The notes beneath the pieces were generated by a model that was not told where the DNA came from, ran no database searches, and saw nothing but the letters and a program-made list of their open reading frames with translations. A stretch of 64,000 bases of DNA from an uncultured beta proteobacterium (GTDB taxonomy: Bacteria; Pseudomonadota; Gammaproteobacteria; Burkholderiales; Burkholderiaceae), in NCBI GenBank assembly GCA_903935355.1, contig CAIZRK010000016.1, positions 1-64,000 on the forward strand. The letters run 5' to 3'. The position numbers were made by a program, and so were the translations under genes. This document shows positions 1 to 64,000 of this stretch, piece after piece. How positions within the stretch are numbered: position 1 is the stretch's first letter; each line of letters starts with the position of its first letter.

Positions 1-168
1 ATTACGACCAATCTCACGACTAATCGTGGAAGGTGATCTACCTAACTCAGTGGCAATCGATCTCATGGATTGACCGCTTGCTAGGCCGCGTGAGATGGCT
101 TCCCGTTCATCTAAGGTTAACGCTAGTTTGGATCGAGTTCGCTCTGGGGGTCTAGGTTCTCGGCACCT
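1..168 (-). mobile_element. IS30-family transposase, N-terminal fragment, runs off the window
   Basis: On the minus strand an open frame from a stop near 168 to the window edge reads LTLDEREAISRGLASG and then RSPSTISREIGRN, the helix-turn-helix start of IS30-family transposases. There is no ATG, GTG or TTG ahead of the conserved part; the first ATG falls inside the HTH (MRSIATELG). The copy is therefore probably a remnant with a lost 5' end, or it needs an unusual start. No terminal inverted repeat was seen. The rest lies outside the window, so intactness cannot be judged. The same DNA also encodes the last codons of the upstream small gene in another frame. Confidence 0.8.
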
Positions 169-398
169 TTAATGGCTGGAACATCCCCATAGCTCAAAAA
201 AGCAGTTTCAAGCCTCTCAGAGCCTATAAATGCGTTGATGGGTGACTGAAGAAAGTCGTCCACAACCTTCTTACATGCTTCGATAGCGTCATCAAGCTTG
301 TCAAACTCCCCGATGCGTACCCAAGGACCCGGCTTACTCCTTCTGAAGTCACTGTAAACATTAACGCTAAATGGTTTCGATAAGTTCATTACTTCCAT
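123..398 (-). CDS. hypothetical protein, about 91 aa
   Basis: I do not recognise this protein. It is a small soluble acidic protein without signal peptide or membrane segment. The ORF track starts at 404, but AGGGG sits six bases before the second in-frame ATG (396-398), so MEVMNLSKPF is the likelier start. That AGGGG lies in the 3' arm of a perfect 10-bp inverted repeat, which could hide the ribosome-binding site. The last codons (GAENLDPQSELDPN) overlap DNA that reads as IS30 transposase in another frame, so the native C-terminus may have been replaced by an insertion. Confidence 0.55.
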   Translation of the reverse strand: MEVMNLSKPFSVNVYSDFRRSKPGPWVRIGEFDKLDDAIEACKKVVDDFLQSPINAFIGSERLETAFLSYGDVPAIKGAENLDPQSELDPN

Positions 399-402
399 AG
401 TC

Positions 403-447
403 ATCCCCTGAGTTTTCCGTAGGATTGTTGGCTTACCCTCAGGGGAT
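403..447 (-). promoter_or_regulatory. 10-bp inverted repeat covering the SD of the 91-aa gene
   Basis: ATCCCCTGAG (403-412) and CTCAGGGGAT (438-447) are perfect reverse complements 25 bases apart. In the minus-strand transcript the downstream arm contains the Shine-Dalgarno AGGGG and touches the start region. A hairpin would occlude translation initiation. It could equally be a DNA operator. Confidence 0.5.
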
Positions 448-556
448 ACCCATCATTCAATTGGTGGATTGTGCAGACCGCTCTCGAATAAATGTGATGA
501 CTATCGACGATAGCCAGAAAAAGCCTTCCGAATAGGTATCAGAAGCAAAGCTGCAA

Positions 557-874
557 ATGCTCAAGCTCTTAAATACCCGCTCAGATGAAATCGATCACAT
601 TGATAAGGCAATCTGTTTTAATAAATACATGTCAGACCCGTTTTACATGCAAGTCTTTGTTCAAAATAATAGGCCAGAGCAGTGGCAGACCATGATTGAG
701 TCGATTTACGAGGCGATTGAAAGGCCTAGCTCTAGTATTGCCAACATAAGACAATCAGCAATTCAGGGTGTGCAGCCTATACGGGCACGGACAGCAACCC
801 TTGGGACGCCACTGGCTAGCTCTGAACATCCGATGGATCGTATTGCTCAGCACCTAGGAAACATGGGAATCTAA
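557..874 (+). CDS. hypothetical protein, 105 aa
   Basis: I do not recognise this protein. It is soluble, with a helical N-terminal half and a low-complexity middle rich in Ala, Thr and Ser. No signal peptide or membrane segment is visible. The only ATG start is at 557; an in-frame TAG lies at 533-535. No strong Shine-Dalgarno is seen, so expression is uncertain. It converges with the fic gene and ends 9 bases before an 11-bp hairpin. Confidence 0.45.
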   Translation: MLKLLNTRSDEIDHIDKAICFNKYMSDPFYMQVFVQNNRPEQWQTMIESIYEAIERPSSSIANIRQSAIQGVQPIRARTATLGTPLASSEHPMDRIAQHLGNMGI

Positions 875-882
875 AGTGGGTT

Positions 883-912
883 GAAATGGCCCATTTATTT
901 TTGGGCCATTTC
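883..912. terminator. 11-bp hairpin between convergent genes
   Basis: GAAATGGCCCA (883-893) pairs with TGGGCCATTTC (902-912) around an 8-base loop. The fic stop codon (895-897) lies in the loop. No clear U-run follows on either strand, so it may be a weak bidirectional terminator or an mRNA-protecting hairpin. Confidence 0.5.
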
Positions 913-2439
913 TCCCGCTAGAAATTTTGCCAAAGGCTTTATGTCCCCATCAACGCTCGCCTTTTCAAGGGCATTCATATACCGCTTACGCTCACTCACT
1001 CGTACTACAGTCCAAGGGTAGCCACCGGAGGCTAGCAAGGCATTCATCAGAAAGCGTCCAATACGACCATTACCATCAAAGTAAGGGTGTATAAATACAA
1101 ATAGATGATGACCTAACACCGCTCTGACTGATGCCTCTGGTTCATTGAACAACAGATCAAACAAAGTTTCCATGCTATCAAGGAGAGCCTCTCTAGGTAG
1201 GGGTGTGTGCAAAGAACTGCGAATAAAAACCGGGCCAGTACGGTAGCCAGCTAACTGATGGCGTTGCAAAATACCTGCCAGTACTGCAGGATTAAACATC
1301 GCGGCATACCAATCATGATGACTTTTTCTGACAACATCACCAGAATTGGCTTTAGCTAAAATTAACTTAATGCTTTCTTTTACTTCGTTAAAGGCCAAAA
1401 AGTAGCCACGAGCGGCTAGAGCATCTTTACTCTTTTTATCCGCTTCACTGATCTCAGGATTCCAGCCCTCTTTGGCAATGCGCTCAATCAATTCATCTGT
1501 AACTTGATAGCCTTCAATCGAGAGAGAGTTATAAGCATCGGCTACATAGCGCTCCTGAATTTGCTTCAGATAGGCTGTTGGACTTTTCGGAAGACCGGGG
1601 GCTTTTGGAAAGTGATGAATGACATCTTCCCGCCACTTTGCCCACATTGAACGAATGCGAAGAACATAGGGAGACTTTTCTCGTGACTGGCTAATAGTGG
1701 GTTCAGGTAGTTCAAATGGATTTTTCGCCTGAATGGCGTGTCCAGCCTTACCTAGGGCCTTGATTATGCGCTCTGCATCATCTTGCCGATTGGCAAAAGT
1801 AAGAGCGCCTGCTAGGCGAGCCGCCGCTGTTGGGAGGCAATTACCCATTAATAGAGTTGCCAATAGCTCTGCTGGATCTCGTACCATTGCCAATGCAATT
1901 TCCGCCTCCATTGGGTGATTGATAAAAAACTGCGGCCCGACCATACAGAGTGCTTCCGATATAGGTAAGACTTGAACCCCGCGTATTTCCGTGCGAGTTT
2001 TTGAGACGCGCCTCTCATCTGGGTAGATAACAAGCGAGGTATCAAATGGCAGTTTGATGATGCTAGTGCCACCTTTTTTGGCAATAATGGTAATTTGCTT
2101 AGGGATGGTAGTGCTACCGGTGTGTAGGAGAAGTGATGCTTCTGCATTTAAGCAATAACGCTTACCAAAACGTTTAGCTAGATAGCCAGACATAAAAGCC
2201 CAATAATTGGCATACCAAGCGGTAGAGTCACCATCGTGATCACTGGGATTGGAGCAAATGTACCAACCTTTCATGACTAGACGTATGAACCCAGTCTCTA
2301 AAAGCAAGGCGCGCTGAGCATCAATTAAGTCCTTTGACTCAACCACACCATAATGTTTATCTTGCAGCTTTTTTAGCGCCTTTAAAGCCTCAGAAAGCTT
2401 CTTAGAATCAGTGGATTTTTTAATAGACTTAGTTGCCAT
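895..2439 (-). CDS. Fic-domain protein with AbiEi-like N-terminal region
   Basis: The C-terminal half is a Fic domain. The active-site motif HPYFDGNGRIGR is at residues 451-462 and carries the catalytic His, the acidic residue and the GNGR nucleotide loop. Most Fic proteins transfer AMP from ATP to Ser, Thr or Tyr of a target. SLSIEG at 305-310 matches the inhibitory motif (S/T)xxxE(G/N) of autoinhibited class II enzymes, upstream of the Fic core. Residues 15-245 resemble the winged-helix and C-terminal parts of AbiEi-type (type IV) antitoxins; this assignment rests on recall of sequence style and is less sure. No separate toxin or antitoxin partner flanks it. Upstream lies a tandem repeat shared with purA. 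Confidence 0.85.
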   Translation of the reverse strand: MATKSIKKSTDSKKLSEALKALKKLQDKHYGVVESKDLIDAQRALLLETGFIRLVMKGWYICSNPSDHDGDSTAWYANYWAFMSGYLAKRFGKRYCLNAEASLLLHTGSTTIPKQITIIAKKGGTSIIKLPFDTSLVIYPDERRVSKTRTEIRGVQVLPISEALCMVGPQFFINHPMEAEIALAMVRDPAELLATLLMGNCLPTAAARLAGALTFANRQDDAERIIKALGKAGHAIQAKNPFELPEPTISQSREKSPYVLRIRSMWAKWREDVIHHFPKAPGLPKSPTAYLKQIQERYVADAYNSLSIEGYQVTDELIERIAKEGWNPEISEADKKSKDALAARGYFLAFNEVKESIKLILAKANSGDVVRKSHHDWYAAMFNPAVLAGILQRHQLAGYRTGPVFIRSSLHTPLPREALLDSMETLFDLLFNEPEASVRAVLGHHLFVFIHPYFDGNGRIGRFLMNALLASGGYPWTVVRVSERKRYMNALEKASVDGDIKPLAKFLAGEMAQK

Positions 2440-2482
2440 ATATTGTTTTAAAGTATTGATTTAAATAGGTTTAATTTAATAA

Positions 2483-2519
2483 TTTACTTTGTTTTTATTT
2501 ATAAATTAACTTTGTTATT
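2483..2519 (-). repeat. 37-bp upstream element of fic, shared with purA
   Basis: Read on the minus strand, the element has two copies of AACAAAGT 23 bp apart (about two helical turns), about 44 bases before the fic ATG. 32 of its 37 bases match the element at 32171-32207 upstream of purA, with the same spacing and orientation. It could be an operator bound by the winged-helix part of the Fic protein or by another regulator. The function is inferred. Confidence 0.6.
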
Positions 2520-2696
2520 ATCCCATGATAACTATGAAATGTATGTAGTCCAATAAAGGGCCTAGGCAGTCTATGGGCATTAATAGAATCAAGGTCACCC
2601 CACAGGATGAGGAATACATCCACTGAGGGTGGAATTCATTTACCGCTGGATACCCCTTCATGCCTATGAACTGAGTAATCCACATGCCAATCAAGG

Positions 2697-2796
2697 TGGA
2701 CGAGCCCGACCCCCGGCACTGACAGAATTGGGTTTGGCTGCTTCGTTCCCGACCTGACCAGGTTATCCAAACCACCATGCGGGGAGGCCCGTCCAC
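2697..2796 (-). ncRNA. ffs: 4.5S RNA of the signal recognition particle
   Basis: The minus strand contains the hallmark core ACCTGGTCAGGTCGGGAACG followed by AAGCAGCCA, the symmetric and asymmetric loops that bind Ffh. The ends GTGGACGGGCC and GGGCTCGTCCAC pair, giving the usual single hairpin of about 100 nt. The RNA scaffolds Ffh and FtsY for cotranslational membrane targeting. It lies back to back with dnaX, as in many beta-proteobacteria. ORF-track entry 2518..2796 is a shadow of this gene. The exact ends are inferred from the terminal pairing. Confidence 0.93.
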
Positions 2797-2813
2797 TTCC
2801 TATTTTAGCTTGT

Positions 2814-2819
2814 TAGAAT
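2814..2819 (+). promoter_or_regulatory. candidate -10 box for dnaX
   Basis: TAGAAT (5 of 6 to TATAAT) ends seven bases before the dnaX ATG. Transcription from it would start at or next to the start codon, giving a nearly leaderless mRNA. No clear -35 box is seen, because that position is the 5' end of ffs on the other strand. Confidence 0.35.
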
Positions 2820-2826
2820 AGATGAC

Positions 2827-4464
2827 ATGACAGCATTGGCTTTAGCCCGTTCGTGGCGCCCTAAAACATTCTCCCAATTAGTTGGCCAAGACCACGTGGT
2901 TCAGGCCTTAACTCATGCCTTGGATCAAGGGCGACTGCACCATGCGTGGCTTTTTACCGGCACTCGTGGGGTCGGAAAGACCACCATCGCCCGCATTATG
3001 GCTAAAGCCCTTAATTGCACAGGCGTTGATGGTCTGGGCAAAATGACTTCAGAACCCTGTGGCAAATGCCCCGCCTGCCTAGAAATCGATGCAGGGCGCT
3101 TTGTTGACTATATTGAGATGGATGCAGCGAGTAATCGCGGGGTTGACGATATAGCCGCTCTTTTAGAGAAGGCTGCCTATGCCCCTAGCAATGCCCGTTA
3201 TAAGGTCTACATGATTGATGAGGTACATATGCTTACCAATCATGCTTTTAATGCCATGCTAAAAACTTTAGAAGAGCCACCAGAGCACGTCAAATTTATA
3301 TTGGCCACTACTGACCCCCAAAAGATTCCTGTCACCATTTTGTCGCGTTGCTTGCAGTTCAATCTCAAGCAAATGCCCGTCCCGCTGATTGTGGAGCATT
3401 TAGAAAAAGTCCTTGCCGCAGAAAAAGTCGATTATCAAACCAATGCCTTACGGGTTTTGGCTAAAGCAGCCCAAGGCTCAATGCGCGATGCTTTATCACT
3501 GACCGATCAAGCAATTGCGTATGCTGCTGGAACAATCTCTGAAGCAGCGGTGCGCGGGATGTTAGGCACCTTAGATGATGCCTACCTTATTCGCATTCTT
3601 GATGCTCTCATTGCCAAGGATGGGGCCACACTACTTGCAATTAGTAATGCGATGGGTGAGCGCAGTATGTCTTTCTCATTGGCATTAGCCGATTTGTCCA
3701 GTTTGATTCAGAAGATTGCTGCTGCACAAATCGTTCCCGAATCCGTTTTAGAAGATTGGCCTGAGGCCGCAGAGATTTGTCGCTTGGCTAAGCTACTCAC
3801 GAAAGAGGAGGCACAACTCTTCTACCAAATTAGTATTACTAGCCGTCCGGATCTTTCGCTAGCACCAGATGAGCAAACTGGCTTTGCCATGACGCTCTTA
3901 CGCATGTTAGCTTTTCGTCCTGGCGGTGAAACACCGGTTAAGGCTACTAGTAATGGTGCGCCGCCTGTAGTAACTGCACCAAAAGCGCTTGCCAATCAAT
4001 CAGCTAGATCTACAGCGCCGCTAACACCCCCAGTCTCCAAACCTGACATGCCATCTACTGCTCCAGCTGCTAGTGCATCGGGCCGCCCAGATTGGCATGC
4101 CTTAATGCGCCAGTTACCAGTCAAGGGTTTAGTACAGCAGTTAGCTTTTCAGACGGAGTTACAAGAGTGGGTAGATTCTGCTTTAGGGGTGCGGGCAACC
4201 ATCGTGACACTCTTGCCCCAGCTTGCATCGGATGCTTCTGTAGGGCGCCTTGCTGATGCCTTGTCAGCTCATTTTGGTAAGCCTGTCAAAGTCATCATCG
4301 AAAAAGGTGTAGTAGAGGGTAAAACCGTGGCTAAAGTAGATGCGCAGATACATCACGAAAAAAGACAAAATGCTGAACAAATGATTGCGCAAGACCCATT
4401 TATTTTGCAATTAGAAAAAGAGTTTGGAGCTACTGTAGTGGGTGGCTCTGTGAAGCCGCTGTAA
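2827..4464 (+). CDS. dnaX: DNA polymerase III subunits tau/gamma
   Basis: This is the clamp-loader ATPase of the replisome. The Walker A GTRGVGKTT is at residues 45-53, zinc-binding cysteines are at C64 and in CGKCPAC (78-84), Walker B with DEVH is at 131-134, and an SRC-type arginine-finger motif follows. Beyond the three clamp-loader domains comes a short Pro/Ala-rich linker and a small C-terminal domain. The 545-aa length is shorter than E. coli tau (643 aa). I found no A AAA AAG slippery heptamer in the right frame for a programmed gamma frameshift. It heads a cluster with ybaB and recR. Confidence 0.97.
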   Translation: MTALALARSWRPKTFSQLVGQDHVVQALTHALDQGRLHHAWLFTGTRGVGKTTIARIMAKALNCTGVDGLGKMTSEPCGKCPACLEIDAGRFVDYIEMDAASNRGVDDIAALLEKAAYAPSNARYKVYMIDEVHMLTNHAFNAMLKTLEEPPEHVKFILATTDPQKIPVTILSRCLQFNLKQMPVPLIVEHLEKVLAAEKVDYQTNALRVLAKAAQGSMRDALSLTDQAIAYAAGTISEAAVRGMLGTLDDAYLIRILDALIAKDGATLLAISNAMGERSMSFSLALADLSSLIQKIAAAQIVPESVLEDWPEAAEICRLAKLLTKEEAQLFYQISITSRPDLSLAPDEQTGFAMTLLRMLAFRPGGETPVKATSNGAPPVVTAPKALANQSARSTAPLTPPVSKPDMPSTAPAASASGRPDWHALMRQLPVKGLVQQLAFQTELQEWVDSALGVRATIVTLLPQLASDASVGRLADALSAHFGKPVKVIIEKGVVEGKTVAKVDAQIHHEKRQNAEQMIAQDPFILQLEKEFGATVVGGSVKPL

Positions 4465-4533
4465 CTCTATATACCACCTACCCAATTTTAAATTGATTGT
4501 TAACAAGCTATATAGGCAAAAGGAAAATAAGCG

Positions 4534-4857
4534 ATGATGAAAGGTGGCCTTGCGGGTTTGATGAAACAAGCTCAGCAGATGCAAGAGAAGATGAAAGTAG
4601 CGCAAGAGCAGTTAGCTGCGTTAGAAGTGATTGGTCAAGCTGCTGGCGGCTTAGTCAAAGTCACAATCTCTGGTAAACATGAAATGAAACGCGTGCAAAT
4701 TGATCCAAGTGCCATGGATGATCTAGAGATGCTAGAAGACTTGATCGTGACCGCCTATACAGATGCCTTTAAACAAGTAGAGGCAGCTAGTTCACAAGTA
4801 ATGTCTGGCGCTACGGCTGGCATGCCCATGCCCCCTGGATTTAAGTTGCCATTTTGA
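4534..4857 (+). CDS. ybaB: YbaB/EbfC family nucleoid-associated protein
   Basis: This small dimeric DNA-binding protein is almost always encoded between dnaX and recR. The sequence shows the typical Met-, Gln- and Lys-rich N-terminal helix ([12 protein letters not shown]), the central [18 protein letters not shown] strands and an acidic helix [16 protein letters not shown]. Length (107 aa) is normal. AGGA lies nine bases before the first of two adjacent ATGs, so either may be used. Members of the family coat or bend DNA; their exact role is not settled. Confidence 0.95.
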
Positions 4858-4870
4858 GAATGGTTTATTA

Positions 4871-5494
4871 ATGGCACGTCATGAAGCCCCCAAAGATGCG
4901 CTTGGGCGTTTGATTGAGGCATTAAGGGTTTTACCAGGAGTGGGGCCCAAATCTGCTCAGCGCATGGCCTTCTATTTATTGCAACATGATCGCAATGGCG
5001 CAGCCGTGCTTGCCCAATCTTTAGGTGAGGCAGTAGAAACTGTAGGCCACTGTATCCGTTGCAATACTTTTTCAGAAACCTTGCTGTGCAGTACTTGCAG
5101 TGATGATCGCCGCGATTCTTCTTTACTTTGTATTGTGGAAACCCCCGCTGACCAAGTGATGGTGGAGCAGACCTTGAGCTTTAAAGGAAATTACTTTGTA
5201 CTCATGGGGCGTATCTCACCACTTGATGGCATGGGCCCAAATGAAATTCATTTTGACCGCTTACTAAAGCGAATTGAACAACCCGATACTGGTGTGCCAG
5301 TGAGAGAAGTGGTGCTTGCAACCAACTTTACGAGTGAAGGCGAAGCTACCGCCCATTACATTGGAGAAGTTCTCAAAGTCAAAGGCATTAAAGTCACCAG
5401 AATTGCTAGAGGCATTCCGGTGGGTGGAGAGCTAGAATATGTGGATGCTGGCACCTTGGCTAGAGCTTTAATGGATCGCCGAACCCTCGGCTAA
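4871..5494 (+). CDS. recR: recombination mediator protein RecR
   Basis: RecR works with RecO (and RecF) to load RecA on SSB-coated gaps. It has an N-terminal helix-hairpin-helix ([17 protein letters not shown]), a four-cysteine zinc finger (CIRCNTF...LCSTC) and a Toprim domain ([16 protein letters not shown], then [17 protein letters not shown]). Length (207 aa) is close to the family norm. It starts 13 bases after ybaB and ends the dnaX cluster. Confidence 0.96.
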
Positions 5495-5639
5495 GACCCT
5501 TTAAGTCACTAAAATCACATCAAACCTAGGCACAATAGCCCTTTTTTGGGATAATTTACCCTGCACCGATGTTGAGCTTTAATCTTACTTTGTGCCGCAT
5601 TACTAAATTAGCTCAGTTGCCACTAAAAAGAAATCGTGC

Positions 5640-7043
5640 ATGATCCACAAGTTTTATCTCATCATCTTGTTATGTTTTTTGAGCACTTCAGCATTAGCTC
5701 AAAAAGCAGGCTCAGGCGCCGATCAAATAGCGAGTTTTGGAGATGACCTTCCTTGGTTACCAACGGAAGGATCGATCTTTGGAATACCGGTAAATATTCA
5801 CGGGCAAACCACTTACATTAATCAACGCTATAACAATTTCACAGCATCCTATTCTGGTGAAAATAGCTTGTCGGCATTAAAGTCCATGAGCTATACCTGG
5901 TCGGGAACTTTATTCTTTGGCGCACGAATTGCTCCAAATACCGATGTGTATTTCAATCCAGAGGTAGTTTCAGGGGTGCCGTTTTCGGATTTGGCTGGTC
6001 TAGGTGGCTTTACCAATGGTGAGGCCACGAAAGCCAATGGGGCACAAGCAAAGTTTTATTCTGCTCGTGCCTTTGTGCGTCAAACGATTAATCAAGAGGG
6101 TGAAAGAATCGTCTTGCCAGATGATGCCAATCAAATTACCCAAACGGTTAGCGCAAACCGAGTTGTGCTTACTGGGGGTCAGTTTTCTACATTGGATATT
6201 TTTGATGACAGTCGCTATGCTAAAGATCCTCGGGTACAGTTTTTAAACTGGGGCAATATGACCTATCTTGCCTACGACTATGCTGCTGATGCACGTGGCT
6301 ACAGCTGGGGTTTAGCAGGTGAGTGGTACCTTGATAATTGGGTTATGCGTGCCTCACGGATGATTGCACCAAAATTACCTAATGGGCGCGACTTAAACTG
6401 GCAAATCTTCAATGCCTACGGCGATCAAATAGAGGTGGAGCGTCAACACAATATTGCAAAATTACCGGGTAAGGTCAGCGTGCTGGCTTATCGCAATAAA
6501 ATGATCTTGGCGCGCTTCTCGGATGCGACTAATTACCTTATTCAAAATAATGCCCAAGGTACTCAAGCTATCAACAATGTGCGTACTAATGCGCAGATTA
6601 AAACCGGTATTGGTATTAATGCTGAGCAGGCGTTAACGAAGGATGTGGGTATCTACGGCCGTGCTTTTACCTCTGACGGCCATACTGAGACCATGTCTTT
6701 TACTGAGGCTGATAATTCTCTTTCGATTGGTCTTAGTATCAATGGCAATGGCTGGAGTAGACCAAGCGATACGATTGGTCTATCAATGATGCAAAACGGT
6801 CTTTCTAGTTATCGTCGTAATTACCTCCAAGCGGGTGGTGTTTCTTATTTTATTGGTGACTATGCAGGTCCTGGGCAGACTATTTCTTATCAACCAGAGC
6901 GTATTGGCGAGATTTATTACAACGCCTTATTGGTAAAGAATGTCTTAGCTGGGTTGAACTTTCAGTACATCAATAATCCTGCCTATAACGCTGCCCGTGG
7001 ACCGGTGAGCATCTTGTCTTTTAGAATCCATGCGGAATTCTGA
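5640..7043 (+). CDS. OprB-family carbohydrate-selective porin
   Basis: A signal peptide (MIHKFYLIILLCFLSTSALAQ) precedes a protein of alternating beta-strand pattern ending in an aromatic residue (HAEF), the usual outer-membrane barrel signature. The middle (LTGGQFSTLDIFDD, DARGYSWGLAGEWY, NGRDLNWQIFNAYG) follows the OprB pattern. Such porins pass sugars or other small polar solutes; the substrate here is unknown. No strong Shine-Dalgarno is seen before the ATG. The next three genes form a metal efflux operon with its own promoter, so linkage to the porin may be positional only. Confidence 0.82.
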   Translation: MIHKFYLIILLCFLSTSALAQKAGSGADQIASFGDDLPWLPTEGSIFGIPVNIHGQTTYINQRYNNFTASYSGENSLSALKSMSYTWSGTLFFGARIAPNTDVYFNPEVVSGVPFSDLAGLGGFTNGEATKANGAQAKFYSARAFVRQTINQEGERIVLPDDANQITQTVSANRVVLTGGQFSTLDIFDDSRYAKDPRVQFLNWGNMTYLAYDYAADARGYSWGLAGEWYLDNWVMRASRMIAPKLPNGRDLNWQIFNAYGDQIEVERQHNIAKLPGKVSVLAYRNKMILARFSDATNYLIQNNAQGTQAINNVRTNAQIKTGIGINAEQALTKDVGIYGRAFTSDGHTETMSFTEADNSLSIGLSINGNGWSRPSDTIGLSMMQNGLSSYRRNYLQAGGVSYFIGDYAGPGQTISYQPERIGEIYYNALLVKNVLAGLNFQYINNPAYNAARGPVSILSFRIHAEF

Positions 7044-7116
7044 TCATTTGAAGGACTGATTTCTTCTAACAATTTAATATTGTCTTTAGAATCAATAGCA
7101 TAAGCGTTTCCCATTA

Positions 7117-7187
7117 TTGGGATTTTAGACTCTCTCCCCTATAATCCTTTAAACACCCCCCTCAGTGCCGTAAAGCCTGCTTGAGGG
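7117..7187 (+). promoter_or_regulatory. promoter and structured leader of the metal efflux operon
   Basis: TTGGGA (7117-7122), a 17-bp spacer and a perfect TATAAT (7140-7145) form a good sigma-70 promoter. Downstream CCCTCA (7159-7164) can pair with TGAGGG (7182-7187), and the second arm contains GAGGG, the only Shine-Dalgarno-like stretch before the ATG at 7201. Control by leader folding is possible but speculative. Confidence 0.55.
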
Positions 7188-7200
7188 TTTATAAAAAAAG

Positions 7201-8760
7201 ATGGCATATCAATTATTGGGGATAGCTGATTTGGTTCGCGATCAAATGAAAACAAATCTTTTTCTTGGCTCAACCATCATTTCCAAGAAGGGGATTGCTT
7301 GCGCTGTTGCCACTCTCTTTTTTGCTTGCCCTATTTTTGCTCAACCTATTCCGGCTAGCGTTACTGTCGTGGCAAATGAATTAAATGATGCAAAAGACGC
7401 ATTAAGCACACCCCCAGTGCTTACTAATGACACAAATGCGAATCCTGCCTTAGCAGCCGCATTGTTTGCACCTGTGATGCCGAGTAATACTCCAAAGATT
7501 TACACCAAGGGTGCACCATCTGGTGCCGCGGAAATGGATTTGCGTCAATTGTGGGCAGAACTCAAGATCAATAACCCACAGCTCTCTTCACTTCGTGAGT
7601 CCTATTTATCTGCCAAGGCAACCGTACCCCAAATTAATGCACCAGATAATCCGCAAGTGGGCTTGATCTGGTCTGGTATGCCGGCTAACTCTCCCTTTGC
7701 TTTGGGTGGTGCTAATGCGCCTACTGCCCAATATCCACAAGGTATTAGTAATAATAATGGCATCACATTTGCACAACCCTTTAAGTTTCCGGGTAAGAAA
7801 AGTCTGGCAGCAAATATTGCAGATACCAATGCTGAGGCACTGCTATCACAAGCTGAATCCATCTATCTTCAGTTGGGTGCCCAGCTATCTACTTTGTATT
7901 ACAGTGCACTGGCCTCTCAAAAACAATTACACGTCTTAAAAGAATCAGTAGTGCGCTTAGAGATGATTAAGAATGTGGCTAAGGCACGTTACTCTAATAA
8001 CGCCGCAGCTTATGTTGAATATCTCAATGCACAGGTAGCGCAAAGTACCGCTCAAGCAGATCAATTTAATTTAGAGCGTCAACTTCAAGTAGCACTTAAG
8101 AACATTAATACTTTGGTAGGTCGCCACTCTCGTGAAAAGCTCATTTTGCGTGGTGATGTCCAGCGCGCTATGAATAGCATCCCTACCTTAGTGGAGTTAG
8201 AGGATTTCGCTGAAAATAGCCATCCCACCTTAAAGAGTTCTGGACTGCAATTAGAAGCCGCTCGTAAAGGGGTTGAACTGGCTAAAAAAGCCTATCTGCC
8301 AGATTTTCAGGTAATTGGCTCCTCTTTTACTCCGCGTGGACCATTCTCAGCAAATAATGGCGCCATGTTTTACCAATTTGAACTAGATTTGATCATTCCA
8401 CTGTATTTCTTCACAAAAGAAAAGTACGGGGTAGAGCAGGCACAGCGCACGCAAGCGGCAGCGGAAGCGGGCAATATTTCTACTAGACAGCAGATAGTCT
8501 TGGCAGTCAATACTGCTTATGCCGCTTATGAACTGGCCAAGAATCAAGCCCAATTCTTAAAAGATCGCCAGGTACCACAGGCTGATGCTGCATATAAAGT
8601 CGGATTAACCCAGTATTCCAATAATGGTCAAGGTTTTAACGATTTACTGACGGCCCAAACCCAATTACGTAATTTAGAAATCCAGCTAGCTCTTGCACAG
8701 AGTAATCTATTGCAAGCGCAAGCGATATTGCTAGTGTCATCTGGCAAAGAACCATTTTAA
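7201..8760 (+). CDS. TolC-family outer-membrane factor of a metal RND efflux pump
   Basis: This is the outer-membrane exit duct of a tripartite pump. Two long alpha-helical repeats are visible: one rich in Gln/Ala around residues 215-285, the second over the last 130 residues ending in LALAQSNLLQAQAILL. A hydrophobic signal stretch (CAVATLFFACPIFAQ) lies at residues 34-48. The second in-frame ATG (residue 16, base 7246) would give a more standard signal peptide and may be the true start. The low-complexity Ala/Pro/Asn linker before the barrel is typical of CzcC-like members. It is cotranscribed with the adaptor and pump genes. Confidence 0.9.
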   Translation: MAYQLLGIADLVRDQMKTNLFLGSTIISKKGIACAVATLFFACPIFAQPIPASVTVVANELNDAKDALSTPPVLTNDTNANPALAAALFAPVMPSNTPKIYTKGAPSGAAEMDLRQLWAELKINNPQLSSLRESYLSAKATVPQINAPDNPQVGLIWSGMPANSPFALGGANAPTAQYPQGISNNNGITFAQPFKFPGKKSLAANIADTNAEALLSQAESIYLQLGAQLSTLYYSALASQKQLHVLKESVVRLEMIKNVAKARYSNNAAAYVEYLNAQVAQSTAQADQFNLERQLQVALKNINTLVGRHSREKLILRGDVQRAMNSIPTLVELEDFAENSHPTLKSSGLQLEAARKGVELAKKAYLPDFQVIGSSFTPRGPFSANNGAMFYQFELDLIIPLYFFTKEKYGVEQAQRTQAAAEAGNISTRQQIVLAVNTAYAAYELAKNQAQFLKDRQVPQADAAYKVGLTQYSNNGQGFNDLLTAQTQLRNLEIQLALAQSNLLQAQAILLVSSGKEPF

Positions 8761-8769
8761 GGAGCAACG

Positions 8770-10041
8770 TTGAAAGACAAAATTCTTTCGTATTTAAAGG
8801 GTTTATCTAATAAGGCACAGCCTATTTTGCATAAGACTTTTGATGTAGGCTCAGCTAAATCCAAGCTTTTATTTGCTAGCCTAGTTGGGCTTTATTGGAA
8901 TCTTTCCCCCCAAAATCGCTATCGCATTCGCTTAGCCGCTTTTGCTTTTGCTATTTTGTCATTTGGTATCGTGGTCGGTCGTATTACTAATGTGAACCGC
9001 ATCGTCAAAATTGAGGCCTCACAAAAAGCGCTTAAAGTAGAAAAGAGTGGTGTCTTAGAATTAAATTTACCGGGTATCAAACTAAATCCAGAGGTTTATA
9101 TCTTTCAGAATGCCGAAAAAGTTCAAGTTCCCGTAGATATCAGAGTGCCAGGACGCTTGGCATTTAATGCAGAAAAATCGAAAGTAATTTCAGCACGGGC
9201 ACCAGGTAGAGTGGAGCGCATTTATGCTTTTGAGGGGGCTCCAGTCGAACTTGGATCGCCCATAGTGGAGCTATACAGTCCTCAATTTATCTCCGCTCAG
9301 CAAGAATATTTTCTCTCATCCAGTATGGCAACGGTGCTCGAATCTAGTAAAACGATGAATGATTTATTAGGCGATGCCCGCATTACCCAACAAGCTGCAG
9401 CAAACCGTATGAGAAATCTTGGTGCTAGCGAAGCAGATATTAAAACCATTGAAAATACTGGTAAAACTCAAAGCAATCTGATCATGCGCTCCCCACTCAA
9501 AGGTGTAGTGGTCAAACGGATTGTTGAGCCTGGCGCCGCTGTGAACTCTGGTGATGTGATTGTTACCTTAGCCGATCCCAAGAAACTCTGGTTCTTGGGT
9601 AATATCTTTGAGCAAGATATGCGTTTCATAAAGCCAGGCCAAAAAATGGTCTTACATTTAGAAGCCTATCCAGATAAAGAGTTCATCGCTTATGCCAATT
9701 ACATTGCCCCAACGATTGACCCACAAACCCGCGCCTTAATGATTCGTGCGGATGTTGAAAATACAGATGACTTATTGCGCCCTGATATGTACGCCTCTGC
9801 CAAACTCACTACAGGGATGGCCGATGCGGTTGTGGTGCCGCAAACTGCCGTAGTGCGTATCCGAGAAATGCGTTATGTCATCGTTAAAGTTGGTGATGAG
9901 TCATTTCGGCGTTTACCAGTGAAGGGTTATGACCTTAATAGTAAAGCATTTGCTATTACTGAAGGTGTCGAGCCAGGCGCTCGAATCTTGGCTGAGGGCG
10001 CGGTATTGCTCAATGATCGTTTTGCAAAGCAGGAAGACTAA
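8770..10041 (+). CDS. periplasmic adaptor (CusB/CzcB-like) of a metal RND efflux pump
   Basis: This membrane-fusion protein links the inner-membrane pump to the TolC-type duct. It contains the barrel-sandwich hybrid halves (SARAPGRVERIYAFEGAPVE and MRSPLKGVVVKRIVEPG), a helical hairpin between them and a beta-barrel domain. The start is TTG, with AGGAG six bases ahead, directly after the tolC stop. The N-terminus carries about 50 extra residues before the single membrane anchor (about 57-73), longer than a plain lipoprotein or signal-anchor start. The metal cannot be told from sequence. Confidence 0.9.
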   Translation: MKDKILSYLKGLSNKAQPILHKTFDVGSAKSKLLFASLVGLYWNLSPQNRYRIRLAAFAFAILSFGIVVGRITNVNRIVKIEASQKALKVEKSGVLELNLPGIKLNPEVYIFQNAEKVQVPVDIRVPGRLAFNAEKSKVISARAPGRVERIYAFEGAPVELGSPIVELYSPQFISAQQEYFLSSSMATVLESSKTMNDLLGDARITQQAAANRMRNLGASEADIKTIENTGKTQSNLIMRSPLKGVVVKRIVEPGAAVNSGDVIVTLADPKKLWFLGNIFEQDMRFIKPGQKMVLHLEAYPDKEFIAYANYIAPTIDPQTRALMIRADVENTDDLLRPDMYASAKLTTGMADAVVVPQTAVVRIREMRYVIVKVGDESFRRLPVKGYDLNSKAFAITEGVEPGARILAEGAVLLNDRFAKQED

Positions 10042-13000
10042 GTGAGCGCATTTACCTCCTTTATACGTGGGGTACTCGATAAGCGGGTGATTGTGATCGT
10101 CGGCTCCTTAGTTTTGCTAGGCCTTGGTATGTTTAGTCTCTCCAAGTTGCCTATTCAGCCGTATCCGGGAGTGGCTCCGTTAACTATCCAAGCGATTTCT
10201 CAATGGCCCGGAAGAAGCACCACAGAGGTAGAGCAGCAAGTCACGATTCCGGTTGAGAATGCCTTAGCAGGCATACCTGGCTTGCAAGCTTTTCGTTCCG
10301 TTTCTTTATTTGGCTTATCGGTTGTAACGCTCAAATTTAATGACACTACCGACCCTTTTAAAGCACGACAAATATTTATCTCTAGTTTAGGCAACGTCAT
10401 TTTTCCGCCTGGCGTCACCTCAAGCATTAGCCCAGACTCAGATGCTACTGGCGAAATCATGCGTTATGAAGTGAAGTCAGATTTCGCCTCATCGACTCAA
10501 CTCAAAACCTTACAAAACTACGAGATTTATAAAGAACTAAAGCAAACCCCTGGGGTGGCAGATGTGTCCTCATTTGGCGGCAAGATTCGTCAATATCAAG
10601 TCATTGTTAGCCCAGAAAGCCTACAAGCCAAAGGGGTTACTGTAAACCAATTGATGAGTGCCTTGGCCAATGCTAATAGCAATACTGGCGGTGGCTTAAT
10701 GCCTAGCGGCGAGCAACAATTTGTAGTTCGTGGAGTTGGCTTGCTCAAAAATATTGACGATATCAAGCAAGTGATCGTTACTATTAATAATGGTGTGCCA
10801 ATTCGGATTGGTGATGTAGCTAGGGTAGTTATCGGAAATGCACCGCGTTTAGGCCTTTTTCAATTTAATAACAACCCAGATTCGGTAGAGGGTATTGTGT
10901 ATCTACGTCGTGGAGAAAATGCTACCGAGGTATTGGCTCGCGTGCGCCATACAGTTGAGAATATCAATAAGCAAATTCTTCCGCCTGGGATTGAGGTGCT
11001 GCCTTTCTATGACCGCCAAGTGCTATTAGATATCACTATTGGCACTGTTAAGCACACCTTGTTTTTTGGTATCTCATTAGTGATGGCAGTGCTATTTTTC
11101 TTTTTGGGTAATCTACGAGCTGCCGCCGTGGTAGCTGCTGTTATTCCTTTGGCCTTATGCGTCTCTTTTATTCAGATGCATATTTGGAGTGTGCCAGCCA
11201 ATTTAATTTCTTTAGGGGCGATTGATTTTGGGGTGATTGTAGATTCTGCGGTCATTCTGACAGAGAACGTCATGCGTCACTTAGAGGAGGGCGGTAAGCG
11301 CCTAAATCAAAGTATTATTTTGGCAACAAGTGAAGTTCAGCGCGCCATGATTTATTCCACTGGAATCATTATTGTGGCTTATTCACCCCTGTTCTTTATG
11401 GGTGGCGTAGAAGGCATTATCTTTAAACCCATGGCATTTACGATGGGCTTTGCCTTAATTGCCGCAATGATTCTGAGTCTTACTTTCTTACCGGCGATGA
11501 TCTCATTAGTGTTTGGCGATAATTTGCATCACAAGCCACCCGGATTTATGACTAAGCTTTTGGATGGCTATAAGCCCTTGCTCAGAAAGTGGATGGATCG
11601 TCCATTAACAGTGGTATCTGTGGCGGTCTTTGTTTTGGGTCTTACCCTGCTCAGCGTGACACGTTTGGGAACCGCTTTTTTACCCACCTTAGAAGAAAAT
11701 AACATCTGGTTACGAGTTACTTTGCCCAATACCGTAGATTTGGATTATTCCATCAAGATTGCCGATCAATTAAGGGAAACCTTTATGAAGCAGCCAGAGA
11801 TTGATAAAGTGGCTGCGCAAATTGGACGGCCGGATGATGGTACAGATTCGACTGGTGTATTTAACCAAGAGTACGGACTCTATCTTAAGAGCCCAGATAA
11901 GATGCCAAGTGGTTCAAGTAAAAAAGATTTAATTATGCATCTTGAGGCTGAACTCAATCAGATCCCTGGTATTACTTATAGCTTCTCGCAATATATTCAA
12001 GATAACGTCAACGAGGCTTTATCTGGTGTAAAGGGAGAGAACTCCGTCAAGATTTATGGCACTGATCTTGATGTCTTGGATCAAAAAGCGCATGAAGTAA
12101 TTAAGGAGCTTAAAAAGGTTCGTGGTGTGGCTGACGAAGGCATTCTGAAGGAGTTGGGCCAACCAACATTAAATATTCAGATTGATCGTGAGCGGGCTTC
12201 TCGTTATGGCATTAACGTTAATGACATACAAACAATCGTAGCCAATGCAGTGGGTGGCGCTGCAGTGACTAACTTACTTGAAGATGAGAAAACCTTCGGT
12301 ATCGCCATTCGCTTAAATGAAGGTAGCCGTAATGATGTGGCTGATATTGGGCGATTACTAGTGGACTCGCCAAACGGCTTGGCCATTCCATTGTCAATGG
12401 TCGCCACTGTCCAGCTAACGGATGGGCCATTTTTTATCTATCGTGAGGCTGGTAAGCGTTACATCGCCGTGAAATTTAGCGTGCGTCATCGTGACTTGGG
12501 TAGTGCAGTCGAGGATGCCCAATTTTTGATTGAGAAGAACATTACCTTGCCGCCAAACTATTCCATCAGCTGGGATGGTCAGTTCAATCAAATGAAACAG
12601 GCACAGAAAAAGCTGATGATGATCGTCCCTTTAGCACTGATGGGCATCTTCTTGCTCTTAGTTAGTGCATTTGGTAACTTTAAAGATGCGATTATTGTCA
12701 TGATCAATGTTCCATTTGCTGCGATTGGTGGCGTAATTGCATTGCATCTAGCCGGAGAGACGCTGAGTATTTCTGCTTTCTTTGGTTTTTTATCTTTATT
12801 CGGAATTGCGATTCAGGATGGGGTTATTCTGATATCTTTTATTAATAAGACTGCAGCAACAGAGTATGCGCAAATGAAGGATGTGATGGTGGAAGGTGCT
12901 TCCTTACGAGTTCGGCCAGTACTAATGACCGCAATGCTCTCAGGCCTAGGCCTCTTACCTGCAGCGCTATCCCATTCGATTGGTTCAGAAGCGCAACGTC

Positions 13001-13119
13001 CTTTAGCATTGGTGATTGTTGGTGGTATGGTTACTACTACGATCTTGACTCTCTTGGTATTGCCAGTAATTTATGGTTGGCATCGAGGTCGCTTATTATC
13101 TACACCTGTAAAGGCTTAA
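10042..13119 (+). CDS. heavy-metal efflux RND transporter (CzcA/CusA family)
   Basis: This is the proton-driven inner-membrane pump of the operon. At 1025 aa it has the RND layout: TM1, a large periplasmic loop, TM2-6, a second loop, TM8-12. The TM4 motif of the heavy-metal class is present as [15 protein letters not shown], keeping both acidic residues of the proton path but with Ser where Gly is common. The start is GTG immediately after the adaptor stop, with AGGAAG as ribosome-binding site. The family exports Co/Zn/Cd/Ni or Cu/Ag; I cannot assign which. Confidence 0.93.
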
Positions 13120-13129
13120 GGATTTACGT

Positions 13130-13924
13130 ATGACTAAGACTGTAAAACTACCCCATATCCTGATTTCAAATGATGATGGATATTTAGCACCAGGGCTCTT
13201 GGCTTTGGTTAATGCGATTCGTCCCTTGGGTAGAGTTACCGTGATTGCTCCAGAGCAAAATCATAGCGGAGCCTCAAATTCATTAACACTTTCTAGACCA
13301 CTATCAATTCATCGGGTAGCAGGCGGCGAGCGAGACGGTTTTATGTTCATTAATGGCACGCCAACTGATTGTGTGCACATTGCCATGACTGGTTTCTTAG
13401 ATGAAAAGCCAGACCTTGTAGTCTCGGGGATTAATCAAGGAGAGAATATGGGCGAAGATGTGCTGTATTCAGGCACAGTTGCTGCAGCAGTAGAGGGCGT
13501 TATGTTTGGTGTACCTGGCATTGCCTTTTCTCAAATTGATAAAGGCTGGAATCGGATCGAAGATGCTGCTAAAGCTGCGCATGATGTAGTGGCACAAATG
13601 TTAGTTTCTAAACTGGCACATACTCAAGGCGCTGCTACTTTGCTCAATGTCAATATTCCCAATCGTCCTTACGCTGATTTATACCGTTGGCGCGTAACTC
13701 GCCTAGGTAATCGCCACCATTCTCAACCGGTGGTCGTCCAAAAAAGTCCTCGTGGTGAGCTTATCTATTGGATTGGTGCGGCAGGCGATGCCAAAGATAG
13801 TTCTGAAGGAACTGATTTTCATGCAGTAGAGGAGGGTTGTATTTCTATTACGCCCATGCAATTAGATCTAACCCATCATGCTCGTTTAGCTGCGATGCGC
13901 TCTAATGGCTGGGATCGCGGTTGA
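13130..13924 (+). CDS. surE: 5'/3'-nucleotidase SurE
   Basis: SurE dephosphorylates nucleoside mono- and some short polyphosphates and is linked to stationary-phase survival. The metal-binding [12 protein letters not shown] start, the Ser/Asn site [23 protein letters not shown] and [19 protein letters not shown] are all intact. Length (264 aa) is normal. It starts 10 bases after the pump gene and overlaps pcm, giving the conserved surE-pcm-nlpD order. Confidence 0.97.
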
Positions 13925-14577
13925 AACCAGCGGCCGAACGATTTGCTGGTCATCGCCAAGCATTAGCAGCAAAAGTGCTGGCTACTGGGGTAAAGCACCA
14001 TAAAACCTTAGAGGCCATTGCTACCGTACCTCGCCATGCCTTTATGGATGCAGGGATGCATCCTCAAGCTTACGAAGATACCGCCTTACCGATTGGGCAT
14101 TCTCAAACCATCTCCAAACCATCGGTAGTGGCACGTATGATCGAGCTTTTGCATAAGCCCCGTCACAAATTGGGAAAAGTACTAGAGATTGGGACAGGCT
14201 GTGGCTATCAAGCGGCTGTTCTAAGCCTTTTGGCCCAGGAGGTCTACACCATTGAACGAATCCGTCCCTTACATGACATGGCTAGAGCAAAACTTCGGCC
14301 ATTTCGGATTAATAATCTGCGCCTGATTTATGGCGATGGCATTTTAGGCTTACCTCAAGCCGCCCCTTTTGATGGAATTATTCTGGCAGCAGCAGGTTTA
14401 GGTATTCCGGATGCCTTATTAGATCAGCTGGCAATAGGAGGGCGTTTAGTAGCCCCAGTGGCCAAAAATGAAAAAGAGCAGCAGCTCATCATGGTCGAGC
14501 GCATGAGCTCCCAGCGCTACCAAAGAACTGTTCTGGACGAGGTCTTTTTTGTCCCCTTACAATCAGGGGTAGTATGA
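13921..14577 (+). CDS. pcm: protein-L-isoaspartate O-methyltransferase
   Basis: Pcm methylates isoaspartyl residues in aged proteins, starting their repair, with S-adenosylmethionine as donor. It shows the family motifs: the substrate-site segment [19 protein letters not shown], motif [17 protein letters not shown], then VYTIERI and YGDGILGL. The start is a TTG overlapping the surE stop by four bases (TTGA), so translation is probably coupled. Length (218 aa) is normal. Confidence 0.95.
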
Positions 14578-15317
14578 AAAATAAATCCCCGATTTTCTTA
14601 TTAATGCTTGCCCTAGCATTGACCTTCGTTGCCGGTTGCTCCTCTATGCGCACTAAACCGGCTACGGTGGTCGATCGTACTAGTGGGTCGGCAGACTTTA
14701 CGCCACCTGGATACTACCGCGTGAAAAAAGGGGATACCTTAGCCCGTATTGCCTTAGATCACGGACAAGCTCCCCGCGATGTGATTGCTTGGAATAATCT
14801 AGCCAATCCCAACCAAATTGAAATAGGGGATCTGATCTTAGTTAAAGCGCCGGCAGGTGCCAAAGTAGCTCCAAAGCCAGTTAGCAAACCAGTAGCCAAT
14901 ACCGATACCGCTAAACCTGAGACGCCTAAAGTGGAAAGCACGGAGGTCGTCGCAGAGCCAGGTATTCGTTTGGCATGGCCGGCCAAAGGTAAGGTGACAG
15001 ATGACTATAGCGATAAGACTAAAGGGATTGATATTGCTGGTAAGTTAGGCGACCCAATCACAGCAGCAGCGGATGGTAAAGTGGTCTATGCAGGCAATAG
15101 CTTGCGTGCTTATGGCAATTTAGTGATTATTAAACACAATGACACCTACTTAACTGCTTACGCTCATAACCGTAATCTCTTGGTAAAAGAGGGTGACTCG
15201 GTTAAAAAAGGCCAGAAAATTGCCGAGATGGGTGATACCGATACCAATTTTGTAAAACTGCATTTTGAGTTGCGCGTGAATGGCAAACCGGTTAATCCTA
15301 CGCCTTACATTCAGTAA
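14574..15317 (+). CDS. nlpD: NlpD-type LysM/LytM lipoprotein, amidase activator
   Basis: A lipobox (LTFVAGC) marks an outer-membrane lipoprotein. A LysM peptidoglycan-binding domain ([19 protein letters not shown]...) is followed by a Pro/Lys-rich linker and a C-terminal LytM (M23) domain. The LytM zinc ligands are degenerate (KGIDIAG instead of an H-x3-D site), as in E. coli NlpD, so it should activate amidases at the septum rather than cut the wall. It overlaps pcm (ATGA). The rpoS gene that commonly follows nlpD is absent; an exonuclease gene follows instead. Confidence 0.93.
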
Positions 15318-15352
15318 AGGTTTTTAAATCTTCGTGGAATCATCAGAGCCCC

Positions 15353-16174
15353 ATGGCAACCGTTCTTGTATTTGATATTGAGACTATTCCTGATGTAGCA
15401 GGCTTGCGACGACTCGAGGATTTTCCACAGTCCATGACTGATGCACAGGTGGCAGAACAAGTGATGGCTGAGCGCTTAGAAAAAACGGGCAGTGAATTTT
15501 TACCCCTCTTTCTTCAAAAGATTTGTGCCATCTCTTGTGTTATTCGTAGAACCACTAAAGAGGGTTCCCCTCAAATTAAAGTGGGCACTTTAGGAAGCTC
15601 AGAAGATGATGAGAAAGTACTCATTCAGACTTTTTTTGAGTTGATCGAGAAATACACCCCTCAATTAGTTTCTTGGAATGGCAGTGGTTTTGATTTGCCA
15701 GTACTGCATTACCGTGCCTTAGCAAACCACGTGCAAGCACCACGTTATTGGGAGATGGGCGAGAGCCAAGAAAATGATAGTCGCGAGTTCAAGTGGAACA
15801 ATTACATCAGTCGTTATCACATGCGTCATTTAGACCTCATGGATCTTTTAGCCAAATTTAACGGTAGAGCTAATGCACCCTTAGATGGACTTGCAAAGTT
15901 GTGCGGCTTTCCGGGAAAGATGGGGATGGACGGCAGTCAAGTCTGGCCAGCTTATCAAGAGGGTAAGATCAATGATATCCGGCGCTATTGCGAAACGGAT
16001 GTAGTCAATACCTATCTGATGTATTGCCGCTTTCAGCTTCTGCGCGGTGGTTTTTCATTAGCTGAATACCAAGAAGAAATTAGCTTTGTCAAAGCCCATC
16101 TAGAAAAAGAAGCTAAAGAGCCAAATGGTGGGCAGTGGCAAGAATACCTTGCGAGATTTGCACCGAATGCCTGA
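15353..16174 (+). CDS. predicted PolB-like 3'-5' exonuclease
   Basis: The sequence matches the DnaQ-fold family described as related to the PolB exonuclease domain (PF10108 by recall). The DEDD residues are visible: VFDIETIP at the N-terminus, SWNGSGFDLPVL in the middle and YCETDVVNTYL near residue 215. No polymerase domain is attached. The substrate and role are not known. The end overlaps the start of rlmD by eight bases, so the two are probably coupled. Confidence 0.85.
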   Translation: MATVLVFDIETIPDVAGLRRLEDFPQSMTDAQVAEQVMAERLEKTGSEFLPLFLQKICAISCVIRRTTKEGSPQIKVGTLGSSEDDEKVLIQTFFELIEKYTPQLVSWNGSGFDLPVLHYRALANHVQAPRYWEMGESQENDSREFKWNNYISRYHMRHLDLMDLLAKFNGRANAPLDGLAKLCGFPGKMGMDGSQVWPAYQEGKINDIRRYCETDVVNTYLMYCRFQLLRGGFSLAEYQEEISFVKAHLEKEAKEPNGGQWQEYLARFAPNA

Positions 16175-17561
16175 TGCGGTTTGGGTAGAGTCTCTCGATT
16201 TAGAAGCACAAGGTATTGCCCACCTAGCTCCCGATGAAAAACAAATCGAGCAAGGGCAGAGCGGGAAAGTCCTGTTCATTAAAGGAGCATTACCTACTGA
16301 GTTAGTCACCTATACCGTCACTCGAGAGCGTGCTCGCTTTGATAAAGCGAAGGTACTCTTGGTGATTAAGAGTGCGGTCTTTCGGTCAAAACCAAAATGC
16401 GAATTTTTTGGAATCTGTGGTGGCTGCTCTATGCAGCATCTAGACATTCGGGCGCAGATTGCTATGAAACAACGAGTGCTTGAGGATGACTTAAAGCATA
16501 TTGCCAAAATTAGCCCTGAGGAAATCTTGCGACCCATGGGTGGACCTACTTGGGAGTATCGCCATCGAGCTCGTTTTAGTGTAGTTAACCGATCAATTAA
16601 AAAAGGCACAGTGTTAGTGGGTTTTCATGAGGCAAAGAGTGGGTATGTTGCCGATATGACAGCGTGCGAGATTGTGCCTAAACAGGTTTCTGAGCTTTTA
16701 CCCAAGTTAAGAAAATTAGTAATGGGCTTGTCAATAGTCGATTTTGTGCCGCAAATTGAATTAGCGGTAGGTGAAGCAGAAGAGCCTTTTTCTGCAGATC
16801 CTAAAAAATCTAGGCCAGTATGCGCACTAGTGTTTAGACACCTTAAGCCTCTAAATCAGCTTGATGAACAATTACTTAAAGACTTTGCTGAGCAACATCA
16901 GGTCTGGATTTGGTTGCAACCCAAGGGAATTGAAACCGTAGCGCCGTTCTACCCGCCTACTGGCAAGCTTTGCTATCGCTTGCCTGAGTTTGAAGTGGAG
17001 ATGCCATTTAAACCTGCAGACTTTACGCAAGTAAACCACATGATGAATCGCTCTTTAGTTAGCAAAGCGATTCGTTTATTAGAAGTAAAGTCCACTGATC
17101 GAGTACTAGATTTGTTTTGTGGCATCGGAAATTTCACCTTAGCACTAGCTAGAAGAGCTAAAAGCGCTCTGGGGATTGAGGGCATGGCCAGCCTGACAAC
17201 TAGAGCAAAAGAAAATGCTGTGCATAATCAATTGGCTGATCGGGCTAATTTCATCCAAAGCAATTTATTTGAAGTGTCTGCAAAGACAATTGCTGATTGG
17301 GGTAAAGCAGAGCGCTGGCTAATGGACCCGCCTCGTGAAGGCGCAATGGAAATCTGTAAAGCACTAGGAGAGCTTCATCTGAGTGATAGCGAACTCTTGC
17401 CGCTACGGATTGTTTATGTATCTTGCAACCCCAAAACCCTAGCAAGGGATACTGAAATACTCTGCCATCACGCTGGCTATACCTTAAAGAGCGCTGGGAT
17501 AGTCAATATGTTCCCTCATACCTCCCATGTTGAGTCGATAGCCGTCTTTGAACGCACTTAA
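16167..17561 (+). CDS. rlmD: 23S rRNA (uracil-1939-C5)-methyltransferase
   Basis: RlmD methylates U1939 of 23S rRNA using S-adenosylmethionine. It has an N-terminal TRAM domain, the iron-sulfur cysteines of CEFFGICGGCSMQH, a Rossmann core (VLDLFCGIGNFTLALA), DPPREGA and the catalytic cysteine in YVSCNPKTLARD. The ORF track begins at 16125, but the ATG at 16167 gives the normal N-terminus (MPDAVWVESLDLEAQG) and an 8-base overlap with the exonuclease gene. Confidence 0.93.
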   Translation: MPDAVWVESLDLEAQGIAHLAPDEKQIEQGQSGKVLFIKGALPTELVTYTVTRERARFDKAKVLLVIKSAVFRSKPKCEFFGICGGCSMQHLDIRAQIAMKQRVLEDDLKHIAKISPEEILRPMGGPTWEYRHRARFSVVNRSIKKGTVLVGFHEAKSGYVADMTACEIVPKQVSELLPKLRKLVMGLSIVDFVPQIELAVGEAEEPFSADPKKSRPVCALVFRHLKPLNQLDEQLLKDFAEQHQVWIWLQPKGIETVAPFYPPTGKLCYRLPEFEVEMPFKPADFTQVNHMMNRSLVSKAIRLLEVKSTDRVLDLFCGIGNFTLALARRAKSALGIEGMASLTTRAKENAVHNQLADRANFIQSNLFEVSAKTIADWGKAERWLMDPPREGAMEICKALGELHLSDSELLPLRIVYVSCNPKTLARDTEILCHHAGYTLKSAGIVNMFPHTSHVESIAVFERT

Positions 17562-17713
17562 GACATTAAAGCAAGCCAATATGCATCATTAAGGTGCATT
17601 CGATTTCTTTATGGTGCAGGAGCCCTCAAAAGCACGCTGATAGAAGAGTAGATTGAAATTGTGCGATGCAATACAGACCGTACTTTCTTCAATCTGAAAA
17701 TGAGGAGCTTGCT

Positions 17714-17797
17714 ATGAGAACTGCCGATACTGCATCAATTGTCTTGATTTTGTTTGCTGTAGCCTTCGCGGTAGATATGTTTGTATCGCAGGTTTGA
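17714..17797 (+). CDS. small membrane protein, 27 aa
   Basis: This ORF is too short for the supplied track. ATG at 17714 is preceded by GAGGAG with six bases between. The product is MRTADTASIVLILFAVAFAV plus DMFVSQV: a short polar start and one hydrophobic helix, typical of single-span small membrane proteins. It sits alone in the 342-bp space after rlmD, which otherwise holds no gene. I do not recognise it. The strong ribosome-binding site and coherent membrane helix argue for a real gene. Confidence 0.55.
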   Translation: MRTADTASIVLILFAVAFAVDMFVSQV

Positions 17798-17861
17798 GGG
17801 AATGCCAGGATACGCAGCATACTCAATTTGTGAAGGCAAAATAAAACCCTAGCTTTATGTT

Positions 17862-17884
17862 AAAAAGAGACCTTATCTCTTTTG
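17862..17884 (+). terminator. possible weak terminator after the 27-aa ORF
   Basis: AAAAGAGA (17863-17870) pairs with TCTCTTTT (17876-17883) around CCTTA. The stem is AT-rich and its own T-run forms the 3' arm, so it may terminate weakly or may be part of the leader of the next gene. Confidence 0.3.
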
Positions 17885-17903
17885 AATACTGGGTAGGAAC
17901 GCT

Positions 17904-18323
17904 ATGAAAATATTAATTGGTCTTGCATTTGGCCTTGGCATCAACATCGCTGCAAATGCCCAAAACATACCTACCTTAGCAAAAGTCTATTCTGGCAATA
18001 CCGTTGAAACATCTATTAATGCTTCAAAGAAGAATCCCAAGACCCAAACCCACAATGTGCCCGCTACAGTAACGATCATTAAGCAAGAAGGCCCGCATGT
18101 TGAGTTCATCTATAAAAATGCCAATTATCAGGCCTCTGAAATCGGTACTATTTCTGCAGATGGAAAGATGATGCAAGTAGCCTATCAGGGTGGCTCTGGA
18201 AGCTACAGCATCATTGGGAATAAATTGGTGGGCTGTGGATCTGGGCGTGTCCGTGAAGGTGTATTTAGCCAGTGGATTAATTCTTACTATGCGTGGTGTG
18301 ACGAGATGACTGCAACTAAGTAA
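17904..18323 (+). CDS. small secreted protein, unknown function
   Basis: A signal peptide (MKILIGLAFGLGINIAANAQ) precedes about 119 mature residues rich in beta-strand pattern, with two cysteines near the end (VGCGSGR and YAWCDEM) that could form a disulfide in the periplasm. No domain is recognised. It stands alone and is followed by a strong terminator. The start ATG follows a GGTAGGAACGCT stretch in which AGGA is a plausible ribosome-binding site. Confidence 0.7.
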   Translation: MKILIGLAFGLGINIAANAQNIPTLAKVYSGNTVETSINASKKNPKTQTHNVPATVTIIKQEGPHVEFIYKNANYQASEIGTISADGKMMQVAYQGGSGSYSIIGNKLVGCGSGRVREGVFSQWINSYYAWCDEMTATK

Positions 18324-18360
18324 CGCACCAAAGCAAAGTAGATCGTAGCCTGAGAAAGAA

Positions 18361-18389
18361 AAAGGCGTCCTAGTAACTAGGACGCCTTT
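18361..18389. terminator. strong bidirectional terminator between convergent genes
   Basis: AAAGGCGTCCTAG (18361-18373) and CTAGGACGCCTTT (18377-18389) form a 13-bp perfect stem with a three-base loop. A-rich DNA before it and T-rich DNA after it allow termination in both directions. It serves the secreted-protein gene and the convergent Bax inhibitor-1 gene. Confidence 0.9.
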
Positions 18390-18422
18390 GTTGCATTATG
18401 GCAATGCGAGTTTTTTGTAAAC

Positions 18423-19124
18423 CTAGTCTTTATTACCACCAACGATGCCTAGTAAGGCGAGCAAATTAGTAAAGATGTTGTACACGTCTAGGTAGATAGC
18501 CAAAGTAGCCATAACGTAGTTGGTTTCACCACCGTTAATGACCCGCTGTACATCAACCAAGATGAAGGCGGAGAAGATCCCAATCGCTAGCACCATCACA
18601 GTCAACATCAAGGCTGGCAACTGCAACCAAATGTTTGCCACTGAGGCTACGATCAAAAGCAATACTCCAACCATCAACCATTTACCCATGCCAGCAAAAT
18701 CACTTTTGCTCACTGTAGCAATGGTAGCCATCACAGCAAAAATACTGGCAGTACCACCAAAGGACAGCATGATCAGTGCGGCGCCATTGCTATAACTATT
18801 TAAGGTGTAACCCACTAAACCAGACATCATGATGCCCATAAAGAAGGTAAAGCCTAAAAGCAAAAGCACGCCAATACCCGTTTCTTTATTTTTCTCAATC
18901 GCCCAGAAAAAGCCAAAAGCGATTGCCATAAAGACGATGAAGCCTAGAAATGGGTTGCTTGCCATAAAGTTCAGGCCAAAAGCAACACCGAGCCAAGCAC
19001 CAATGACTGTAGGAATCATGGAGAGTGCCAACAAGGCATAGGTATTACGTAGTACACGATTGCGTACCTGAACTGTGCTGACCGAGCCTGTTTGCCCAAA
19101 GCCGTAAGAGTTAAGATCGCTCAT
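18423..19124 (-). CDS. Bax inhibitor-1/YccA family membrane protein
   Basis: This is a seven-helix inner-membrane protein of the BI-1/YccA/TMBIM family. Residues from VRNRVLRNTYALLALSM through DVQRVINGG to YLDVYNIFTNLLALLG follow the family pattern, with a C-terminal Asp-containing helix typical of pH- or calcium-sensitive members. YccA modulates FtsH in E. coli; a similar role is possible but not shown. The ORF track starts at 19190, but AAGGAG lies six bases ahead of the ATG at 19124 (MSDLNSYGFG), the better start. It converges with the preceding gene. Confidence 0.9.
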   Translation of the reverse strand: MSDLNSYGFGQTGSVSTVQVRNRVLRNTYALLALSMIPTVIGAWLGVAFGLNFMASNPFLGFIVFMAIAFGFFWAIEKNKETGIGVLLLLGFTFFMGIMMSGLVGYTLNSYSNGAALIMLSFGGTASIFAVMATIATVSKSDFAGMGKWLMVGVLLLIVASVANIWLQLPALMLTVMVLAIGIFSAFILVDVQRVINGGETNYVMATLAIYLDVYNIFTNLLALLGIVGGNKD

Positions 19125-19313
19125 ATTGACTCCTTTTTCTAAAGTTGTAACAAGAGCCCACATAGGGCTGTTGACAGTAAGTATAGACAAAATAGGTCAA
19201 TTTCAAGTGCACCCATGAAAAATGCTCAAAAAGACTACCAATCATGGGCTTATGCCCTGTAAATTCAAGGGCTTAGCCACTACTTCAATCAGGGTTAATA
19301 CGGTTAGGCAATG

Positions 19314-19319
19314 TATAAT
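19314..19319 (+). promoter_or_regulatory. candidate -10 box for ndk
   Basis: A perfect TATAAT lies about 112 bases before the ndk start. The -35 region is poor. The leader between it and ndk shows no recognised riboswitch. The rest of 19191-19430 shows nothing I can name. Confidence 0.35.
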
Positions 19320-19430
19320 TCGGGGGTTGTTGTATAGATGGCACGCTATAGGAATCTAGGAAGTACTTTCCAAAGGCCCCAAAAGCTGTCATTTCAACCC
19401 CCACTTTTGAAATTACTACTGGAGTTTTGC

Positions 19431-19856
19431 ATGGCTATTGAACGCACCCTTTCTATTATCAAACCTGATGCTGTAGCTAAAAATGTCATCGGCAAAATTT
19501 ATGACCGTTTTGAATCTGCTGGTTTGAAGATAGCTGCTTCTAGAATGGCACACCTTTCTCAATCTGAAGCTGAGCAGTTCTACTCAGTCCATGCAGAGCG
19601 TCCTTTCTTTAAAGATTTAGTAAGTTTCATGATTTCTGGTCCAGTGATGATTCAAGTTTTGCAGGGTGAAGGCGCTATTGCTAAGAACCGTGACTTAATG
19701 GGTGCTACAGACCCTAAAAAAGCAGATGCTGGCACGATCCGCGCTGATTTTGCGGATAGCATTGATGCTAATGCTGTCCATGGTTCTGATGCTCCTGAAA
19801 CAGCCGCCGTGGAAATCGCTTTCTTTTTCCCTGGCATGAATGTTTTCAATCGTTAA
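19431..19856 (+). CDS. ndk: nucleoside-diphosphate kinase
   Basis: Ndk transfers the gamma-phosphate between nucleoside triphosphates and diphosphates through a phospho-histidine. The active-site segment [12 protein letters not shown] is present, and the start [18 protein letters not shown] is textbook. The 141-aa length is normal. The track's longer start at 19338 is discarded, because GGAG lies six bases before the ATG at 19431. It heads the run ndk-rlmN-ispG-hisS-yfgM-bamB-der. Confidence 0.97.
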
Positions 19857-19890
19857 TTTACAAATCCTATTTAAAGCATAAGTAGGCGCA

Positions 19891-21090
19891 TTGAGCTCCC
19901 CGCGCGTAAATCTCTTAGATTTTGATGCCGACCAAATGGCGGCGTATGTCGCGGGCTTGAACGAAAAGCCCTTTAGGGCTAAGCAACTCCTGCAGTGGAT
20001 ACACCAACGTGGTGTTTCTAATATTAATGACATGAGTGATTTGGCAAAAAGCTTTCGAGCTACTTTGCTAGATAAAGCACAAGTCCTTGCACTTCCTGTA
20101 ATTAAAGATGAGTACGCTAACGACGGCACCCGTAAATGGTTGTTAGATGTTGGCGCTGGTAATGCTGTGGAAACAGTCTTCATTCCTGAAGACGACCGTG
20201 GAACCCTATGTATCTCATCCCAAGCGGGATGTGCGGTGAACTGTCGCTTTTGCTCAACTGGGCGTCAAGGTTTCTCACGTAATCTTACCGCCGGAGAAAT
20301 CATTGGCCAGCTATGGTTTGCTGAGCATTTACTCCGTAATGATCCTTTAGCCGTTCGCCGTATTGAGCAATACCCAACTCCGGGCTGGGAACATACCGGA
20401 CGAGTGATTTCAAATGTGGTGCTGATGGGGATGGGTGAGCCTTTACTCAATTACGATAATGTTGTTACTGCCTTGCGTTTGATGTTAGACGATAAGGCCT
20501 ATGGTTTATCCCGCCGACGCGTCACCGTATCTACCTCTGGTGTCGTGCCAATGATTGATCGTCTGGCACAAGACTGCCCAGTAGCATTAGCAGTATCTTT
20601 GCATGCACCAAACGATGCTTTGCGTGATCAATTAGTACCACTGAATCAAAAATACCCTTTAAAAGAATTACTTGCTGCATGTGAACGCTATTTACCATTT
20701 GCTCCAAGAGATTTTTTAACCTTTGAATATTGCATGCTCGATGGTGTGAATGATTCTGACGCGCAAGCAAAAGAATTAATACGCCTTCTTGCAAACATCA
20801 AGTGCAAAGTAAATCTCATTCCATTTAATCCTTTTCCTGAATCTGGATTAAAGCGTTCACCTCCACAACGTGTCCAAGCGTTTTGCCATATTTTGTTAAA
20901 TGCCGGCATGGTAGCCACGATACGCAAGACGCGCGGTGATGATATTGCCGCTGCTTGTGGTCAATTGGCGGGTGATGTCATTGATCGTACCCGAGTACGT
21001 GAACGCGCTGTGCATGACGCGGACATTATTCCCTCTGCAGAACAGTCTGTTGAGTGGCTTAATAAATTAGATACTCGTTCTGATGAGTAA
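19891..21090 (+). CDS. rlmN: dual-specificity rRNA/tRNA (adenine-C2)-methyltransferase
   Basis: RlmN is a radical-SAM enzyme that methylates C2 of A2503 in 23S rRNA and A37 of some tRNAs. The cluster motif [11 protein letters not shown], the [12 protein letters not shown] motif and the C-terminal cysteine region are present. The start is TTG with only weak AGGCG ahead. It overlaps ispG by eight bases. In E. coli rodZ lies between rlmN and ispG, and pilF-type genes also occur there in relatives; none is present here. Confidence 0.95.
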
Positions 21091-22351
21091 TTTATCTACC
21101 CATTTAACTCAGTTGCCGCTTGGACCAATCCCTAGGCGGGCGACCCGTCAAGCGACGGTTGTTTGGAAAACCAATGTGATTACGGTTGGTGGAGATGCAC
21201 CAGTTCGGGTTCAGTCGATGACTAATACCGATACTGCTGATGCCATGGGTACTGCTATTCAGGTAAAAGAATTGGCCCGCGCTGGCTCTGAGATGGTACG
21301 AATTACGGTAGATACACCAGCAGCTGCAGCAGCAGTTCCGTATATACGTGAGCAGTTAGATAAGATGGATGTCTTAGTGCCTTTGATTGGTGACTTTCAT
21401 TACAACGGCCACACTTTATTAAGCGACTATCCAGAATGCGCTCAAGCCTTATCTAAATACCGTATTAATCCAGGAAATGTTGGTAAGGGCGCTAAACGCG
21501 ATCCTCAATTTGCGCAGATGATTGAGGCTGCTTGTAAATACGATAAGCCAATTCGGATTGGTGTCAACTGGGGTAGCTTAGATCAAGCGCTTCTAGCTAG
21601 CATCATGGATAGCAATGCTGCTTTGGCGGTACCTAAAACTGCACAAGAGGTAATGATTGAAGCTTTGATTCAGTCGGCCTTGCAGTCTGCAGAAAAAGCA
21701 GTGGAGTTTGGCATGAACCCCAATCAAATCATGCTGTCTTGCAAAGTGAGTAATGTGCAAGATTTAGTGGCCGTTTATCGTGATCTCTCCCGTCGATCAG
21801 ACTATCCCCTACATTTAGGTTTAACCGAAGCAGGGATGGGGAGTAAAGGTATTGTTTCTTCAACAGCTGCGCTGGGGATCTTGCTCCAAGAGGGTATTGG
21901 CGATACTATTCGAGTGTCTTTAACACCAGATCCTGGCGCACCGCGTGAGAATGAAGTGATTGTTGCTCAAGAGATTTTGCAAACTATGGGTTTACGGCAC
22001 TTTACGCCGATGGTGATTGCTTGTCCTGGTTGCGGTCGAACTACCAGTACCACTTTCCAGGAGTTAGCTGCCAATATCCAATCTTATTTGCGTCAACAAA
22101 TGCCCCATTGGAAAAAAACCCATCCTGGCGTGGAAAATATGAATGTTGCTGTCATGGGCTGTATTGTCAATGGCCCTGGAGAAAGTAAGCATGCCAATAT
22201 TGGAATTTCTTTACCTGGAACAGGTGAGGCTCCAGCAGCGCCCGTATTTGTTGACGGCATCAAAGTGAAGACTTTACGTGGTGAGAATATTGCAGAAGAT
22301 TTTCAGGTGATTGTGGATGAATATGTGCGCGTTCATTACTCCCCCAAATAA
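21083..22351 (+). CDS. ispG: 4-hydroxy-3-methylbut-2-enyl-diphosphate synthase
   Basis: IspG (GcpE) reduces the cyclic diphosphate MEcPP to HMBPP in the MEP isoprenoid pathway, using a [4Fe-4S] cluster. The cluster ligands are visible in [11 protein letters not shown] and in [10 protein letters not shown]. The N-terminal TIM barrel begins [20 protein letters not shown]. Length (422 aa) fits the proteobacterial single-insertion type. It overlaps the rlmN stop. Confidence 0.96.
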
Positions 22352-22393
22352 TCAACACGAGAAATAAACATCAGAAATCAAGACAAGCAGAAC

Positions 22394-23731
22394 ATGACTG
22401 ATCAGATTAATCCGGTAAAAGTGCAAAAGATGCAGAAGATGCAGAAGATCAATGGCGTGCGGGGCATGAATGATCTCTTGCCAGCAGATGCTGCTCAGTG
22501 GGCTCATCTTGAGAATGTCTTGCGTGATCTCACGCGCGCCTATGGATATGAGTTTTTACGCACCCCGATCGTAGAAGCAACGGCGGTGTTTCAAAGGGGT
22601 ATTGGTGAGGTTACCGATATCGTTGAAAAAGAAATGTATTCCTTTGAAGATCGACTAAATGGTGAGCAACTGACCCTGCGCCCAGAAGGCACTGCTGCCT
22701 TAGTGCGCTCAGTAGTCGAAAATAACTTGCTATACGAAGGACCTAAGCGTCTTTGGTATACCGGTCCAATGTTTCGTCATGAGCGCCCACAGCGCGGCCG
22801 CTATCGCCAGTTTCATCAATTTGGCATTGAAGCCTTAGGGTTTGCTGGTCCTGAGATTGATGCTGAAATCATCTTGATGGGTCAACGCCTGTGGGATGAG
22901 TTAGGCCTTATAGGTGTGCGCCTAGAAATCAACTCCTTAGGGCAAGCTAATGAGCGTGCTGAACACCGCGCTGCACTTGTCACTTATTTTGAGAAGAATG
23001 CCACCCAGTTAGATGAAGATTCACAACGTCGCTTAGTTACTAACCCTTTGCGTATATTGGATTCTAAAAATCTCGCAATGCAAGAGTTGATTGAAGGGGC
23101 GCCTAAGCTCTTGGATTTTTTGGGTGAAGAGTCCCTCAAGCACTTTGATGCTGTACAGGCCTTACTCAAAGCCAACAATATTCCTTGCAAGATCAATCCC
23201 CGCTTAGTGCGCGGTTTAGATTACTACAACCTGACTGTATTTGAATGGATTACCGAAGAACTAGGGGCCCAAGGCACTATTGCTGGCGGCGGTCGTTACG
23301 ACCCCTTAATTGAGCGTATGGGCGGTAAAGCTGCGCCAGCTTGTGGTTGGGCGATGGGCATGGAACGTGTTTTAGAGCTGATGAAAGTTTCTGGTTCTTT
23401 GCCAGAACCTTCGGCTCAGTGTGATGTTTTTGTATTGCACCAGGGAGGGGAAACTTTAACTGCGGCCGTGATTGTTGCAGAGCGGATGCGCAGCGCTGGA
23501 ATTGATGTCATTTTGTTTTGCTCACCTGATGGGCAATCTGCTAGTTTTAAGTCCCAAATGAAGAAGGCTGATAGCAGTGGAGCAGCCTATGCTGTCATTA
23601 TTGGACCTGATGAATTAAGCAAGAACGAAGCCCAGCTAAAAGACCTGCGAGGCAGTGGCCAGCAACGAGCAATACCCCTCGATGGCGTAGTGGAAGCGGT
23701 AATTGATGCTATCGTCGGCGCCACAGAATAG
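22394..23731 (+). CDS. hisS: histidyl-tRNA synthetase
   Basis: This class II synthetase charges tRNA-His. Motif 2 ([18 protein letters not shown]), the His-specific ARGLDYY-like [13 protein letters not shown] and motif 3 (AMGMERV) are intact, followed by an anticodon-binding domain. The ORF has an N-terminal extension of about 18 residues before [11 protein letters not shown], encoded in part by three tandem 9-bp units. A start at one of the internal ATGs is possible. A separate HisZ paralogue lies at 31 kb. Confidence 0.96.
22424..22450 (+). repeat. three 9-bp tandem units in the hisS 5' end
   Basis: CAAAAGATG, CAGAAGATG and CAGAAGATC follow each other in frame and encode the repeated QKM/QKM/QKI. 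Each of the first two units brings an in-frame ATG. Confidence 0.7.
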
Positions 23732-23791
23732 AATAAGCCTTGTAGTTGCAAATTTCTGATGTAAGTACTGTATTTATTAGCCTGGATTGAC

Positions 23792-24451
23792 ATGCCTTTA
23801 GACCTAGAAGAACAAGAACAGTTAGACCAACTCAAAGCATTTTGGCAAAAGTATCGCAACCTTATTACAGGGCTGATCACTGTTGCTTTATTTGCTTATG
23901 CTGCCTATAGCGGCTATCAATGGTGGCGCAATAGTCAGGCAGCTTCAGCATCCCAGTTATATGAAACTATGATTGGCGCTATTAATAAGGGCGATAAAGC
24001 CCAAACCTTACTAGCTGCCGATGATTTGCAAAAGCAATTTGCGAATACCACTTATGCCGCAATGTCGAGTTTGCTTGCCGCTAAGATTGCCTCAGATGCT
24101 GGTGATACTGCAAAAGCAGTGGACTATTTACGTTGGGGTGCCAAAAACGCCTCAGATGAAGGTTATTTAGCATTGGCTAAATTACGTTTAGCAGCTCAAC
24201 TCATCGAGCGGGGCACGGAAAAGGATTTTTCTGAGGCAGATGCGATTTTGAAAGAAAAGCCAGTCAATGGTTTTGAGGCTTTATGGTTAGAGCGCCGCGG
24301 TGATTGGTATTTGGCTCAGAAGAAAACAATAGAGGCGCGCACTAGTTATGAAGCCGCTTGGAAGCAACTGAATCAGACCAAAGAGTTTCCGGAAGAAGCG
24401 CGTCGCCTTTTAAAGGTTAAATTAGATGCTGTTGGAGGAGTGACTCAGTAA
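23792..24451 (+). CDS. yfgM: YfgM-like tetratricopeptide membrane protein
   Basis: A short cytosolic start rich in Glu/Gln (LDLEEQEQLDQLKAFWQKY) is followed by one transmembrane helix (residues about 24-42) and a periplasmic TPR-like helical domain. YfgM in E. coli is an accessory of the SecYEG translocon acting with periplasmic chaperones. Neighbouring bamB supports a role in envelope protein traffic. The stop overlaps the bamB ATG (TAATG). Confidence 0.88.
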   Translation: MPLDLEEQEQLDQLKAFWQKYRNLITGLITVALFAYAAYSGYQWWRNSQAASASQLYETMIGAINKGDKAQTLLAADDLQKQFANTTYAAMSSLLAAKIASDAGDTAKAVDYLRWGAKNASDEGYLALAKLRLAAQLIERGTEKDFSEADAILKEKPVNGFEALWLERRGDWYLAQKKTIEARTSYEAAWKQLNQTKEFPEEARRLLKVKLDAVGGVTQ

Positions 24452-25605
24452 TGCATGAATACAAAAGGTTAGCAAAACGCGTTGCTACGATGTTAGTCAT
24501 CGGCTCTGCCGTACTGACTCTTGCTGCTTGTTCTGGTGGTTCTCGAGTTCGTAAGCCCGCAGAACTTGTGCCCGTCACTAATCAATTTGATTTAACTCCC
24601 GTATGGTCCACTAGTGTGGGTTCTTCAGAAACCTTTAATTTTCATCCTGCAGTAGCCGGAGATGCGGTTTATGCATCCTCGCATCGGGGTAACTTAGCAA
24701 AAATTGATTTACTGACTGGTAATAAGGTTTGGGAAGTATCTGTACCAGATCGTTTATCCATTGGCCCAGGTTCTGATGGTCGTGTGACTGCAGTGGTCAC
24801 TACTAAAGGCACCGTCTATGCCTATGACGATACTGGCAAACCATTATGGAATGTAAGTGTCGGAAGTGAAGTCTTGTCCGAACCAGTAGTTGCTGGTGGG
24901 GTAGTGATTATTCGGTCTTTAGATAATCGTTTTATTGGTTTAGATGCGCAAACGGGTACCAGAAAGTGGACTTATCAACGCCAACAATCTGCCTTATCTT
25001 TACGGGTTGGTTATGGCATGCTTTCTATTGGCAATGAAGTGATTGTGACGGGCTTTGCGGGCGGACGTTTTGGCATGATTGCCCTTGCAAACGGTGGCCT
25101 CGTTTGGGAAAGCCCGATTTCTTTTCCGAAGGGGTTCTCAGAAATCGAGCGCCTTAATGACGTCACTGCTAAACCGAGTATGGAAGGTGAAATTATTTGT
25201 GCAGTGTCTTATCAAGGCCGAATCGGTTGTGGGCAGGCACGCACGGGTAACTTACTGTGGTTTAAAGACTATTCCAGCTTTACTGGAACTGCGCAAAGCC
25301 CAGACATGGTGTTCTCTTCCAATGAAAGATCTTACGTAACCGCCTTTGCTACCAAGGATGGTAACCAAATTTGGGAAAACACCCAACTTAGTTTTAGAGA
25401 AGTTGGTGAGCCCATGGCAGTAGGCAAAGTATTGTTGTTCGGTGATGCGCAAGGTTATGTGCATGCACTCTCCCAAGCCAATGGAGAAATGCTGGCACGT
25501 ATTAGGCATGATAGTAGTCCCATCACTGCTGCTCCGATTGCGGTGGGTGGCCTTATCTTGATTCAATCTCAAGGTGGAAAACTAGCGGCGTACAGTCCAA
25601 AATGA
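24451..25605 (+). CDS. bamB: outer-membrane assembly lipoprotein BamB
   Basis: The lipobox LTLAACSGG marks a lipoprotein. The rest is an eight-bladed propeller of PQQ-like repeats ([43 protein letters not shown]). BamB supports BamA in folding outer-membrane proteins. It overlaps yfgM upstream and der downstream (ATGA), the conserved yfgM-bamB-der order. Confidence 0.95.
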
Positions 25606-26966
25606 ACCCAGTTATCACAATCGTTGGTCGCCCTAATGTGGGTAAATCCACACTCTTTAATCGCTTAACGCGTTCACGTGATGCCTTGGTAGCTGATTTT
25701 TCAGGATTAACGAGAGATCGTCACTATGGCAAAGGACGGATTGGTGAGCGCCCCTTTATTTGTGTCGATACCGGCGGATTTGAGCCTGTAGCTAAGACCG
25801 GCATTGTTGCCGAGATGGCTAAGCAAACTAAACAAGCGGTTGCAGAATCTGACATCGTTATTTTCTTAGTAGATGGCCGTTTAGGTATGGCCCCTCAAGA
25901 TCGAGTGATTGCGGATTTTTTACGCAAGACAGGACGCCCGGTTATTTTGGCGGTTAATAAAACAGAAGGTATGCAAGCTGGCATCGTGACAGCTGATTTT
26001 CATGAGCTAGGATTAGGTGAGCCTTTTGCGATCTCATCAGCACACGGGGACGGTGTTAGGAGCCTGATTGATGATGCACTAAATTCATTAGGTATTGCAG
26101 AGCCAGAGCCAGAAGATCTGGTAAGTGATCCTAATCGTCCCATGAAAATTGCTGTGGTGGGTCGACCTAATGTGGGTAAATCAACTCTGATTAATAAATT
26201 AATTGGTGAAGAGCGCGTTATCGCTTTTGATATGCCAGGTACTACACGCGATGCCATTGAAGTGCCATTTGAGCGCAATGGCAAGCCCTACATCTTGGTG
26301 GATACGGCTGGACTGCGCCGTCGTGGCAAAGTATTTGAGGCGATTGAAAAATTTTCAGTAGTAAAAACCTTACAAGCAATTGCGGATTGCAATGTCGTGA
26401 TTTTGATGCTCGATGCCCAGCAAGATATTTCTGAGCAAGACGCCCATATCGCTGGATTTATTGTTGAGGCAGGGCGTGCTTTAGTTGTTGCGGTAAACAA
26501 ATGGGATGGAATTGATAATTACGTTAAAGAGCGTGCCCGTTTAGAGATTGCTCAAAAACTACGTTTCTTGGACTTTGCTAATGTCCACCCTATCTCTGCC
26601 AAAAAAGGCACTGGATTAAAAGAACTCTTTAAGGATGTGGATGCAGCTTATGCTGCAGCAATGGCCAAATTACCAACACCCAAGCTGACCCGTATTTTAG
26701 AGGAGGCGATTGAGCATCAACAACCTAAGCGGGTAGGTATGGGCCGTCCAAAACTACGTTATGCCCACCAAGGGGGCATGAACCCACCGATTGTGGTGAT
26801 TCATGGAACGGCTTTGAGCGGAGTTACTGATAGCTATAAACGTTACCTAGAAGGTCGCTTTAGAGAAGTATTTAAATTGCGTGGAACCCCAATGCGAATT
26901 CAGATGAATACCGCTAAGAACCCTTATGTTGATGCGGATAAGGGTAAAAAAGGCAAAAAGAAGTAA
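25602..26966 (+). CDS. der: ribosome-biogenesis GTPase Der
   Basis: Der (EngA) is a tandem-GTPase needed for 50S assembly. Two P-loops, each GRPNVGKST, lie near residues 8 and 184, with DTGGFEP and DTAGLRR switch II motifs, NKTEG and NKWDG guanine motifs, and a C-terminal KH-like domain. The tail is Lys-rich (GKKGKKK). Length (454 aa) is normal. Confidence 0.97.
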
Positions 26967-27060
26967 ACAGGCGTACAGTTTTAGGTTAGTACAGGGCAAA
27001 AGGAGCTGATTTTTCTTCTTTAAGCCCACTATGTAAGGCGTGATTAGATGTAACGGTAGT

Positions 27061-27103
27061 CAGTATTTAGTAGTGAGCAGTAATGGCAGTAAATAACAGT
27101 AAA
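27061..27103 (+). repeat. four CAGTA motifs upstream of hfq
   Basis: CAGTA occurs at 27061, 27078, 27087 and 27097 (CAGTATT, CAGTAAT, CAGTAAA, CAGTAAA), the last three spaced 9 and 10 bp, near one helical turn. The 196-bp der-hfq space holds no gene. The motifs could be regulator half-sites or chance. Confidence 0.4.
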
Positions 27104-27162
27104 TGCATTTTTTAAAATAAAAAAAGCAAGACTCCCAAGCAACAAAATGAATAAGGAGCAGT

Positions 27163-27405
27163 ATGAATATCAACAAAATCCAATTACTTCAGGATCCCTT
27201 TCTGAATGCATTGCGCAAAGAGCATGTTCAAGTATCGATCTATCTTGTAAACGGCATTAAGCTTCAGGGCAATATTGAATCTTTTGATCAGTATGTAGTG
27301 CTCTTACGCAATACTGTTACCCAGATGGTTTATAAACACGCAATCTCAACAATCGTGCCATCGCGTGCGATTGATTTCCGTACGGAAGAAACTAGCCCTG
27401 TATAA
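27163..27405 (+). CDS. hfq: RNA chaperone Hfq
   Basis: Hfq is a hexameric Sm-like protein that pairs small RNAs with mRNAs. Sm1 ([19 protein letters not shown]) and Sm2 ([12 protein letters not shown]) are intact, as is the N-terminal [11 protein letters not shown]. Length (80 aa) is typical of beta-proteobacteria, with a short C-tail. AAGGAG precedes the ATG. It heads hfq-hflX-hflK-hflC. Confidence 0.98.
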
Positions 27406-28639
27406 AACCGGAGTTGATGCGCCACGTGCCGTTCTCGTTGGAGTCGATACGGGGCGCGAGGATTTTGCAGATAGTATGGCTGAACTAAGCTTGCTAGCAC
27501 AAAGCGCTGGCTCTATTCCGATTGCTAGTGTGATTGCTCGAAAAGGTAAAACTGATCCTGCATTATTTATAGGCTCTGGTAAAGCTAATGAAGTCAAAAA
27601 GATCATGGAAGAGCAAGAGGCCGAACTAGCCATCTTCAATCATCCACTTTCACCTACACAACAAAGAAATTTAGAGCGCCAAATTGGTTTTCATGTAATG
27701 GACCGAACCGGACTGATTTTGGATATTTTTAGCCAAAGAGCCCAAAGCCATATTGGTAAGACCCAAGTGCAGTTGGCGCAGGTGCGCTATCAAATGTCTC
27801 GACTCGTACGAGCTTGGAGTCATTTGGAGCGTCAAAAAGGGGGTATTGGGGTACGGGGCGGCCCTGGTGAAACCCAAATGGAGCTAGATCGACGCATGCT
27901 GGCAACCAAGGCAAAGCGTTTGGAACTAGAGTTGGCTAAACTCCAGCGTCAGCAAAAAACCCAAAGAAGGGCGCGTCATCGTAAGGATGTGTTCTCAGTA
28001 TCTTTGGTTGGCTATACCAATGCCGGTAAATCTACCTTATTTAATGCCCTAACAAAAGCAGGGACATACGCTGCTGACCAGCTCTTTGCTACCTTAGACA
28101 CCACTTCTAGAAGGGTACATTTAGATACCGCAGGCTCTATTGTGGTCTCTGATACGGTTGGATTTATTCGGGAATTGCCTCATCAACTAGTAGAGGCTTT
28201 TAGAGCGACTTTGGATGAAACTATCCACGCTGACCTCATTTTGCATGTGATTGATGCATGCAGTCCAGTTTATCGTGAACAAAAGGCCGAAGTTGAAGCA
28301 GTTTTACGAGAAATTGGGGCTGATGACATCCCTCGAATAGAGGTCATGAACAAAATTGACCAGATGCCCCAGACTTTTTCTAGGGGCGCTCAATTGGAGC
28401 GAGATTCTGATGGAATTCCGAGCCAGGTTTTCCTGTCAGCCAAGACTGGCCTAGGGATTGATTTACTGCGTTTGGCTCTCAGCGAATGCGCACAAATGAC
28501 TGATAGAATAAGGGTCGAACACAACCGTGCCAAGAAGCAACTGGCCCAAGATGAGTTTTTAGCCCCTTTACCTGAACGACCAGAGTCTTCCGAATTTAAT
28601 CCTATTTCTAATCGAACCTATTTATCTAATGACGCGTAA
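27365..28639 (+). CDS. hflX: ribosome-associated GTPase HflX
   Basis: HflX binds 50S/70S ribosomes and splits stalled ones under stress. The N-terminal HflX domain ([25 protein letters not shown]), a coiled-coil linker ([14 protein letters not shown]) and the G domain ([27 protein letters not shown]) are visible. The ORF begins with GTG inside hfq, 41 bases before its stop. No Shine-Dalgarno is seen there, so the exact start is unsure (GTG 27365, TTG 27371 or later). Translation may be coupled to hfq. Confidence 0.93.
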
Positions 28640-30113
28640 ATTTCTAGACCTGTTTTCAGTCAATGATCCAGGCTGGGGTAATAGTGCCCCAGGCAATGGA
28701 CCCAAAGATGCTAAAGACGGGCAGGGGGGTGAACAAGCTCCTAAAGTTGAGCCTAGTGCCTCTGATGGGCCGGCCGAGCCGCAGCCTAAAAAACCAGAAG
28801 TTACTAAGCCAAGTGGCCCCCCCGATTTAGATGAATTGTGGCGTGATTTTAATGATCGTTTGAGTGGTTTTTTTGGGGGGAAGAAAAAACCAGGCTCGGC
28901 AAGCAAGCCAGCTAACAGACCGAATAACACGGACATTCCTCCACCATCAGAGCGTGGCAATGGCGGCGGCAATGGTGGTTTTAGTGTGCCTAACATCAAC
29001 TTTACCAACCCATTTGGATCAAAAGCGAGTGTTTTAGTGGCAGCTGGCGTGGTATTTTTGATTTGGCTAGCTACTGGATTTTTTATTATTCAAGAAGGTC
29101 AAGCTGGGGTGATTTCTACTTTTGGCAAGTATGCCTATACCGCCAAGCCTGGTATTAACTGGCGTATGCCATGGCCTATTCAGTCGCAAGAAACGGTCAA
29201 TTTGTCGGGTGTACGCTCAGTTGAGGTGGGGCGCCCTGTCTTGATTAAGGCGACTAATCAAAAAGACTCTTCGATGCTCACCGAGGATGAAAACATTATC
29301 GATGTGCGTTTTGCAGTTCAGTACCGCTTAAAAGATCCAACTGATTATTTATTTAATAACCGCGATCCCGATGCAGCAGTGGTCCAAGCCGCTGAAACCG
29401 CTGTACGAGAAATCGTCGCGCGTAGCACGATGGATACAGTGCTGTACGAAGGTCGAGAAAAGATTGCGATTGATTTGGCTAGTTCTATTCAGAAGATCTT
29501 AGATAGTTATAAAACTGGTATTTTCATTACTAGCGTAACGGTCCAAAACGTCCAGCCACCGGAGCAAGTGCAAGCAGCATTTGATGATGCTGTAAAAGCA
29601 GGCCAAGACCAAGAGCGTTTAAAGAGTGAGGGTCAAGCTTATGCCAATGACATCATTCCCCGCGCTAAAGGAACAGGCGCGCGCCTGATTCAAGAGGCCG
29701 AGGGCTATAAAGCACGAGTGGTTGCTACTGCTGAAGGTGATGCAACCCGCTTTAAACAAGTGTTGGCTGAATATGCTAAGGCGCCTGGCGTGACTCGTGA
29801 TCGGATGTATATCGATACCATGAGAGAGATGTATAACAACGTAACTAAGGTGCTGATAGATACTACTAAGAGCAATAGCATGCTGTATCTTCCGCTAGAT
29901 AAAATTGTGGCTCAAGTAAACGCTGAAAGTTCCCAAGCAAACGCACAAAATCCGCAAGCTGGGCAAAGTAATCAAGCTACTCCAACTGGTTCAGTTACTG
30001 TTGGTGGGGCTACTGGAGTTCCTACTGCACCTTCTACTAATACCTCATCGCCTAACAGTAGTGCCGGTGAAAAACGAGATGGCTTACGTAGTCGTGAGCG
30101 GGAGGCCAGATAA
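28629..30113 (+). CDS. hflK: FtsH-protease modulator HflK
   Basis: HflK forms with HflC a large membrane cage around FtsH. A Gly/Pro/Lys-rich cytosolic N-terminus of about 130 residues precedes one transmembrane helix (about 133-153) and a SPFH/band-7 domain (QEGQAGVISTFGKYAYTAKP onward) with a coiled coil. The C-terminal tail is low complexity (Ser, Thr, Asn, Gln). It overlaps hflX (ATG at 28629) and hflC (TAATG). Confidence 0.96.
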   Translation: MTRKFLDLFSVNDPGWGNSAPGNGPKDAKDGQGGEQAPKVEPSASDGPAEPQPKKPEVTKPSGPPDLDELWRDFNDRLSGFFGGKKKPGSASKPANRPNNTDIPPPSERGNGGGNGGFSVPNINFTNPFGSKASVLVAAGVVFLIWLATGFFIIQEGQAGVISTFGKYAYTAKPGINWRMPWPIQSQETVNLSGVRSVEVGRPVLIKATNQKDSSMLTEDENIIDVRFAVQYRLKDPTDYLFNNRDPDAAVVQAAETAVREIVARSTMDTVLYEGREKIAIDLASSIQKILDSYKTGIFITSVTVQNVQPPEQVQAAFDDAVKAGQDQERLKSEGQAYANDIIPRAKGTGARLIQEAEGYKARVVATAEGDATRFKQVLAEYAKAPGVTRDRMYIDTMREMYNNVTKVLIDTTKSNSMLYLPLDKIVAQVNAESSQANAQNPQAGQSNQATPTGSVTVGGATGVPTAPSTNTSSPNSSAGEKRDGLRSREREAR

Positions 30114-30982
30114 TGAATATGAATCGTGTGATAGTGGGCCTGATTGCCCTGATTGCTTTAATCTTTGTACTGTCTTCGAGTATTTTTATTGTGGATCAGC
30201 GTAACTATGCGGTGGTTTTCTCCTTTGGCCAAATTGTGCGAGTGATTGAACAGCCCGGCCTGCAGATTAAATATCCAGCGCCATTTGAAAGTGTCCGCTT
30301 CTTTGATCGGCGTATTTTAACGATTGACAATCCCGAGGCAGAGCGCTTTATTACGGCTGAGAAAAAGAATCTATTAGTAGATTCTTATGTCAAATGGCGC
30401 ATTGTCGATCCTCGAAAGTTCTTCATTAGCTTTAAGGGTGATGAGCGCTTAGCACAAGATCGTCTAACCCAGTTAGTTCGCTCTGCTCTGAATGAAGAGT
30501 TCACTAAGCGGACAGTTCGTGAGCTGATTTCTGATCAGCGCGAACAGGTGATGCAGGGAATACGAAAAAAAGTTGCTGATGATGCTGCAGAGATCGGCGT
30601 AGAAATTGTTGATGTTCGTTTAAAGCGGGTTGATCTTTTGGCTGAGATTAGCGACTCGGTTTATCGCCGTATGGAAGCAGAGCGTAAGCGGGTTGCAAAC
30701 GAACTTCGCTCAACTGGCGCCGCTGAATCAGACAAGATACGTGCTAATGCCGAACGCCAACGGGATACAATTTTGGCAGAAGCTTATCGGGATGCGCAAA
30801 AGATTAAAGGAGCAGGGGATGCAAAAGCAACCGCTCTTTATGCCGAAGCTTTTGGACGGGATGCTCAGTTTGCGCAGTTCTATCAGAGTCTTGAGGCTTA
30901 CCGTAGCTCTTTCAAGGATAAGAAAGATGTGATGGTGGTAGAGCCTAATGGCGAATTCTTTAAGTTCTTGCATAAAAAATAA
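30113..30982 (+). CDS. hflC: FtsH-protease modulator HflC
   Basis: HflC is the partner of HflK. An N-terminal anchor (VIVGLIALIALIFVLSSSIFIV) is followed by a SPFH domain (DQRNYAVVFSFGQIVRVIEQPG) and a coiled-coil region with ERKRVANELRSTG. Length (289 aa) is near the family norm. The ORF has two close starts (MNM). It overlaps hflK by one base. Confidence 0.96.
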   Translation: MNMNRVIVGLIALIALIFVLSSSIFIVDQRNYAVVFSFGQIVRVIEQPGLQIKYPAPFESVRFFDRRILTIDNPEAERFITAEKKNLLVDSYVKWRIVDPRKFFISFKGDERLAQDRLTQLVRSALNEEFTKRTVRELISDQREQVMQGIRKKVADDAAEIGVEIVDVRLKRVDLLAEISDSVYRRMEAERKRVANELRSTGAAESDKIRANAERQRDTILAEAYRDAQKIKGAGDAKATALYAEAFGRDAQFAQFYQSLEAYRSSFKDKKDVMVVEPNGEFFKFLHKK

Positions 30983-31004
30983 TCGAAAGTGAATCAATCC
31001 AATC

Positions 31005-32168
31005 ATGAATCGTTGGTTACTTCCTGAAGATATTGCTGATGTATTGCCAGCTCAGGCTCGTACAGTAGAGTCTTTGCGTCGCGCTATCTTGGATTTGTAT
31101 CAATCTTACGGATACGAATTGGTGGTCCCCCCGATTTTAGAGTTCTTAGATTCTTTGTTAACAGGTACTGGGTCAGATCTCAATTTACAAACATTCAAAT
31201 TAGTCGATCAATTATCGGGACGCACTCTAGGTCTGCGGGCAGACATGACCCCTCAAGTTGCCCGGATCGATGCGCACCTGTTAAATCGTCAAGGCATTAC
31301 CCGTCTTTGTTATGCCGGTTCAATTGCCCATGCTCGCACCCCCGTTGGCAGTGCTGCGAGGGAGGAGTTGCAATTAGGTGCAGAGATTTATGGTTGTGCT
31401 ACCTGGGAAGCAGACTTTGAGGCGATTTCTTTACTCTTAAAAACACTGAGTTTAGCAAGCTTAAATCAGGTGCATTTGGATCTTTCACATGCTGGCGTCT
31501 TAGCCGGTATTTTGGCTGGTCAAGAAATTAGCAAACCTGAAATAGAAACGCTTTATGGATTATTGCAAAGCAAGGATCGTCCACGCTTATCTGCTTGGGC
31601 TCAATGTTTGCCGGCTCCATCGGCTGCTGCACTGATCGCTTTGACTGAGTTGAATGGCCCTTGCGCAGAAGTTTTAAAAAATGCAAAAAAGAGATTACCA
31701 CAACATCAGATGATTGATGATGCCCTAGCACAATTAGATAAGTTAGTTGGCGCTGCATCGACTTTATCGACGGGATTAGAGCTCAGTATCGATTTAGCAG
31801 ATTTGCGTGGCTACCAATACCACAGCGGTGTTATGTTTGCAGCTTATGTCGATAAATTACCTCAGCCCATTGCACGGGGAGGCCGCTATGACTATGTTGG
31901 CCAAGCATTTGGTCGGCCACGTCCTGCCACTGGCTTTTCTTTAGATTTACTCACCTTGGCGCATTTAGCGCCTTTGTGCGCGCGTAAGCCTGCAATCATT
32001 GCGCCTTGGCTAAATGATGCCGCTCTACTTAAAGCTATTGCTGAGCTACGCAGTTCTGGTGAGGTAGTTATTCAGGTAATGCCAGGCGACATTTTAGAAG
32101 CAGATCAATATCAATGTGATCGTGAGTTGGTCAAGCAGGGTGCTACTTGGGAAGTGAAGCAAACTTAA
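31005..32168 (+). CDS. hisZ: ATP phosphoribosyltransferase regulatory subunit
   Basis: HisZ is a catalytically inactive HisRS paralogue required by short-form HisG in histidine synthesis. It has a class-II core (MNRWLLPEDIADVLP start, LRADMTPQVARIDAHLL motif 2 region, ARGGRYDYVGQAFGRPRPATGFSLDL near the end) but no anticodon-binding domain, and is 387 aa long. Its place after hflC and before purA is typical of Burkholderiales. Confidence 0.93.
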   Translation: MNRWLLPEDIADVLPAQARTVESLRRAILDLYQSYGYELVVPPILEFLDSLLTGTGSDLNLQTFKLVDQLSGRTLGLRADMTPQVARIDAHLLNRQGITRLCYAGSIAHARTPVGSAAREELQLGAEIYGCATWEADFEAISLLLKTLSLASLNQVHLDLSHAGVLAGILAGQEISKPEIETLYGLLQSKDRPRLSAWAQCLPAPSAAALIALTELNGPCAEVLKNAKKRLPQHQMIDDALAQLDKLVGAASTLSTGLELSIDLADLRGYQYHSGVMFAAYVDKLPQPIARGGRYDYVGQAFGRPRPATGFSLDLLTLAHLAPLCARKPAIIAPWLNDAALLKAIAELRSSGEVVIQVMPGDILEADQYQCDRELVKQGATWEVKQT

Positions 32169-32170
32169 GC

Positions 32171-33604
<1,434 letters not shown>

Positions 33605-33658
33605 TGAAATATATTTGATTAACCCCATTTTTTAACTTTTGCATAAGAAATTAATAAC

Positions 33659-35887
33659 ATGACTGCACGTACTACCTGCAATAGCCTTCAAGTAGCAACT
33701 CCTCTCTACCATTTCATTGAAGACAAGGTACTTCCTGGAACTGGTATCAAAAGTGCTGACTTTTGGAAGGGTTTTGATGAGATCGTTAAAGACTTAACGC
33801 CAAAAAATGCAGCATTGCTAGCCAAGCGCGATCGCATTCAGGCCGATTTAGATAAGTGGCATAAAACCAATCCAGGCCCAATCAAAGATATGGCTGCCTA
33901 TCGCCAGTATCTTAAAGAAATTGGTTATATCGATGATGTGCCTGCCAAGATTGTGGTTACTACTCAGAATGTGGATGATGAACTTGCCCTCCAGGCTGGC
34001 CCGCAGCTTGTTGTTCCAGTGCTGAATGCGCGTTATGCTTTAAATGCTGCCAATGCCCGTTGGGGTTCTTTGTATGATGCACTCTACGGCACGGATGTTC
34101 TTTCTGAAGAGGGTGGCGCTACTAAAACAGGTGCCTACAATCCCATTCGCGGAGCTAAGGTAGTGGCTTTTGCACGCAATTTCTTGGATCAATCTGTACC
34201 ATTGGCCAAAGCTTTATACAGCGATGTAGTGGCATATAGCGTTGTAGATAAAAAACTGTCCGTGAAATTAAAAGACGGTAGTACTACTGGCTTGGTTGAT
34301 GAAAAACAGTTCGTTGGCTACCAGGGCAATCCTTCTGCACCATCATCTGTCTTGTTGCGCAATCACGGTATTCATATTGACATTCAGGTAGATAAGAGCA
34401 AAACGATTGGCTCAACTGATCCTGCTGGCATCAATGATGTCGTGCTTGAAGCTGCACTCTCAACTATTTTAGATTTAGAAGACTCAGTAGCAGTTGTTGA
34501 TGGCGATGATAAAGTGCTCGCTTATGAAAACTGGTTAGGTATTCTTAAAGGGACTTTGGTTGAAGAGGTAGTAAAGGGGAGTAAGACCATTACCCGCACC
34601 TTAAATCCAGATCGCAAATACACTGCAGGCATTGGGGCAGTCAATGCTAAAGATGGTATTGTCACATTGCATGGCCGTTCACTCCTGTTTCTCCGTAACG
34701 TTGGCCACCTGATGACTAACCCAGCCATTATTACTGGCGAAGGTAAGGAAATATACGAAGGCATCTTAGATGCAGTAGTGACCGTGTTGATTGCTTTGTA
34801 TGACATTAATCGCCCAGCGACACAGGCTATTGGCAACACACGTAAAGGCTCTGTCTATATTGTTAAGCCAAAAATGCACAGCGCAGAAGAAGTCGCGTTT
34901 GCTAGCGAGCTCTTTGGTCGGGTTGAGAAATTACTTGGTTTGCCCGAGAACACAGTCAAATTAGGCATCATGGATGAAGAGCGGCGGATGAGTACTAATC
35001 TCAAGGCCGCAATCGCTGCCGCAGGTGCGCGCGTTGCCTTTATCAATACCGGTTTCTTAGATCGCACTGGTGATGAAATGCATACCGGAATGTATGGTGG
35101 CGCTATGGTTCGCAAAGGCAGAATGAAGATTGCTAAATGGTTCGGAGCATATGAGCGCCGTAATGTGTTGGCAGGCTTAGATTGTGGACTGCGTGGCCGT
35201 GCACAGATTGGCAAGGGCATGTGGCCCGCACCAGATCTCATGAAGGAAATGGTAGAACAAAAAGGGGCACACCCTTTAGCCGGAGCTAATACCGCTTGGG
35301 TGCCATCGCCTACCGCTGCCACTTTGCATGCAATGCACTATCACCAGGTTGATGTTGCAAAGATCCAGGAGGACATGGAGAAGCAAGATACTGCAGCTGA
35401 GTATGAGGCTTTAACCGATGAGCTCTTGACTGTGCCAATTGCGCTATATCCTGATTGGACTAAAGAGGAGATTCGCGAAGCGCTAAATAATAATTGCCAA
35501 GGTATTTTGGGTTATGTCGTTCGCTGGATTGACCAAGGTGTTGGTTGCTCTAAGGTGCCAGATATTTATAACGTAGGTTTAATGGAAGATCGCGCAACAT
35601 TGCGTATTTCTAGTCAGCATATTGCTAACTGGTTGCTACATAAATATGTAACAAAAGAGGAAGTGAATGAAGCCTTACAACGCATGGCCACTATTGTTGA
35701 TGCACAAAATGCAGACGATCCCCTCTACAAGCCGATGATGCCAAACTACCAAGATTCATATGCTTATCAAGCTGCAAGCGATCTGATCTTTAAGGGTCTT
35801 GAGCAGCCAAACGGGTATACCGAACCATTGCTACATGCTTGGCGCTTGAAGGTAAAGAAGGAAAAGAAGGGGCAGGCGACTGCTTAA
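33659..35887 (+). CDS. glcB: malate synthase G
   Basis: GlcB condenses glyoxylate with acetyl-CoA to malate, allowing growth on glycolate, glyoxylate or C2 compounds. The G-form is recognised by size (742 aa, slightly long) and by [61 protein letters not shown] and [17 protein letters not shown]. No isocitrate lyase lies beside it. A strong hairpin terminator follows. Confidence 0.96.
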
Positions 35888-35924
35888 GCGCTGGTAAGTA
35901 ACACCACGTATGAATCTACAAAAT

Positions 35925-35964
35925 AATGAGAATGGATTTGTTGAAAGGCAAATCCATTCTCATT
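35925..35964 (+). terminator. terminator-like hairpin after glcB
   Basis: AATGAGAATGGATTTG (35925-35940) pairs with CAAATCCATTCTCATT (35949-35964), a 16-bp perfect stem with an 8-base loop. Only a short T-run follows, so it may act as a terminator or 3'-end stabiliser. Confidence 0.7.
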
Positions 35965-35978
35965 TAAAGGTCTAGGCC

Positions 35979-36476
35979 ATGTTCAGTTTTTTAAATCCAT
36001 TTGCCAGTGTCAAAATATCTAGCCAAGAGCTAGGATTTACGTTCAATGATGGAGGTAGGGGCTTAGCAGGGTTTAAAGGAGGTGCAGGTGATTGCGTAGT
36101 GAGAGCTATTGCCATTGCTACTCAATTACCCTATATCCAAGTCTATGAAGATCTCTTGCAAGCTAATGCAGCTTATGCCAATAGCAGAAACGACAAGCTT
36201 GCCCGAAGACTGAATGCTAAAGGCTCATCTCCCAGAAATGGTAATCATCGCAATGTATTTCATGACTACATTTTGGGTCATGGCTTCATATGGGTGCCCA
36301 CAATGAAAATTGGGACCGGCTGTCAGGTTCATCTAAGAGCCCATGAATTGCCCTCTGGAACTTTAATTGTGAAGGTTTCTAAGCACTTAACAACGATTAT
36401 TGAGGGGGTGATACACGATACGCATAATCCCTCTAGAGGGGGTAGTCGCTGCGTGTATGGGTATTACCAAAAGTAG
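35979..36476 (+). CDS. putative papain-like cysteine-peptidase-fold protein
   Basis: A Cys near the start of a helix (GAGDCVVRAIAIATQLPY), a His (VSKHLTTIIEG) and a His-Asp/Asn cluster (VIHDTHNPSRGG) follow the order and spacing of papain-fold cysteine peptidases. Similar DCVxRAxAIAT proteins are familiar from phage and bacterial genomes without assigned function. The peptidase idea is inferred from motif order only. No signal peptide is seen. The gene stands alone after a hairpin. Confidence 0.5.
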   Translation: MFSFLNPFASVKISSQELGFTFNDGGRGLAGFKGGAGDCVVRAIAIATQLPYIQVYEDLLQANAAYANSRNDKLARRLNAKGSSPRNGNHRNVFHDYILGHGFIWVPTMKIGTGCQVHLRAHELPSGTLIVKVSKHLTTIIEGVIHDTHNPSRGGSRCVYGYYQK

Positions 36477-36514
36477 CGTAAAGCCGCAAGCTTTAGCTCT
36501 CTAATCTCTAATCC

Positions 36515-36670
36515 CTAATCACCAACTCGGTTTTTATGGGATTGTTCTTCTAAATGCTTTGCTTCAATAAAAGCATCCACCAATAAAAGTATGAAGTCTT
36601 TAATTGCAAACAAGGGTTTTAAGCTCAATAGCGATGTACTCTGAAACTGTGCAGTATTGGAATGTGCCAT
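36515..36670 (-). CDS. small protein, 51 aa
   Basis: This ORF is too short for the track. ATG (36668-36670) is preceded by AAGGAG with seven bases between. The product starts MAHSNTAQFQSTSLLSLKPL and has one hydrophobic stretch (FAIKDFILLLVDAFIEA) and a basic end; it could be an amphipathic or membrane-associated helix. A 12-bp palindrome lies just upstream. I do not recognise it. It fills the 270-bp space between its neighbours. Confidence 0.55.
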   Translation of the reverse strand: MAHSNTAQFQSTSLLSLKPLFAIKDFILLLVDAFIEAKHLEEQSHKNRVGD

Positions 36671-36684
36671 TTTAATGCTCCTTA

Positions 36685-36696
36685 AGGGTATACCCT
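36685..36696. promoter_or_regulatory. 12-bp palindrome upstream of the 51-aa ORF
   Basis: AGGGTATACCCT is perfectly self-complementary. It lies directly upstream of the ribosome-binding site of the 51-aa ORF, and a related CACCCTATTGAT follows on the plus strand. The position suits an operator. Confidence 0.45.
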
Positions 36697-36746
36697 ATGA
36701 TACACCCTATTGATAGGCAGTGGCACTTCTCAGAAAATGAGCCCTT

Positions 36747-37238
36747 TTAATCTGAATCGGGGTTGCTAGGATCGTATTTCTGATTCCAGGCATTTTTATA
36801 GGCGCTAGTCATGCCAATCATGATGGAGGTGGTCCATGCAAGGCAAAACAAGCCTGTAAATGAGATGAAAAGGGCTAAGGATTTCCAGCCATCAGGCAAG
36901 GTATCGGCCTCAAAACCAACCGTGGTGTAGCAACTTCCAGCAAAAAGTATCGCAAGAACAGGATCTGCAATGAGATCCTTAGAGATTAAAAAAACTGACC
37001 AAAACAGAATTTCTACTAAGTGAATGAGAGCTATAAATACAAAGGCTTTATAAAAGTGGAAAAAGACGCGGTTGTATTGAGTCAGTTTGAGATTTTTGCG
37101 GGTTTTACGCTCAAAACGCATAAATATATGATTTATGGCGCTCCCATGGAAAACCAATATAAAAATCAGACAAGCAACCCCCCAAAACACGTCTCTGAAT
37201 AAATGGAGATATGAAAAATTAATGAGGGTAGAGATCAT
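36747..37238 (-). CDS. ion channel protein with K+-channel-like pore
   Basis: Three to four hydrophobic helices surround a pore loop with the filter-like CYTTVGFEADTLPDGW, as in the two-helix Ion_trans_2 family. The filter departs from the potassium consensus TVGYG: it reads TVGFE, so selectivity is uncertain. No RCK/TrkA-N domain is attached. The track's TTG start gives MTM; the ATG two codons on (37238) is the likelier start. The small 51-aa gene lies downstream on the same strand. Confidence 0.75.
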   Translation of the reverse strand: MISTLINFSYLHLFRDVFWGVACLIFILVFHGSAINHIFMRFERKTRKNLKLTQYNRVFFHFYKAFVFIALIHLVEILFWSVFLISKDLIADPVLAILFAGSCYTTVGFEADTLPDGWKSLALFISFTGLFCLAWTTSIMIGMTSAYKNAWNQKYDPSNPDSD

Positions 37239-37286
37239 GGTCAATAGTGCTACTGCCTAAGGAAAGAATTCTTGAGTAGGATGATA

Positions 37287-38570
37287 ATGGCATATCCCCT
37301 ATACCAAGTAAAGCTACCCTTGTCCGCAAATCTGACTTCTCTAGAGGCAAAAAAGCGAGAACGTTTTTTCTTATTAGCATTGGCTGGTATTCAGTTCACC
37401 CATATTTTGGATTTCATGATCATGATGCCTTTGGGGCCGGATTTCATTCGGGTCCTTGAGATCAATACGCATCAATTCGGTCTTTTGTTATCCTCTTATA
37501 CCTTTGCCGCAGCGATAGCTGGTATTTTTGCAACATACTACATTGATCGATTTGAACGTAGACAGTTATTACTAAGCCTATACATATTTTTTATTATCGC
37601 TACATTAGCTTGTAGCTTTGCACCTAACTATCACACCCTCTTTATTGCTAGAGCATTTGCCGGTGCCTTTGGGGGCATCTTAGGGTCTTTGGTGCAGACA
37701 ATAGTGGCTGATGCTATTCCGTTTGAACGCAGAGGCAAAGCGCTAGGCACGGTGATGGCTGCTTTTTCAGTATCAACAGTAGCTGGTGTACCTTTAAGCT
37801 TATTCTTGGCAAATCATATTTCCTCTTTAGGCTGGCGCGCACCCTTCATTTTTATTGCTTTGATTTCTACGCTTATTTTGTATTTGGGTTACCGAAATAT
37901 TCCCAAAATAGCGGGGCATCTAGATCATGTGCATGAAGGTGCTCGCCTTAGGCAAATCTGGAATATCGTATTTGAAGCGCAGCATTTAAAAGCATTTTTG
38001 TTTATGGCTTTGATTATGATGACGGGCTTTTCGGTAATCCCATATATTGCTCTCTATCTCACAGCTAATGTGGGAGTAGATAACTCGTATATCTCCCTGA
38101 TTTATTTATGCGGTGGAGTAGCAACCTTAATGAGCTCTCGATGGATTGGCCATCTATCAGATCAATATGGCAAGGTTTTAGTCTTTAGGGTGCTAGCGAT
38201 TGTTAGCCTCATCCCTTTATTAGTGACCACCAATTTACCGCAGGTCCCTCTTTGGGTTGTTTTAATCAATTCCACAGCCTTTTTCATTCTAATCTCAGGA
38301 CGGATGATTCCGGCAATGGCGATGGTGAGTCAGGTAGTCGATGCCAAAATCAGAGGTACCTTCATGAGCTTAGTGGGCTCAGTTCAAATGCTGGCCTTAG
38401 GGATAGCTTCGGTAGTGGCTGGTATGGTAGTGACTATCCAATCTGATGGCAAGATGGAGCACTATGACTTAGTGGGTTATGGAGCAGCGATTTGCGGCTT
38501 GCTTACCATCTACTTGGTAGGATATATTCATACTGATAAACAGGCTGAACAAGCAGCAAAATCAATTTAA
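37287..38570 (+). CDS. MFS transporter, drug-efflux-like
   Basis: Twelve hydrophobic segments are visible. The MFS pattern includes a long TM1 (FLLALAGIQFTHILDFMIMM), DRFERRQLL after TM2, ARAFAGAFGG and the GVPLSLFLANHISSLGWRAPF motif C region seen in drug/proton antiporters of the AraJ/PbuE type. The substrate is unknown. The track starts at a TTG; AGGA five bases before the ATG at 37287 favours MAYPLYQ. Confidence 0.85.
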   Translation: MAYPLYQVKLPLSANLTSLEAKKRERFFLLALAGIQFTHILDFMIMMPLGPDFIRVLEINTHQFGLLLSSYTFAAAIAGIFATYYIDRFERRQLLLSLYIFFIIATLACSFAPNYHTLFIARAFAGAFGGILGSLVQTIVADAIPFERRGKALGTVMAAFSVSTVAGVPLSLFLANHISSLGWRAPFIFIALISTLILYLGYRNIPKIAGHLDHVHEGARLRQIWNIVFEAQHLKAFLFMALIMMTGFSVIPYIALYLTANVGVDNSYISLIYLCGGVATLMSSRWIGHLSDQYGKVLVFRVLAIVSLIPLLVTTNLPQVPLWVVLINSTAFFILISGRMIPAMAMVSQVVDAKIRGTFMSLVGSVQMLALGIASVVAGMVVTIQSDGKMEHYDLVGYGAAICGLLTIYLVGYIHTDKQAEQAAKSI

Positions 38571-38597
38571 CGGGTTTTAGCAGAAAGAATAAGCATC

Positions 38598-39281
38598 ATG
38601 AAATTTCAAAGACCAGACGGTAAATCGGTAGAGGCGTTCTTAGTGGAGCCTCCAAGTCAAATCAATGCCCCCGGAGTTGTATTAATACAGGAGTGGTGGG
38701 GTCTAGATCATGAGATTAAAAATGCTGCAGAGCGGTTAGCCAATGCAGGCTATCGTGTTTTAGTGCCAGATTTGTATCGTGGCAAATTAGCGCTAGATGC
38801 AAATGAAGCAGAACACTTGATGGGTGAATTGGATTTTGGCGACGCTGCTAGTCAAGATATCCGCGGTGCTGTTCAGTATCTCAAAGCGAGCGGTAGTGCA
38901 AAAGTAGCGGTAGCGGGCTTTTGTATGGGTGGCGCATTAACCATACTTTCGGCTGTTAATATCCCCGAGCTTGATGCAACAGTGGTTTGGTATGGTTATC
39001 CCCCAATGGAATATGTAGATGCTAAGGCAATTATGACGCCGATGCTGGCGCACTGGGCCTTGCATGATGAATTTTTTGCTATTTCTGGGGTTGATCAATT
39101 AGAGAAAAAGCTTCAGTTAGCCGGAGTTTATTACGACTTTCATCGCTATGATGCAAAACATGCTTTTGCTAATCCTCAATCTGAGAAGCGCGGATTGCCT
39201 CCATTGCAGTACAGCCCTGCCAATGCAGAGCTTGCATGGGACAGAACCCTTGTTTTTTTGAAAAAACATTTAGCCAACTAA
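38598..39281 (+). CDS. dienelactone hydrolase family protein
   Basis: An alpha/beta-hydrolase of the DLH family. The nucleophile elbow GFCMGGAL carries cysteine, as in true dienelactone hydrolases. The His lies in RYDAKHAFAN and an acid in LHDEFFAI. The N-terminus EWWGLDHEIKNAAERLA is also typical. The usual reaction opens dienelactone to maleylacetate, but no ring-cleavage genes lie nearby and many relatives act on other esters. Confidence 0.9.
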   Translation: MKFQRPDGKSVEAFLVEPPSQINAPGVVLIQEWWGLDHEIKNAAERLANAGYRVLVPDLYRGKLALDANEAEHLMGELDFGDAASQDIRGAVQYLKASGSAKVAVAGFCMGGALTILSAVNIPELDATVVWYGYPPMEYVDAKAIMTPMLAHWALHDEFFAISGVDQLEKKLQLAGVYYDFHRYDAKHAFANPQSEKRGLPPLQYSPANAELAWDRTLVFLKKHLAN

Positions 39282-39307
39282 CAACTAACAATTTAATCAT
39301 TATCTCT

Positions 39308-39805
39308 ATGCATCTCTTTGCGCAAAATCTTGCAATAGAAATTGCTTCTTACTATCGAAATCTAGCCTTAGGGCATGGCGTCATTCCGAAAGTTTTTAGC
39401 TTGGTTAATGCACTAGGTGATCAGTATGTATTCTTCATTGATGATCTACAAATGCCTACAGATGAAGAGTCTCAATTTTTAGCATTTATTGTGCAGCAAC
39501 ACGAGGCTGTCTGTTATGCCCGAGGCACTTTGGTGATTCTAGAAAAGTCCGTACAGCTGATTGAATTTGCCGTCATTGATAAAGAGGATGATGAGGCGAT
39601 TGTTTGCTCTGCTAAATTAACGCGTGATATAGATGAAAAACCCATCGATCTTACTGATTTTGAAAAGAGTCTAGTACCCAAGAAATCCATCTTCTTTAGC
39701 GGTCTTTTTGAGCCGATCTCCCTCTCTGAAGGTAAAGCCGAAGAGTTTGAAAGCCTTTGGGATGAGATGAAACCCAAAATTTTGCATAGAACTATGGGCA
39801 TTTAG
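39308..39805 (+). CDS. hypothetical protein, about 165 aa
   Basis: I do not recognise this protein. It is soluble and mixed alpha/beta, without signal peptide. The track start at 39236 lies inside the hydrolase gene; the ATG at 39308 (MHLFAQNLAIEIASYY) gives a clean start 26 bases after the hydrolase stop, although no strong Shine-Dalgarno is seen. It may be cotranscribed with the hydrolase. Confidence 0.6.
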   Translation: MHLFAQNLAIEIASYYRNLALGHGVIPKVFSLVNALGDQYVFFIDDLQMPTDEESQFLAFIVQQHEAVCYARGTLVILEKSVQLIEFAVIDKEDDEAIVCSAKLTRDIDEKPIDLTDFEKSLVPKKSIFFSGLFEPISLSEGKAEEFESLWDEMKPKILHRTMGI

Positions 39806-39863
39806 CGTAGTGACTGACTTTAGAGACTCAATTTTACTAAGGTGGTGGTGTACTGGTAAGTTT

Positions 39864-39869
39864 TATAAT
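39864..39869 (+). promoter_or_regulatory. candidate -10 box for glmM
   Basis: A perfect TATAAT ends seven bases before the glmM ATG, so the transcript would begin at or next to the start codon. No good -35 box and no Shine-Dalgarno are seen. Confidence 0.4.
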
Positions 39870-39876
39870 TAAACCC

Positions 39877-41220
39877 ATGAAAAAACAATACTTTGGTACT
39901 GATGGCATCCGCGGTGAAGTAGGGCGATTTCCGATTGTTCCGGAGTTCATGACCCGCCTAGGTTATGCAGCAGGAAAAGTATTAACGCAAAATGCAAAGC
40001 AAGGCGAACGCTGCCAAATTCTGATTGGTAAAGATACTCGTGTCTCCGGTTATTTATTAGAGGCTTCCCTTGAGGCAGGTTTTGCAGCTGCTGGTGTAGA
40101 TGTCATGCTTTGTGGCCCGATTCCTACTCCTGGAGTTGCGTATCTAACCAAGGCATTGCGCCTCTCAGCAGGCTTAGTTATTTCAGCTTCGCACAACCCG
40201 TATCAAGATAACGGTATTAAATTTTTCTCTGCCAATGGCGATAAGCTTTCAGATGATTTTGAATTGGCTATCGAGGCAGAGCTTGAAAAGCCAATGGGCT
40301 GTGTGAGCTCAGAAGAATTGGGCAAAGCGTTCCGTTTGGACGATGCTGCTGGGCGTTATATTGAATTTTGTAAATCTACCTTTCCAGGCGATCAAAATCT
40401 TAAGGGTTTAAAGTTGGTAGTCGACTGTGCTAATGGCGCGGCCTATCATACGGCGCCTCATGTGTTTCATGAACTTGGTGCAGAAGTAATCTCCATTGGC
40501 GTTCACCCGGATGGTCGCAATATTAACGATGGCTGCGGCGCTACCGCCCCTGATGCCTTAATTGCTAAGGTCAAAGAAGTTGGCGCTGATTTAGGGATTG
40601 CCTTAGATGGTGATGCAGATCGGCTACAAATGGTGGATGCTAGCGGCAGATTATTTAATGGCGATGAATTACTCTATGTTCTTGCTAAGGAGCGCACTGA
40701 TCGTGGCGAAGCTTTAGGTGGAGTCGTAGGTACATTAATGACCAACTTAGCAGTAGAAATTGCCATTAAAGACTTGGGCATTGGTTTTGAGAGGGCTAAG
40801 GTAGGCGATCGATACGTATTAGAGTTACTCAAGCATAAGGGCTGGTTAATTGGGGGAGAGGGTTCTGGTCACCTGCTTTGTCTAGATCAGCATTCCACTG
40901 GTGATGGCACAATTGCTGCATTGCAAATCTTAGCTGCCATGAAGTTAAGTAATCAAAGTCTTCCTCAACTACTCAATAGTGTCAAAATCTTCCCGCAGGT
41001 GCTCCTTAACGTCAAATTTAAGGCGGGCTACGATTGGAAGACCGATGCCTCCCTGAAATTCCAAATTGCACAGGTAGAAACTGAGCTCAAAGGGACGGGT
41101 AGAGTGTTGATTCGGGAATCAGGTACTGAACCAGTACTTCGGGTGATGGTTGAAGCTCAAGATAAAGCTATTGCACTTAGTGCGGCTAAGAGTATTGCTA
41201 ATCTAATTCCAACTTCATAA
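39877..41220 (+). CDS. glmM: phosphoglucosamine mutase
   Basis: GlmM interconverts glucosamine-6-phosphate and glucosamine-1-phosphate for peptidoglycan and LPS. The phosphoserine loop [15 protein letters not shown], the metal loop [21 protein letters not shown] and the phosphate-binding [15 protein letters not shown] are intact. Length (447 aa) is normal. In many proteobacteria glmM follows folP or ftsH; here it stands just before the pst operon. Confidence 0.97.
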
Positions 41221-41257
41221 GTCATTGAATATATTGGATTATTTTATATTTTTCTAT

Positions 41258-41291
41258 TTGTCATAAAAGAGTCATACTCAAATCGTATCGT
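41258..41291 (+). promoter_or_regulatory. Pho box and -10 of the pst operon
   Basis: TTGTCATAAAAGAGTCAT (41258-41275) matches the PhoB consensus CTGTCATAWAWCTGTCAY in 15 of 18 positions, with GTCAT repeated at 11 bp. Ten bases on is TATCGT (4 of 6 to TATAAT), the usual position of the -10 box. PhoB-phosphate should activate pstS from here when phosphate is low. Confidence 0.85.
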
Positions 41292-41331
41292 TCCTCAATC
41301 GCGATATCGCGTAATTTATTTAAGGAACGAT
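41287..41331 (+). promoter_or_regulatory. structured 5' leader of pstS
   Basis: ATCGTTCCT (41287-41295) pairs with AGGAACGAT (41323-41331). The 3' arm holds the AAGGA ribosome-binding site of pstS. Between the arms is the 12-bp palindrome CGCGATATCGCG (41300-41311). The first arm starts at the -10 box, so only part may be in the transcript. Confidence 0.45.
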
Positions 41332-41334
41332 GCA

Positions 41335-42357
41335 ATGAAATCTTTTTTGAAAAAAGCGCTACTAATTAGTGCTATTTCTGTTGCTCCAACAGCCTTTGCA
41401 GTAGACATGACAGGTGCTGGCGCTACTTTCCCATACCCTATTTACGCTAAATGGGCTGAAGCATTTAAAGCTAAGACTGGCTCAAACTTGAACTATCAAT
41501 CGATTGGTTCTTCAGGCGGTATCAAGCAAATCAAAGCAAAGACTGTTGATTTTGGTGCAACCGACAATCCAGTGAAATTCGATGATTTAGAAAAAGATGG
41601 CATGGTTCAATTTCCAGCCATTATCGGCGGTGTCGTTCCCGTCATTAACGTAGAAGGTGTTAAGCCAGGCGAAATCAAATTAGATGGACCAACCTTAGCT
41701 GATATTTTCCAAGGGGTTATTTCTGATTGGGGTGATAAGCGGATTGCCATCATGAACCCAGGCGTGAAGATTCCCACTGGTTCAATTACTGTGGTTCATC
41801 GTGCAGATGGTTCTGGTACAACAGCAATTTTTACTGATTACTTAGCCAAAACTAGCTCTTTGTGGAAAGATGCCGTTGGTGCTGGTGCAGCAGTGAAGTG
41901 GCCTGCAGCGTCATCTGTTGGCGGCAAGGGTAACGAAGGTGTTGCTGCAAACGTATCTCGCGTAAAAAACTCAGTGGGTTATGTTGAGTACGCGTATGCT
42001 AAGAAAAACAAAATGACTTATATCACTTTGAAGAACAAAGCGGGTAATTATGTTGCACCCGATGATGAGACTTTTGCCGCTGCTGCTGCAGGTACGGATT
42101 GGGCAAAAATTCCAGGTATGGGAACATTTATCACCGATGCTGCTGGTGCGAAGTCATGGCCAATTACTGGCGCATCCTTCATTCTTCTTTATAAGAATCC
42201 AGAAAACAAAGCCAATGCTGCTGAAGTTATCAAGTTCTTTGATTTTGCCTTCAAAGATGGCAAGAAAATGGCTGAAGAGTTAGATTACGTGCCAATGCCT
42301 GATCAAACTACTGATTTCATCCGCAAGAATGTATTTACTAAAGTAGTTACTAAATAA
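41335..42357 (+). CDS. pstS: phosphate-binding periplasmic protein PstS
   Basis: PstS captures inorganic phosphate for the PstCAB importer. A signal peptide (SAISVAPTAFA) is followed by the family start VDMTGAGATFPYPIYAKWAEAF, the ligand segments SIGSSGGIKQI and VHRADGSGTTAIFTDYL, and the conserved VGGKGNEGVAANV. Length (340 aa) is normal. A Pho box lies upstream and a hairpin separates it from pstC, which would make pstS mRNA more abundant than the rest. Confidence 0.97.
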   Translation: MKSFLKKALLISAISVAPTAFAVDMTGAGATFPYPIYAKWAEAFKAKTGSNLNYQSIGSSGGIKQIKAKTVDFGATDNPVKFDDLEKDGMVQFPAIIGGVVPVINVEGVKPGEIKLDGPTLADIFQGVISDWGDKRIAIMNPGVKIPTGSITVVHRADGSGTTAIFTDYLAKTSSLWKDAVGAGAAVKWPAASSVGGKGNEGVAANVSRVKNSVGYVEYAYAKKNKMTYITLKNKAGNYVAPDDETFAAAAAGTDWAKIPGMGTFITDAAGAKSWPITGASFILLYKNPENKANAAEVIKFFDFAFKDGKKMAEELDYVPMPDQTTDFIRKNVFTKVVTK

Positions 42358-42390
42358 GTTATAGATTGATGGTAATCAGTTAAAACTAAT

Positions 42391-42418
42391 AAACAGCCTC
42401 ACTCTAGTGGGGCTGTTT
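42391..42418 (+). terminator. hairpin between pstS and pstC
   Basis: AAACAGCC (42391-42398) pairs with GGCTGTTT (42411-42418), extended by CAC/GTG around TCTA. Only a short T-run is present, so partial termination or 3' stabilisation of pstS mRNA is likely. Confidence 0.7.
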
Positions 42419-42441
42419 CAATATTTAAATAAGCGCTATTT

Positions 42442-43431
42442 ATGATGGAATTAACTCAGTCTTACTCCGCACCAACTCCACAAGCGTTTCGGATTGCTCA
42501 GTTGCAGCGTGTCCAAGATTTCTTATTTCGAGCGGTAACGCAATTTTTTGCGCTATCAGTGTTAATCGCACTGCTTGGCATTATTATTTCTTTATTTATT
42601 AATGCATGGCCCGCATTACATACTTTTGGCCCAGCATTCTTCTTTACCCAAGAGTGGGACATTATTAATGGCGAGTTTGGCGGTCTAATTGCTATTTACG
42701 GTACGGTAGTTACCTCCCTGATTGCTTTGCTCATCGCGGTACCGCTCAGTTTTGGCATTGCTGTATTTTTAACAGAGTTATGTCCTGCTACATTGCGGAG
42801 GCCTTTAGGGACCGCTGTCGAACTATTAGCGGCAGTGCCATCCATTATTTACGGTATGTTTGGCCTATTTATCTTTGCACCACTCTTTGCTGAGTATATT
42901 CAACCAGCATTGGCCGGCACCTTGGGGCATATCCCAGGTTTAGGCATTTTGTTTTCAGGTGCCTTTAACGGTATTGGTATTTTGTGCGCTGGCTTAATTT
43001 TGGCTATGATGATTCTTCCGTTCATTGCCTCTGTGATGCGGGATGTATTTGAAATTGTTCCGCCTGTGCTTAAAGAGTCTGCTTACGGAATTGGTTGCAC
43101 AACCTGGGAAGTGGTAAAAAATGTCGTGCTTCCTTATACCAAGGCAGGTGTCATTGGTGGCATCATGCTTGGTTTAGGTAGGGCGCTTGGAGAAACCATG
43201 GCTGTTACCTTTGTGATTGGCAATGCCCATCGCTTATCTCCTTCTTTGTTTGCTCCTGGTACATCAATTGCTTCAACCTTAGCCAACGAGTTTGGTGAAG
43301 CTGAAGCGGGAAATCATTTATCTTCTTTATACGCACTTGGATTGGCACTGTTCATCATTACCTTTATTGTGTTGGCATGCGCTAAATGGATGCTCAACAG
43401 TATGGAGAAAAAGCAGGGCTTAAAAACATGA
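42442..43431 (+). CDS. pstC: phosphate ABC transporter permease PstC
   Basis: PstC is one of the two membrane subunits of the high-affinity phosphate importer. Six hydrophobic segments are visible, with the EAA-type loop ([28 protein letters not shown]) that contacts PstB and the [13 protein letters not shown] segment. Length (329 aa) is normal. The ORF starts with two adjacent ATGs. Its stop overlaps the pstA start. Confidence 0.96.
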
Positions 43432-44294
43432 ACAATCTCTCCAACATTGATCCAGCGCTTTTTGCTAAACGCAAACGCGCAAACAAGCTTGGCTTAACCC
43501 TTTCCATGATTGCTATGGTTTTGGGCATGGTTTTTCTATTTTGGATTTTAGGTGTACTGTTTTATAAAGGCTTTTCATCTCTCGATCTAGCCATTTTTAC
43601 GCAAAGCACTCCAGCGCCTGGTTCTGAAGGTGGTGGTCTAGCTAATGCGATTGTGGGTAGTTTAATGTTGGTGGGTTGTTGCACCTTGATTAGCACGCCA
43701 ATTGGGGTGCTTGCTGGGCTATACCTTTCTGAATACGGCGCACGTAGTCGTATAGCGGCGACGACCCGTTTTGTTACCGATATCATGCTCTCAGCCCCAT
43801 CAATTGTGATTGGTTTATTTATCTATGCATTGGTGGTGGCACAGGTACGCCATTTTTCTGGTTGGGCTGGCACGATTGCTTTAGCTTTAATTGCTATTCC
43901 AGTGGTAGTACGCACTACTGAAAATATGTTGCTCTTGGTTCCCGGAAGTTTGCGTGAAGCAGCATATGCCTTAGGTACACCAAAGTGGAAAGTTGCTTTT
44001 AAAATTACCCTACGCGCAGCACAAAGCGGTGTCATGACAGGTATTTTGTTAGCGTTAGCACGCGTGAGTGGAGAAACTGCTCCCTTACTATTTACAGCTT
44101 TAAATAACCAATTCTTCTCCACCAATATGAATGCACCTATGGCTAATCTGCCAGTGGTGATTTTTCAGTTTGCTATGAGTCCTTACGATAACTGGGTTGA
44201 TTTGGCATGGGGTGGAGCGCTATTAATTACGATTGCTGTATTGGGCTTAAATATTTTGGCTCGAGTAGTGTTCCGTGAGAAAGTCCAAGGATGA
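43428..44294 (+). CDS. pstA: phosphate ABC transporter permease PstA
   Basis: PstA is the second permease subunit. It has six membrane segments and the EAA loop [20 protein letters not shown], followed by [20 protein letters not shown], a PstA hallmark. The track begins at 43386 inside pstC; the ATG at 43428 ([12 protein letters not shown]) overlaps the pstC stop as ATGA and is the likely start, giving 288 aa. The stop overlaps pstB. Confidence 0.96.
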
Positions 44295-45142
44295 TGAGCA
44301 ATATGAAAACAATGTTTGACTTAAATAAGATAGATAGTCATGGGGGTAGAGTGGACTTAAATACAAATGAACCGGCACAAACAGAAGTCAAAAATGCGAT
44401 TGAAGTGCGCAATCTCAATTTCTTTTACGGCTCCTTCCAAGGTCTAAAAGATATCAATTTAGATATTGAAGAGAGAAAAGTGACTGCATTTATTGGACCT
44501 TCTGGTTGCGGTAAATCGACTCTACTACGGACCTTAAATCGCATGTATGACCTCTATCCAGGTCAACGTGCTGAAGGCGAGATTAATTTTTATGGCAAAA
44601 ATACCTTAGCACCAGGTGAAGACCTCAATTTGCTCCGCTCTAGGATTGGTATGGTCTTTCAAAAACCAACCCCATTTCCGATGTCGATCTACGAGAATAT
44701 TGCCTTTGGCGTGCGTTTATATGAGCGCCTCTCCCGTTCAGAAATGGATGAGCGAGTAGAGTGGGCTTTAAATAAAGCAGCTCTTTGGAATGAGGCTAAA
44801 GATATTCTGAATCAAAGTGGTTTATCTCTCTCTGGTGGTCAGCAACAGCGTTTATGTATTGCCCGTGGCGTAGCGGTCAAGCCATCCGTTATTCTGCTTG
44901 ATGAGCCAACTTCAGCTTTAGATCCAATCTCCACAGGTAAGATTGAAGAATTGATCAATGAACTCAAACATGAGTACACGATTGCGATCGTTACCCACAA
45001 TATGCAACAAGCTGCGCGAGTATCCGATTACACTGCATATATGTACCTTGGCAGCTTGATTGAATATGGTAAAACCGACGAAATCTTTATTAAGCCTAAG
45101 CGTAAAGAAACAGAAGATTATATTACCGGCCGCTTTGGTTAA
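44291..45142 (+). CDS. pstB: phosphate ABC transporter ATPase PstB
   Basis: PstB powers phosphate import. Walker [10 protein letters not shown], signature [14 protein letters not shown] and Walker [14 protein letters not shown] are intact, followed by [15 protein letters not shown]. About 24 residues before [14 protein letters not shown] are extra relative to compact PstB proteins, so a later ATG could be the start. It overlaps pstA. Confidence 0.97.
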
Positions 45143-45155
45143 TTGGAGATAATAA

Positions 45156-45863
45156 ATGCCAGATAAACACCTTTCATCACAATTTGATGCTGATTTAAAT
45201 TCTCTTTCTAGTCGTCTATTAGAAATGGGTGGACTAGTTGAGTCGCAGATTTCTACTGCAATGCGCGCTTTTACGCAAATGGATTTGGAAACTTGCAATG
45301 TAGTCATAGAAAACGAAAAACTCGTAAATGACTTAGAGATTCAGATTGACTTGGCTTGCACAGAATTAATTGCTCGTCGCCAACCTACTGCACGCGATTT
45401 ACGCTTAGTGATGGCTGTTTCTAAGGCAATTACTAACTTAGAGCGTGCAGGAGATGAGGCAGAGCGGGTTGCCAAAAGAACTAAGCGCTTGATTGAGGCT
45501 GGAGCGACCTACAATATTAACGTAGCCGAGCTGCGATTATCGGGTCAAATGGCCATTTCTTTATTACGTCGTAGCTTAGATGCTTTCGCTCGTCTAGATA
45601 CCATAGCCGCTGCTGAAGTAGTGGCGGAAGATCGCCAGATTGATGAAGAGTTCAGAGGTTTTGTACGTAAATTGATTACTTATATGATGGAAGACCCCCA
45701 TACCATCACTACTGGACTAGATATGCTTTCGATTGCCAAAGCTATTGAACGCATTGGTGACCATTCTAAAAATATTGCTGAGTTTGTGATCTATATTGCC
45801 AAAGGTTCTGACGTACGTCATATCCCGCATGAAGAATTAGTACGTGAGGCAACTAAACCCTAA
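45156..45863 (+). CDS. phoU: phosphate signalling protein PhoU
   Basis: PhoU links the state of PstSCAB to PhoR and keeps the Pho regulon off when phosphate is plentiful. It shows two tandem three-helix repeats with metal-binding E/DxxxD patterns (NLERAGDEAERVAKR and KAIERIGDHSKNIAEF). Length (235 aa) is normal. GGAG lies just before its ATG, 13 bases after pstB. Confidence 0.97.
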   Translation: MPDKHLSSQFDADLNSLSSRLLEMGGLVESQISTAMRAFTQMDLETCNVVIENEKLVNDLEIQIDLACTELIARRQPTARDLRLVMAVSKAITNLERAGDEAERVAKRTKRLIEAGATYNINVAELRLSGQMAISLLRRSLDAFARLDTIAAAEVVAEDRQIDEEFRGFVRKLITYMMEDPHTITTGLDMLSIAKAIERIGDHSKNIAEFVIYIAKGSDVRHIPHEELVREATKP

Positions 45864-45886
45864 ATTAAATCAATACGGATTTCATA

Positions 45887-46600
45887 ATGACACACCGCAT
45901 ATTGATTGTTGAGGATGAGCCATCTATTGCAGAATTGATTGCAATTAATTTAACGCATGCTGGATATGAAGTAGAAAAAGCACTGCAAACTGATGTAGCT
46001 ATCAGTATGATGCGAGAGCAACTGCCTAACCTATTAATTTTAGATTGGATGCTGCCTGGAAAGTCTGGGGTTCAGTTTGCAAAAGAATTGCGTGCTAATG
46101 AGCGCACTAGAGCTTTACCAATCTTAATGTTGACAGCAAAGAGTGAAGAGTCAGATAAGGTCATGGGTTTGGATTCTGGGGCTGATGACTACGTCACAAA
46201 GCCATTTTCTACAAAAGAATTAGTGGCCCGCGTTAAAGCGCTGTTACGTCGCCAGACTCCACTAGAAGAGACGGGCCCACTTACTGTTGGCCCATTAAGG
46301 TTGGACCCGATTTCCCATCGGATTACAGTGGTTTGGCCTAATGTGGAACCGCGAGCACTTTCCTTGGGTCCAACAGAATACAGGCTACTTCAGTTCCTTA
46401 TGGCTAACCCTGAACGGGTTCATTCAAGGGCCAATTTACTAGATAAAGTCTGGGGTAATGAAGTATATATCGAAGAGCGCACAGTTGATGTCCACATCAA
46501 GAGGCTAAGGGCCGCTTTAGCGATATCTGATTGTGAGCGATATATTGAAACCGTTCGGGGTAGTGGGTACCGAATCACTAAAATCCCCACACAAACCTGA
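45887..46600 (+). CDS. phoB: phosphate regulon response regulator PhoB
   Basis: PhoB binds Pho boxes when phosphorylated. The receiver domain has the acidic pair ED (9-11), phospho-acceptor Asp53 in ILDWMLPG and Lys105 in YVTKPF. The C-terminal winged helix (LGPTEYRLLQFLMANPERVHSR and RTVDVHIKRLRAAL) is of the OmpR type. It probably acts at the Pho boxes noted in this window. Confidence 0.96.
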   Translation: MTHRILIVEDEPSIAELIAINLTHAGYEVEKALQTDVAISMMREQLPNLLILDWMLPGKSGVQFAKELRANERTRALPILMLTAKSEESDKVMGLDSGADDYVTKPFSTKELVARVKALLRRQTPLEETGPLTVGPLRLDPISHRITVVWPNVEPRALSLGPTEYRLLQFLMANPERVHSRANLLDKVWGNEVYIEERTVDVHIKRLRAALAISDCERYIETVRGSGYRITKIPTQT

Positions 46601-46661
46601 TCTAACACTGATCTTTGCTGGGGTTTACGTCACCTCCATCTAGATGCTCTAAGATTGTCGT

Positions 46662-47969
46662 ATGTTATCTGCCTTAATTCGTTTTGCTTTTATCGTTTGC
46701 TTGGCATTTATTGCCGCCTACGTCTGTCTAATCCATTGGGGTGCTCTAGTTGCCATCACCGCTGGAATAGCTATTTTGGCTATTCCTTTGGTTTATTCCT
46801 ACATTAATTTAGCCCGTTTACTAAAGTATGCACAAGACGATAAGGTGGAGAGCATTCCTCTCCCAAGTGGTTACTGGGAAGTGGTTTACTTTCGTCTGCA
46901 ACGCCTGGTACGTAGCTTAAAGTTACAAATTCGCTCGATCGAACAGCAACATAATCGGTTTATAGAGGCCTTTCAGGCATCCCCTAACGGCATCTTGATG
47001 CTTGATGGCCAAGATCATATTGAGTGGTGTAATGCCATTGCTGAGCGCTTTTTTGGCTTGCACTTTAAGCGCGATGTGATGCAAAGAATCAACTTCTTAA
47101 TTCGTCGTCCCGAATTTATTCAGTACTTAACTAGGCGCCAATTTGAGGAGCCATTGCTACTCGAGAGAATGGGGCCAGACTCTAATTTAAGCTTAATGCT
47201 GCAAGCTTTTCCATTTGGCGACAAGCGCCATCTGTTGCTAGTGCAAGATGTCACTGATTTACAGAAGGCTGACGCCATGCGGCGTGACTTCGTAGCCAAT
47301 GTGTCTCATGAGATGAGAACGCCGATTACTGTATTAATGGGCTTTCTAGAAACCATGCAATCGCTCGATTTGGATAAAGCGCAGCAACATCAATACTTTG
47401 ACATGATGATGTCGCAGTCTCAAAGAATGAAGAGTTTAGTGGAGGATTTATTAACTTTAGCGAACTTAGAGGCGAACACTTTACCAGCACCCCTACAAGT
47501 AATTAATGTTGATACCTTAATGGCTCTATTAAAGAATGATGCGCAAGCACTCTCTCAAAATAAACATACATTTGAGTTTAAATCCTCTACACCCCTTAAT
47601 TTAATGGGCGAGGAGCGAGAAATTCTCTCAGCCTTTGGCAATCTGGTTTCTAATGCTATTCGTTATACCCCTGATGCCGGTTATGTCACTGCACATTGGC
47701 AGGTGAACGATCAGGGGCAAGGAGAGTTTTCTGTGATGGATTCTGGGCCAGGTATTGCTTCGGAACATCTCTCTCGATTAACTGAACGATTTTATCGAAT
47801 AGACCGCAGTCGATCTAGAGATACAGGGGGCACTGGTTTAGGCTTAGCCATTGTCAAACATATTGCTAATCGTCATCAAGCTCAACTGATTATCGAGAGC
47901 GTGCCGGGCAAAGGTAGCACCTTTACCTTGCGGTTTCCAAAAGAGCGCTTAACTGCTTTAACGACTTAA
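46662..47969 (+). CDS. phoR: phosphate regulon sensor histidine kinase PhoR
   Basis: Two close membrane helices (about 5-48) are followed by a linker, a PAS domain (about 98-200), the phospho-acceptor His216 in VANVSHEMRTPIT, and an ATPase domain with NAIRYTP, DSGPGI and GGTGLGLAIVKH boxes. As in other PhoR proteins there is almost no periplasmic part, so the signal comes through PstB and PhoU. The stop codon overlaps that of the convergent 72-aa gene. Confidence 0.96.
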   Translation: MLSALIRFAFIVCLAFIAAYVCLIHWGALVAITAGIAILAIPLVYSYINLARLLKYAQDDKVESIPLPSGYWEVVYFRLQRLVRSLKLQIRSIEQQHNRFIEAFQASPNGILMLDGQDHIEWCNAIAERFFGLHFKRDVMQRINFLIRRPEFIQYLTRRQFEEPLLLERMGPDSNLSLMLQAFPFGDKRHLLLVQDVTDLQKADAMRRDFVANVSHEMRTPITVLMGFLETMQSLDLDKAQQHQYFDMMMSQSQRMKSLVEDLLTLANLEANTLPAPLQVINVDTLMALLKNDAQALSQNKHTFEFKSSTPLNLMGEEREILSAFGNLVSNAIRYTPDAGYVTAHWQVNDQGQGEFSVMDSGPGIASEHLSRLTERFYRIDRSRSRDTGGTGLGLAIVKHIANRHQAQLIIESVPGKGSTFTLRFPKERLTALTT

Positions 47970-48184
47970 TCCTTCTTGTCTTTGCTTTTCTCTTTCTTTT
48001 TCTTATTCTTCTTAGATTCTTTAGGAAGTTTATCCAACTTGCCATTGGCGTATAAACACCAAACCTTAATTTCCTCTAGTAGCTCATTGAGATCTTCATA
48101 AGATAAATTCTTAAAGTCTTGTAAACCAATAGCCCCTGATTCTTGCAATTGTTTTACAGCATCTTCATAATTGTATTTGCTCAT
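47966..48184 (-). CDS. small Lys-rich protein, 72 aa
   Basis: I do not recognise this protein. The first 50 residues look like an amphipathic helical domain (YEDAVKQLQESG, YEDLNELLEEIKVW). The last 20 are almost all Lys, Ser and Glu, suggesting nucleic-acid binding or disorder. AAGAG lies a few bases before the ATG. It converges on phoR, sharing TTAA as the two stop codons. Confidence 0.55.
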   Translation of the reverse strand: MSKYNYEDAVKQLQESGAIGLQDFKNLSYEDLNELLEEIKVWCLYANGKLDKLPKESKKNKKKKEKSKDKKD

Positions 48185-48231
48185 AGCTCTTTATATGCAA
48201 TTTAGTAATAACCCGTATATGCTAACAAAGT

Positions 48232-48251
48232 AATATGACAAAAGTCATATT
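48232..48251. repeat. inverted repeat AATATGAC/GTCATATT
   Basis: Two 8-bp arms separated by AAAA lie in the 90-bp space between the mgtC end and the 72-aa gene start. It could be a weak terminator of mgtC or an operator. It has a single GTCAT per strand, so it is not a Pho box. Confidence 0.4.
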
Positions 48252-48274
48252 TTGCGCCCCCATCCCTGAGTTTA

Positions 48275-48763
48275 TTATTCGTCAGGATCTGTAGAAAGCT
48301 CAGAAGCCCGTCTAATGCCAGTGAGTTTTCTGATCATTCGCTCCAAGGGGCCGCCTAGGACTAGGGTTAGCACAATTGCACCTAGGGCTAAGCCCCCTAA
48401 AACCAGTTGGCCGGCCCCAAAGGCGGCAGCAATTAAGGCGGAGGACCAGATGCTAGCTGCAGTAGTGAGCCCATGAATTCTTTGGGAGCTATGCTCCCGA
48501 ATAATGACCCCAGCGCCCAAAAAGCCTAAACCAGTGATAAGACCTTGGAATACATGGCTTAATGCTTGGGTGTCTATCACCCCATGATTTCCAAGTGACA
48601 TTACTGCCGTAGCTGAACCAATGGCTACAAGCGAGTGGGTTCTCATGCCCGCAGATTTGTGGTGTAACCAGCGATTTAAACCTAGAATGGTACCAGCTAG
48701 GAGGGCCAGAATGAGGCGTAGAGCCATTTCTGAGTAATGCTCCCAGTATCCAAGATGTTCCAT
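48275..48763 (-). CDS. MgtC/SapB family membrane protein
   Basis: The sequence shows the conserved GTILGLNRWLHHKSAGMRTHSLVAIGSA start and four to five membrane helices of the MgtC N-terminal domain. Members curb the F-ATPase and are induced by low magnesium, acid or low phosphate in several bacteria. The short form (162 aa) lacks the C-terminal regulatory domain of Salmonella MgtC. Its place among phosphate genes is suggestive. Confidence 0.9.
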   Translation of the reverse strand: MEHLGYWEHYSEMALRLILALLAGTILGLNRWLHHKSAGMRTHSLVAIGSATAVMSLGNHGVIDTQALSHVFQGLITGLGFLGAGVIIREHSSQRIHGLTTAASIWSSALIAAAFGAGQLVLGGLALGAIVLTLVLGGPLERMIRKLTGIRRASELSTDPDE

Positions 48764-48855
48764 GTATTCCTCAAAGTAATTAATGAGTGCTAAAGCCCAG
48801 TTTAATGCAAGCTGTTTACTCTATTAAGGAATAAGAAGTCCAGGCGGATGCCCCT

Positions 48856-49866
48856 TTAAATAATTTTTTTAAGCTTAAGAGCCCCATAAACAGCAGTTCC
48901 AGCTAGGCCCATGAGCGCCATGATGAAGTAAAACGATTCTTTTAATCCTGGTAAATCTTCCATATTCATACCCATGACCCCAGTTAGTAAAGTCATTGGT
49001 AAAAAAATCACAGTCATGACCGACAAAACTTGCAAATTGCGGGCATTAAATTGAGCCACATGGGCTGCTTGCTCATCCTGAAGCACTTTAGCGCGATCGT
49101 ACAGATTGGAAATTTCTTGTACTAAGTGTGAGAGTAATTCTAGATCATCATTTAAGCGCAATTTATCATCATCCGTAAACCAATAAGGTAAGCGTTTTTG
49201 TAGGCGATGTAAGGCAATTAACTCTGGTGAAAATTGACGGCGTAGTCGACTGCATTCAATGCGAATACGTCCCAGAAATTCATGTTCGGGTAAATTTTTA
49301 CCTTTCAGAAGAATTTCTTCTAAATCATCCATTGTTTCGGAGAGGCGGTTCAAGATTGTTCTTAAATATTCAGCACGTAAATCAATCAGCTCATGAAATA
49401 ACTCAATTATTGAGCGAGGCTGTAATAAACCATTTCTTAATTCAAACCGCAACTTATCTGTCGTTCTGAGGGGATTATTTCTCAGGGAGATCATTAGGCG
49501 GGGCGTAAGGAATGCCCAAAGAGTCCCTAAGCTCGAGTCATTTTCTTTATTGCCAAATTCTTGCGCAAAGTCATTCATCACCATTAGTAAGCAATCATCT
49601 AACTTTTCAACCCGCTCTAAGCGACTGCGGTTAACGCCTTCCTCAATCATTTCAACAATACGCTCTGGGACTAAGCTCGTTTTTTCAAGCCAACGTTGAA
49701 CTTGGAAATTCGTCAGATTCAGATGCAGCCAAATCGAGAGATTAGGATCTTCAAGAGATTGCGCGATATCGACTAATGGCAATTCATAATTTTCACCAGA
49801 TGAAGTGATGGCCCACGCAAAAACGACGCCATTTACAGGAAAGGGTTGAGTAGGCTCTTGAGTCAC
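48856..49866 (-). CDS. CorA/ZntB family divalent cation transporter
   Basis: The C-terminus has two membrane helices with the GMN signature (LLTGVMGMNMEDLPGL). The long cytosolic N-terminal funnel domain (WLHLNLTNFQVQRWLEKTSLVP, RLMISLRNNPLRTTDKL) resembles ZntB-type zinc transporters more than CorA. Length is 336 aa. The transported ion (Zn2+ or Mg2+) cannot be fixed from sequence. Confidence 0.88.
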   Translation of the reverse strand: MTQEPTQPFPVNGVVFAWAITSSGENYELPLVDIAQSLEDPNLSIWLHLNLTNFQVQRWLEKTSLVPERIVEMIEEGVNRSRLERVEKLDDCLLMVMNDFAQEFGNKENDSSLGTLWAFLTPRLMISLRNNPLRTTDKLRFELRNGLLQPRSIIELFHELIDLRAEYLRTILNRLSETMDDLEEILLKGKNLPEHEFLGRIRIECSRLRRQFSPELIALHRLQKRLPYWFTDDDKLRLNDDLELLSHLVQEISNLYDRAKVLQDEQAAHVAQFNARNLQVLSVMTVIFLPMTLLTGVMGMNMEDLPGLKESFYFIMALMGLAGTAVYGALKLKKII

Positions 49867-49902
49867 GATGGAGTAAATTAAATGAGGTTAATGATTATTG
49901 GG

Positions 49903-50859
49903 TTAATGATTATTAGTACTAATATTGTCTAATATCAGTATTGGTCTAAAGCTAAATGGGCTTGAGGCTTGGTTATCTACTCTAATTTCGATCGCCTGCA
50001 TCTGATCTGCCCCCATCACTTCAAGTCTATACACGGTTTCAATTATTCGCTTATTGCTGCCATACAGGGGCTGGTCTATTTTGAGGCGATGGCTATCTCC
50101 ATGAATCAAAAGAATGGGGGTAGAAACCTTCTCTGATAGTTCTCGAAAAAGCTCAATACTATCTTTGTAGCCACTGCTAGAGCTAGTAGCTAATTCTGGT
50201 GAATAAAATATATCCGCCTGAAAAGCAAAAATCATAGCAGCATACTTTTTTTCTTTAGCTTGTTGATAGGCATGTGCAATCCACGCCAAATTAGCTTCAT
50301 TACGTAAGATATATTCTTGTCTAGATTCTTCATTACGTCCTAAATTATTGTTCGATCCAGGGATATGCACACTCACAAATAAAACATGGTTCTTAACCCA
50401 AAAAGAATTCTCAACAAACTTAGCATATTGTGGCATTACATCTGCTTGCCGAATAAGCCTTAGTTTTACTTTGCCAAAACTAGTCCTTTGTTGAAACTGT
50501 GTCTTCCGTATATGATCAAGACGTTCTAAAGGATCGTATTCTCCGGCTAAAACGCGATGGCAGTCTGTCCATTCATTATCGCCAATGCTATAAATTAGTG
50601 GGCTCTTAAAGCTATTGAAATACCCAATCATTTTTTCGAAGTGCTCATTAGTGCACGGCGTTGAACCAGATTTGGTATCCCCTACAAAGATACTAAAGGA
50701 AGGGTTTTCTGAGTTGATGTATTTAATCAGTCGCTCAAATTTTGGAAAATCAGTCGCTTGGTTATAAGGCATATCCCCTAAAGCAATGAACTTAAAAGAT
50801 GCCCCTAACGCATTGCCAAACAATAAACACAAGGTAGTCAATACGAGAATAATTTTCAT
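49903..50859 (-). CDS. exported calcineurin-like phosphoesterase
   Basis: A signal peptide (LVLTTLCLLFGNALGA) precedes a metallophosphoesterase core with metal-site blocks ALGDMPY, FVGDTKSG, SIGDNEWTD, FVSVHIPGSN and LIHGDSH. The fold and blocks suggest phosphate release from organic phosphates in the periplasm, which would suit the Pho-rich neighbourhood; the substrate is unknown. The first block has GDMP rather than the common GDxH, as in a subset of such proteins. It lies 24 bases after the beta-barrel gene and is probably cotranscribed. Confidence 0.8.
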   Translation of the reverse strand: MKIILVLTTLCLLFGNALGASFKFIALGDMPYNQATDFPKFERLIKYINSENPSFSIFVGDTKSGSTPCTNEHFEKMIGYFNSFKSPLIYSIGDNEWTDCHRVLAGEYDPLERLDHIRKTQFQQRTSFGKVKLRLIRQADVMPQYAKFVENSFWVKNHVLFVSVHIPGSNNNLGRNEESRQEYILRNEANLAWIAHAYQQAKEKKYAAMIFAFQADIFYSPELATSSSSGYKDSIELFRELSEKVSTPILLIHGDSHRLKIDQPLYGSNKRIIETVYRLEVMGADQMQAIEIRVDNQASSPFSFRPILILDNISTNNH

Positions 50860-50883
50860 GTCATATAGATTTTAGGACTGTTA

Positions 50884-51720
50884 CTAAAACCTCCACGTAA
50901 AACCAATTTCTGAGCGGGAAGAGTTAACGCCAGAGTTTGTCATGAGAGTACCTATATTAGTGGCACTTCTTAAATACGACAAGCCTATATCAAGGTTATC
51001 TAATGGCGAGATAATTAAGGCCAATAAGGCGTAATTGGTTAAATATTGTTCATCGCTAGGAGGATTCGTTGTAACTCCCATGTCTAGGGCTAATTTAAGT
51101 CCTTGAGTAACCGTCCAAATAGGGGCTACTGAAAAGAATAGGATATTTTTTCGATTGGGCGTGTTGCTAAATGCTATTTGATAGTTTGTGTTGTAAGGAG
51201 TTCTTTCGTAGGATGCATTGACATGTACCTCTATTTGATCCCAATATTGAGAGCCAATCAGATTCACGCCATAATTAGGTAAAGCCAAATCTAAACCATT
51301 GATTTGTTGTTGCTTTGTACCAGGTAAAGTAAAGGTGGGCTTAATCGCTAATGCCCAGCCTGCTTCCTCATCCTGGGCAAATCGCCATTTAACAGAAATG
51401 ACCTTATTAGAAAAAGGGGAGTAATTACCAGTGGGATTTGCAAAGTAGGTCGTGCCAATAGAGGCTTCAATGGTCTCAGTTAGTCCACGGGTATAGGTAA
51501 ATGGGAATGCTTGAGCACTTTGTGTGCCGAAGTATTCCTCACCAGGGGCAATCACATTTTCAGCTTCAGTTGCATCGACCCCATGGTTTGCAGTTTTAAA
51601 AAAATACATTTCAATTTGGTTCTTTCCTTTGGGAACCGTCCCCGCATCATCGGTATTGAGCGGTTCAAATGCATTGCATAACATCGGGAGCAATAAAAGA
51701 AGGAGGGGAGTAAGTCGCAT
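50884..51720 (-). CDS. outer-membrane beta-barrel protein, Phenol_MetA_deg/transporter type
   Basis: A signal peptide (LTPLLLLLLPMLCNA) is followed by FEPLNTDDAGTVPKGKNQIE, familiar from the MetA-pathway (PF13557-like) outer-membrane family, and alternating strands ending in TWRF. The role of this family is not settled; uptake or surface barrels are proposed. It precedes the exported phosphoesterase. A Pho box lies 77 bases upstream but points the other way. Confidence 0.72.
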   Translation of the reverse strand: MRLTPLLLLLLPMLCNAFEPLNTDDAGTVPKGKNQIEMYFFKTANHGVDATEAENVIAPGEEYFGTQSAQAFPFTYTRGLTETIEASIGTTYFANPTGNYSPFSNKVISVKWRFAQDEEAGWALAIKPTFTLPGTKQQQINGLDLALPNYGVNLIGSQYWDQIEVHVNASYERTPYNTNYQIAFSNTPNRKNILFFSVAPIWTVTQGLKLALDMGVTTNPPSDEQYLTNYALLALIISPLDNLDIGLSYLRSATNIGTLMTNSGVNSSRSEIGFTWRF

Positions 51721-51796
51721 TGCTGATGACTGCTCATCTTCAGGAAACCTTTAACTTACCTGTCATATATTACAAATTCGTGTAAGTAAATAGCGC

Positions 51797-51830
51797 ATGT
51801 CACAGCACTGTCATACAAGTTGATTACATT
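51797..51830 (+). promoter_or_regulatory. Pho box and -10 facing rightward
   Basis: ATGTCACAGCACTGTCAT (51797-51814) matches the PhoB consensus in 14 of 18 positions, with TGTCA repeated at 11 bp. TACATT, a -10-like box, follows after 10 bases (51825), the same geometry as at pstS. Transcription would start near 51837. Confidence 0.65.
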
Positions 51831-51836
51831 TAATTG

Positions 51837-51878
51837 GTGAAGAGATGTATTTTGCCCAGCTTGTTCTGGGCTTTTTTT
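51837..51878 (+). ncRNA. candidate short Pho-driven transcript
   Basis: The span runs from the predicted start after the Pho box to the T-run of an intrinsic terminator, about 42 nt. Most of it is the terminator hairpin. It could be an attenuated leader of the downstream genes or a very small RNA. It is predicted only. Confidence 0.35.
51854..51878 (+). terminator. intrinsic terminator on the plus strand
   Basis: GCCCAG (51854-51859) pairs with CTGGGC (51866-51871) around CTTGTT and is followed by seven T. It can only stop plus-strand transcripts, yet no gene ends upstream on that strand. Confidence 0.85.
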
Positions 51879-51958
51879 ATCCCATATTAATCAAACTGAA
51901 ATACTAAATTTGTAAGCTAAAAGGGTCTTTACTCATTACTCTAGAAAGGTTTATCAAT

Positions 51959-52138
51959 ATGGATCGGTTATTGAAAGTCAATTTAAATACGCTGTTTCGT
52001 CCTCAAATGATAGAGCCCCCATTGCCAGCAGATCGATTACTAGAGCACGCGATCGAAAAAAATGCTTTAGCTCAGGGCACCCCCAATCCTTTTTTAGTCG
52101 ACCAAAGGTATGCATTGGGGCTTGATGAGATTATTTAA
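51959..52138 (+). CDS. small protein, 59 aa
   Basis: This ORF is one residue too short for the track. AAAGG lies nine bases before the ATG. The product begins MDRLLKVNLNTLFRPQMIEP, is soluble and Pro/Leu-rich, and is not recognised. Its stop is 12 bases before the arsenate-reductase-like start, so the two are probably translated from one mRNA. Confidence 0.5.
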   Translation: MDRLLKVNLNTLFRPQMIEPPLPADRLLEHAIEKNALAQGTPNPFLVDQRYALGLDEII

Positions 52139-52150
52139 CTTTTGCAACTC

Positions 52151-52657
52151 ATGACCCGTCCCTACAATATTCTTTTTCTTTGCACAGGCAATTCTGCGCG
52201 ATCGATTCTTGCGCAAGCTTTAGTAGGCACTTTAAGTCATGGCCGATTTATTGGCTATTCAGCGGGAGCTAAGCCTGTAGGTTATGTGCACCCAATGGCG
52301 CTCGATCTAATTAAGCATATCGGCTACCCAATTGAGTTGCTCAGAAGTAAGAGTTGGGATGAATATGGTGGTAAGGGCGTGATACAGATGGATTTCATCA
52401 TTACCCTATGTGATTGGGCGCATGGCGAGAAATGTCCGCACTGGCCTGGACATCCTGCAAGTGCCCACTGGGGATTCGCTAATCCTGCAGCAGTTGATGG
52501 GGGTGAAGAGGCAATGTTACATGCCTTTAAACAAGTTGAAATGGGTTTGCGCAATCGCATTGAGTTGCTCTTGGATCTGCCGCTCGAGAAGTTAGATCAC
52601 ATGCAGGTAAAAGAAAGACTGCAAAACATTCACCATCGCATCAAGTTTAGCGAATAA
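52151..52657 (+). CDS. arsC: ArsC-like arsenate reductase / LMW phosphatase
   Basis: The P-loop LCTGNSARSILAQA carries the C-x5-R site of low-molecular-weight tyrosine phosphatases and thioredoxin-type arsenate reductases. A further Cys lies in ITLCDWAHGEKCPHWPG, as in ArsC proteins, where a second and third cysteine relay the disulfide. Arsenate enters cells through phosphate importers, so linkage to pst fits. A plain phosphatase role is not excluded. The ATG at 52151 is preferred over the track's TTG. No arsR or arsB is adjacent. Confidence 0.78.
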   Translation: MTRPYNILFLCTGNSARSILAQALVGTLSHGRFIGYSAGAKPVGYVHPMALDLIKHIGYPIELLRSKSWDEYGGKGVIQMDFIITLCDWAHGEKCPHWPGHPASAHWGFANPAAVDGGEEAMLHAFKQVEMGLRNRIELLLDLPLEKLDHMQVKERLQNIHHRIKFSE

Positions 52658-52718
52658 AGGCGCTACGCTTGAGCATAAGACCTGTAATAATGGGGTCAAT
52701 ATGGTCTATGGAGTGCAA

Positions 52719-54182
52719 ATGTCAGCCAATAAAAAGCCATCTTTGGCTCAAACAAACATCAAAATTGCCGAACTTAATTTAAGCAAGTCATTTACAGACC
52801 GCGAGCTAAGCATCAAAAAGCGTCATAGTCTTGGTAAAGCTTTGCGCAAAGTAGTGAGCATAGAGGCGCAGGGCATCTATACACCCCCCAAGCATCGGCT
52901 GGGCCCCATTGAGATACTTAAAAAACAAGCGATGCAACGTATCCCCTCTTTGATACCGATACGGTATGAGCGGATGTTGCAGTCTCCTTTTGCTTTTTAT
53001 CGTGGTGGCGCTGCCATCATGTCCCAAGACTTGGCTAATCAGCCGACCACCAATATTACGGTGCAATTATGTGGTGATATGCATGTATCGAACTTTGGTT
53101 TATTCGGTACAGCAGAGCACCGCCTGGTATTTGGTATTAACGACTTTGATGAAACGCTTCCCGGTAGCTGGGAATGGGATATGAAGCGTTTGGTAGCTAG
53201 CGCAGTGATTGCTTGTGAAACACTTGGCGGCAATGAGGCCTTATGTAAACGCATGGTAACTAGAATTACCTCTGAATATCAAAAACGGATGGAGCAGTAC
53301 GCCCAGATGCCCTATCTTGAATTGGCCCAACAATTTATTGGTGAAAAAGATATTCGCAAACACTTTAGCAAGGAGCACCAAAAAACACTTGATACCTATT
53401 TAAAGATAGCTAAGAGCCAGACCAATCTTCAGATACTTCAAAAGCTGACAACCTTAGTTGGCAAAAATCGGAAGATCATTAATAAACCGCCATTGATAGA
53501 GCATTTTACTGAGACACGACATGGTGTGCCCTTGATTGATCTAATTGATAAGGCGCTGATCAATTACGCTGGCTCCTTATTGGCCGATCGTGAAGTCTTA
53601 TTTAGGCGCTACTCTTTGCAAGATTACGCTAGAAAAGTAGTGGGTGTTGGCAGCGTGGGCACTAACTGCCTTGTCTTGTACTTTGAGGGCGACAGTCAAG
53701 CAGACCCTTTATTCTTGCAATACAAAGAGGCTCAAGAATCAGTCTTAACTCCGTATTTAGGCAAGTCAATCTATCATAATATGGGTCGACGGGTAGTAGC
53801 AGGTCAACGATTGCTTCAAGGAGCGCCCGATATTTTATTAAATTATGGTGCCGTTCAATATGATATTGTAAATACTCAAGGCTTTTATCTCCGACAATTA
53901 CGGGATATGAAAGGCGGCATTGAAGTGGGTCCTGACGGGGTTTCACTTGAAAACTTTCCTGATTACGCCAAATTATTTGGTTGGGCTTTAGCCCTTGGCC
54001 ATGCCCGCTCTGGTGATGCGGCGATGATTTCTGGTTACTGTGGTAAATCTATAGCGCTTAATGAAGCCTTGTATAGATTTGCAAAGGCATACGCAAAACA
54101 AAACCAACTTGACTACGAAGTATTTTGTAAGGCGGTAAAAAGTGGTGAGCTTACAGTGGCTAAGAAAAAAACCCTTAAATAA
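52719..54182 (+). CDS. DUF2252 family protein
   Basis: The sequence has the blocks PFAFYRGGAAIMSQDL, CGDMHVSNFGLFGTAE, FGINDFDETLPGSWEWDMKRL and VGVGSVGTNCLVLYFEGD that define DUF2252. The GDMHxxNFG and NDFDE motifs resemble the catalytic and metal loops of aminoglycoside-phosphotransferase-type kinases, so a small-molecule kinase is possible; no function is established. GGAG five bases before the ATG at 52719 favours that start. A hairpin follows the gene. Confidence 0.88.
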   Translation: MSANKKPSLAQTNIKIAELNLSKSFTDRELSIKKRHSLGKALRKVVSIEAQGIYTPPKHRLGPIEILKKQAMQRIPSLIPIRYERMLQSPFAFYRGGAAIMSQDLANQPTTNITVQLCGDMHVSNFGLFGTAEHRLVFGINDFDETLPGSWEWDMKRLVASAVIACETLGGNEALCKRMVTRITSEYQKRMEQYAQMPYLELAQQFIGEKDIRKHFSKEHQKTLDTYLKIAKSQTNLQILQKLTTLVGKNRKIINKPPLIEHFTETRHGVPLIDLIDKALINYAGSLLADREVLFRRYSLQDYARKVVGVGSVGTNCLVLYFEGDSQADPLFLQYKEAQESVLTPYLGKSIYHNMGRRVVAGQRLLQGAPDILLNYGAVQYDIVNTQGFYLRQLRDMKGGIEVGPDGVSLENFPDYAKLFGWALALGHARSGDAAMISGYCGKSIALNEALYRFAKAYAKQNQLDYEVFCKAVKSGELTVAKKKTLK

Positions 54183-54184
54183 GA

Positions 54185-54208
54185 ATATGACCTGCTTGCA
54201 GGTCATAT
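54185..54208 (+). terminator. hairpin after the DUF2252 gene
   Basis: ATATGACCTG (54185-54194) pairs with CAGGTCATAT (54199-54208) around CTTG, directly after the stop codon. There is no T-run, so its efficiency is uncertain. Confidence 0.55.
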
Positions 54209-54265
54209 AGCGTGATAACTTAGAGCTGTCGTCATTTTGAAATATTGTTAGTTCATTATTGAGCT

Positions 54266-54478
54266 GTGAATACCATAGCCCAAACTCAGTACTCCATCAT
54301 TACATGCCCCCATTGCCAAGCACATGAAAACTTAGAAATCCCGCAAGGCTCTTCACAACATCTTTATCGTTGTCCTTCCTGTAGCGCGATTCTGAAGCCT
54401 AAGTCCGGGGATTGTTGTATCTTTTGTAGTTTTGGGAATATTGACTGCTCTAGTTCGGAGCAAAACCTAGCGGTTTAG
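54266..54478 (+). CDS. GDCCVxC-domain small zinc-type protein
   Basis: An N-terminal zinc-ribbon-like pair (CPHC and CPSC) is followed by KSGDCCIFCSFG, matching the GDCCVxC family, some members of which carry selenocysteine. Here all positions are TGT/TGC cysteine. The family often lies near metal or redox genes; its function is unknown. The start is GTG. The end (CSSSEQNLAV) lacks the usual CPPxQ. Confidence 0.8.
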   Translation: MNTIAQTQYSIITCPHCQAHENLEIPQGSSQHLYRCPSCSAILKPKSGDCCIFCSFGNIDCSSSEQNLAV

Positions 54479-54514
54479 CCCTTTGCCAGTAGGCTAGGAA
54501 TTAAATTCATGAAT

Positions 54515-54554
54515 GCGTCACAAAAGTTTCATAAAATAGACATATTCATATAAT
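54515..54554 (+). promoter_or_regulatory. ppx promoter with possible Pho box
   Basis: GCGTCACAAAAGTTTCAT (54515-54532) matches the Pho consensus in about 13 of 18 positions with half-sites at 11 bp. A perfect TATAAT follows at 54549-54554, 16 bases beyond the box, further than at pstS. The TATAAT is convincing; the Pho box is tentative. Confidence 0.4.
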
Positions 54555-54577
54555 TTCATACTGTTATTGGGAATCAC

Positions 54578-56140
54578 TTGGCCCCGTTTAAAGACATCTC
54601 TGGAACAAATTCATCAGAATTGGTGGCAGCAGTCGATTTAGGCTCAAATAGCTTTCGGATGTTAGTTGCTCAAGTAGTAATCACCCCCTCTGGCACGCAA
54701 TTACGACCGATTGATACTCTTCGAGAAACAGTGCGTTTAGCAGCTGGCCTCACTGACAATAAGCTACTAGGTAATGATGCTTTTCAGCGTGGCTTAACTG
54801 CTATACATCGATTTGGTGAGCGCATTCGGGGCTTTGACCCCACCAAAGTGCGAGCAGTAGCGACTAATACTTTGCGGGTGGCAAAAAATGCTCCCAATTT
54901 CATCCATGAAGCCGAAGTGGCTCTAGGTTTTCCGATTGAAATTATCGCTGGTGTAGAAGAGGCCCGTTTAATCTATATTGGGGCTGCTCATGAAGTACCA
55001 GCAGTTCAAGGTAATCGCTTAGTAGTAGATATAGGTGGTGGATCAACTGAGCTCATCATTGGCAAGGGCTATGAGCCTAAGCTAATGGAAAGTTTATATA
55101 TCGGCTGCGTTTCTCATAGCTTACGGTTTTTCCCCAAGGGAAATATAGATGCCCACGCTTTTAAAGAGGCGGAGTTAGCTGCTCGCCGAGAAATTCAAGT
55201 GATCTCAGGGGCGTACTTAAAAACGGGTTGGAAACAGGTGATTGGCTCCTCTGGAACTGCTCGGGCTTTGGCAGAACTGATTGCAGAAAATAGCTTTAAT
55301 GGACATGGTGATGCCCTGACTATGGGTCGGGTTAATGGTTCTAGCGGATTAATTACACGTGACGGTCTGAAGGCCATGAAAAGACACCTGCTCAAGTATG
55401 AGCATGTGAACCATGTCGAGTTGTTGGGCCTTAAAGATGATCGACGGGCTGTCTGGCCTGGTGGCTTAGCAATTATGTTGGCAGTCTTTGACGAGCTCGG
55501 TATAGAAAGTATGGAAGTCACCGATGCTGCTTTGCGAGTTGGCGTTCTATATGACTTGCTAGGGCGTGCTCAGCATGACGATATGCGCTTTGTTACGGTT
55601 GAGCAGTTTATGCAACGCTATGCGGTAGATCGAGAGCAGGCTAAACGGGTTGGTAACCAAGCTGTTGAGTTTTTAGCACAATTACCAAAACCCAATGCAG
55701 AGAGTCGGGCAGATAATATTGCTTTACTACAATGGGCCGCTAACTTACATGAGATTGGCTTATCTATATCCCATAACGGGTATCACAAGCACTCTGCATA
55801 TATTGCAGGTAATGCCGATATGCCGGGTTTTTCAAAAAATGATCAGGCTCGATTAGCAGCATTATTGATCGGCCATGCTGGCAAATTAGGTAAATTAGCC
55901 AACAATGCCGGTTTTTATGACTGGCGCATGTTGTTTTGTTTGCGCTTAGCTCAAGTGCTTTGTCGCGGCCGAAGCAATATAGACCTACCCAAAGTTAAAG
56001 TCTCAGAAAGTAATGGTGCTTACGTGGTATGTCTATCAAAAGAGTGGGTTAAAGCACACCCACTAACTGAATTTAGTTTACAAAGGGAAGCGGCCGAATG
56101 GGAGCGTATCGGCCGACCTTATGCCCTAAGCTTAAAATGA
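54578..56140 (+). CDS. ppx: exopolyphosphatase (Ppx/GppA family)
   Basis: Ppx releases phosphate from polyphosphate chain ends; the related GppA hydrolyses pppGpp. The ASKHA motifs AAVDLGSNSFRMLVAQ, VVDIGGGSTELIIGKG and IGSSGTARALAE are intact, followed by an HD-like C-terminal domain (NLHEIGLSISHNGYHKHSAYI). The start is TTG with GGGA ahead. The 520-aa length fits proteobacterial Ppx. It converges with the olsB-like gene. PPK2 nearby supports a polyphosphate role. Confidence 0.93.
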   Translation: MAPFKDISGTNSSELVAAVDLGSNSFRMLVAQVVITPSGTQLRPIDTLRETVRLAAGLTDNKLLGNDAFQRGLTAIHRFGERIRGFDPTKVRAVATNTLRVAKNAPNFIHEAEVALGFPIEIIAGVEEARLIYIGAAHEVPAVQGNRLVVDIGGGSTELIIGKGYEPKLMESLYIGCVSHSLRFFPKGNIDAHAFKEAELAARREIQVISGAYLKTGWKQVIGSSGTARALAELIAENSFNGHGDALTMGRVNGSSGLITRDGLKAMKRHLLKYEHVNHVELLGLKDDRRAVWPGGLAIMLAVFDELGIESMEVTDAALRVGVLYDLLGRAQHDDMRFVTVEQFMQRYAVDREQAKRVGNQAVEFLAQLPKPNAESRADNIALLQWAANLHEIGLSISHNGYHKHSAYIAGNADMPGFSKNDQARLAALLIGHAGKLGKLANNAGFYDWRMLFCLRLAQVLCRGRSNIDLPKVKVSESNGAYVVCLSKEWVKAHPLTEFSLQREAAEWERIGRPYALSLK

Positions 56141-56165
56141 GCTTGAACTACTCACAGACCTAATC

Positions 56166-57104
56166 TTATTGCCCCAAGAAATGCTTTGCATACCGAGGGT
56201 TGAGATCGGATAAGCGGAGCATTGTTAATAGATCTGCTGTATTGAAATCAGGATCCCAGGCTGGTGCACTACAAATTTTCGCACCAACCTTCAAATAGCC
56301 TTTAATTAATGGCGGAGGCTCGACTTCTAAGCCACCATTTAATCGATCTAAGGGTAATGGCAGGCGAGGGAAGGCGTGGCTCTCTACAGGCGCTATTTGA
56401 TCATTGGTGAGTGAGTTATATAAACTGGCTGCAAAATGCCCGCCATCAGCCATTGGGATGCTGGCGCATCCGAGCATGATTTCATAATCATGCTTGAGCA
56501 TATATTGAGCTAGACCACTCCATAAAGCCATAATTACTGCACCCGAACGATAGTCGCTATGTACACAAGATCTACCGAGCTCTACCATTTTTGGGCGTAA
56601 ATGATTTAAGCGAGAAAGATCGAATTCTGAGTCAGAGTAGAGGCGGCCAATTTCTGCTGCTTTATGTGGGGGCAGCACGCGATAAGTGCCCACTACTTTC
56701 AAAGACTCTTGATCCCGAATCAACAAATGATCGCAATAGTCATCGAATTCATCAACATCTAAACCTTGGGCATTAACTGGAAGGTTTGCACCCATTTCTT
56801 CTGCAAATACTTTATAACGTAAGCGTTGCGCTTCTTTAATTTCTTCTGCATTGCTTGCCCAAGTAATGGTAAAGGCGGCCTTTTTAGCTTTGGGTATTTG
56901 CTTTTCAACTACCAGGTTATCTAGTACACCAATATCAGTACGGGACTTAGTTGCAAATTTCTTACCAAATAACTTTTTAGCTATTTTTTTTGTAAATAAT
57001 TTTTTAATGGCGTGTGTTTTACTTTTTGTATTCTTTTTGGGTTTGCCCTCAAACCTAGAATTAAAAATATCGAATGCTGCTAATGGATTTGGAATGTCTG
57101 ACAT
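56166..57104 (-). CDS. OlsB-like N-acyltransferase (GNAT fold), ornithine-lipid type
   Basis: The core (TWASNAEEIKEAQRLRYKVFAEEMG, EFDDYCDHLLIRD, VGTYRVLPP, VELGRSCVHSDYRSG, MLGCASIPM) matches the acyl-ACP-dependent acyltransferases that include OlsB, which makes lyso-ornithine lipid. A Lys-rich N-terminal extension of about 50 residues (KKLFTKKIAKKLFGKK) is unusual and may bind the membrane. The ATG at 57104, with AAGGA five bases ahead, is preferred to the track start. It is the last gene of plcP-agt-dgkA-olsB. Confidence 0.82.
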   Translation of the reverse strand: MSDIPNPLAAFDIFNSRFEGKPKKNTKSKTHAIKKLFTKKIAKKLFGKKFATKSRTDIGVLDNLVVEKQIPKAKKAAFTITWASNAEEIKEAQRLRYKVFAEEMGANLPVNAQGLDVDEFDDYCDHLLIRDQESLKVVGTYRVLPPHKAAEIGRLYSDSEFDLSRLNHLRPKMVELGRSCVHSDYRSGAVIMALWSGLAQYMLKHDYEIMLGCASIPMADGGHFAASLYNSLTNDQIAPVESHAFPRLPLPLDRLNGGLEVEPPPLIKGYLKVGAKICSAPAWDPDFNTADLLTMLRLSDLNPRYAKHFLGQ

Positions 57105-57145
57105 AGATATCCTTATATGTATTGGTGTATCGTAAAAGTCTTGTG

Positions 57146-57556
57146 TTACGAGTTCATGACAAGCGGGATACAGACTGTTATCCAAAGTATTGCCGCTACT
57201 AAGAGCGCTAGCATGACTGCAGCTGAACCAAAATCTTTAGCTCTTTTGGATAAGTCGTGGTGATCAAAAGAGATGCGATCAATTGCTGCCTCAACACTGG
57301 AGTTGAGTAATTCCACTACAAGAACCATGATGAGGGAAGTGACTAAGATGGCCTTTTGTAGTGGACTCACTGGCAGAAAAATGGCGATGGGAGTCAGTAT
57401 GACTAAAAGTGTTAATTCTTGTCTAAAGGCACTCTCTTCTTGATAGGCATATACCATTCCACACCAAGAGTTTTTGGCCGCGTGCCAAGCCCTAGTGAGC
57501 CCACGATTACCTTTGTGGGGGTTTTGATTGATATGGTATGGAGCAGTCAAAATCAA
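57146..57556 (-). CDS. dgkA: diacylglycerol kinase DgkA
   Basis: This is a small three-helix membrane kinase that phosphorylates diacylglycerol to phosphatidate. The motifs EESAFRQELTLL, VELLNSSVEAAIDR and SKRAKDFGSAAVML are canonical. Next to a diacylglycerol-releasing phospholipase it could return part of the diacylglycerol to phospholipid synthesis. It starts 3 bases after the glycosyltransferase gene ends. Confidence 0.95.
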   Translation of the reverse strand: MILTAPYHINQNPHKGNRGLTRAWHAAKNSWCGMVYAYQEESAFRQELTLLVILTPIAIFLPVSPLQKAILVTSLIMVLVVELLNSSVEAAIDRISFDHHDLSKRAKDFGSAAVMLALLVAAILWITVCIPLVMNS

Positions 57557-57559
57557 GTC

Positions 57560-58588
57560 CTATGCTAATGCGGTAATGTGAACTTCGGTAGAAGGCACAG
57601 GCTTTAAGTGATTGGCAAATTGCTCTGATGCTACTCTCCAAGAGAATTTCTCTGCATGAGCACGGGCCACTTCACGAGGAATCTTGAGGGCCTGCATACA
57701 GGCTTCACGCAAGTCTTCATTCATCGCTCCGGCAGGTGAATTACCTAAAACGTCAATCGGCCCAGTTACAGGAAAAGCGGCAACTGGCGTGCCACAAGCC
57801 ATTGCCTCCAATAAAACTAGCCCAAAGGTATCTGTTTTGCTCGGAAACACAAACACATCAGCAGCCGCATATACCTTAGCTAATTCTTCTTGTTGCAAGA
57901 CCCCTAAATAATTGATGTCTGGGTACTTCTCCTTAATACTAGCCATGGCTGGACCATCACCGACCACCCATTTAGATCCAGGTAAATCAATTTCTAAAAA
58001 TGCATTAATATTTTTTTCGATTGCTACTCTGCCAACATATAAAAAAATTGGATGGGCCGTATTGAGTTTTTTAGATTCTTGCATTTTGAAGATGTTTAAA
58101 TCGACGCCACGTGACCACAACACGACATTAGTGAAGCCATAATTCTCGAGATCATTCTTAACAACAATGGTGGGAGCCATGACAGCCATAGATGGCCCAT
58201 GAAACCAGCGTAAGAAGGTGTAGGTCCAGGACAGCGGAACTCCAATGCGTGCCTTAACATACTCGGGGAAGCGAGTGTGATAGGCGGTAGAAAAGGGTAA
58301 ATTATTTTTTACAGCGTATGCCCGTGCTGAAAGCCCTAATGGGCCTTCGGTAGCGATATGCATCGCATCTGGTGCAAATGCTTTCATTTTCTTAGATACT
58401 AATTTGCCAGGCAAGATCGAAAGAGAAATGTCGGGATAAGTAGGGCATGGAATGGTCGTAAAGTCATTTGGGGTAATCATTTGAACTTCATGACCCATAG
58501 CAATTAATTCGGTACACGTTTGCTTAAGGGTTCTCACAACGCCATTGACTTGTGGTTCCCATGCATCGGTAATGATCATAATTTTCAT
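57560..58588 (-). CDS. GT4 glycosyltransferase, Agt-type diacylglycerol glycosyltransferase
   Basis: This GT-B fold enzyme has ITDAWEPQVNGVVRTL at the N-terminus, RGVD at 160, GRVAIEKN at 186 and the donor-site FPSKTDTFGLVLLEA at 248-262. Sequence style and adjacency to plcP match Agt of alpha-proteobacteria and other marine and freshwater bacteria, which transfers glucose or glucuronate to diacylglycerol during phosphate starvation. Its ATG overlaps the plcP stop, so they are coupled. The sugar cannot be predicted. Confidence 0.85.
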   Translation of the reverse strand: MKIMIITDAWEPQVNGVVRTLKQTCTELIAMGHEVQMITPNDFTTIPCPTYPDISLSILPGKLVSKKMKAFAPDAMHIATEGPLGLSARAYAVKNNLPFSTAYHTRFPEYVKARIGVPLSWTYTFLRWFHGPSMAVMAPTIVVKNDLENYGFTNVVLWSRGVDLNIFKMQESKKLNTAHPIFLYVGRVAIEKNINAFLEIDLPGSKWVVGDGPAMASIKEKYPDINYLGVLQQEELAKVYAAADVFVFPSKTDTFGLVLLEAMACGTPVAAFPVTGPIDVLGNSPAGAMNEDLREACMQALKIPREVARAHAEKFSWRVASEQFANHLKPVPSTEVHITALA

Positions 58589-59394
58589 AGCACAGCCTCT
58601 TTGATAAGTAAATCAACAGCAGGTTGGTAGGTAATTTCAGGAGCTTCAACGAGGTCACCCTTGATGTGTGTCCAATAAATGATTTTGAGTTCACCTTCAG
58701 TGGTTTCTACTAAGGCGGATAGGCTTTCTACCCAATCACCATCGTTGCAATAAAGCAAGCCATCGATTTCTCGGATTTCTGCTTTATGGATATGGCCACA
58801 AACCACTCCGTCACAGTTACGTAAACGGGCTTCTCTAGCCATAATGTACTCAAAGTCAGCGATATAACTCACCGCATTTTTAACTTGATGTTTAAGGTAT
58901 TGAGAAAGCGACCAATATTGCAGCCCCATTCTGACTCTGAGCATATTGAAGTAGCGGTTAATGTAAAGAATGAAGCTGTAGAGAGAGTCGCCAACATAGG
59001 CCAGCCACTTAGCGTATTGCATTACGCCATCAAATAAGTCACCGTGGGTTACCCAGAGTTTTCGACCATCTAAGGTGGTGTGAATCACTTCTTCTACTAC
59101 TTTTACATCGCCAAAAGAGAGTCCAAAAAATTGTCTTGCACTTTCATCATGGTTGCCTGGCACATAAATAACTTCGGCTCCTTTACGCGCTTTACGTAAC
59201 ATCTTTTGCACAACGTCATTGTGTGCTTGGGGCCAATAAAAAGATTGCTTAAGCCGCCAACCATCGATAATGTCACCAACTAGGTAAAAGGTATCAGCTT
59301 CGTTATGTTTAAGGAAATCTAAGAGGTAGTTTGCCTGACACCCTGATGTTCCTAGGTGCACATCTGAAATCCAAATCGCTCTGTAATGCGTCAT
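58585..59394 (-). CDS. PlcP-type phospholipase C (metallophosphoesterase)
   Basis: The metal-site blocks SDVHLG (10-15), GDIIDGW (40-46), GNHDE (80-84), HGDLFD (117-122) and GHIHK (200-204) are of the LpxH-like phosphoesterase class. PlcP of Sinorhizobium has the same family, length (about 270 aa) and start; it removes the headgroup of phosphatidylcholine and related lipids to give diacylglycerol. The coupled glycosyltransferase and the Pho box favour PlcP over LpxH. It is the first gene of its operon. Confidence 0.85.
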   Translation of the reverse strand: MTHYRAIWISDVHLGTSGCQANYLLDFLKHNEADTFYLVGDIIDGWRLKQSFYWPQAHNDVVQKMLRKARKGAEVIYVPGNHDESARQFFGLSFGDVKVVEEVIHTTLDGRKLWVTHGDLFDGVMQYAKWLAYVGDSLYSFILYINRYFNMLRVRMGLQYWSLSQYLKHQVKNAVSYIADFEYIMAREARLRNCDGVVCGHIHKAEIREIDGLLYCNDGDWVESLSALVETTEGELKIIYWTHIKGDLVEAPEITYQPAVDLLIKEAVL

Positions 59395-59425
59395 GAGTAG
59401 TCATTAAGCCGTCTTGACATGTAAT

Positions 59426-59458
59426 CCTCATGACAGTTTTATGGCAGTTTTGTGACTT
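59426..59458 (-). promoter_or_regulatory. triple 11-bp Pho half-site array between plcP and the olsA-like gene
   Basis: Read on the minus strand, three 11-bp units follow each other: AAGTCACAAAA, CTGCCATAAAA, CTGTCATGAGG. The last two give CTGCCATAAAACTGTCAT (59430-59447), 17 of 18 to the PhoB consensus. The box faces plcP, whose ATG is about 35 bases beyond. No good -10 was found at the usual distance. The divergent acyltransferase starts 22 bases on the other side. Confidence 0.85.
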
Positions 59459-59479
59459 GTTATATATTTAGGCTTATTC

Positions 59480-60253
59480 ATGATGAAACCGAACCTAGCC
59501 ACAGAAAAACCGACACCCAAAGTGCTGCGTATTTGCTTATGGGCACAAATCTGGTTTCATATTCTCTGTGGGGTATGTACCTTATCTTTTTTATTTCCTT
59601 TTTTTGATAGACAGAAAAAAACACAAAAGATACAAGCATGGTCCGTACGTCTCTTGCAAATATTTCATTTAGAGTTGCAAGTAAAAGGCGCAGATTTATT
59701 GCCTAGCACCCCTTATCTTTTAGCCTCTAACCATATCTCTTGGATTGATATTCATGTGATTAATGCCTTTAGGCCCATTCGTTTTGTAGCTAAATCTGAA
59801 GTGGCAAGTTGGCCTATTTTTGGAAAGATGGCTACCCAACTGGGCACAGTATTTATCCGCAGGGATAATTCACGCCATGCTAGGGCGGTAGTGCATGAAA
59901 TAGCTAGAGTGCTAAAGACGCAATCTATCTGTATCTTTCCGGAGGGCACCTCGACTATAGGCGAGCTAGTGTTGCCTTTTAGACCCAATCTCTTTGAGGC
60001 GGCCGTGGTTTCCCAAACTCCGGTATACCCCTTAGCAATTGCGTATGTTTCTCAGAAGACTGGCTTAAGAAGCGATGCCCCTGCTTTTATTGGGGATATG
60101 GGCCTATTGGAATCAATTTCGAACATCCTCAAAAATCGATATTTGGCAGTCAATTTACAGATTCTTCCGCCCTATGTGCCGGGCCCAGATATGCTTTTTG
60201 ACCGTAAACAATTGGCTTTTTACTGCCAAGATTCAATTGCTAAAGCCATTTAA
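59480..60253 (+). CDS. PlsC-domain acyltransferase, OlsA-like
   Basis: The acyltransferase boxes NHISWID (84-90) and FPEGTS (153-158) and an N-terminal membrane helix mark a 1-acylglycerol-3-phosphate or lyso-ornithine-lipid acyltransferase. Divergence from an operon with an OlsB-like gene and a shared Pho box suggests OlsA, which adds the second acyl chain to ornithine lipid. A general PlsC role is possible. Two ATGs start the ORF. Confidence 0.82.
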   Translation: MMKPNLATEKPTPKVLRICLWAQIWFHILCGVCTLSFLFPFFDRQKKTQKIQAWSVRLLQIFHLELQVKGADLLPSTPYLLASNHISWIDIHVINAFRPIRFVAKSEVASWPIFGKMATQLGTVFIRRDNSRHARAVVHEIARVLKTQSICIFPEGTSTIGELVLPFRPNLFEAAVVSQTPVYPLAIAYVSQKTGLRSDAPAFIGDMGLLESISNILKNRYLAVNLQILPPYVPGPDMLFDRKQLAFYCQDSIAKAI

Positions 60254-60317
60254 ATAGCAATGTAATTAAAATGTCATATCGTTAAGATACAAATGATCTA
60301 CCGCCTAAAGGATAAAA

Positions 60318-61223
60318 ATGAGTTCTAAACACAAAGAGATGTCTGAGTGGTACCAACGTGCTCAGGAAGAAATCCTTGACAGTATGGACGAAGAGCTCGA
60401 GATGGAGCTCGATGATGATCGCCTTTCTCCTGATGGTGGAAGCGGTTCAGTTATTCCACGTCAAGTCTACTTCAAGGAATTATTTCGTCTACAAGGTGAA
60501 CTAGTAAAGCTTCAGGACTGGGTGGTAGAGCATAAGCTCAAAGTGGCCGTGCTCTTTGAAGGGCGAGATTCAGCGGGTAAGGGTGGTGCAATTAAACGAA
60601 TTACGCAACGATTAAATCCCCGTGTTTGTAAGGTAGTAGCCTTGACAGCCCCAAGTGAGCGCGAGAAAACACAATGGTATTTTCAGAGATACATTTCTCA
60701 ATTACCTGCGGGTGGCGAGATCGTGTTATTTGATCGCAGTTGGTATAACCGCGCTGGCGTTGAAAAAGTCATGGGCTTTTGTACAGATGAAGAGTATGAG
60801 GAGTTTCTTAGAACAGTTCCTGAGCTTGAGCGCATGATGATTAACTCAGGAATTATTTTAATTAAGTACTGGTTCTCGATTTCTGATGATGAGCAGTACA
60901 ACCGCTTTATGATGCGTATTCATGATCCATTAAAGCAATGGAAATTAAGCCCCATGGACTTAGATGCCCGTCGTTTATGGGAGGCTTACACTAAGGCAAA
61001 AGAAACCATGCTTGAGCGTACCAATATTCCTGAGGCGCCTTGGTGGGTAGTAGCGGCTAATGATAAGAAAAAAGCGCGGTTAAACTGTATTTCCCACTTT
61101 TTAGATCAAATTCCGTACAAGGAAATTGAACATCCTGAAATAAACCTACCAGCACGGGTTCACAATCCTGACTACTTAAGAGGCCCTGTCCCTCGAGAGA
61201 TGTACGTTCCAGAAATCTATTAA
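60318..61223 (+). CDS. ppk2: polyphosphate kinase 2, class I type
   Basis: PPK2 enzymes move phosphate between polyphosphate and nucleotides, mostly making NTP from NDP. Walker A GRDSAGKGG (82-90) and the Walker B/lid region LFDRSWYNRAGVEK (137-150) are intact, as are RRLWEAYTKAKE and the C-terminal PREMYVPEIY. An acidic N-terminal stretch (residues 20-36) is notable. AAGGA lies before the ATG. It lies 64 bases after the OlsA-like gene. Confidence 0.94.
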   Translation: MSSKHKEMSEWYQRAQEEILDSMDEELEMELDDDRLSPDGGSGSVIPRQVYFKELFRLQGELVKLQDWVVEHKLKVAVLFEGRDSAGKGGAIKRITQRLNPRVCKVVALTAPSEREKTQWYFQRYISQLPAGGEIVLFDRSWYNRAGVEKVMGFCTDEEYEEFLRTVPELERMMINSGIILIKYWFSISDDEQYNRFMMRIHDPLKQWKLSPMDLDARRLWEAYTKAKETMLERTNIPEAPWWVVAANDKKKARLNCISHFLDQIPYKEIEHPEINLPARVHNPDYLRGPVPREMYVPEIY

Positions 61224-61273
61224 GAATGGCTAGATAGTGTTAATCTCTTGGTAACAACCAAGGGGTTAAGCCA

Positions 61274-62101
61274 TTGAAATCAAAGCCATTAATTACCAAT
61301 CGAGAATTTAAGCTGCTGATTAAGCCTCAAGGCTTAGATCGTCTAAGCAGAGTTACGGCTTTAAGTGACCAGATTATTCAATTCTGTCATAAGAATAAGG
61401 TGGGTTTTTTCCACATTGATAATGCGACAACAGGATTGCGAAATATCTATTTCTATGACACCCCAGGGGAAGACTTTCGCCACAATAACGTCATCTTACG
61501 TGTTCGTGAATCTCGGCAGAATATTTGGGTAGATGATTGGTGTGAGGTGACTTTGAAATGTCGTGCATATGACTTAGATACTGTATCGAAGTTTGATCCT
61601 ACCCCCAAGAAAAGCATTAAATCCAGATTACGTCTTAAAGAAGAAATCTTGCGTGGGGATGCTATTGGATCTTCAAAATCCATGTACTCCAATAATGCAA
61701 TTTTAGATGCGGTTCCAATCGATGATTTATTTGATCGCACTTTAAGTAGTGTTTGTAAATTTTTCCCTGGGCTGACTGCTCTCGCAATCGATAAAAAATC
61801 ACCACTTGGCATAGTTGGAGGTACTACCAATAAGATATTGGAAGTGAGCTTACCCTTGGGTAATTTGGTATTTGGTGATGGGGTGCAAGCCCATTGTGAC
61901 TTTGCCATTTGGCTTAGGAGTATAGGTAACCCTATTATTGGCGAGCTCTCCTTTTCTTATCGAGTCAATGAAGATAATCGGGCGCAAGTAAAAGCGCATA
62001 AGCGGGCAGATAAGTTCTTCAAAAACCTCCAAACTGAATTAACTGATTGGCTAGAGATTGGTAGCACTAAGACCGCATTAGTTTATGGAAAGCCTGAGTG
62101 A
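61274..62101 (+). CDS. CYTH-like (triphosphate tunnel) protein
   Basis: The sequence follows the CYTH/TTM pattern in order: an N-terminal basic strand with REFKLLIKP (10-18), IYFYDTPGEDFRHNNVILRVRE (58-79), WCEVTLKCR (89-97) and a late acidic strand GELSFSYRV. The first motif is EFK rather than the usual ExExK, so metal binding may be altered. CYTH enzymes hydrolyse triphosphates or act on polyphosphate. The place directly after ppk2 favours a polyphosphate-related role. The start is TTG; no strong ribosome-binding site is seen. It overlaps chrA. Confidence 0.6.
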   Translation: MKSKPLITNREFKLLIKPQGLDRLSRVTALSDQIIQFCHKNKVGFFHIDNATTGLRNIYFYDTPGEDFRHNNVILRVRESRQNIWVDDWCEVTLKCRAYDLDTVSKFDPTPKKSIKSRLRLKEEILRGDAIGSSKSMYSNNAILDAVPIDDLFDRTLSSVCKFFPGLTALAIDKKSPLGIVGGTTNKILEVSLPLGNLVFGDGVQAHCDFAIWLRSIGNPIIGELSFSYRVNEDNRAQVKAHKRADKFFKNLQTELTDWLEIGSTKTALVYGKPE

Positions 62102-62676
62102 GATTGGAGTCTTTCACCATTACAGAAAACCCCCTTTCCCCATCTCCTGCTCTGCATGATCTTTTCATGCAGTTTTTGCTGATCGGGGCAATCAGTTTTG
62201 GAGGCGGAATTATTGCCTATGAACGCATTTTGTTAGTTGATAAGAAAAAATGGCTCACGCCAGATCAATTCATGGCCTATCTAGCTATTAGCCAAACAAT
62301 GCCTGGCTTGAACTCAGTCAATTTGGCAGTATTGCTTGGCGATCATTTGCGTGGCGTTAAGGGGGCAATCTGCGCAACCCTGGGCTTAATTTTGCCGGGC
62401 TCTCTCTTTGTTTTGGGGATTGGTATTTTATATGCCGATAATAGCGATCATCCTTTAGCCAATCTGCTCTTAGCGGGTATTGCTGCTGCAGCTACTGGCT
62501 TATTAGCCGCTATTACTTATCGAATTGGCGACGGGCAGTGGGGCCATATTAAATCGTTGCTGCTGATTATTGGAACGTTTTTATTGATGAGCATTGTCAA
62601 GCTATCCCTCCCTTGGGTATTGCTGATTATGGCTCCCATCGCACTTTACCTCTATCGGCCCACTAAGAGCGTATGA
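62098..62676 (+). CDS. chrA: chromate transporter, N-half protein of a short-chain pair
   Basis: This is a ChrA-family membrane protein of about 190 aa with SFGGGIIAYERILLVDKKKWLTPDQF and AISQTMPGLNSVNLAVLLG, corresponding to one half of the long ChrA. Short-chain ChrA proteins work as pairs and export chromate by proton exchange. The start GTG overlaps the CYTH gene stop; the stop overlaps its partner. Confidence 0.9.
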   Translation: MRLESFTITENPLSPSPALHDLFMQFLLIGAISFGGGIIAYERILLVDKKKWLTPDQFMAYLAISQTMPGLNSVNLAVLLGDHLRGVKGAICATLGLILPGSLFVLGIGILYADNSDHPLANLLLAGIAAAATGLLAAITYRIGDGQWGHIKSLLLIIGTFLLMSIVKLSLPWVLLIMAPIALYLYRPTKSV

Positions 62677-63200
62677 GCATATTAATTCAGCTTGCGTTGA
62701 GTTTTGCCTTACTCTCTATTTTGGCTGTAGGGGGTGGTACTGCTGTTTTGCCAGAGATGCAAACTTTACTAGCGCAACGTTTTGGCATTGATCATACGCA
62801 ATTTGTGCATATTTATAGCTTTGGCCAATTAGCACCAGGTCCCAATATGCTGATGGTCTTGGTGATCGGTTATCAGATCGCTGGTTTTCTAGGGGCAGGC
62901 GCTGTTCTCCTAGCCTTCTTTTTACCTTCTAGCATTCTGTGTTTTTATATAGGCCGACTTTGGAATCGCTTTGGCGAGAGTCCTTGGCGTCGCTCTATTC
63001 AAAATGCTTTGGAACCCATTTCAATTGGCTTGATGGGCTCTGGGGTCTATGCAGTAGGCAAGGCCTCGGTAGTGAACCCGATTACTTTGGCATTAGCCCT
63101 ATTGACGCTGTACCTCATCCTCAGAACCAAAATAAATCCGGTTTTCATTATTTTAGGCTCTGGAGGACTTGGCACTTTACTGCTTGCTTATTTCCACTAA
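62673..63200 (+). CDS. chrA: chromate transporter, C-half protein of a short-chain pair
   Basis: The second ChrA half has the family blocks AVGGGTAVLPEMQTLLAQRFGID and YSFGQLAPGPNMLMVLVIGYQIAG. It overlaps its partner by four bases (ATGA), so the pair is made together. Some short ChrA pairs transport other oxyanions, so chromate is the default assignment. It converges with the TonB receptor, ten bases apart. Confidence 0.9.
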   Translation: MSILIQLALSFALLSILAVGGGTAVLPEMQTLLAQRFGIDHTQFVHIYSFGQLAPGPNMLMVLVIGYQIAGFLGAGAVLLAFFLPSSILCFYIGRLWNRFGESPWRRSIQNALEPISIGLMGSGVYAVGKASVVNPITLALALLTLYLILRTKINPVFIILGSGGLGTLLLAYFH

Positions 63201-63210
63201 ACTACAAATC

Positions 63211-64000
63211 TTAGAAAGTCCCCCTTAAGCCCACCATCAGACTTCTACCTGGTTGGGGGGCATACAGCCGCACAGCCATCGGTGTGGTCGCATACCGAAT
63301 TTGCTCATTGAGTAAGTTCTTCAGGTTCATATACACAGTCCAGTTCACATTCGCAATCTTTTCTGTATAAGCGATGCCTGCATTTAACAGGTTGTAACTA
63401 GGGGCAGGGCCTTGTTCCCAACTTGCCAATCGGTTCTGCTGGTAGCTATATATATAGCTAGCATTAGTAAGCCATCCATTTTTTTCATGTGCTAACTCTG
63501 CACCTAAGCGTGGGGCTGGTTGCAAAGGTAAATTGCCGCCAGCATCAAAACTACCCTGAGAGGCATCTCCAAACACCCGAGCACCTATTCCTTTTTGCTT
63601 CCAGTTGTAGGTTAGCTCTCCCTCAATCCCTTTGATGGTGGCTGAGGCTTGTTGGGCAACCACTACGCTAAAGCCATCGCCTTCAGCACCACCATTATCA
63701 ATGCTTGTGCCAGTGTAATAACCATAGATGTAATTACTAAAGCGGTTGGCATAGATACTCGCTTTACCCCGCATTAAACCACTGGTTTTTTGGATATTGA
63801 ACTCGAGGTTATGGGATGTTTCTTTATTGAGATTGGGATTACCAATATCAAAGGTGGCGGTAGATTCATGAGCGCCATAAGAGTAGAGCTCTTGCGCACT
63901 TGGAGCACGCTGTGAGACCGTATAAGCCACTCCAGCGCCATGACCTGGTAGGAAGTTCCATAGACCACCTGCAGAGTAGGACATTAAATTGAAATTGCGA
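63211..64000 (-). CDS. TonB-dependent receptor, C-terminal part (runs off the window)
   Basis: The sequence reads as the last third of a TonB-dependent outer-membrane receptor: SAPSAQELYSYGAHESTATFDIGNPN with NLNKETSHNLEFNIQ, paired strands, NLKNLLNEQIRYATTP and the final GRSLMVGLRGTF. The HESTATFDIGNPNL style is common in receptors annotated for zinc or other metals (ZnuD-like), but the plug domain is outside the window. The frame stays open to base 64000, so the ATG at 63984 is not the start. Confidence 0.93.
   Translation of the reverse strand, partial: RNFNLMSYSAGGLWNFLPGHGAGVAYTVSQRAPSAQELYSYGAHESTATFDIGNPNLNKETSHNLEFNIQKTSGLMRGKASIYANRFSNYIYGYYTGTSIDNGGAEGDGFSVVVAQQASATIKGIEGELTYNWKQKGIGARVFGDASQGSFDAGGNLPLQPAPRLGAELAHEKNGWLTNASYIYSYQQNRLASWEQGPAPSYNLLNAGIAYTEKIANVNWTVYMNLKNLLNEQIRYATTPMAVRLYAPQPGRSLMVGLRGTF

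Follow-up and report, generated by a model that had tools for sequence, protein, structure and literature searches.

A 23-bp direct-repeat array before a gene for an AbiEi-like Fic protein, probably its own operator, and a look-alike before purA in one genome

AbiEi and Rv2827c are autorepressors of their own operons, and their sites are 23-bp inverted repeats located in the promoter (PMC7319586). CccR from Yersinia pseudotuberculosis combines a Fic domain and a DNA-binding domain in one protein, which represses its own promoter and AMPylates a cell protein; its helix-turn-helix (HTH) domain is C-terminal, and its operator is one inverted-repeat pair with N26 between (PMC9755527). The AbiEi-Fic protein described here resembles AbiEi and Rv2827c in the predicted fold of its residues 1-243, and its repeat unit of 23-24 bp corresponds to their 23-bp site length. 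However, the repeats of AbiEi and Rv2827c are inverted pairs, whereas those of AbiEi-Fic are direct repeats arranged in arrays, and AbiEi is a separate antitoxin found beside a nucleotidyltransferase toxin, while the AbiEi-like domain in our case is fused to a Fic enzyme. CccR provides a tested precedent for autorepression by a Fic protein, but differs from AbiEi-Fic in its C-terminal DNA-binding domain and in having no repeat array. The SoFic-type Fic proteins, which are PADLOC defence candidates, have a Fic domain in common with AbiEi-Fic, giving moderately strong HMM matches, but their accessory domains differ. We found no description of either the array or the AbiEi-Fic fusion in the open-access literature.

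The window (the whole stretch of DNA that was analysed, 64,000 nucleotides in length) carries the fic gene and its repeats on the minus strand, with the following features.

895..2439, minus strand: fic, encoding the 514-aa AbiEi-Fic protein, with an SxxxEG inhibitory helix (S305-E309-G310) and the HPYFDGNGRIGR active-site motif
1711..2439, minus strand: part of fic for residues 1-243, the AbiEi-like domain (predicted fold)
916..1557, minus strand: part of fic for the Fic domain, about residues 295-508 (PF02661)
2474..2496, minus strand: repeat unit 2 of the fic array (AAAAACAAAGTAAATTATTAAAT), its end 34 bp from the fic ATG
2497..2519, minus strand: repeat unit 1 of the fic array (AATAACAAAGTTAATTTATAAAT), with orthologous arrays in genomes G021, G185, G005, G020, G149 and G150
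2483-2519, minus strand: the fic-side element AATAACAAAGTTAATTTATAAATAAAAACAAAGTAAA (AATAACAAAGTT...AAAAACAAAGTAAA), before fic
2525..2552, minus strand: candidate sigma-70-like promoter directly upstream of unit 1, TGGACT-N16-TATCAT, a consensus match only

The repeat unit is 23 bp long, so that the 37-bp element amounts to about one and a half units; relatives have 3-4 units. The putative promoter may alternatively be read as TTGGAC-N17-TATCAT, starting at 2553 on the fic strand; of the fic leaders compared, those of G021, G020 and G185 retain this TTGGAC. A bacterial small SRP RNA (RF00169) is located at 2696-2793 on the minus strand, between fic and the gene at 2827, which by sequence encodes DNA polymerase III subunit gamma/tau.

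The Fic family PF02661 was found in all 44 aligned members, and an HxFx(D/E)GNGRxxR-type motif, with Y, F, L or M allowed at the third position, in 43 of them. The single member outside the standard active-site pattern is L143, from the Acidobacteriales. Upstream of the Fic core, in the same chain, an inhibitory helix reads SLSIEG in 43 of the 44 members and fits SxxxE(G/N) in every one; judged by motif, the protein is a class II (auto-inhibited) Fic protein. Residues 1-243 matched no family in Pfam, NCBIfam, PADLOC or PHROGs, and gave no AbiEi family match by sequence. A model of this domain, built from the 44 aligned relatives, had a pLDDT of 90.5, and Foldseek comparison with the PDB gave AbiEi of Streptococcus agalactiae as the best match (6y8q, E 1.2e-5), with Rv2827c also matched (1zel, E 3.9e-4), although the TM-scores of these fold matches were low (0.30-0.45) and could reflect subdomains in a different orientation. 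The domain is predicted to fold like the AbiEi antitoxin-repressor, its modelled layout consisting of a winged helix at about residues 32-62 followed by an alpha/beta part. A sequence profile against the PDB suggested a doubtful YfbR stretch (E 0.006), to which we preferred the fold match over the full length.

Fic leaders in the genus contained 2-4 units at 23-bp steps, with cores that are lineage-specific and largely common within one array: two copies of AACAAAGT in the window, three of AACAAAGTA in G021, four of AACAWAGTA in G005, four of ACAAGTA or close variants in G149 and G150, and two of AACCAAGTA before the broken fic of G020. In this last genome (locus L030) the fic match is limited to residues 1-96, with one TAG inside, and the two AACCAAGTA repeats persist upstream at 23 bp. 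A scan of GTDB genomes with the 514-aa Fic protein yielded 552 relatives, and we applied an array test, based on per-locus shuffles preserving only local base composition, to the best 80 of the 552; these are top-scoring relatives that are not phylogenetically independent. In 65 of these best 80 homologues, the 200 bp upstream of the gene contained a significant tandem array. The best period was 23 bp in 28 loci and 24 bp in 37, and a second run of the test gave 23 bp in 28 loci, 24 bp in 36, and another period in one. Control windows gave scattered periods and few arrays (6/67 at about -800, 1/62 at about -1800, 3/80 inside fic and 3/79 downstream of fic). Fifteen of the 80 loci fail the test, and some of these have just two units or a misplaced start. 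Among 398 proteobacterial genomes drawn separately, the N-terminal domain was present in 13, including the window's own, always within a frame of 509-552 codons; eight leaders could be parsed, one of them from the window, and six of the seven others had a significant array, one with a misplaced start codon.

The array was also present in all five plasmid homologues examined (from Alpha-, Beta- and Gammaproteobacteria and Bacteroidota). Relatives of AbiEi-Fic occur on 78 plasmids (an example is NZ_CP081909.1 of Phocaeicola vulgatus, L273) from Rhizobium, Bacteroides, Agrobacterium and others; 41 of the 78 were typed as conjugative, and no relatives were found among 50,697 phage records. Cores of the type CAAAGT or CATAGT occur in the beta group and Chlorobi; AACCTA, AAACTA and AAGCTA in gamma, Acidobacteria and others; and ACGAG or ACGAAATTT in a Chlamydiia bin, the Phocaeicola plasmid and an alphaproteobacterial bin. 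When 46 fic-bearing genomes were searched for AACAWAGT-N15/16-AACAWAGT, all 33 matches were located at a fic start, except for one at a fic remnant in L126, and the reversed pattern used as control had a single match. The AATAAVCTA type gave eight matches, seven of them at fic, against none in its control. In L126, from an uncultured Chlorobiaceae, a second array lies directly downstream of fic (about 1985-2130) and is followed by a decayed second fic start and N-terminus; read from the sequence, the array at this locus appears to have outlived its gene.

Apart from ORFs overlapping fic, no family of neighboring ORFs was common to more than about five of the 80 loci. With no conserved neighbor, and with the array restricted to fic, the Fic protein is the sole conserved trans-acting candidate. 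The earlier note had proposed the winged-helix part of the Fic protein as the binding partner of the element, and this proposal gains from the array following the Fic family across phyla and being private to fic, from the unconserved neighbors and from the predicted AbiEi fold. Divergence of the array was correlated with divergence of the protein (Mantel r 0.43-0.50, p 0.001). However, in partial Mantel tests the array was no more tied to the winged helix than to the Fic domain (partial r ~0), and the co-divergence may therefore be plain shared ancestry. A partner comparable to the AbiEii nucleotidyltransferase toxin was looked for among the ORFs neighboring the 80 loci, and no such conserved ORF was found; the Fic domain instead shares the chain. 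The best reading is that AbiEi-Fic acts in the manner of an AbiEi-type autorepressor using 23-bp units and, because its repeats are direct and it has no partner toxin gene, is a member of the class II Fic proteins and not an AbiE system.

We consider it probable that the fic element is an operator array of 23-bp direct repeats in a short form with two units, which would be bound by the protein of a one-gene, self-repressing AbiEi-Fic family. The AT-rich half-sites would also suit a host regulator or nucleoid protein, bound to the array in place of the Fic protein. We regard this as improbable, since the array accompanies fic across phyla and onto plasmids, its half-sites vary between hosts, and it is missing elsewhere in the same genomes. 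Still more improbable is a role for the array as RNA in the leader of the fic mRNA, or as repeats serving a mobile element in replication or recombination, even though it often extends near the start codon and some of the homologues are plasmid-borne. The predicted folds of five leaders, including that of purA, were no more stable than those of shuffled sequences, except for a weak z of -1.7 in one of them, which speaks against structured RNA, and we found neither a conserved replication or recombination gene nearby nor a phage match. Plasmid iterons are tandem direct repeats of about two helical turns that are bound by winged-helix proteins, but the fic array differs from them in fronting a Fic gene, without a replication gene.

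Under the preferred reading of self-repression, each repeat would be bound by the winged helix of one AbiEi-like N-terminal domain, presumably with one monomer per repeat, and several molecules arranged head to tail across the promoter-proximal leader would block transcription, acting by repression rather than activation. Once enough intact protein has accumulated, the gene would shut itself down by negative autoregulation, and the class II Fic domain would remain auto-inhibited meanwhile. Binding to DNA may also be coupled to AMPylation. If bound, the copy before purA would bring purA under the control of AbiEi-Fic, which the main model does not require. The features of that second locus are as follows.

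31005-32168: hisZ, which precedes purA
32171-32207, plus strand: the purA-side element AATAACAAAGTTCATTTTTAGTGAAAAACAAAGTAAA, a look-alike of unit 1 together with 14 bp of unit 2, between hisZ and purA
32264..33604, plus strand: purA, adenylosuccinate synthetase, named from its translated sequence

The earlier note had described the fic element and its recurrence before purA, and the positions and orientations of both were borne out: the elements share 32 of 37 bases, with runs of 12 and 14, and the purA element ends 56 bases from the ATG at 32264, in the same orientation to its gene as at fic. The pair had been judged unlikely to arise by chance. Within the window, no unrelated segment matched the fic 37-mer at more than 24/37, and six Markov-3 simulations, whose combined length was about one genome on both strands, reached at most 25/37. 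A search of 185 other genomes of the genus with the pattern of 32 shared bases, allowing up to 3 mismatches, matched only the leaders of the fic orthologues in G021 and G185. The likeness between fic and purA thus exceeds what base composition gives. In pattern searches of the window's whole genome (1.8 Mb in 44 contigs), AACAAAGT-N15-AACAAAGT occurred as exactly two exact pairs, at fic and purA, with none at 1 mismatch and two at 2 mismatches. The earlier note had named a lack of conservation in relatives that keep both genes as refuting its small regulon, and on this count the relatives spoke against purA as a shared member. The purA-side element was absent before purA in all nine genomes having purA and either fic or a fic remnant (G005, G185, G021, G020, G149, G150, G015, Pandoraea terrae G188 and G231), and exact AACAAAGT occurred in none of the 62 other purA leaders compared in the genus. 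A conserved regulon of fic and purA, as a common feature of these bacteria, is therefore not supported, and the look-alike was found only in the window's genome.

The hisZ-purA gap (32169-32263 in the window; L054-L083 and L202-L241 in relatives) varies from 21 to 103 nt across the genus and is fast-changing and A-rich, with A-rich words that include AAACAAGTAAG and AACAAAGC. Its last ~40 nt before purA are often alike between species (TTTTGTAATTAT-CTTTT-GGATT), and may represent a conserved purA leader. Immediately after both elements there is a likeness of the form AACCTA...TTTAAA, which might have pointed to a copied fic leader; this reading was rejected because relatives have an alignable stretch in their own purA leaders.

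Two readings of the purA copy were weighed; both are limited to that copy and are no rivals of the main AbiEi-Fic model. The copy could be a second operator that is functional and that this lineage acquired recently, making purA, and with it AMP synthesis, a target of AbiEi-Fic; we give this add-on slightly less than an even chance. Against the next match of 24 and the simulation maximum of 25, 32 of 37 is an extreme outlier, nothing like it occurs outside fic leaders in the 185 genus genomes, and the copy faces its gene as the array faces fic. In addition, all five differences between the elements fall outside the two family-defined 12-bp cores, an outcome with a probability of 0.003 had the drift of a copied sequence been even. 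However, every examined relative with purA and fic (or its remnant) lacks the purA element, no array lies away from fic in the 46 other fic-bearing genomes, and a promoter-like site looked for on the purA strand at the look-alike was not found. The alternative, to which we assign an even chance, is that the look-alike arose by coincidence, or is a short copy that has drifted and has no function. The variable gap with its A-rich words and the lack of conservation of the copy are consistent with this, and by our own estimate the comparison of all segments with all others in an AT-rich window offers many chances for such a match. Yet an exact 16-base pair would be expected only about 0.001-0.005 times per genome (our estimate from the mismatch counts), and the 37-bp match is rarer still. 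So close a match is hard to obtain from composition, and the cores are spared, but the pair was noticed among many possible comparisons, and we place a second operator and a coincidental or inert copy at near balance.

A further conjecture, which we regard as unlikely, is that these genes form an undescribed and widespread one-gene system resembling toxin-antitoxin modules, in which a fusion of an AbiEi-type repressor to a class II Fic enzyme would assemble head to tail on direct repeats of 23-24 bp, so that occupancy would both silence the gene and hold or sense the state of the Fic domain; in this genome the protein would also have captured purA, tying AMP synthesis to an AMP-transferring enzyme. 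Until now, autoregulation by Fic proteins has been known from the single-palindrome case of CccR, and the operators of AbiEi have been inverted repeats. The family of Fic proteins with an AbiEi-like domain and a cognate direct-repeat array spans Betaproteobacteria, Acidobacteria, Chlorobi and Bacteroides plasmids, and may offer hundreds of natural pairs of protein and putative operator with diverging half-sites. These diverging half-sites would allow the DNA preferences of the AbiEi fold to be read by comparison, and would make the control of AMPylation by an operator directly testable.
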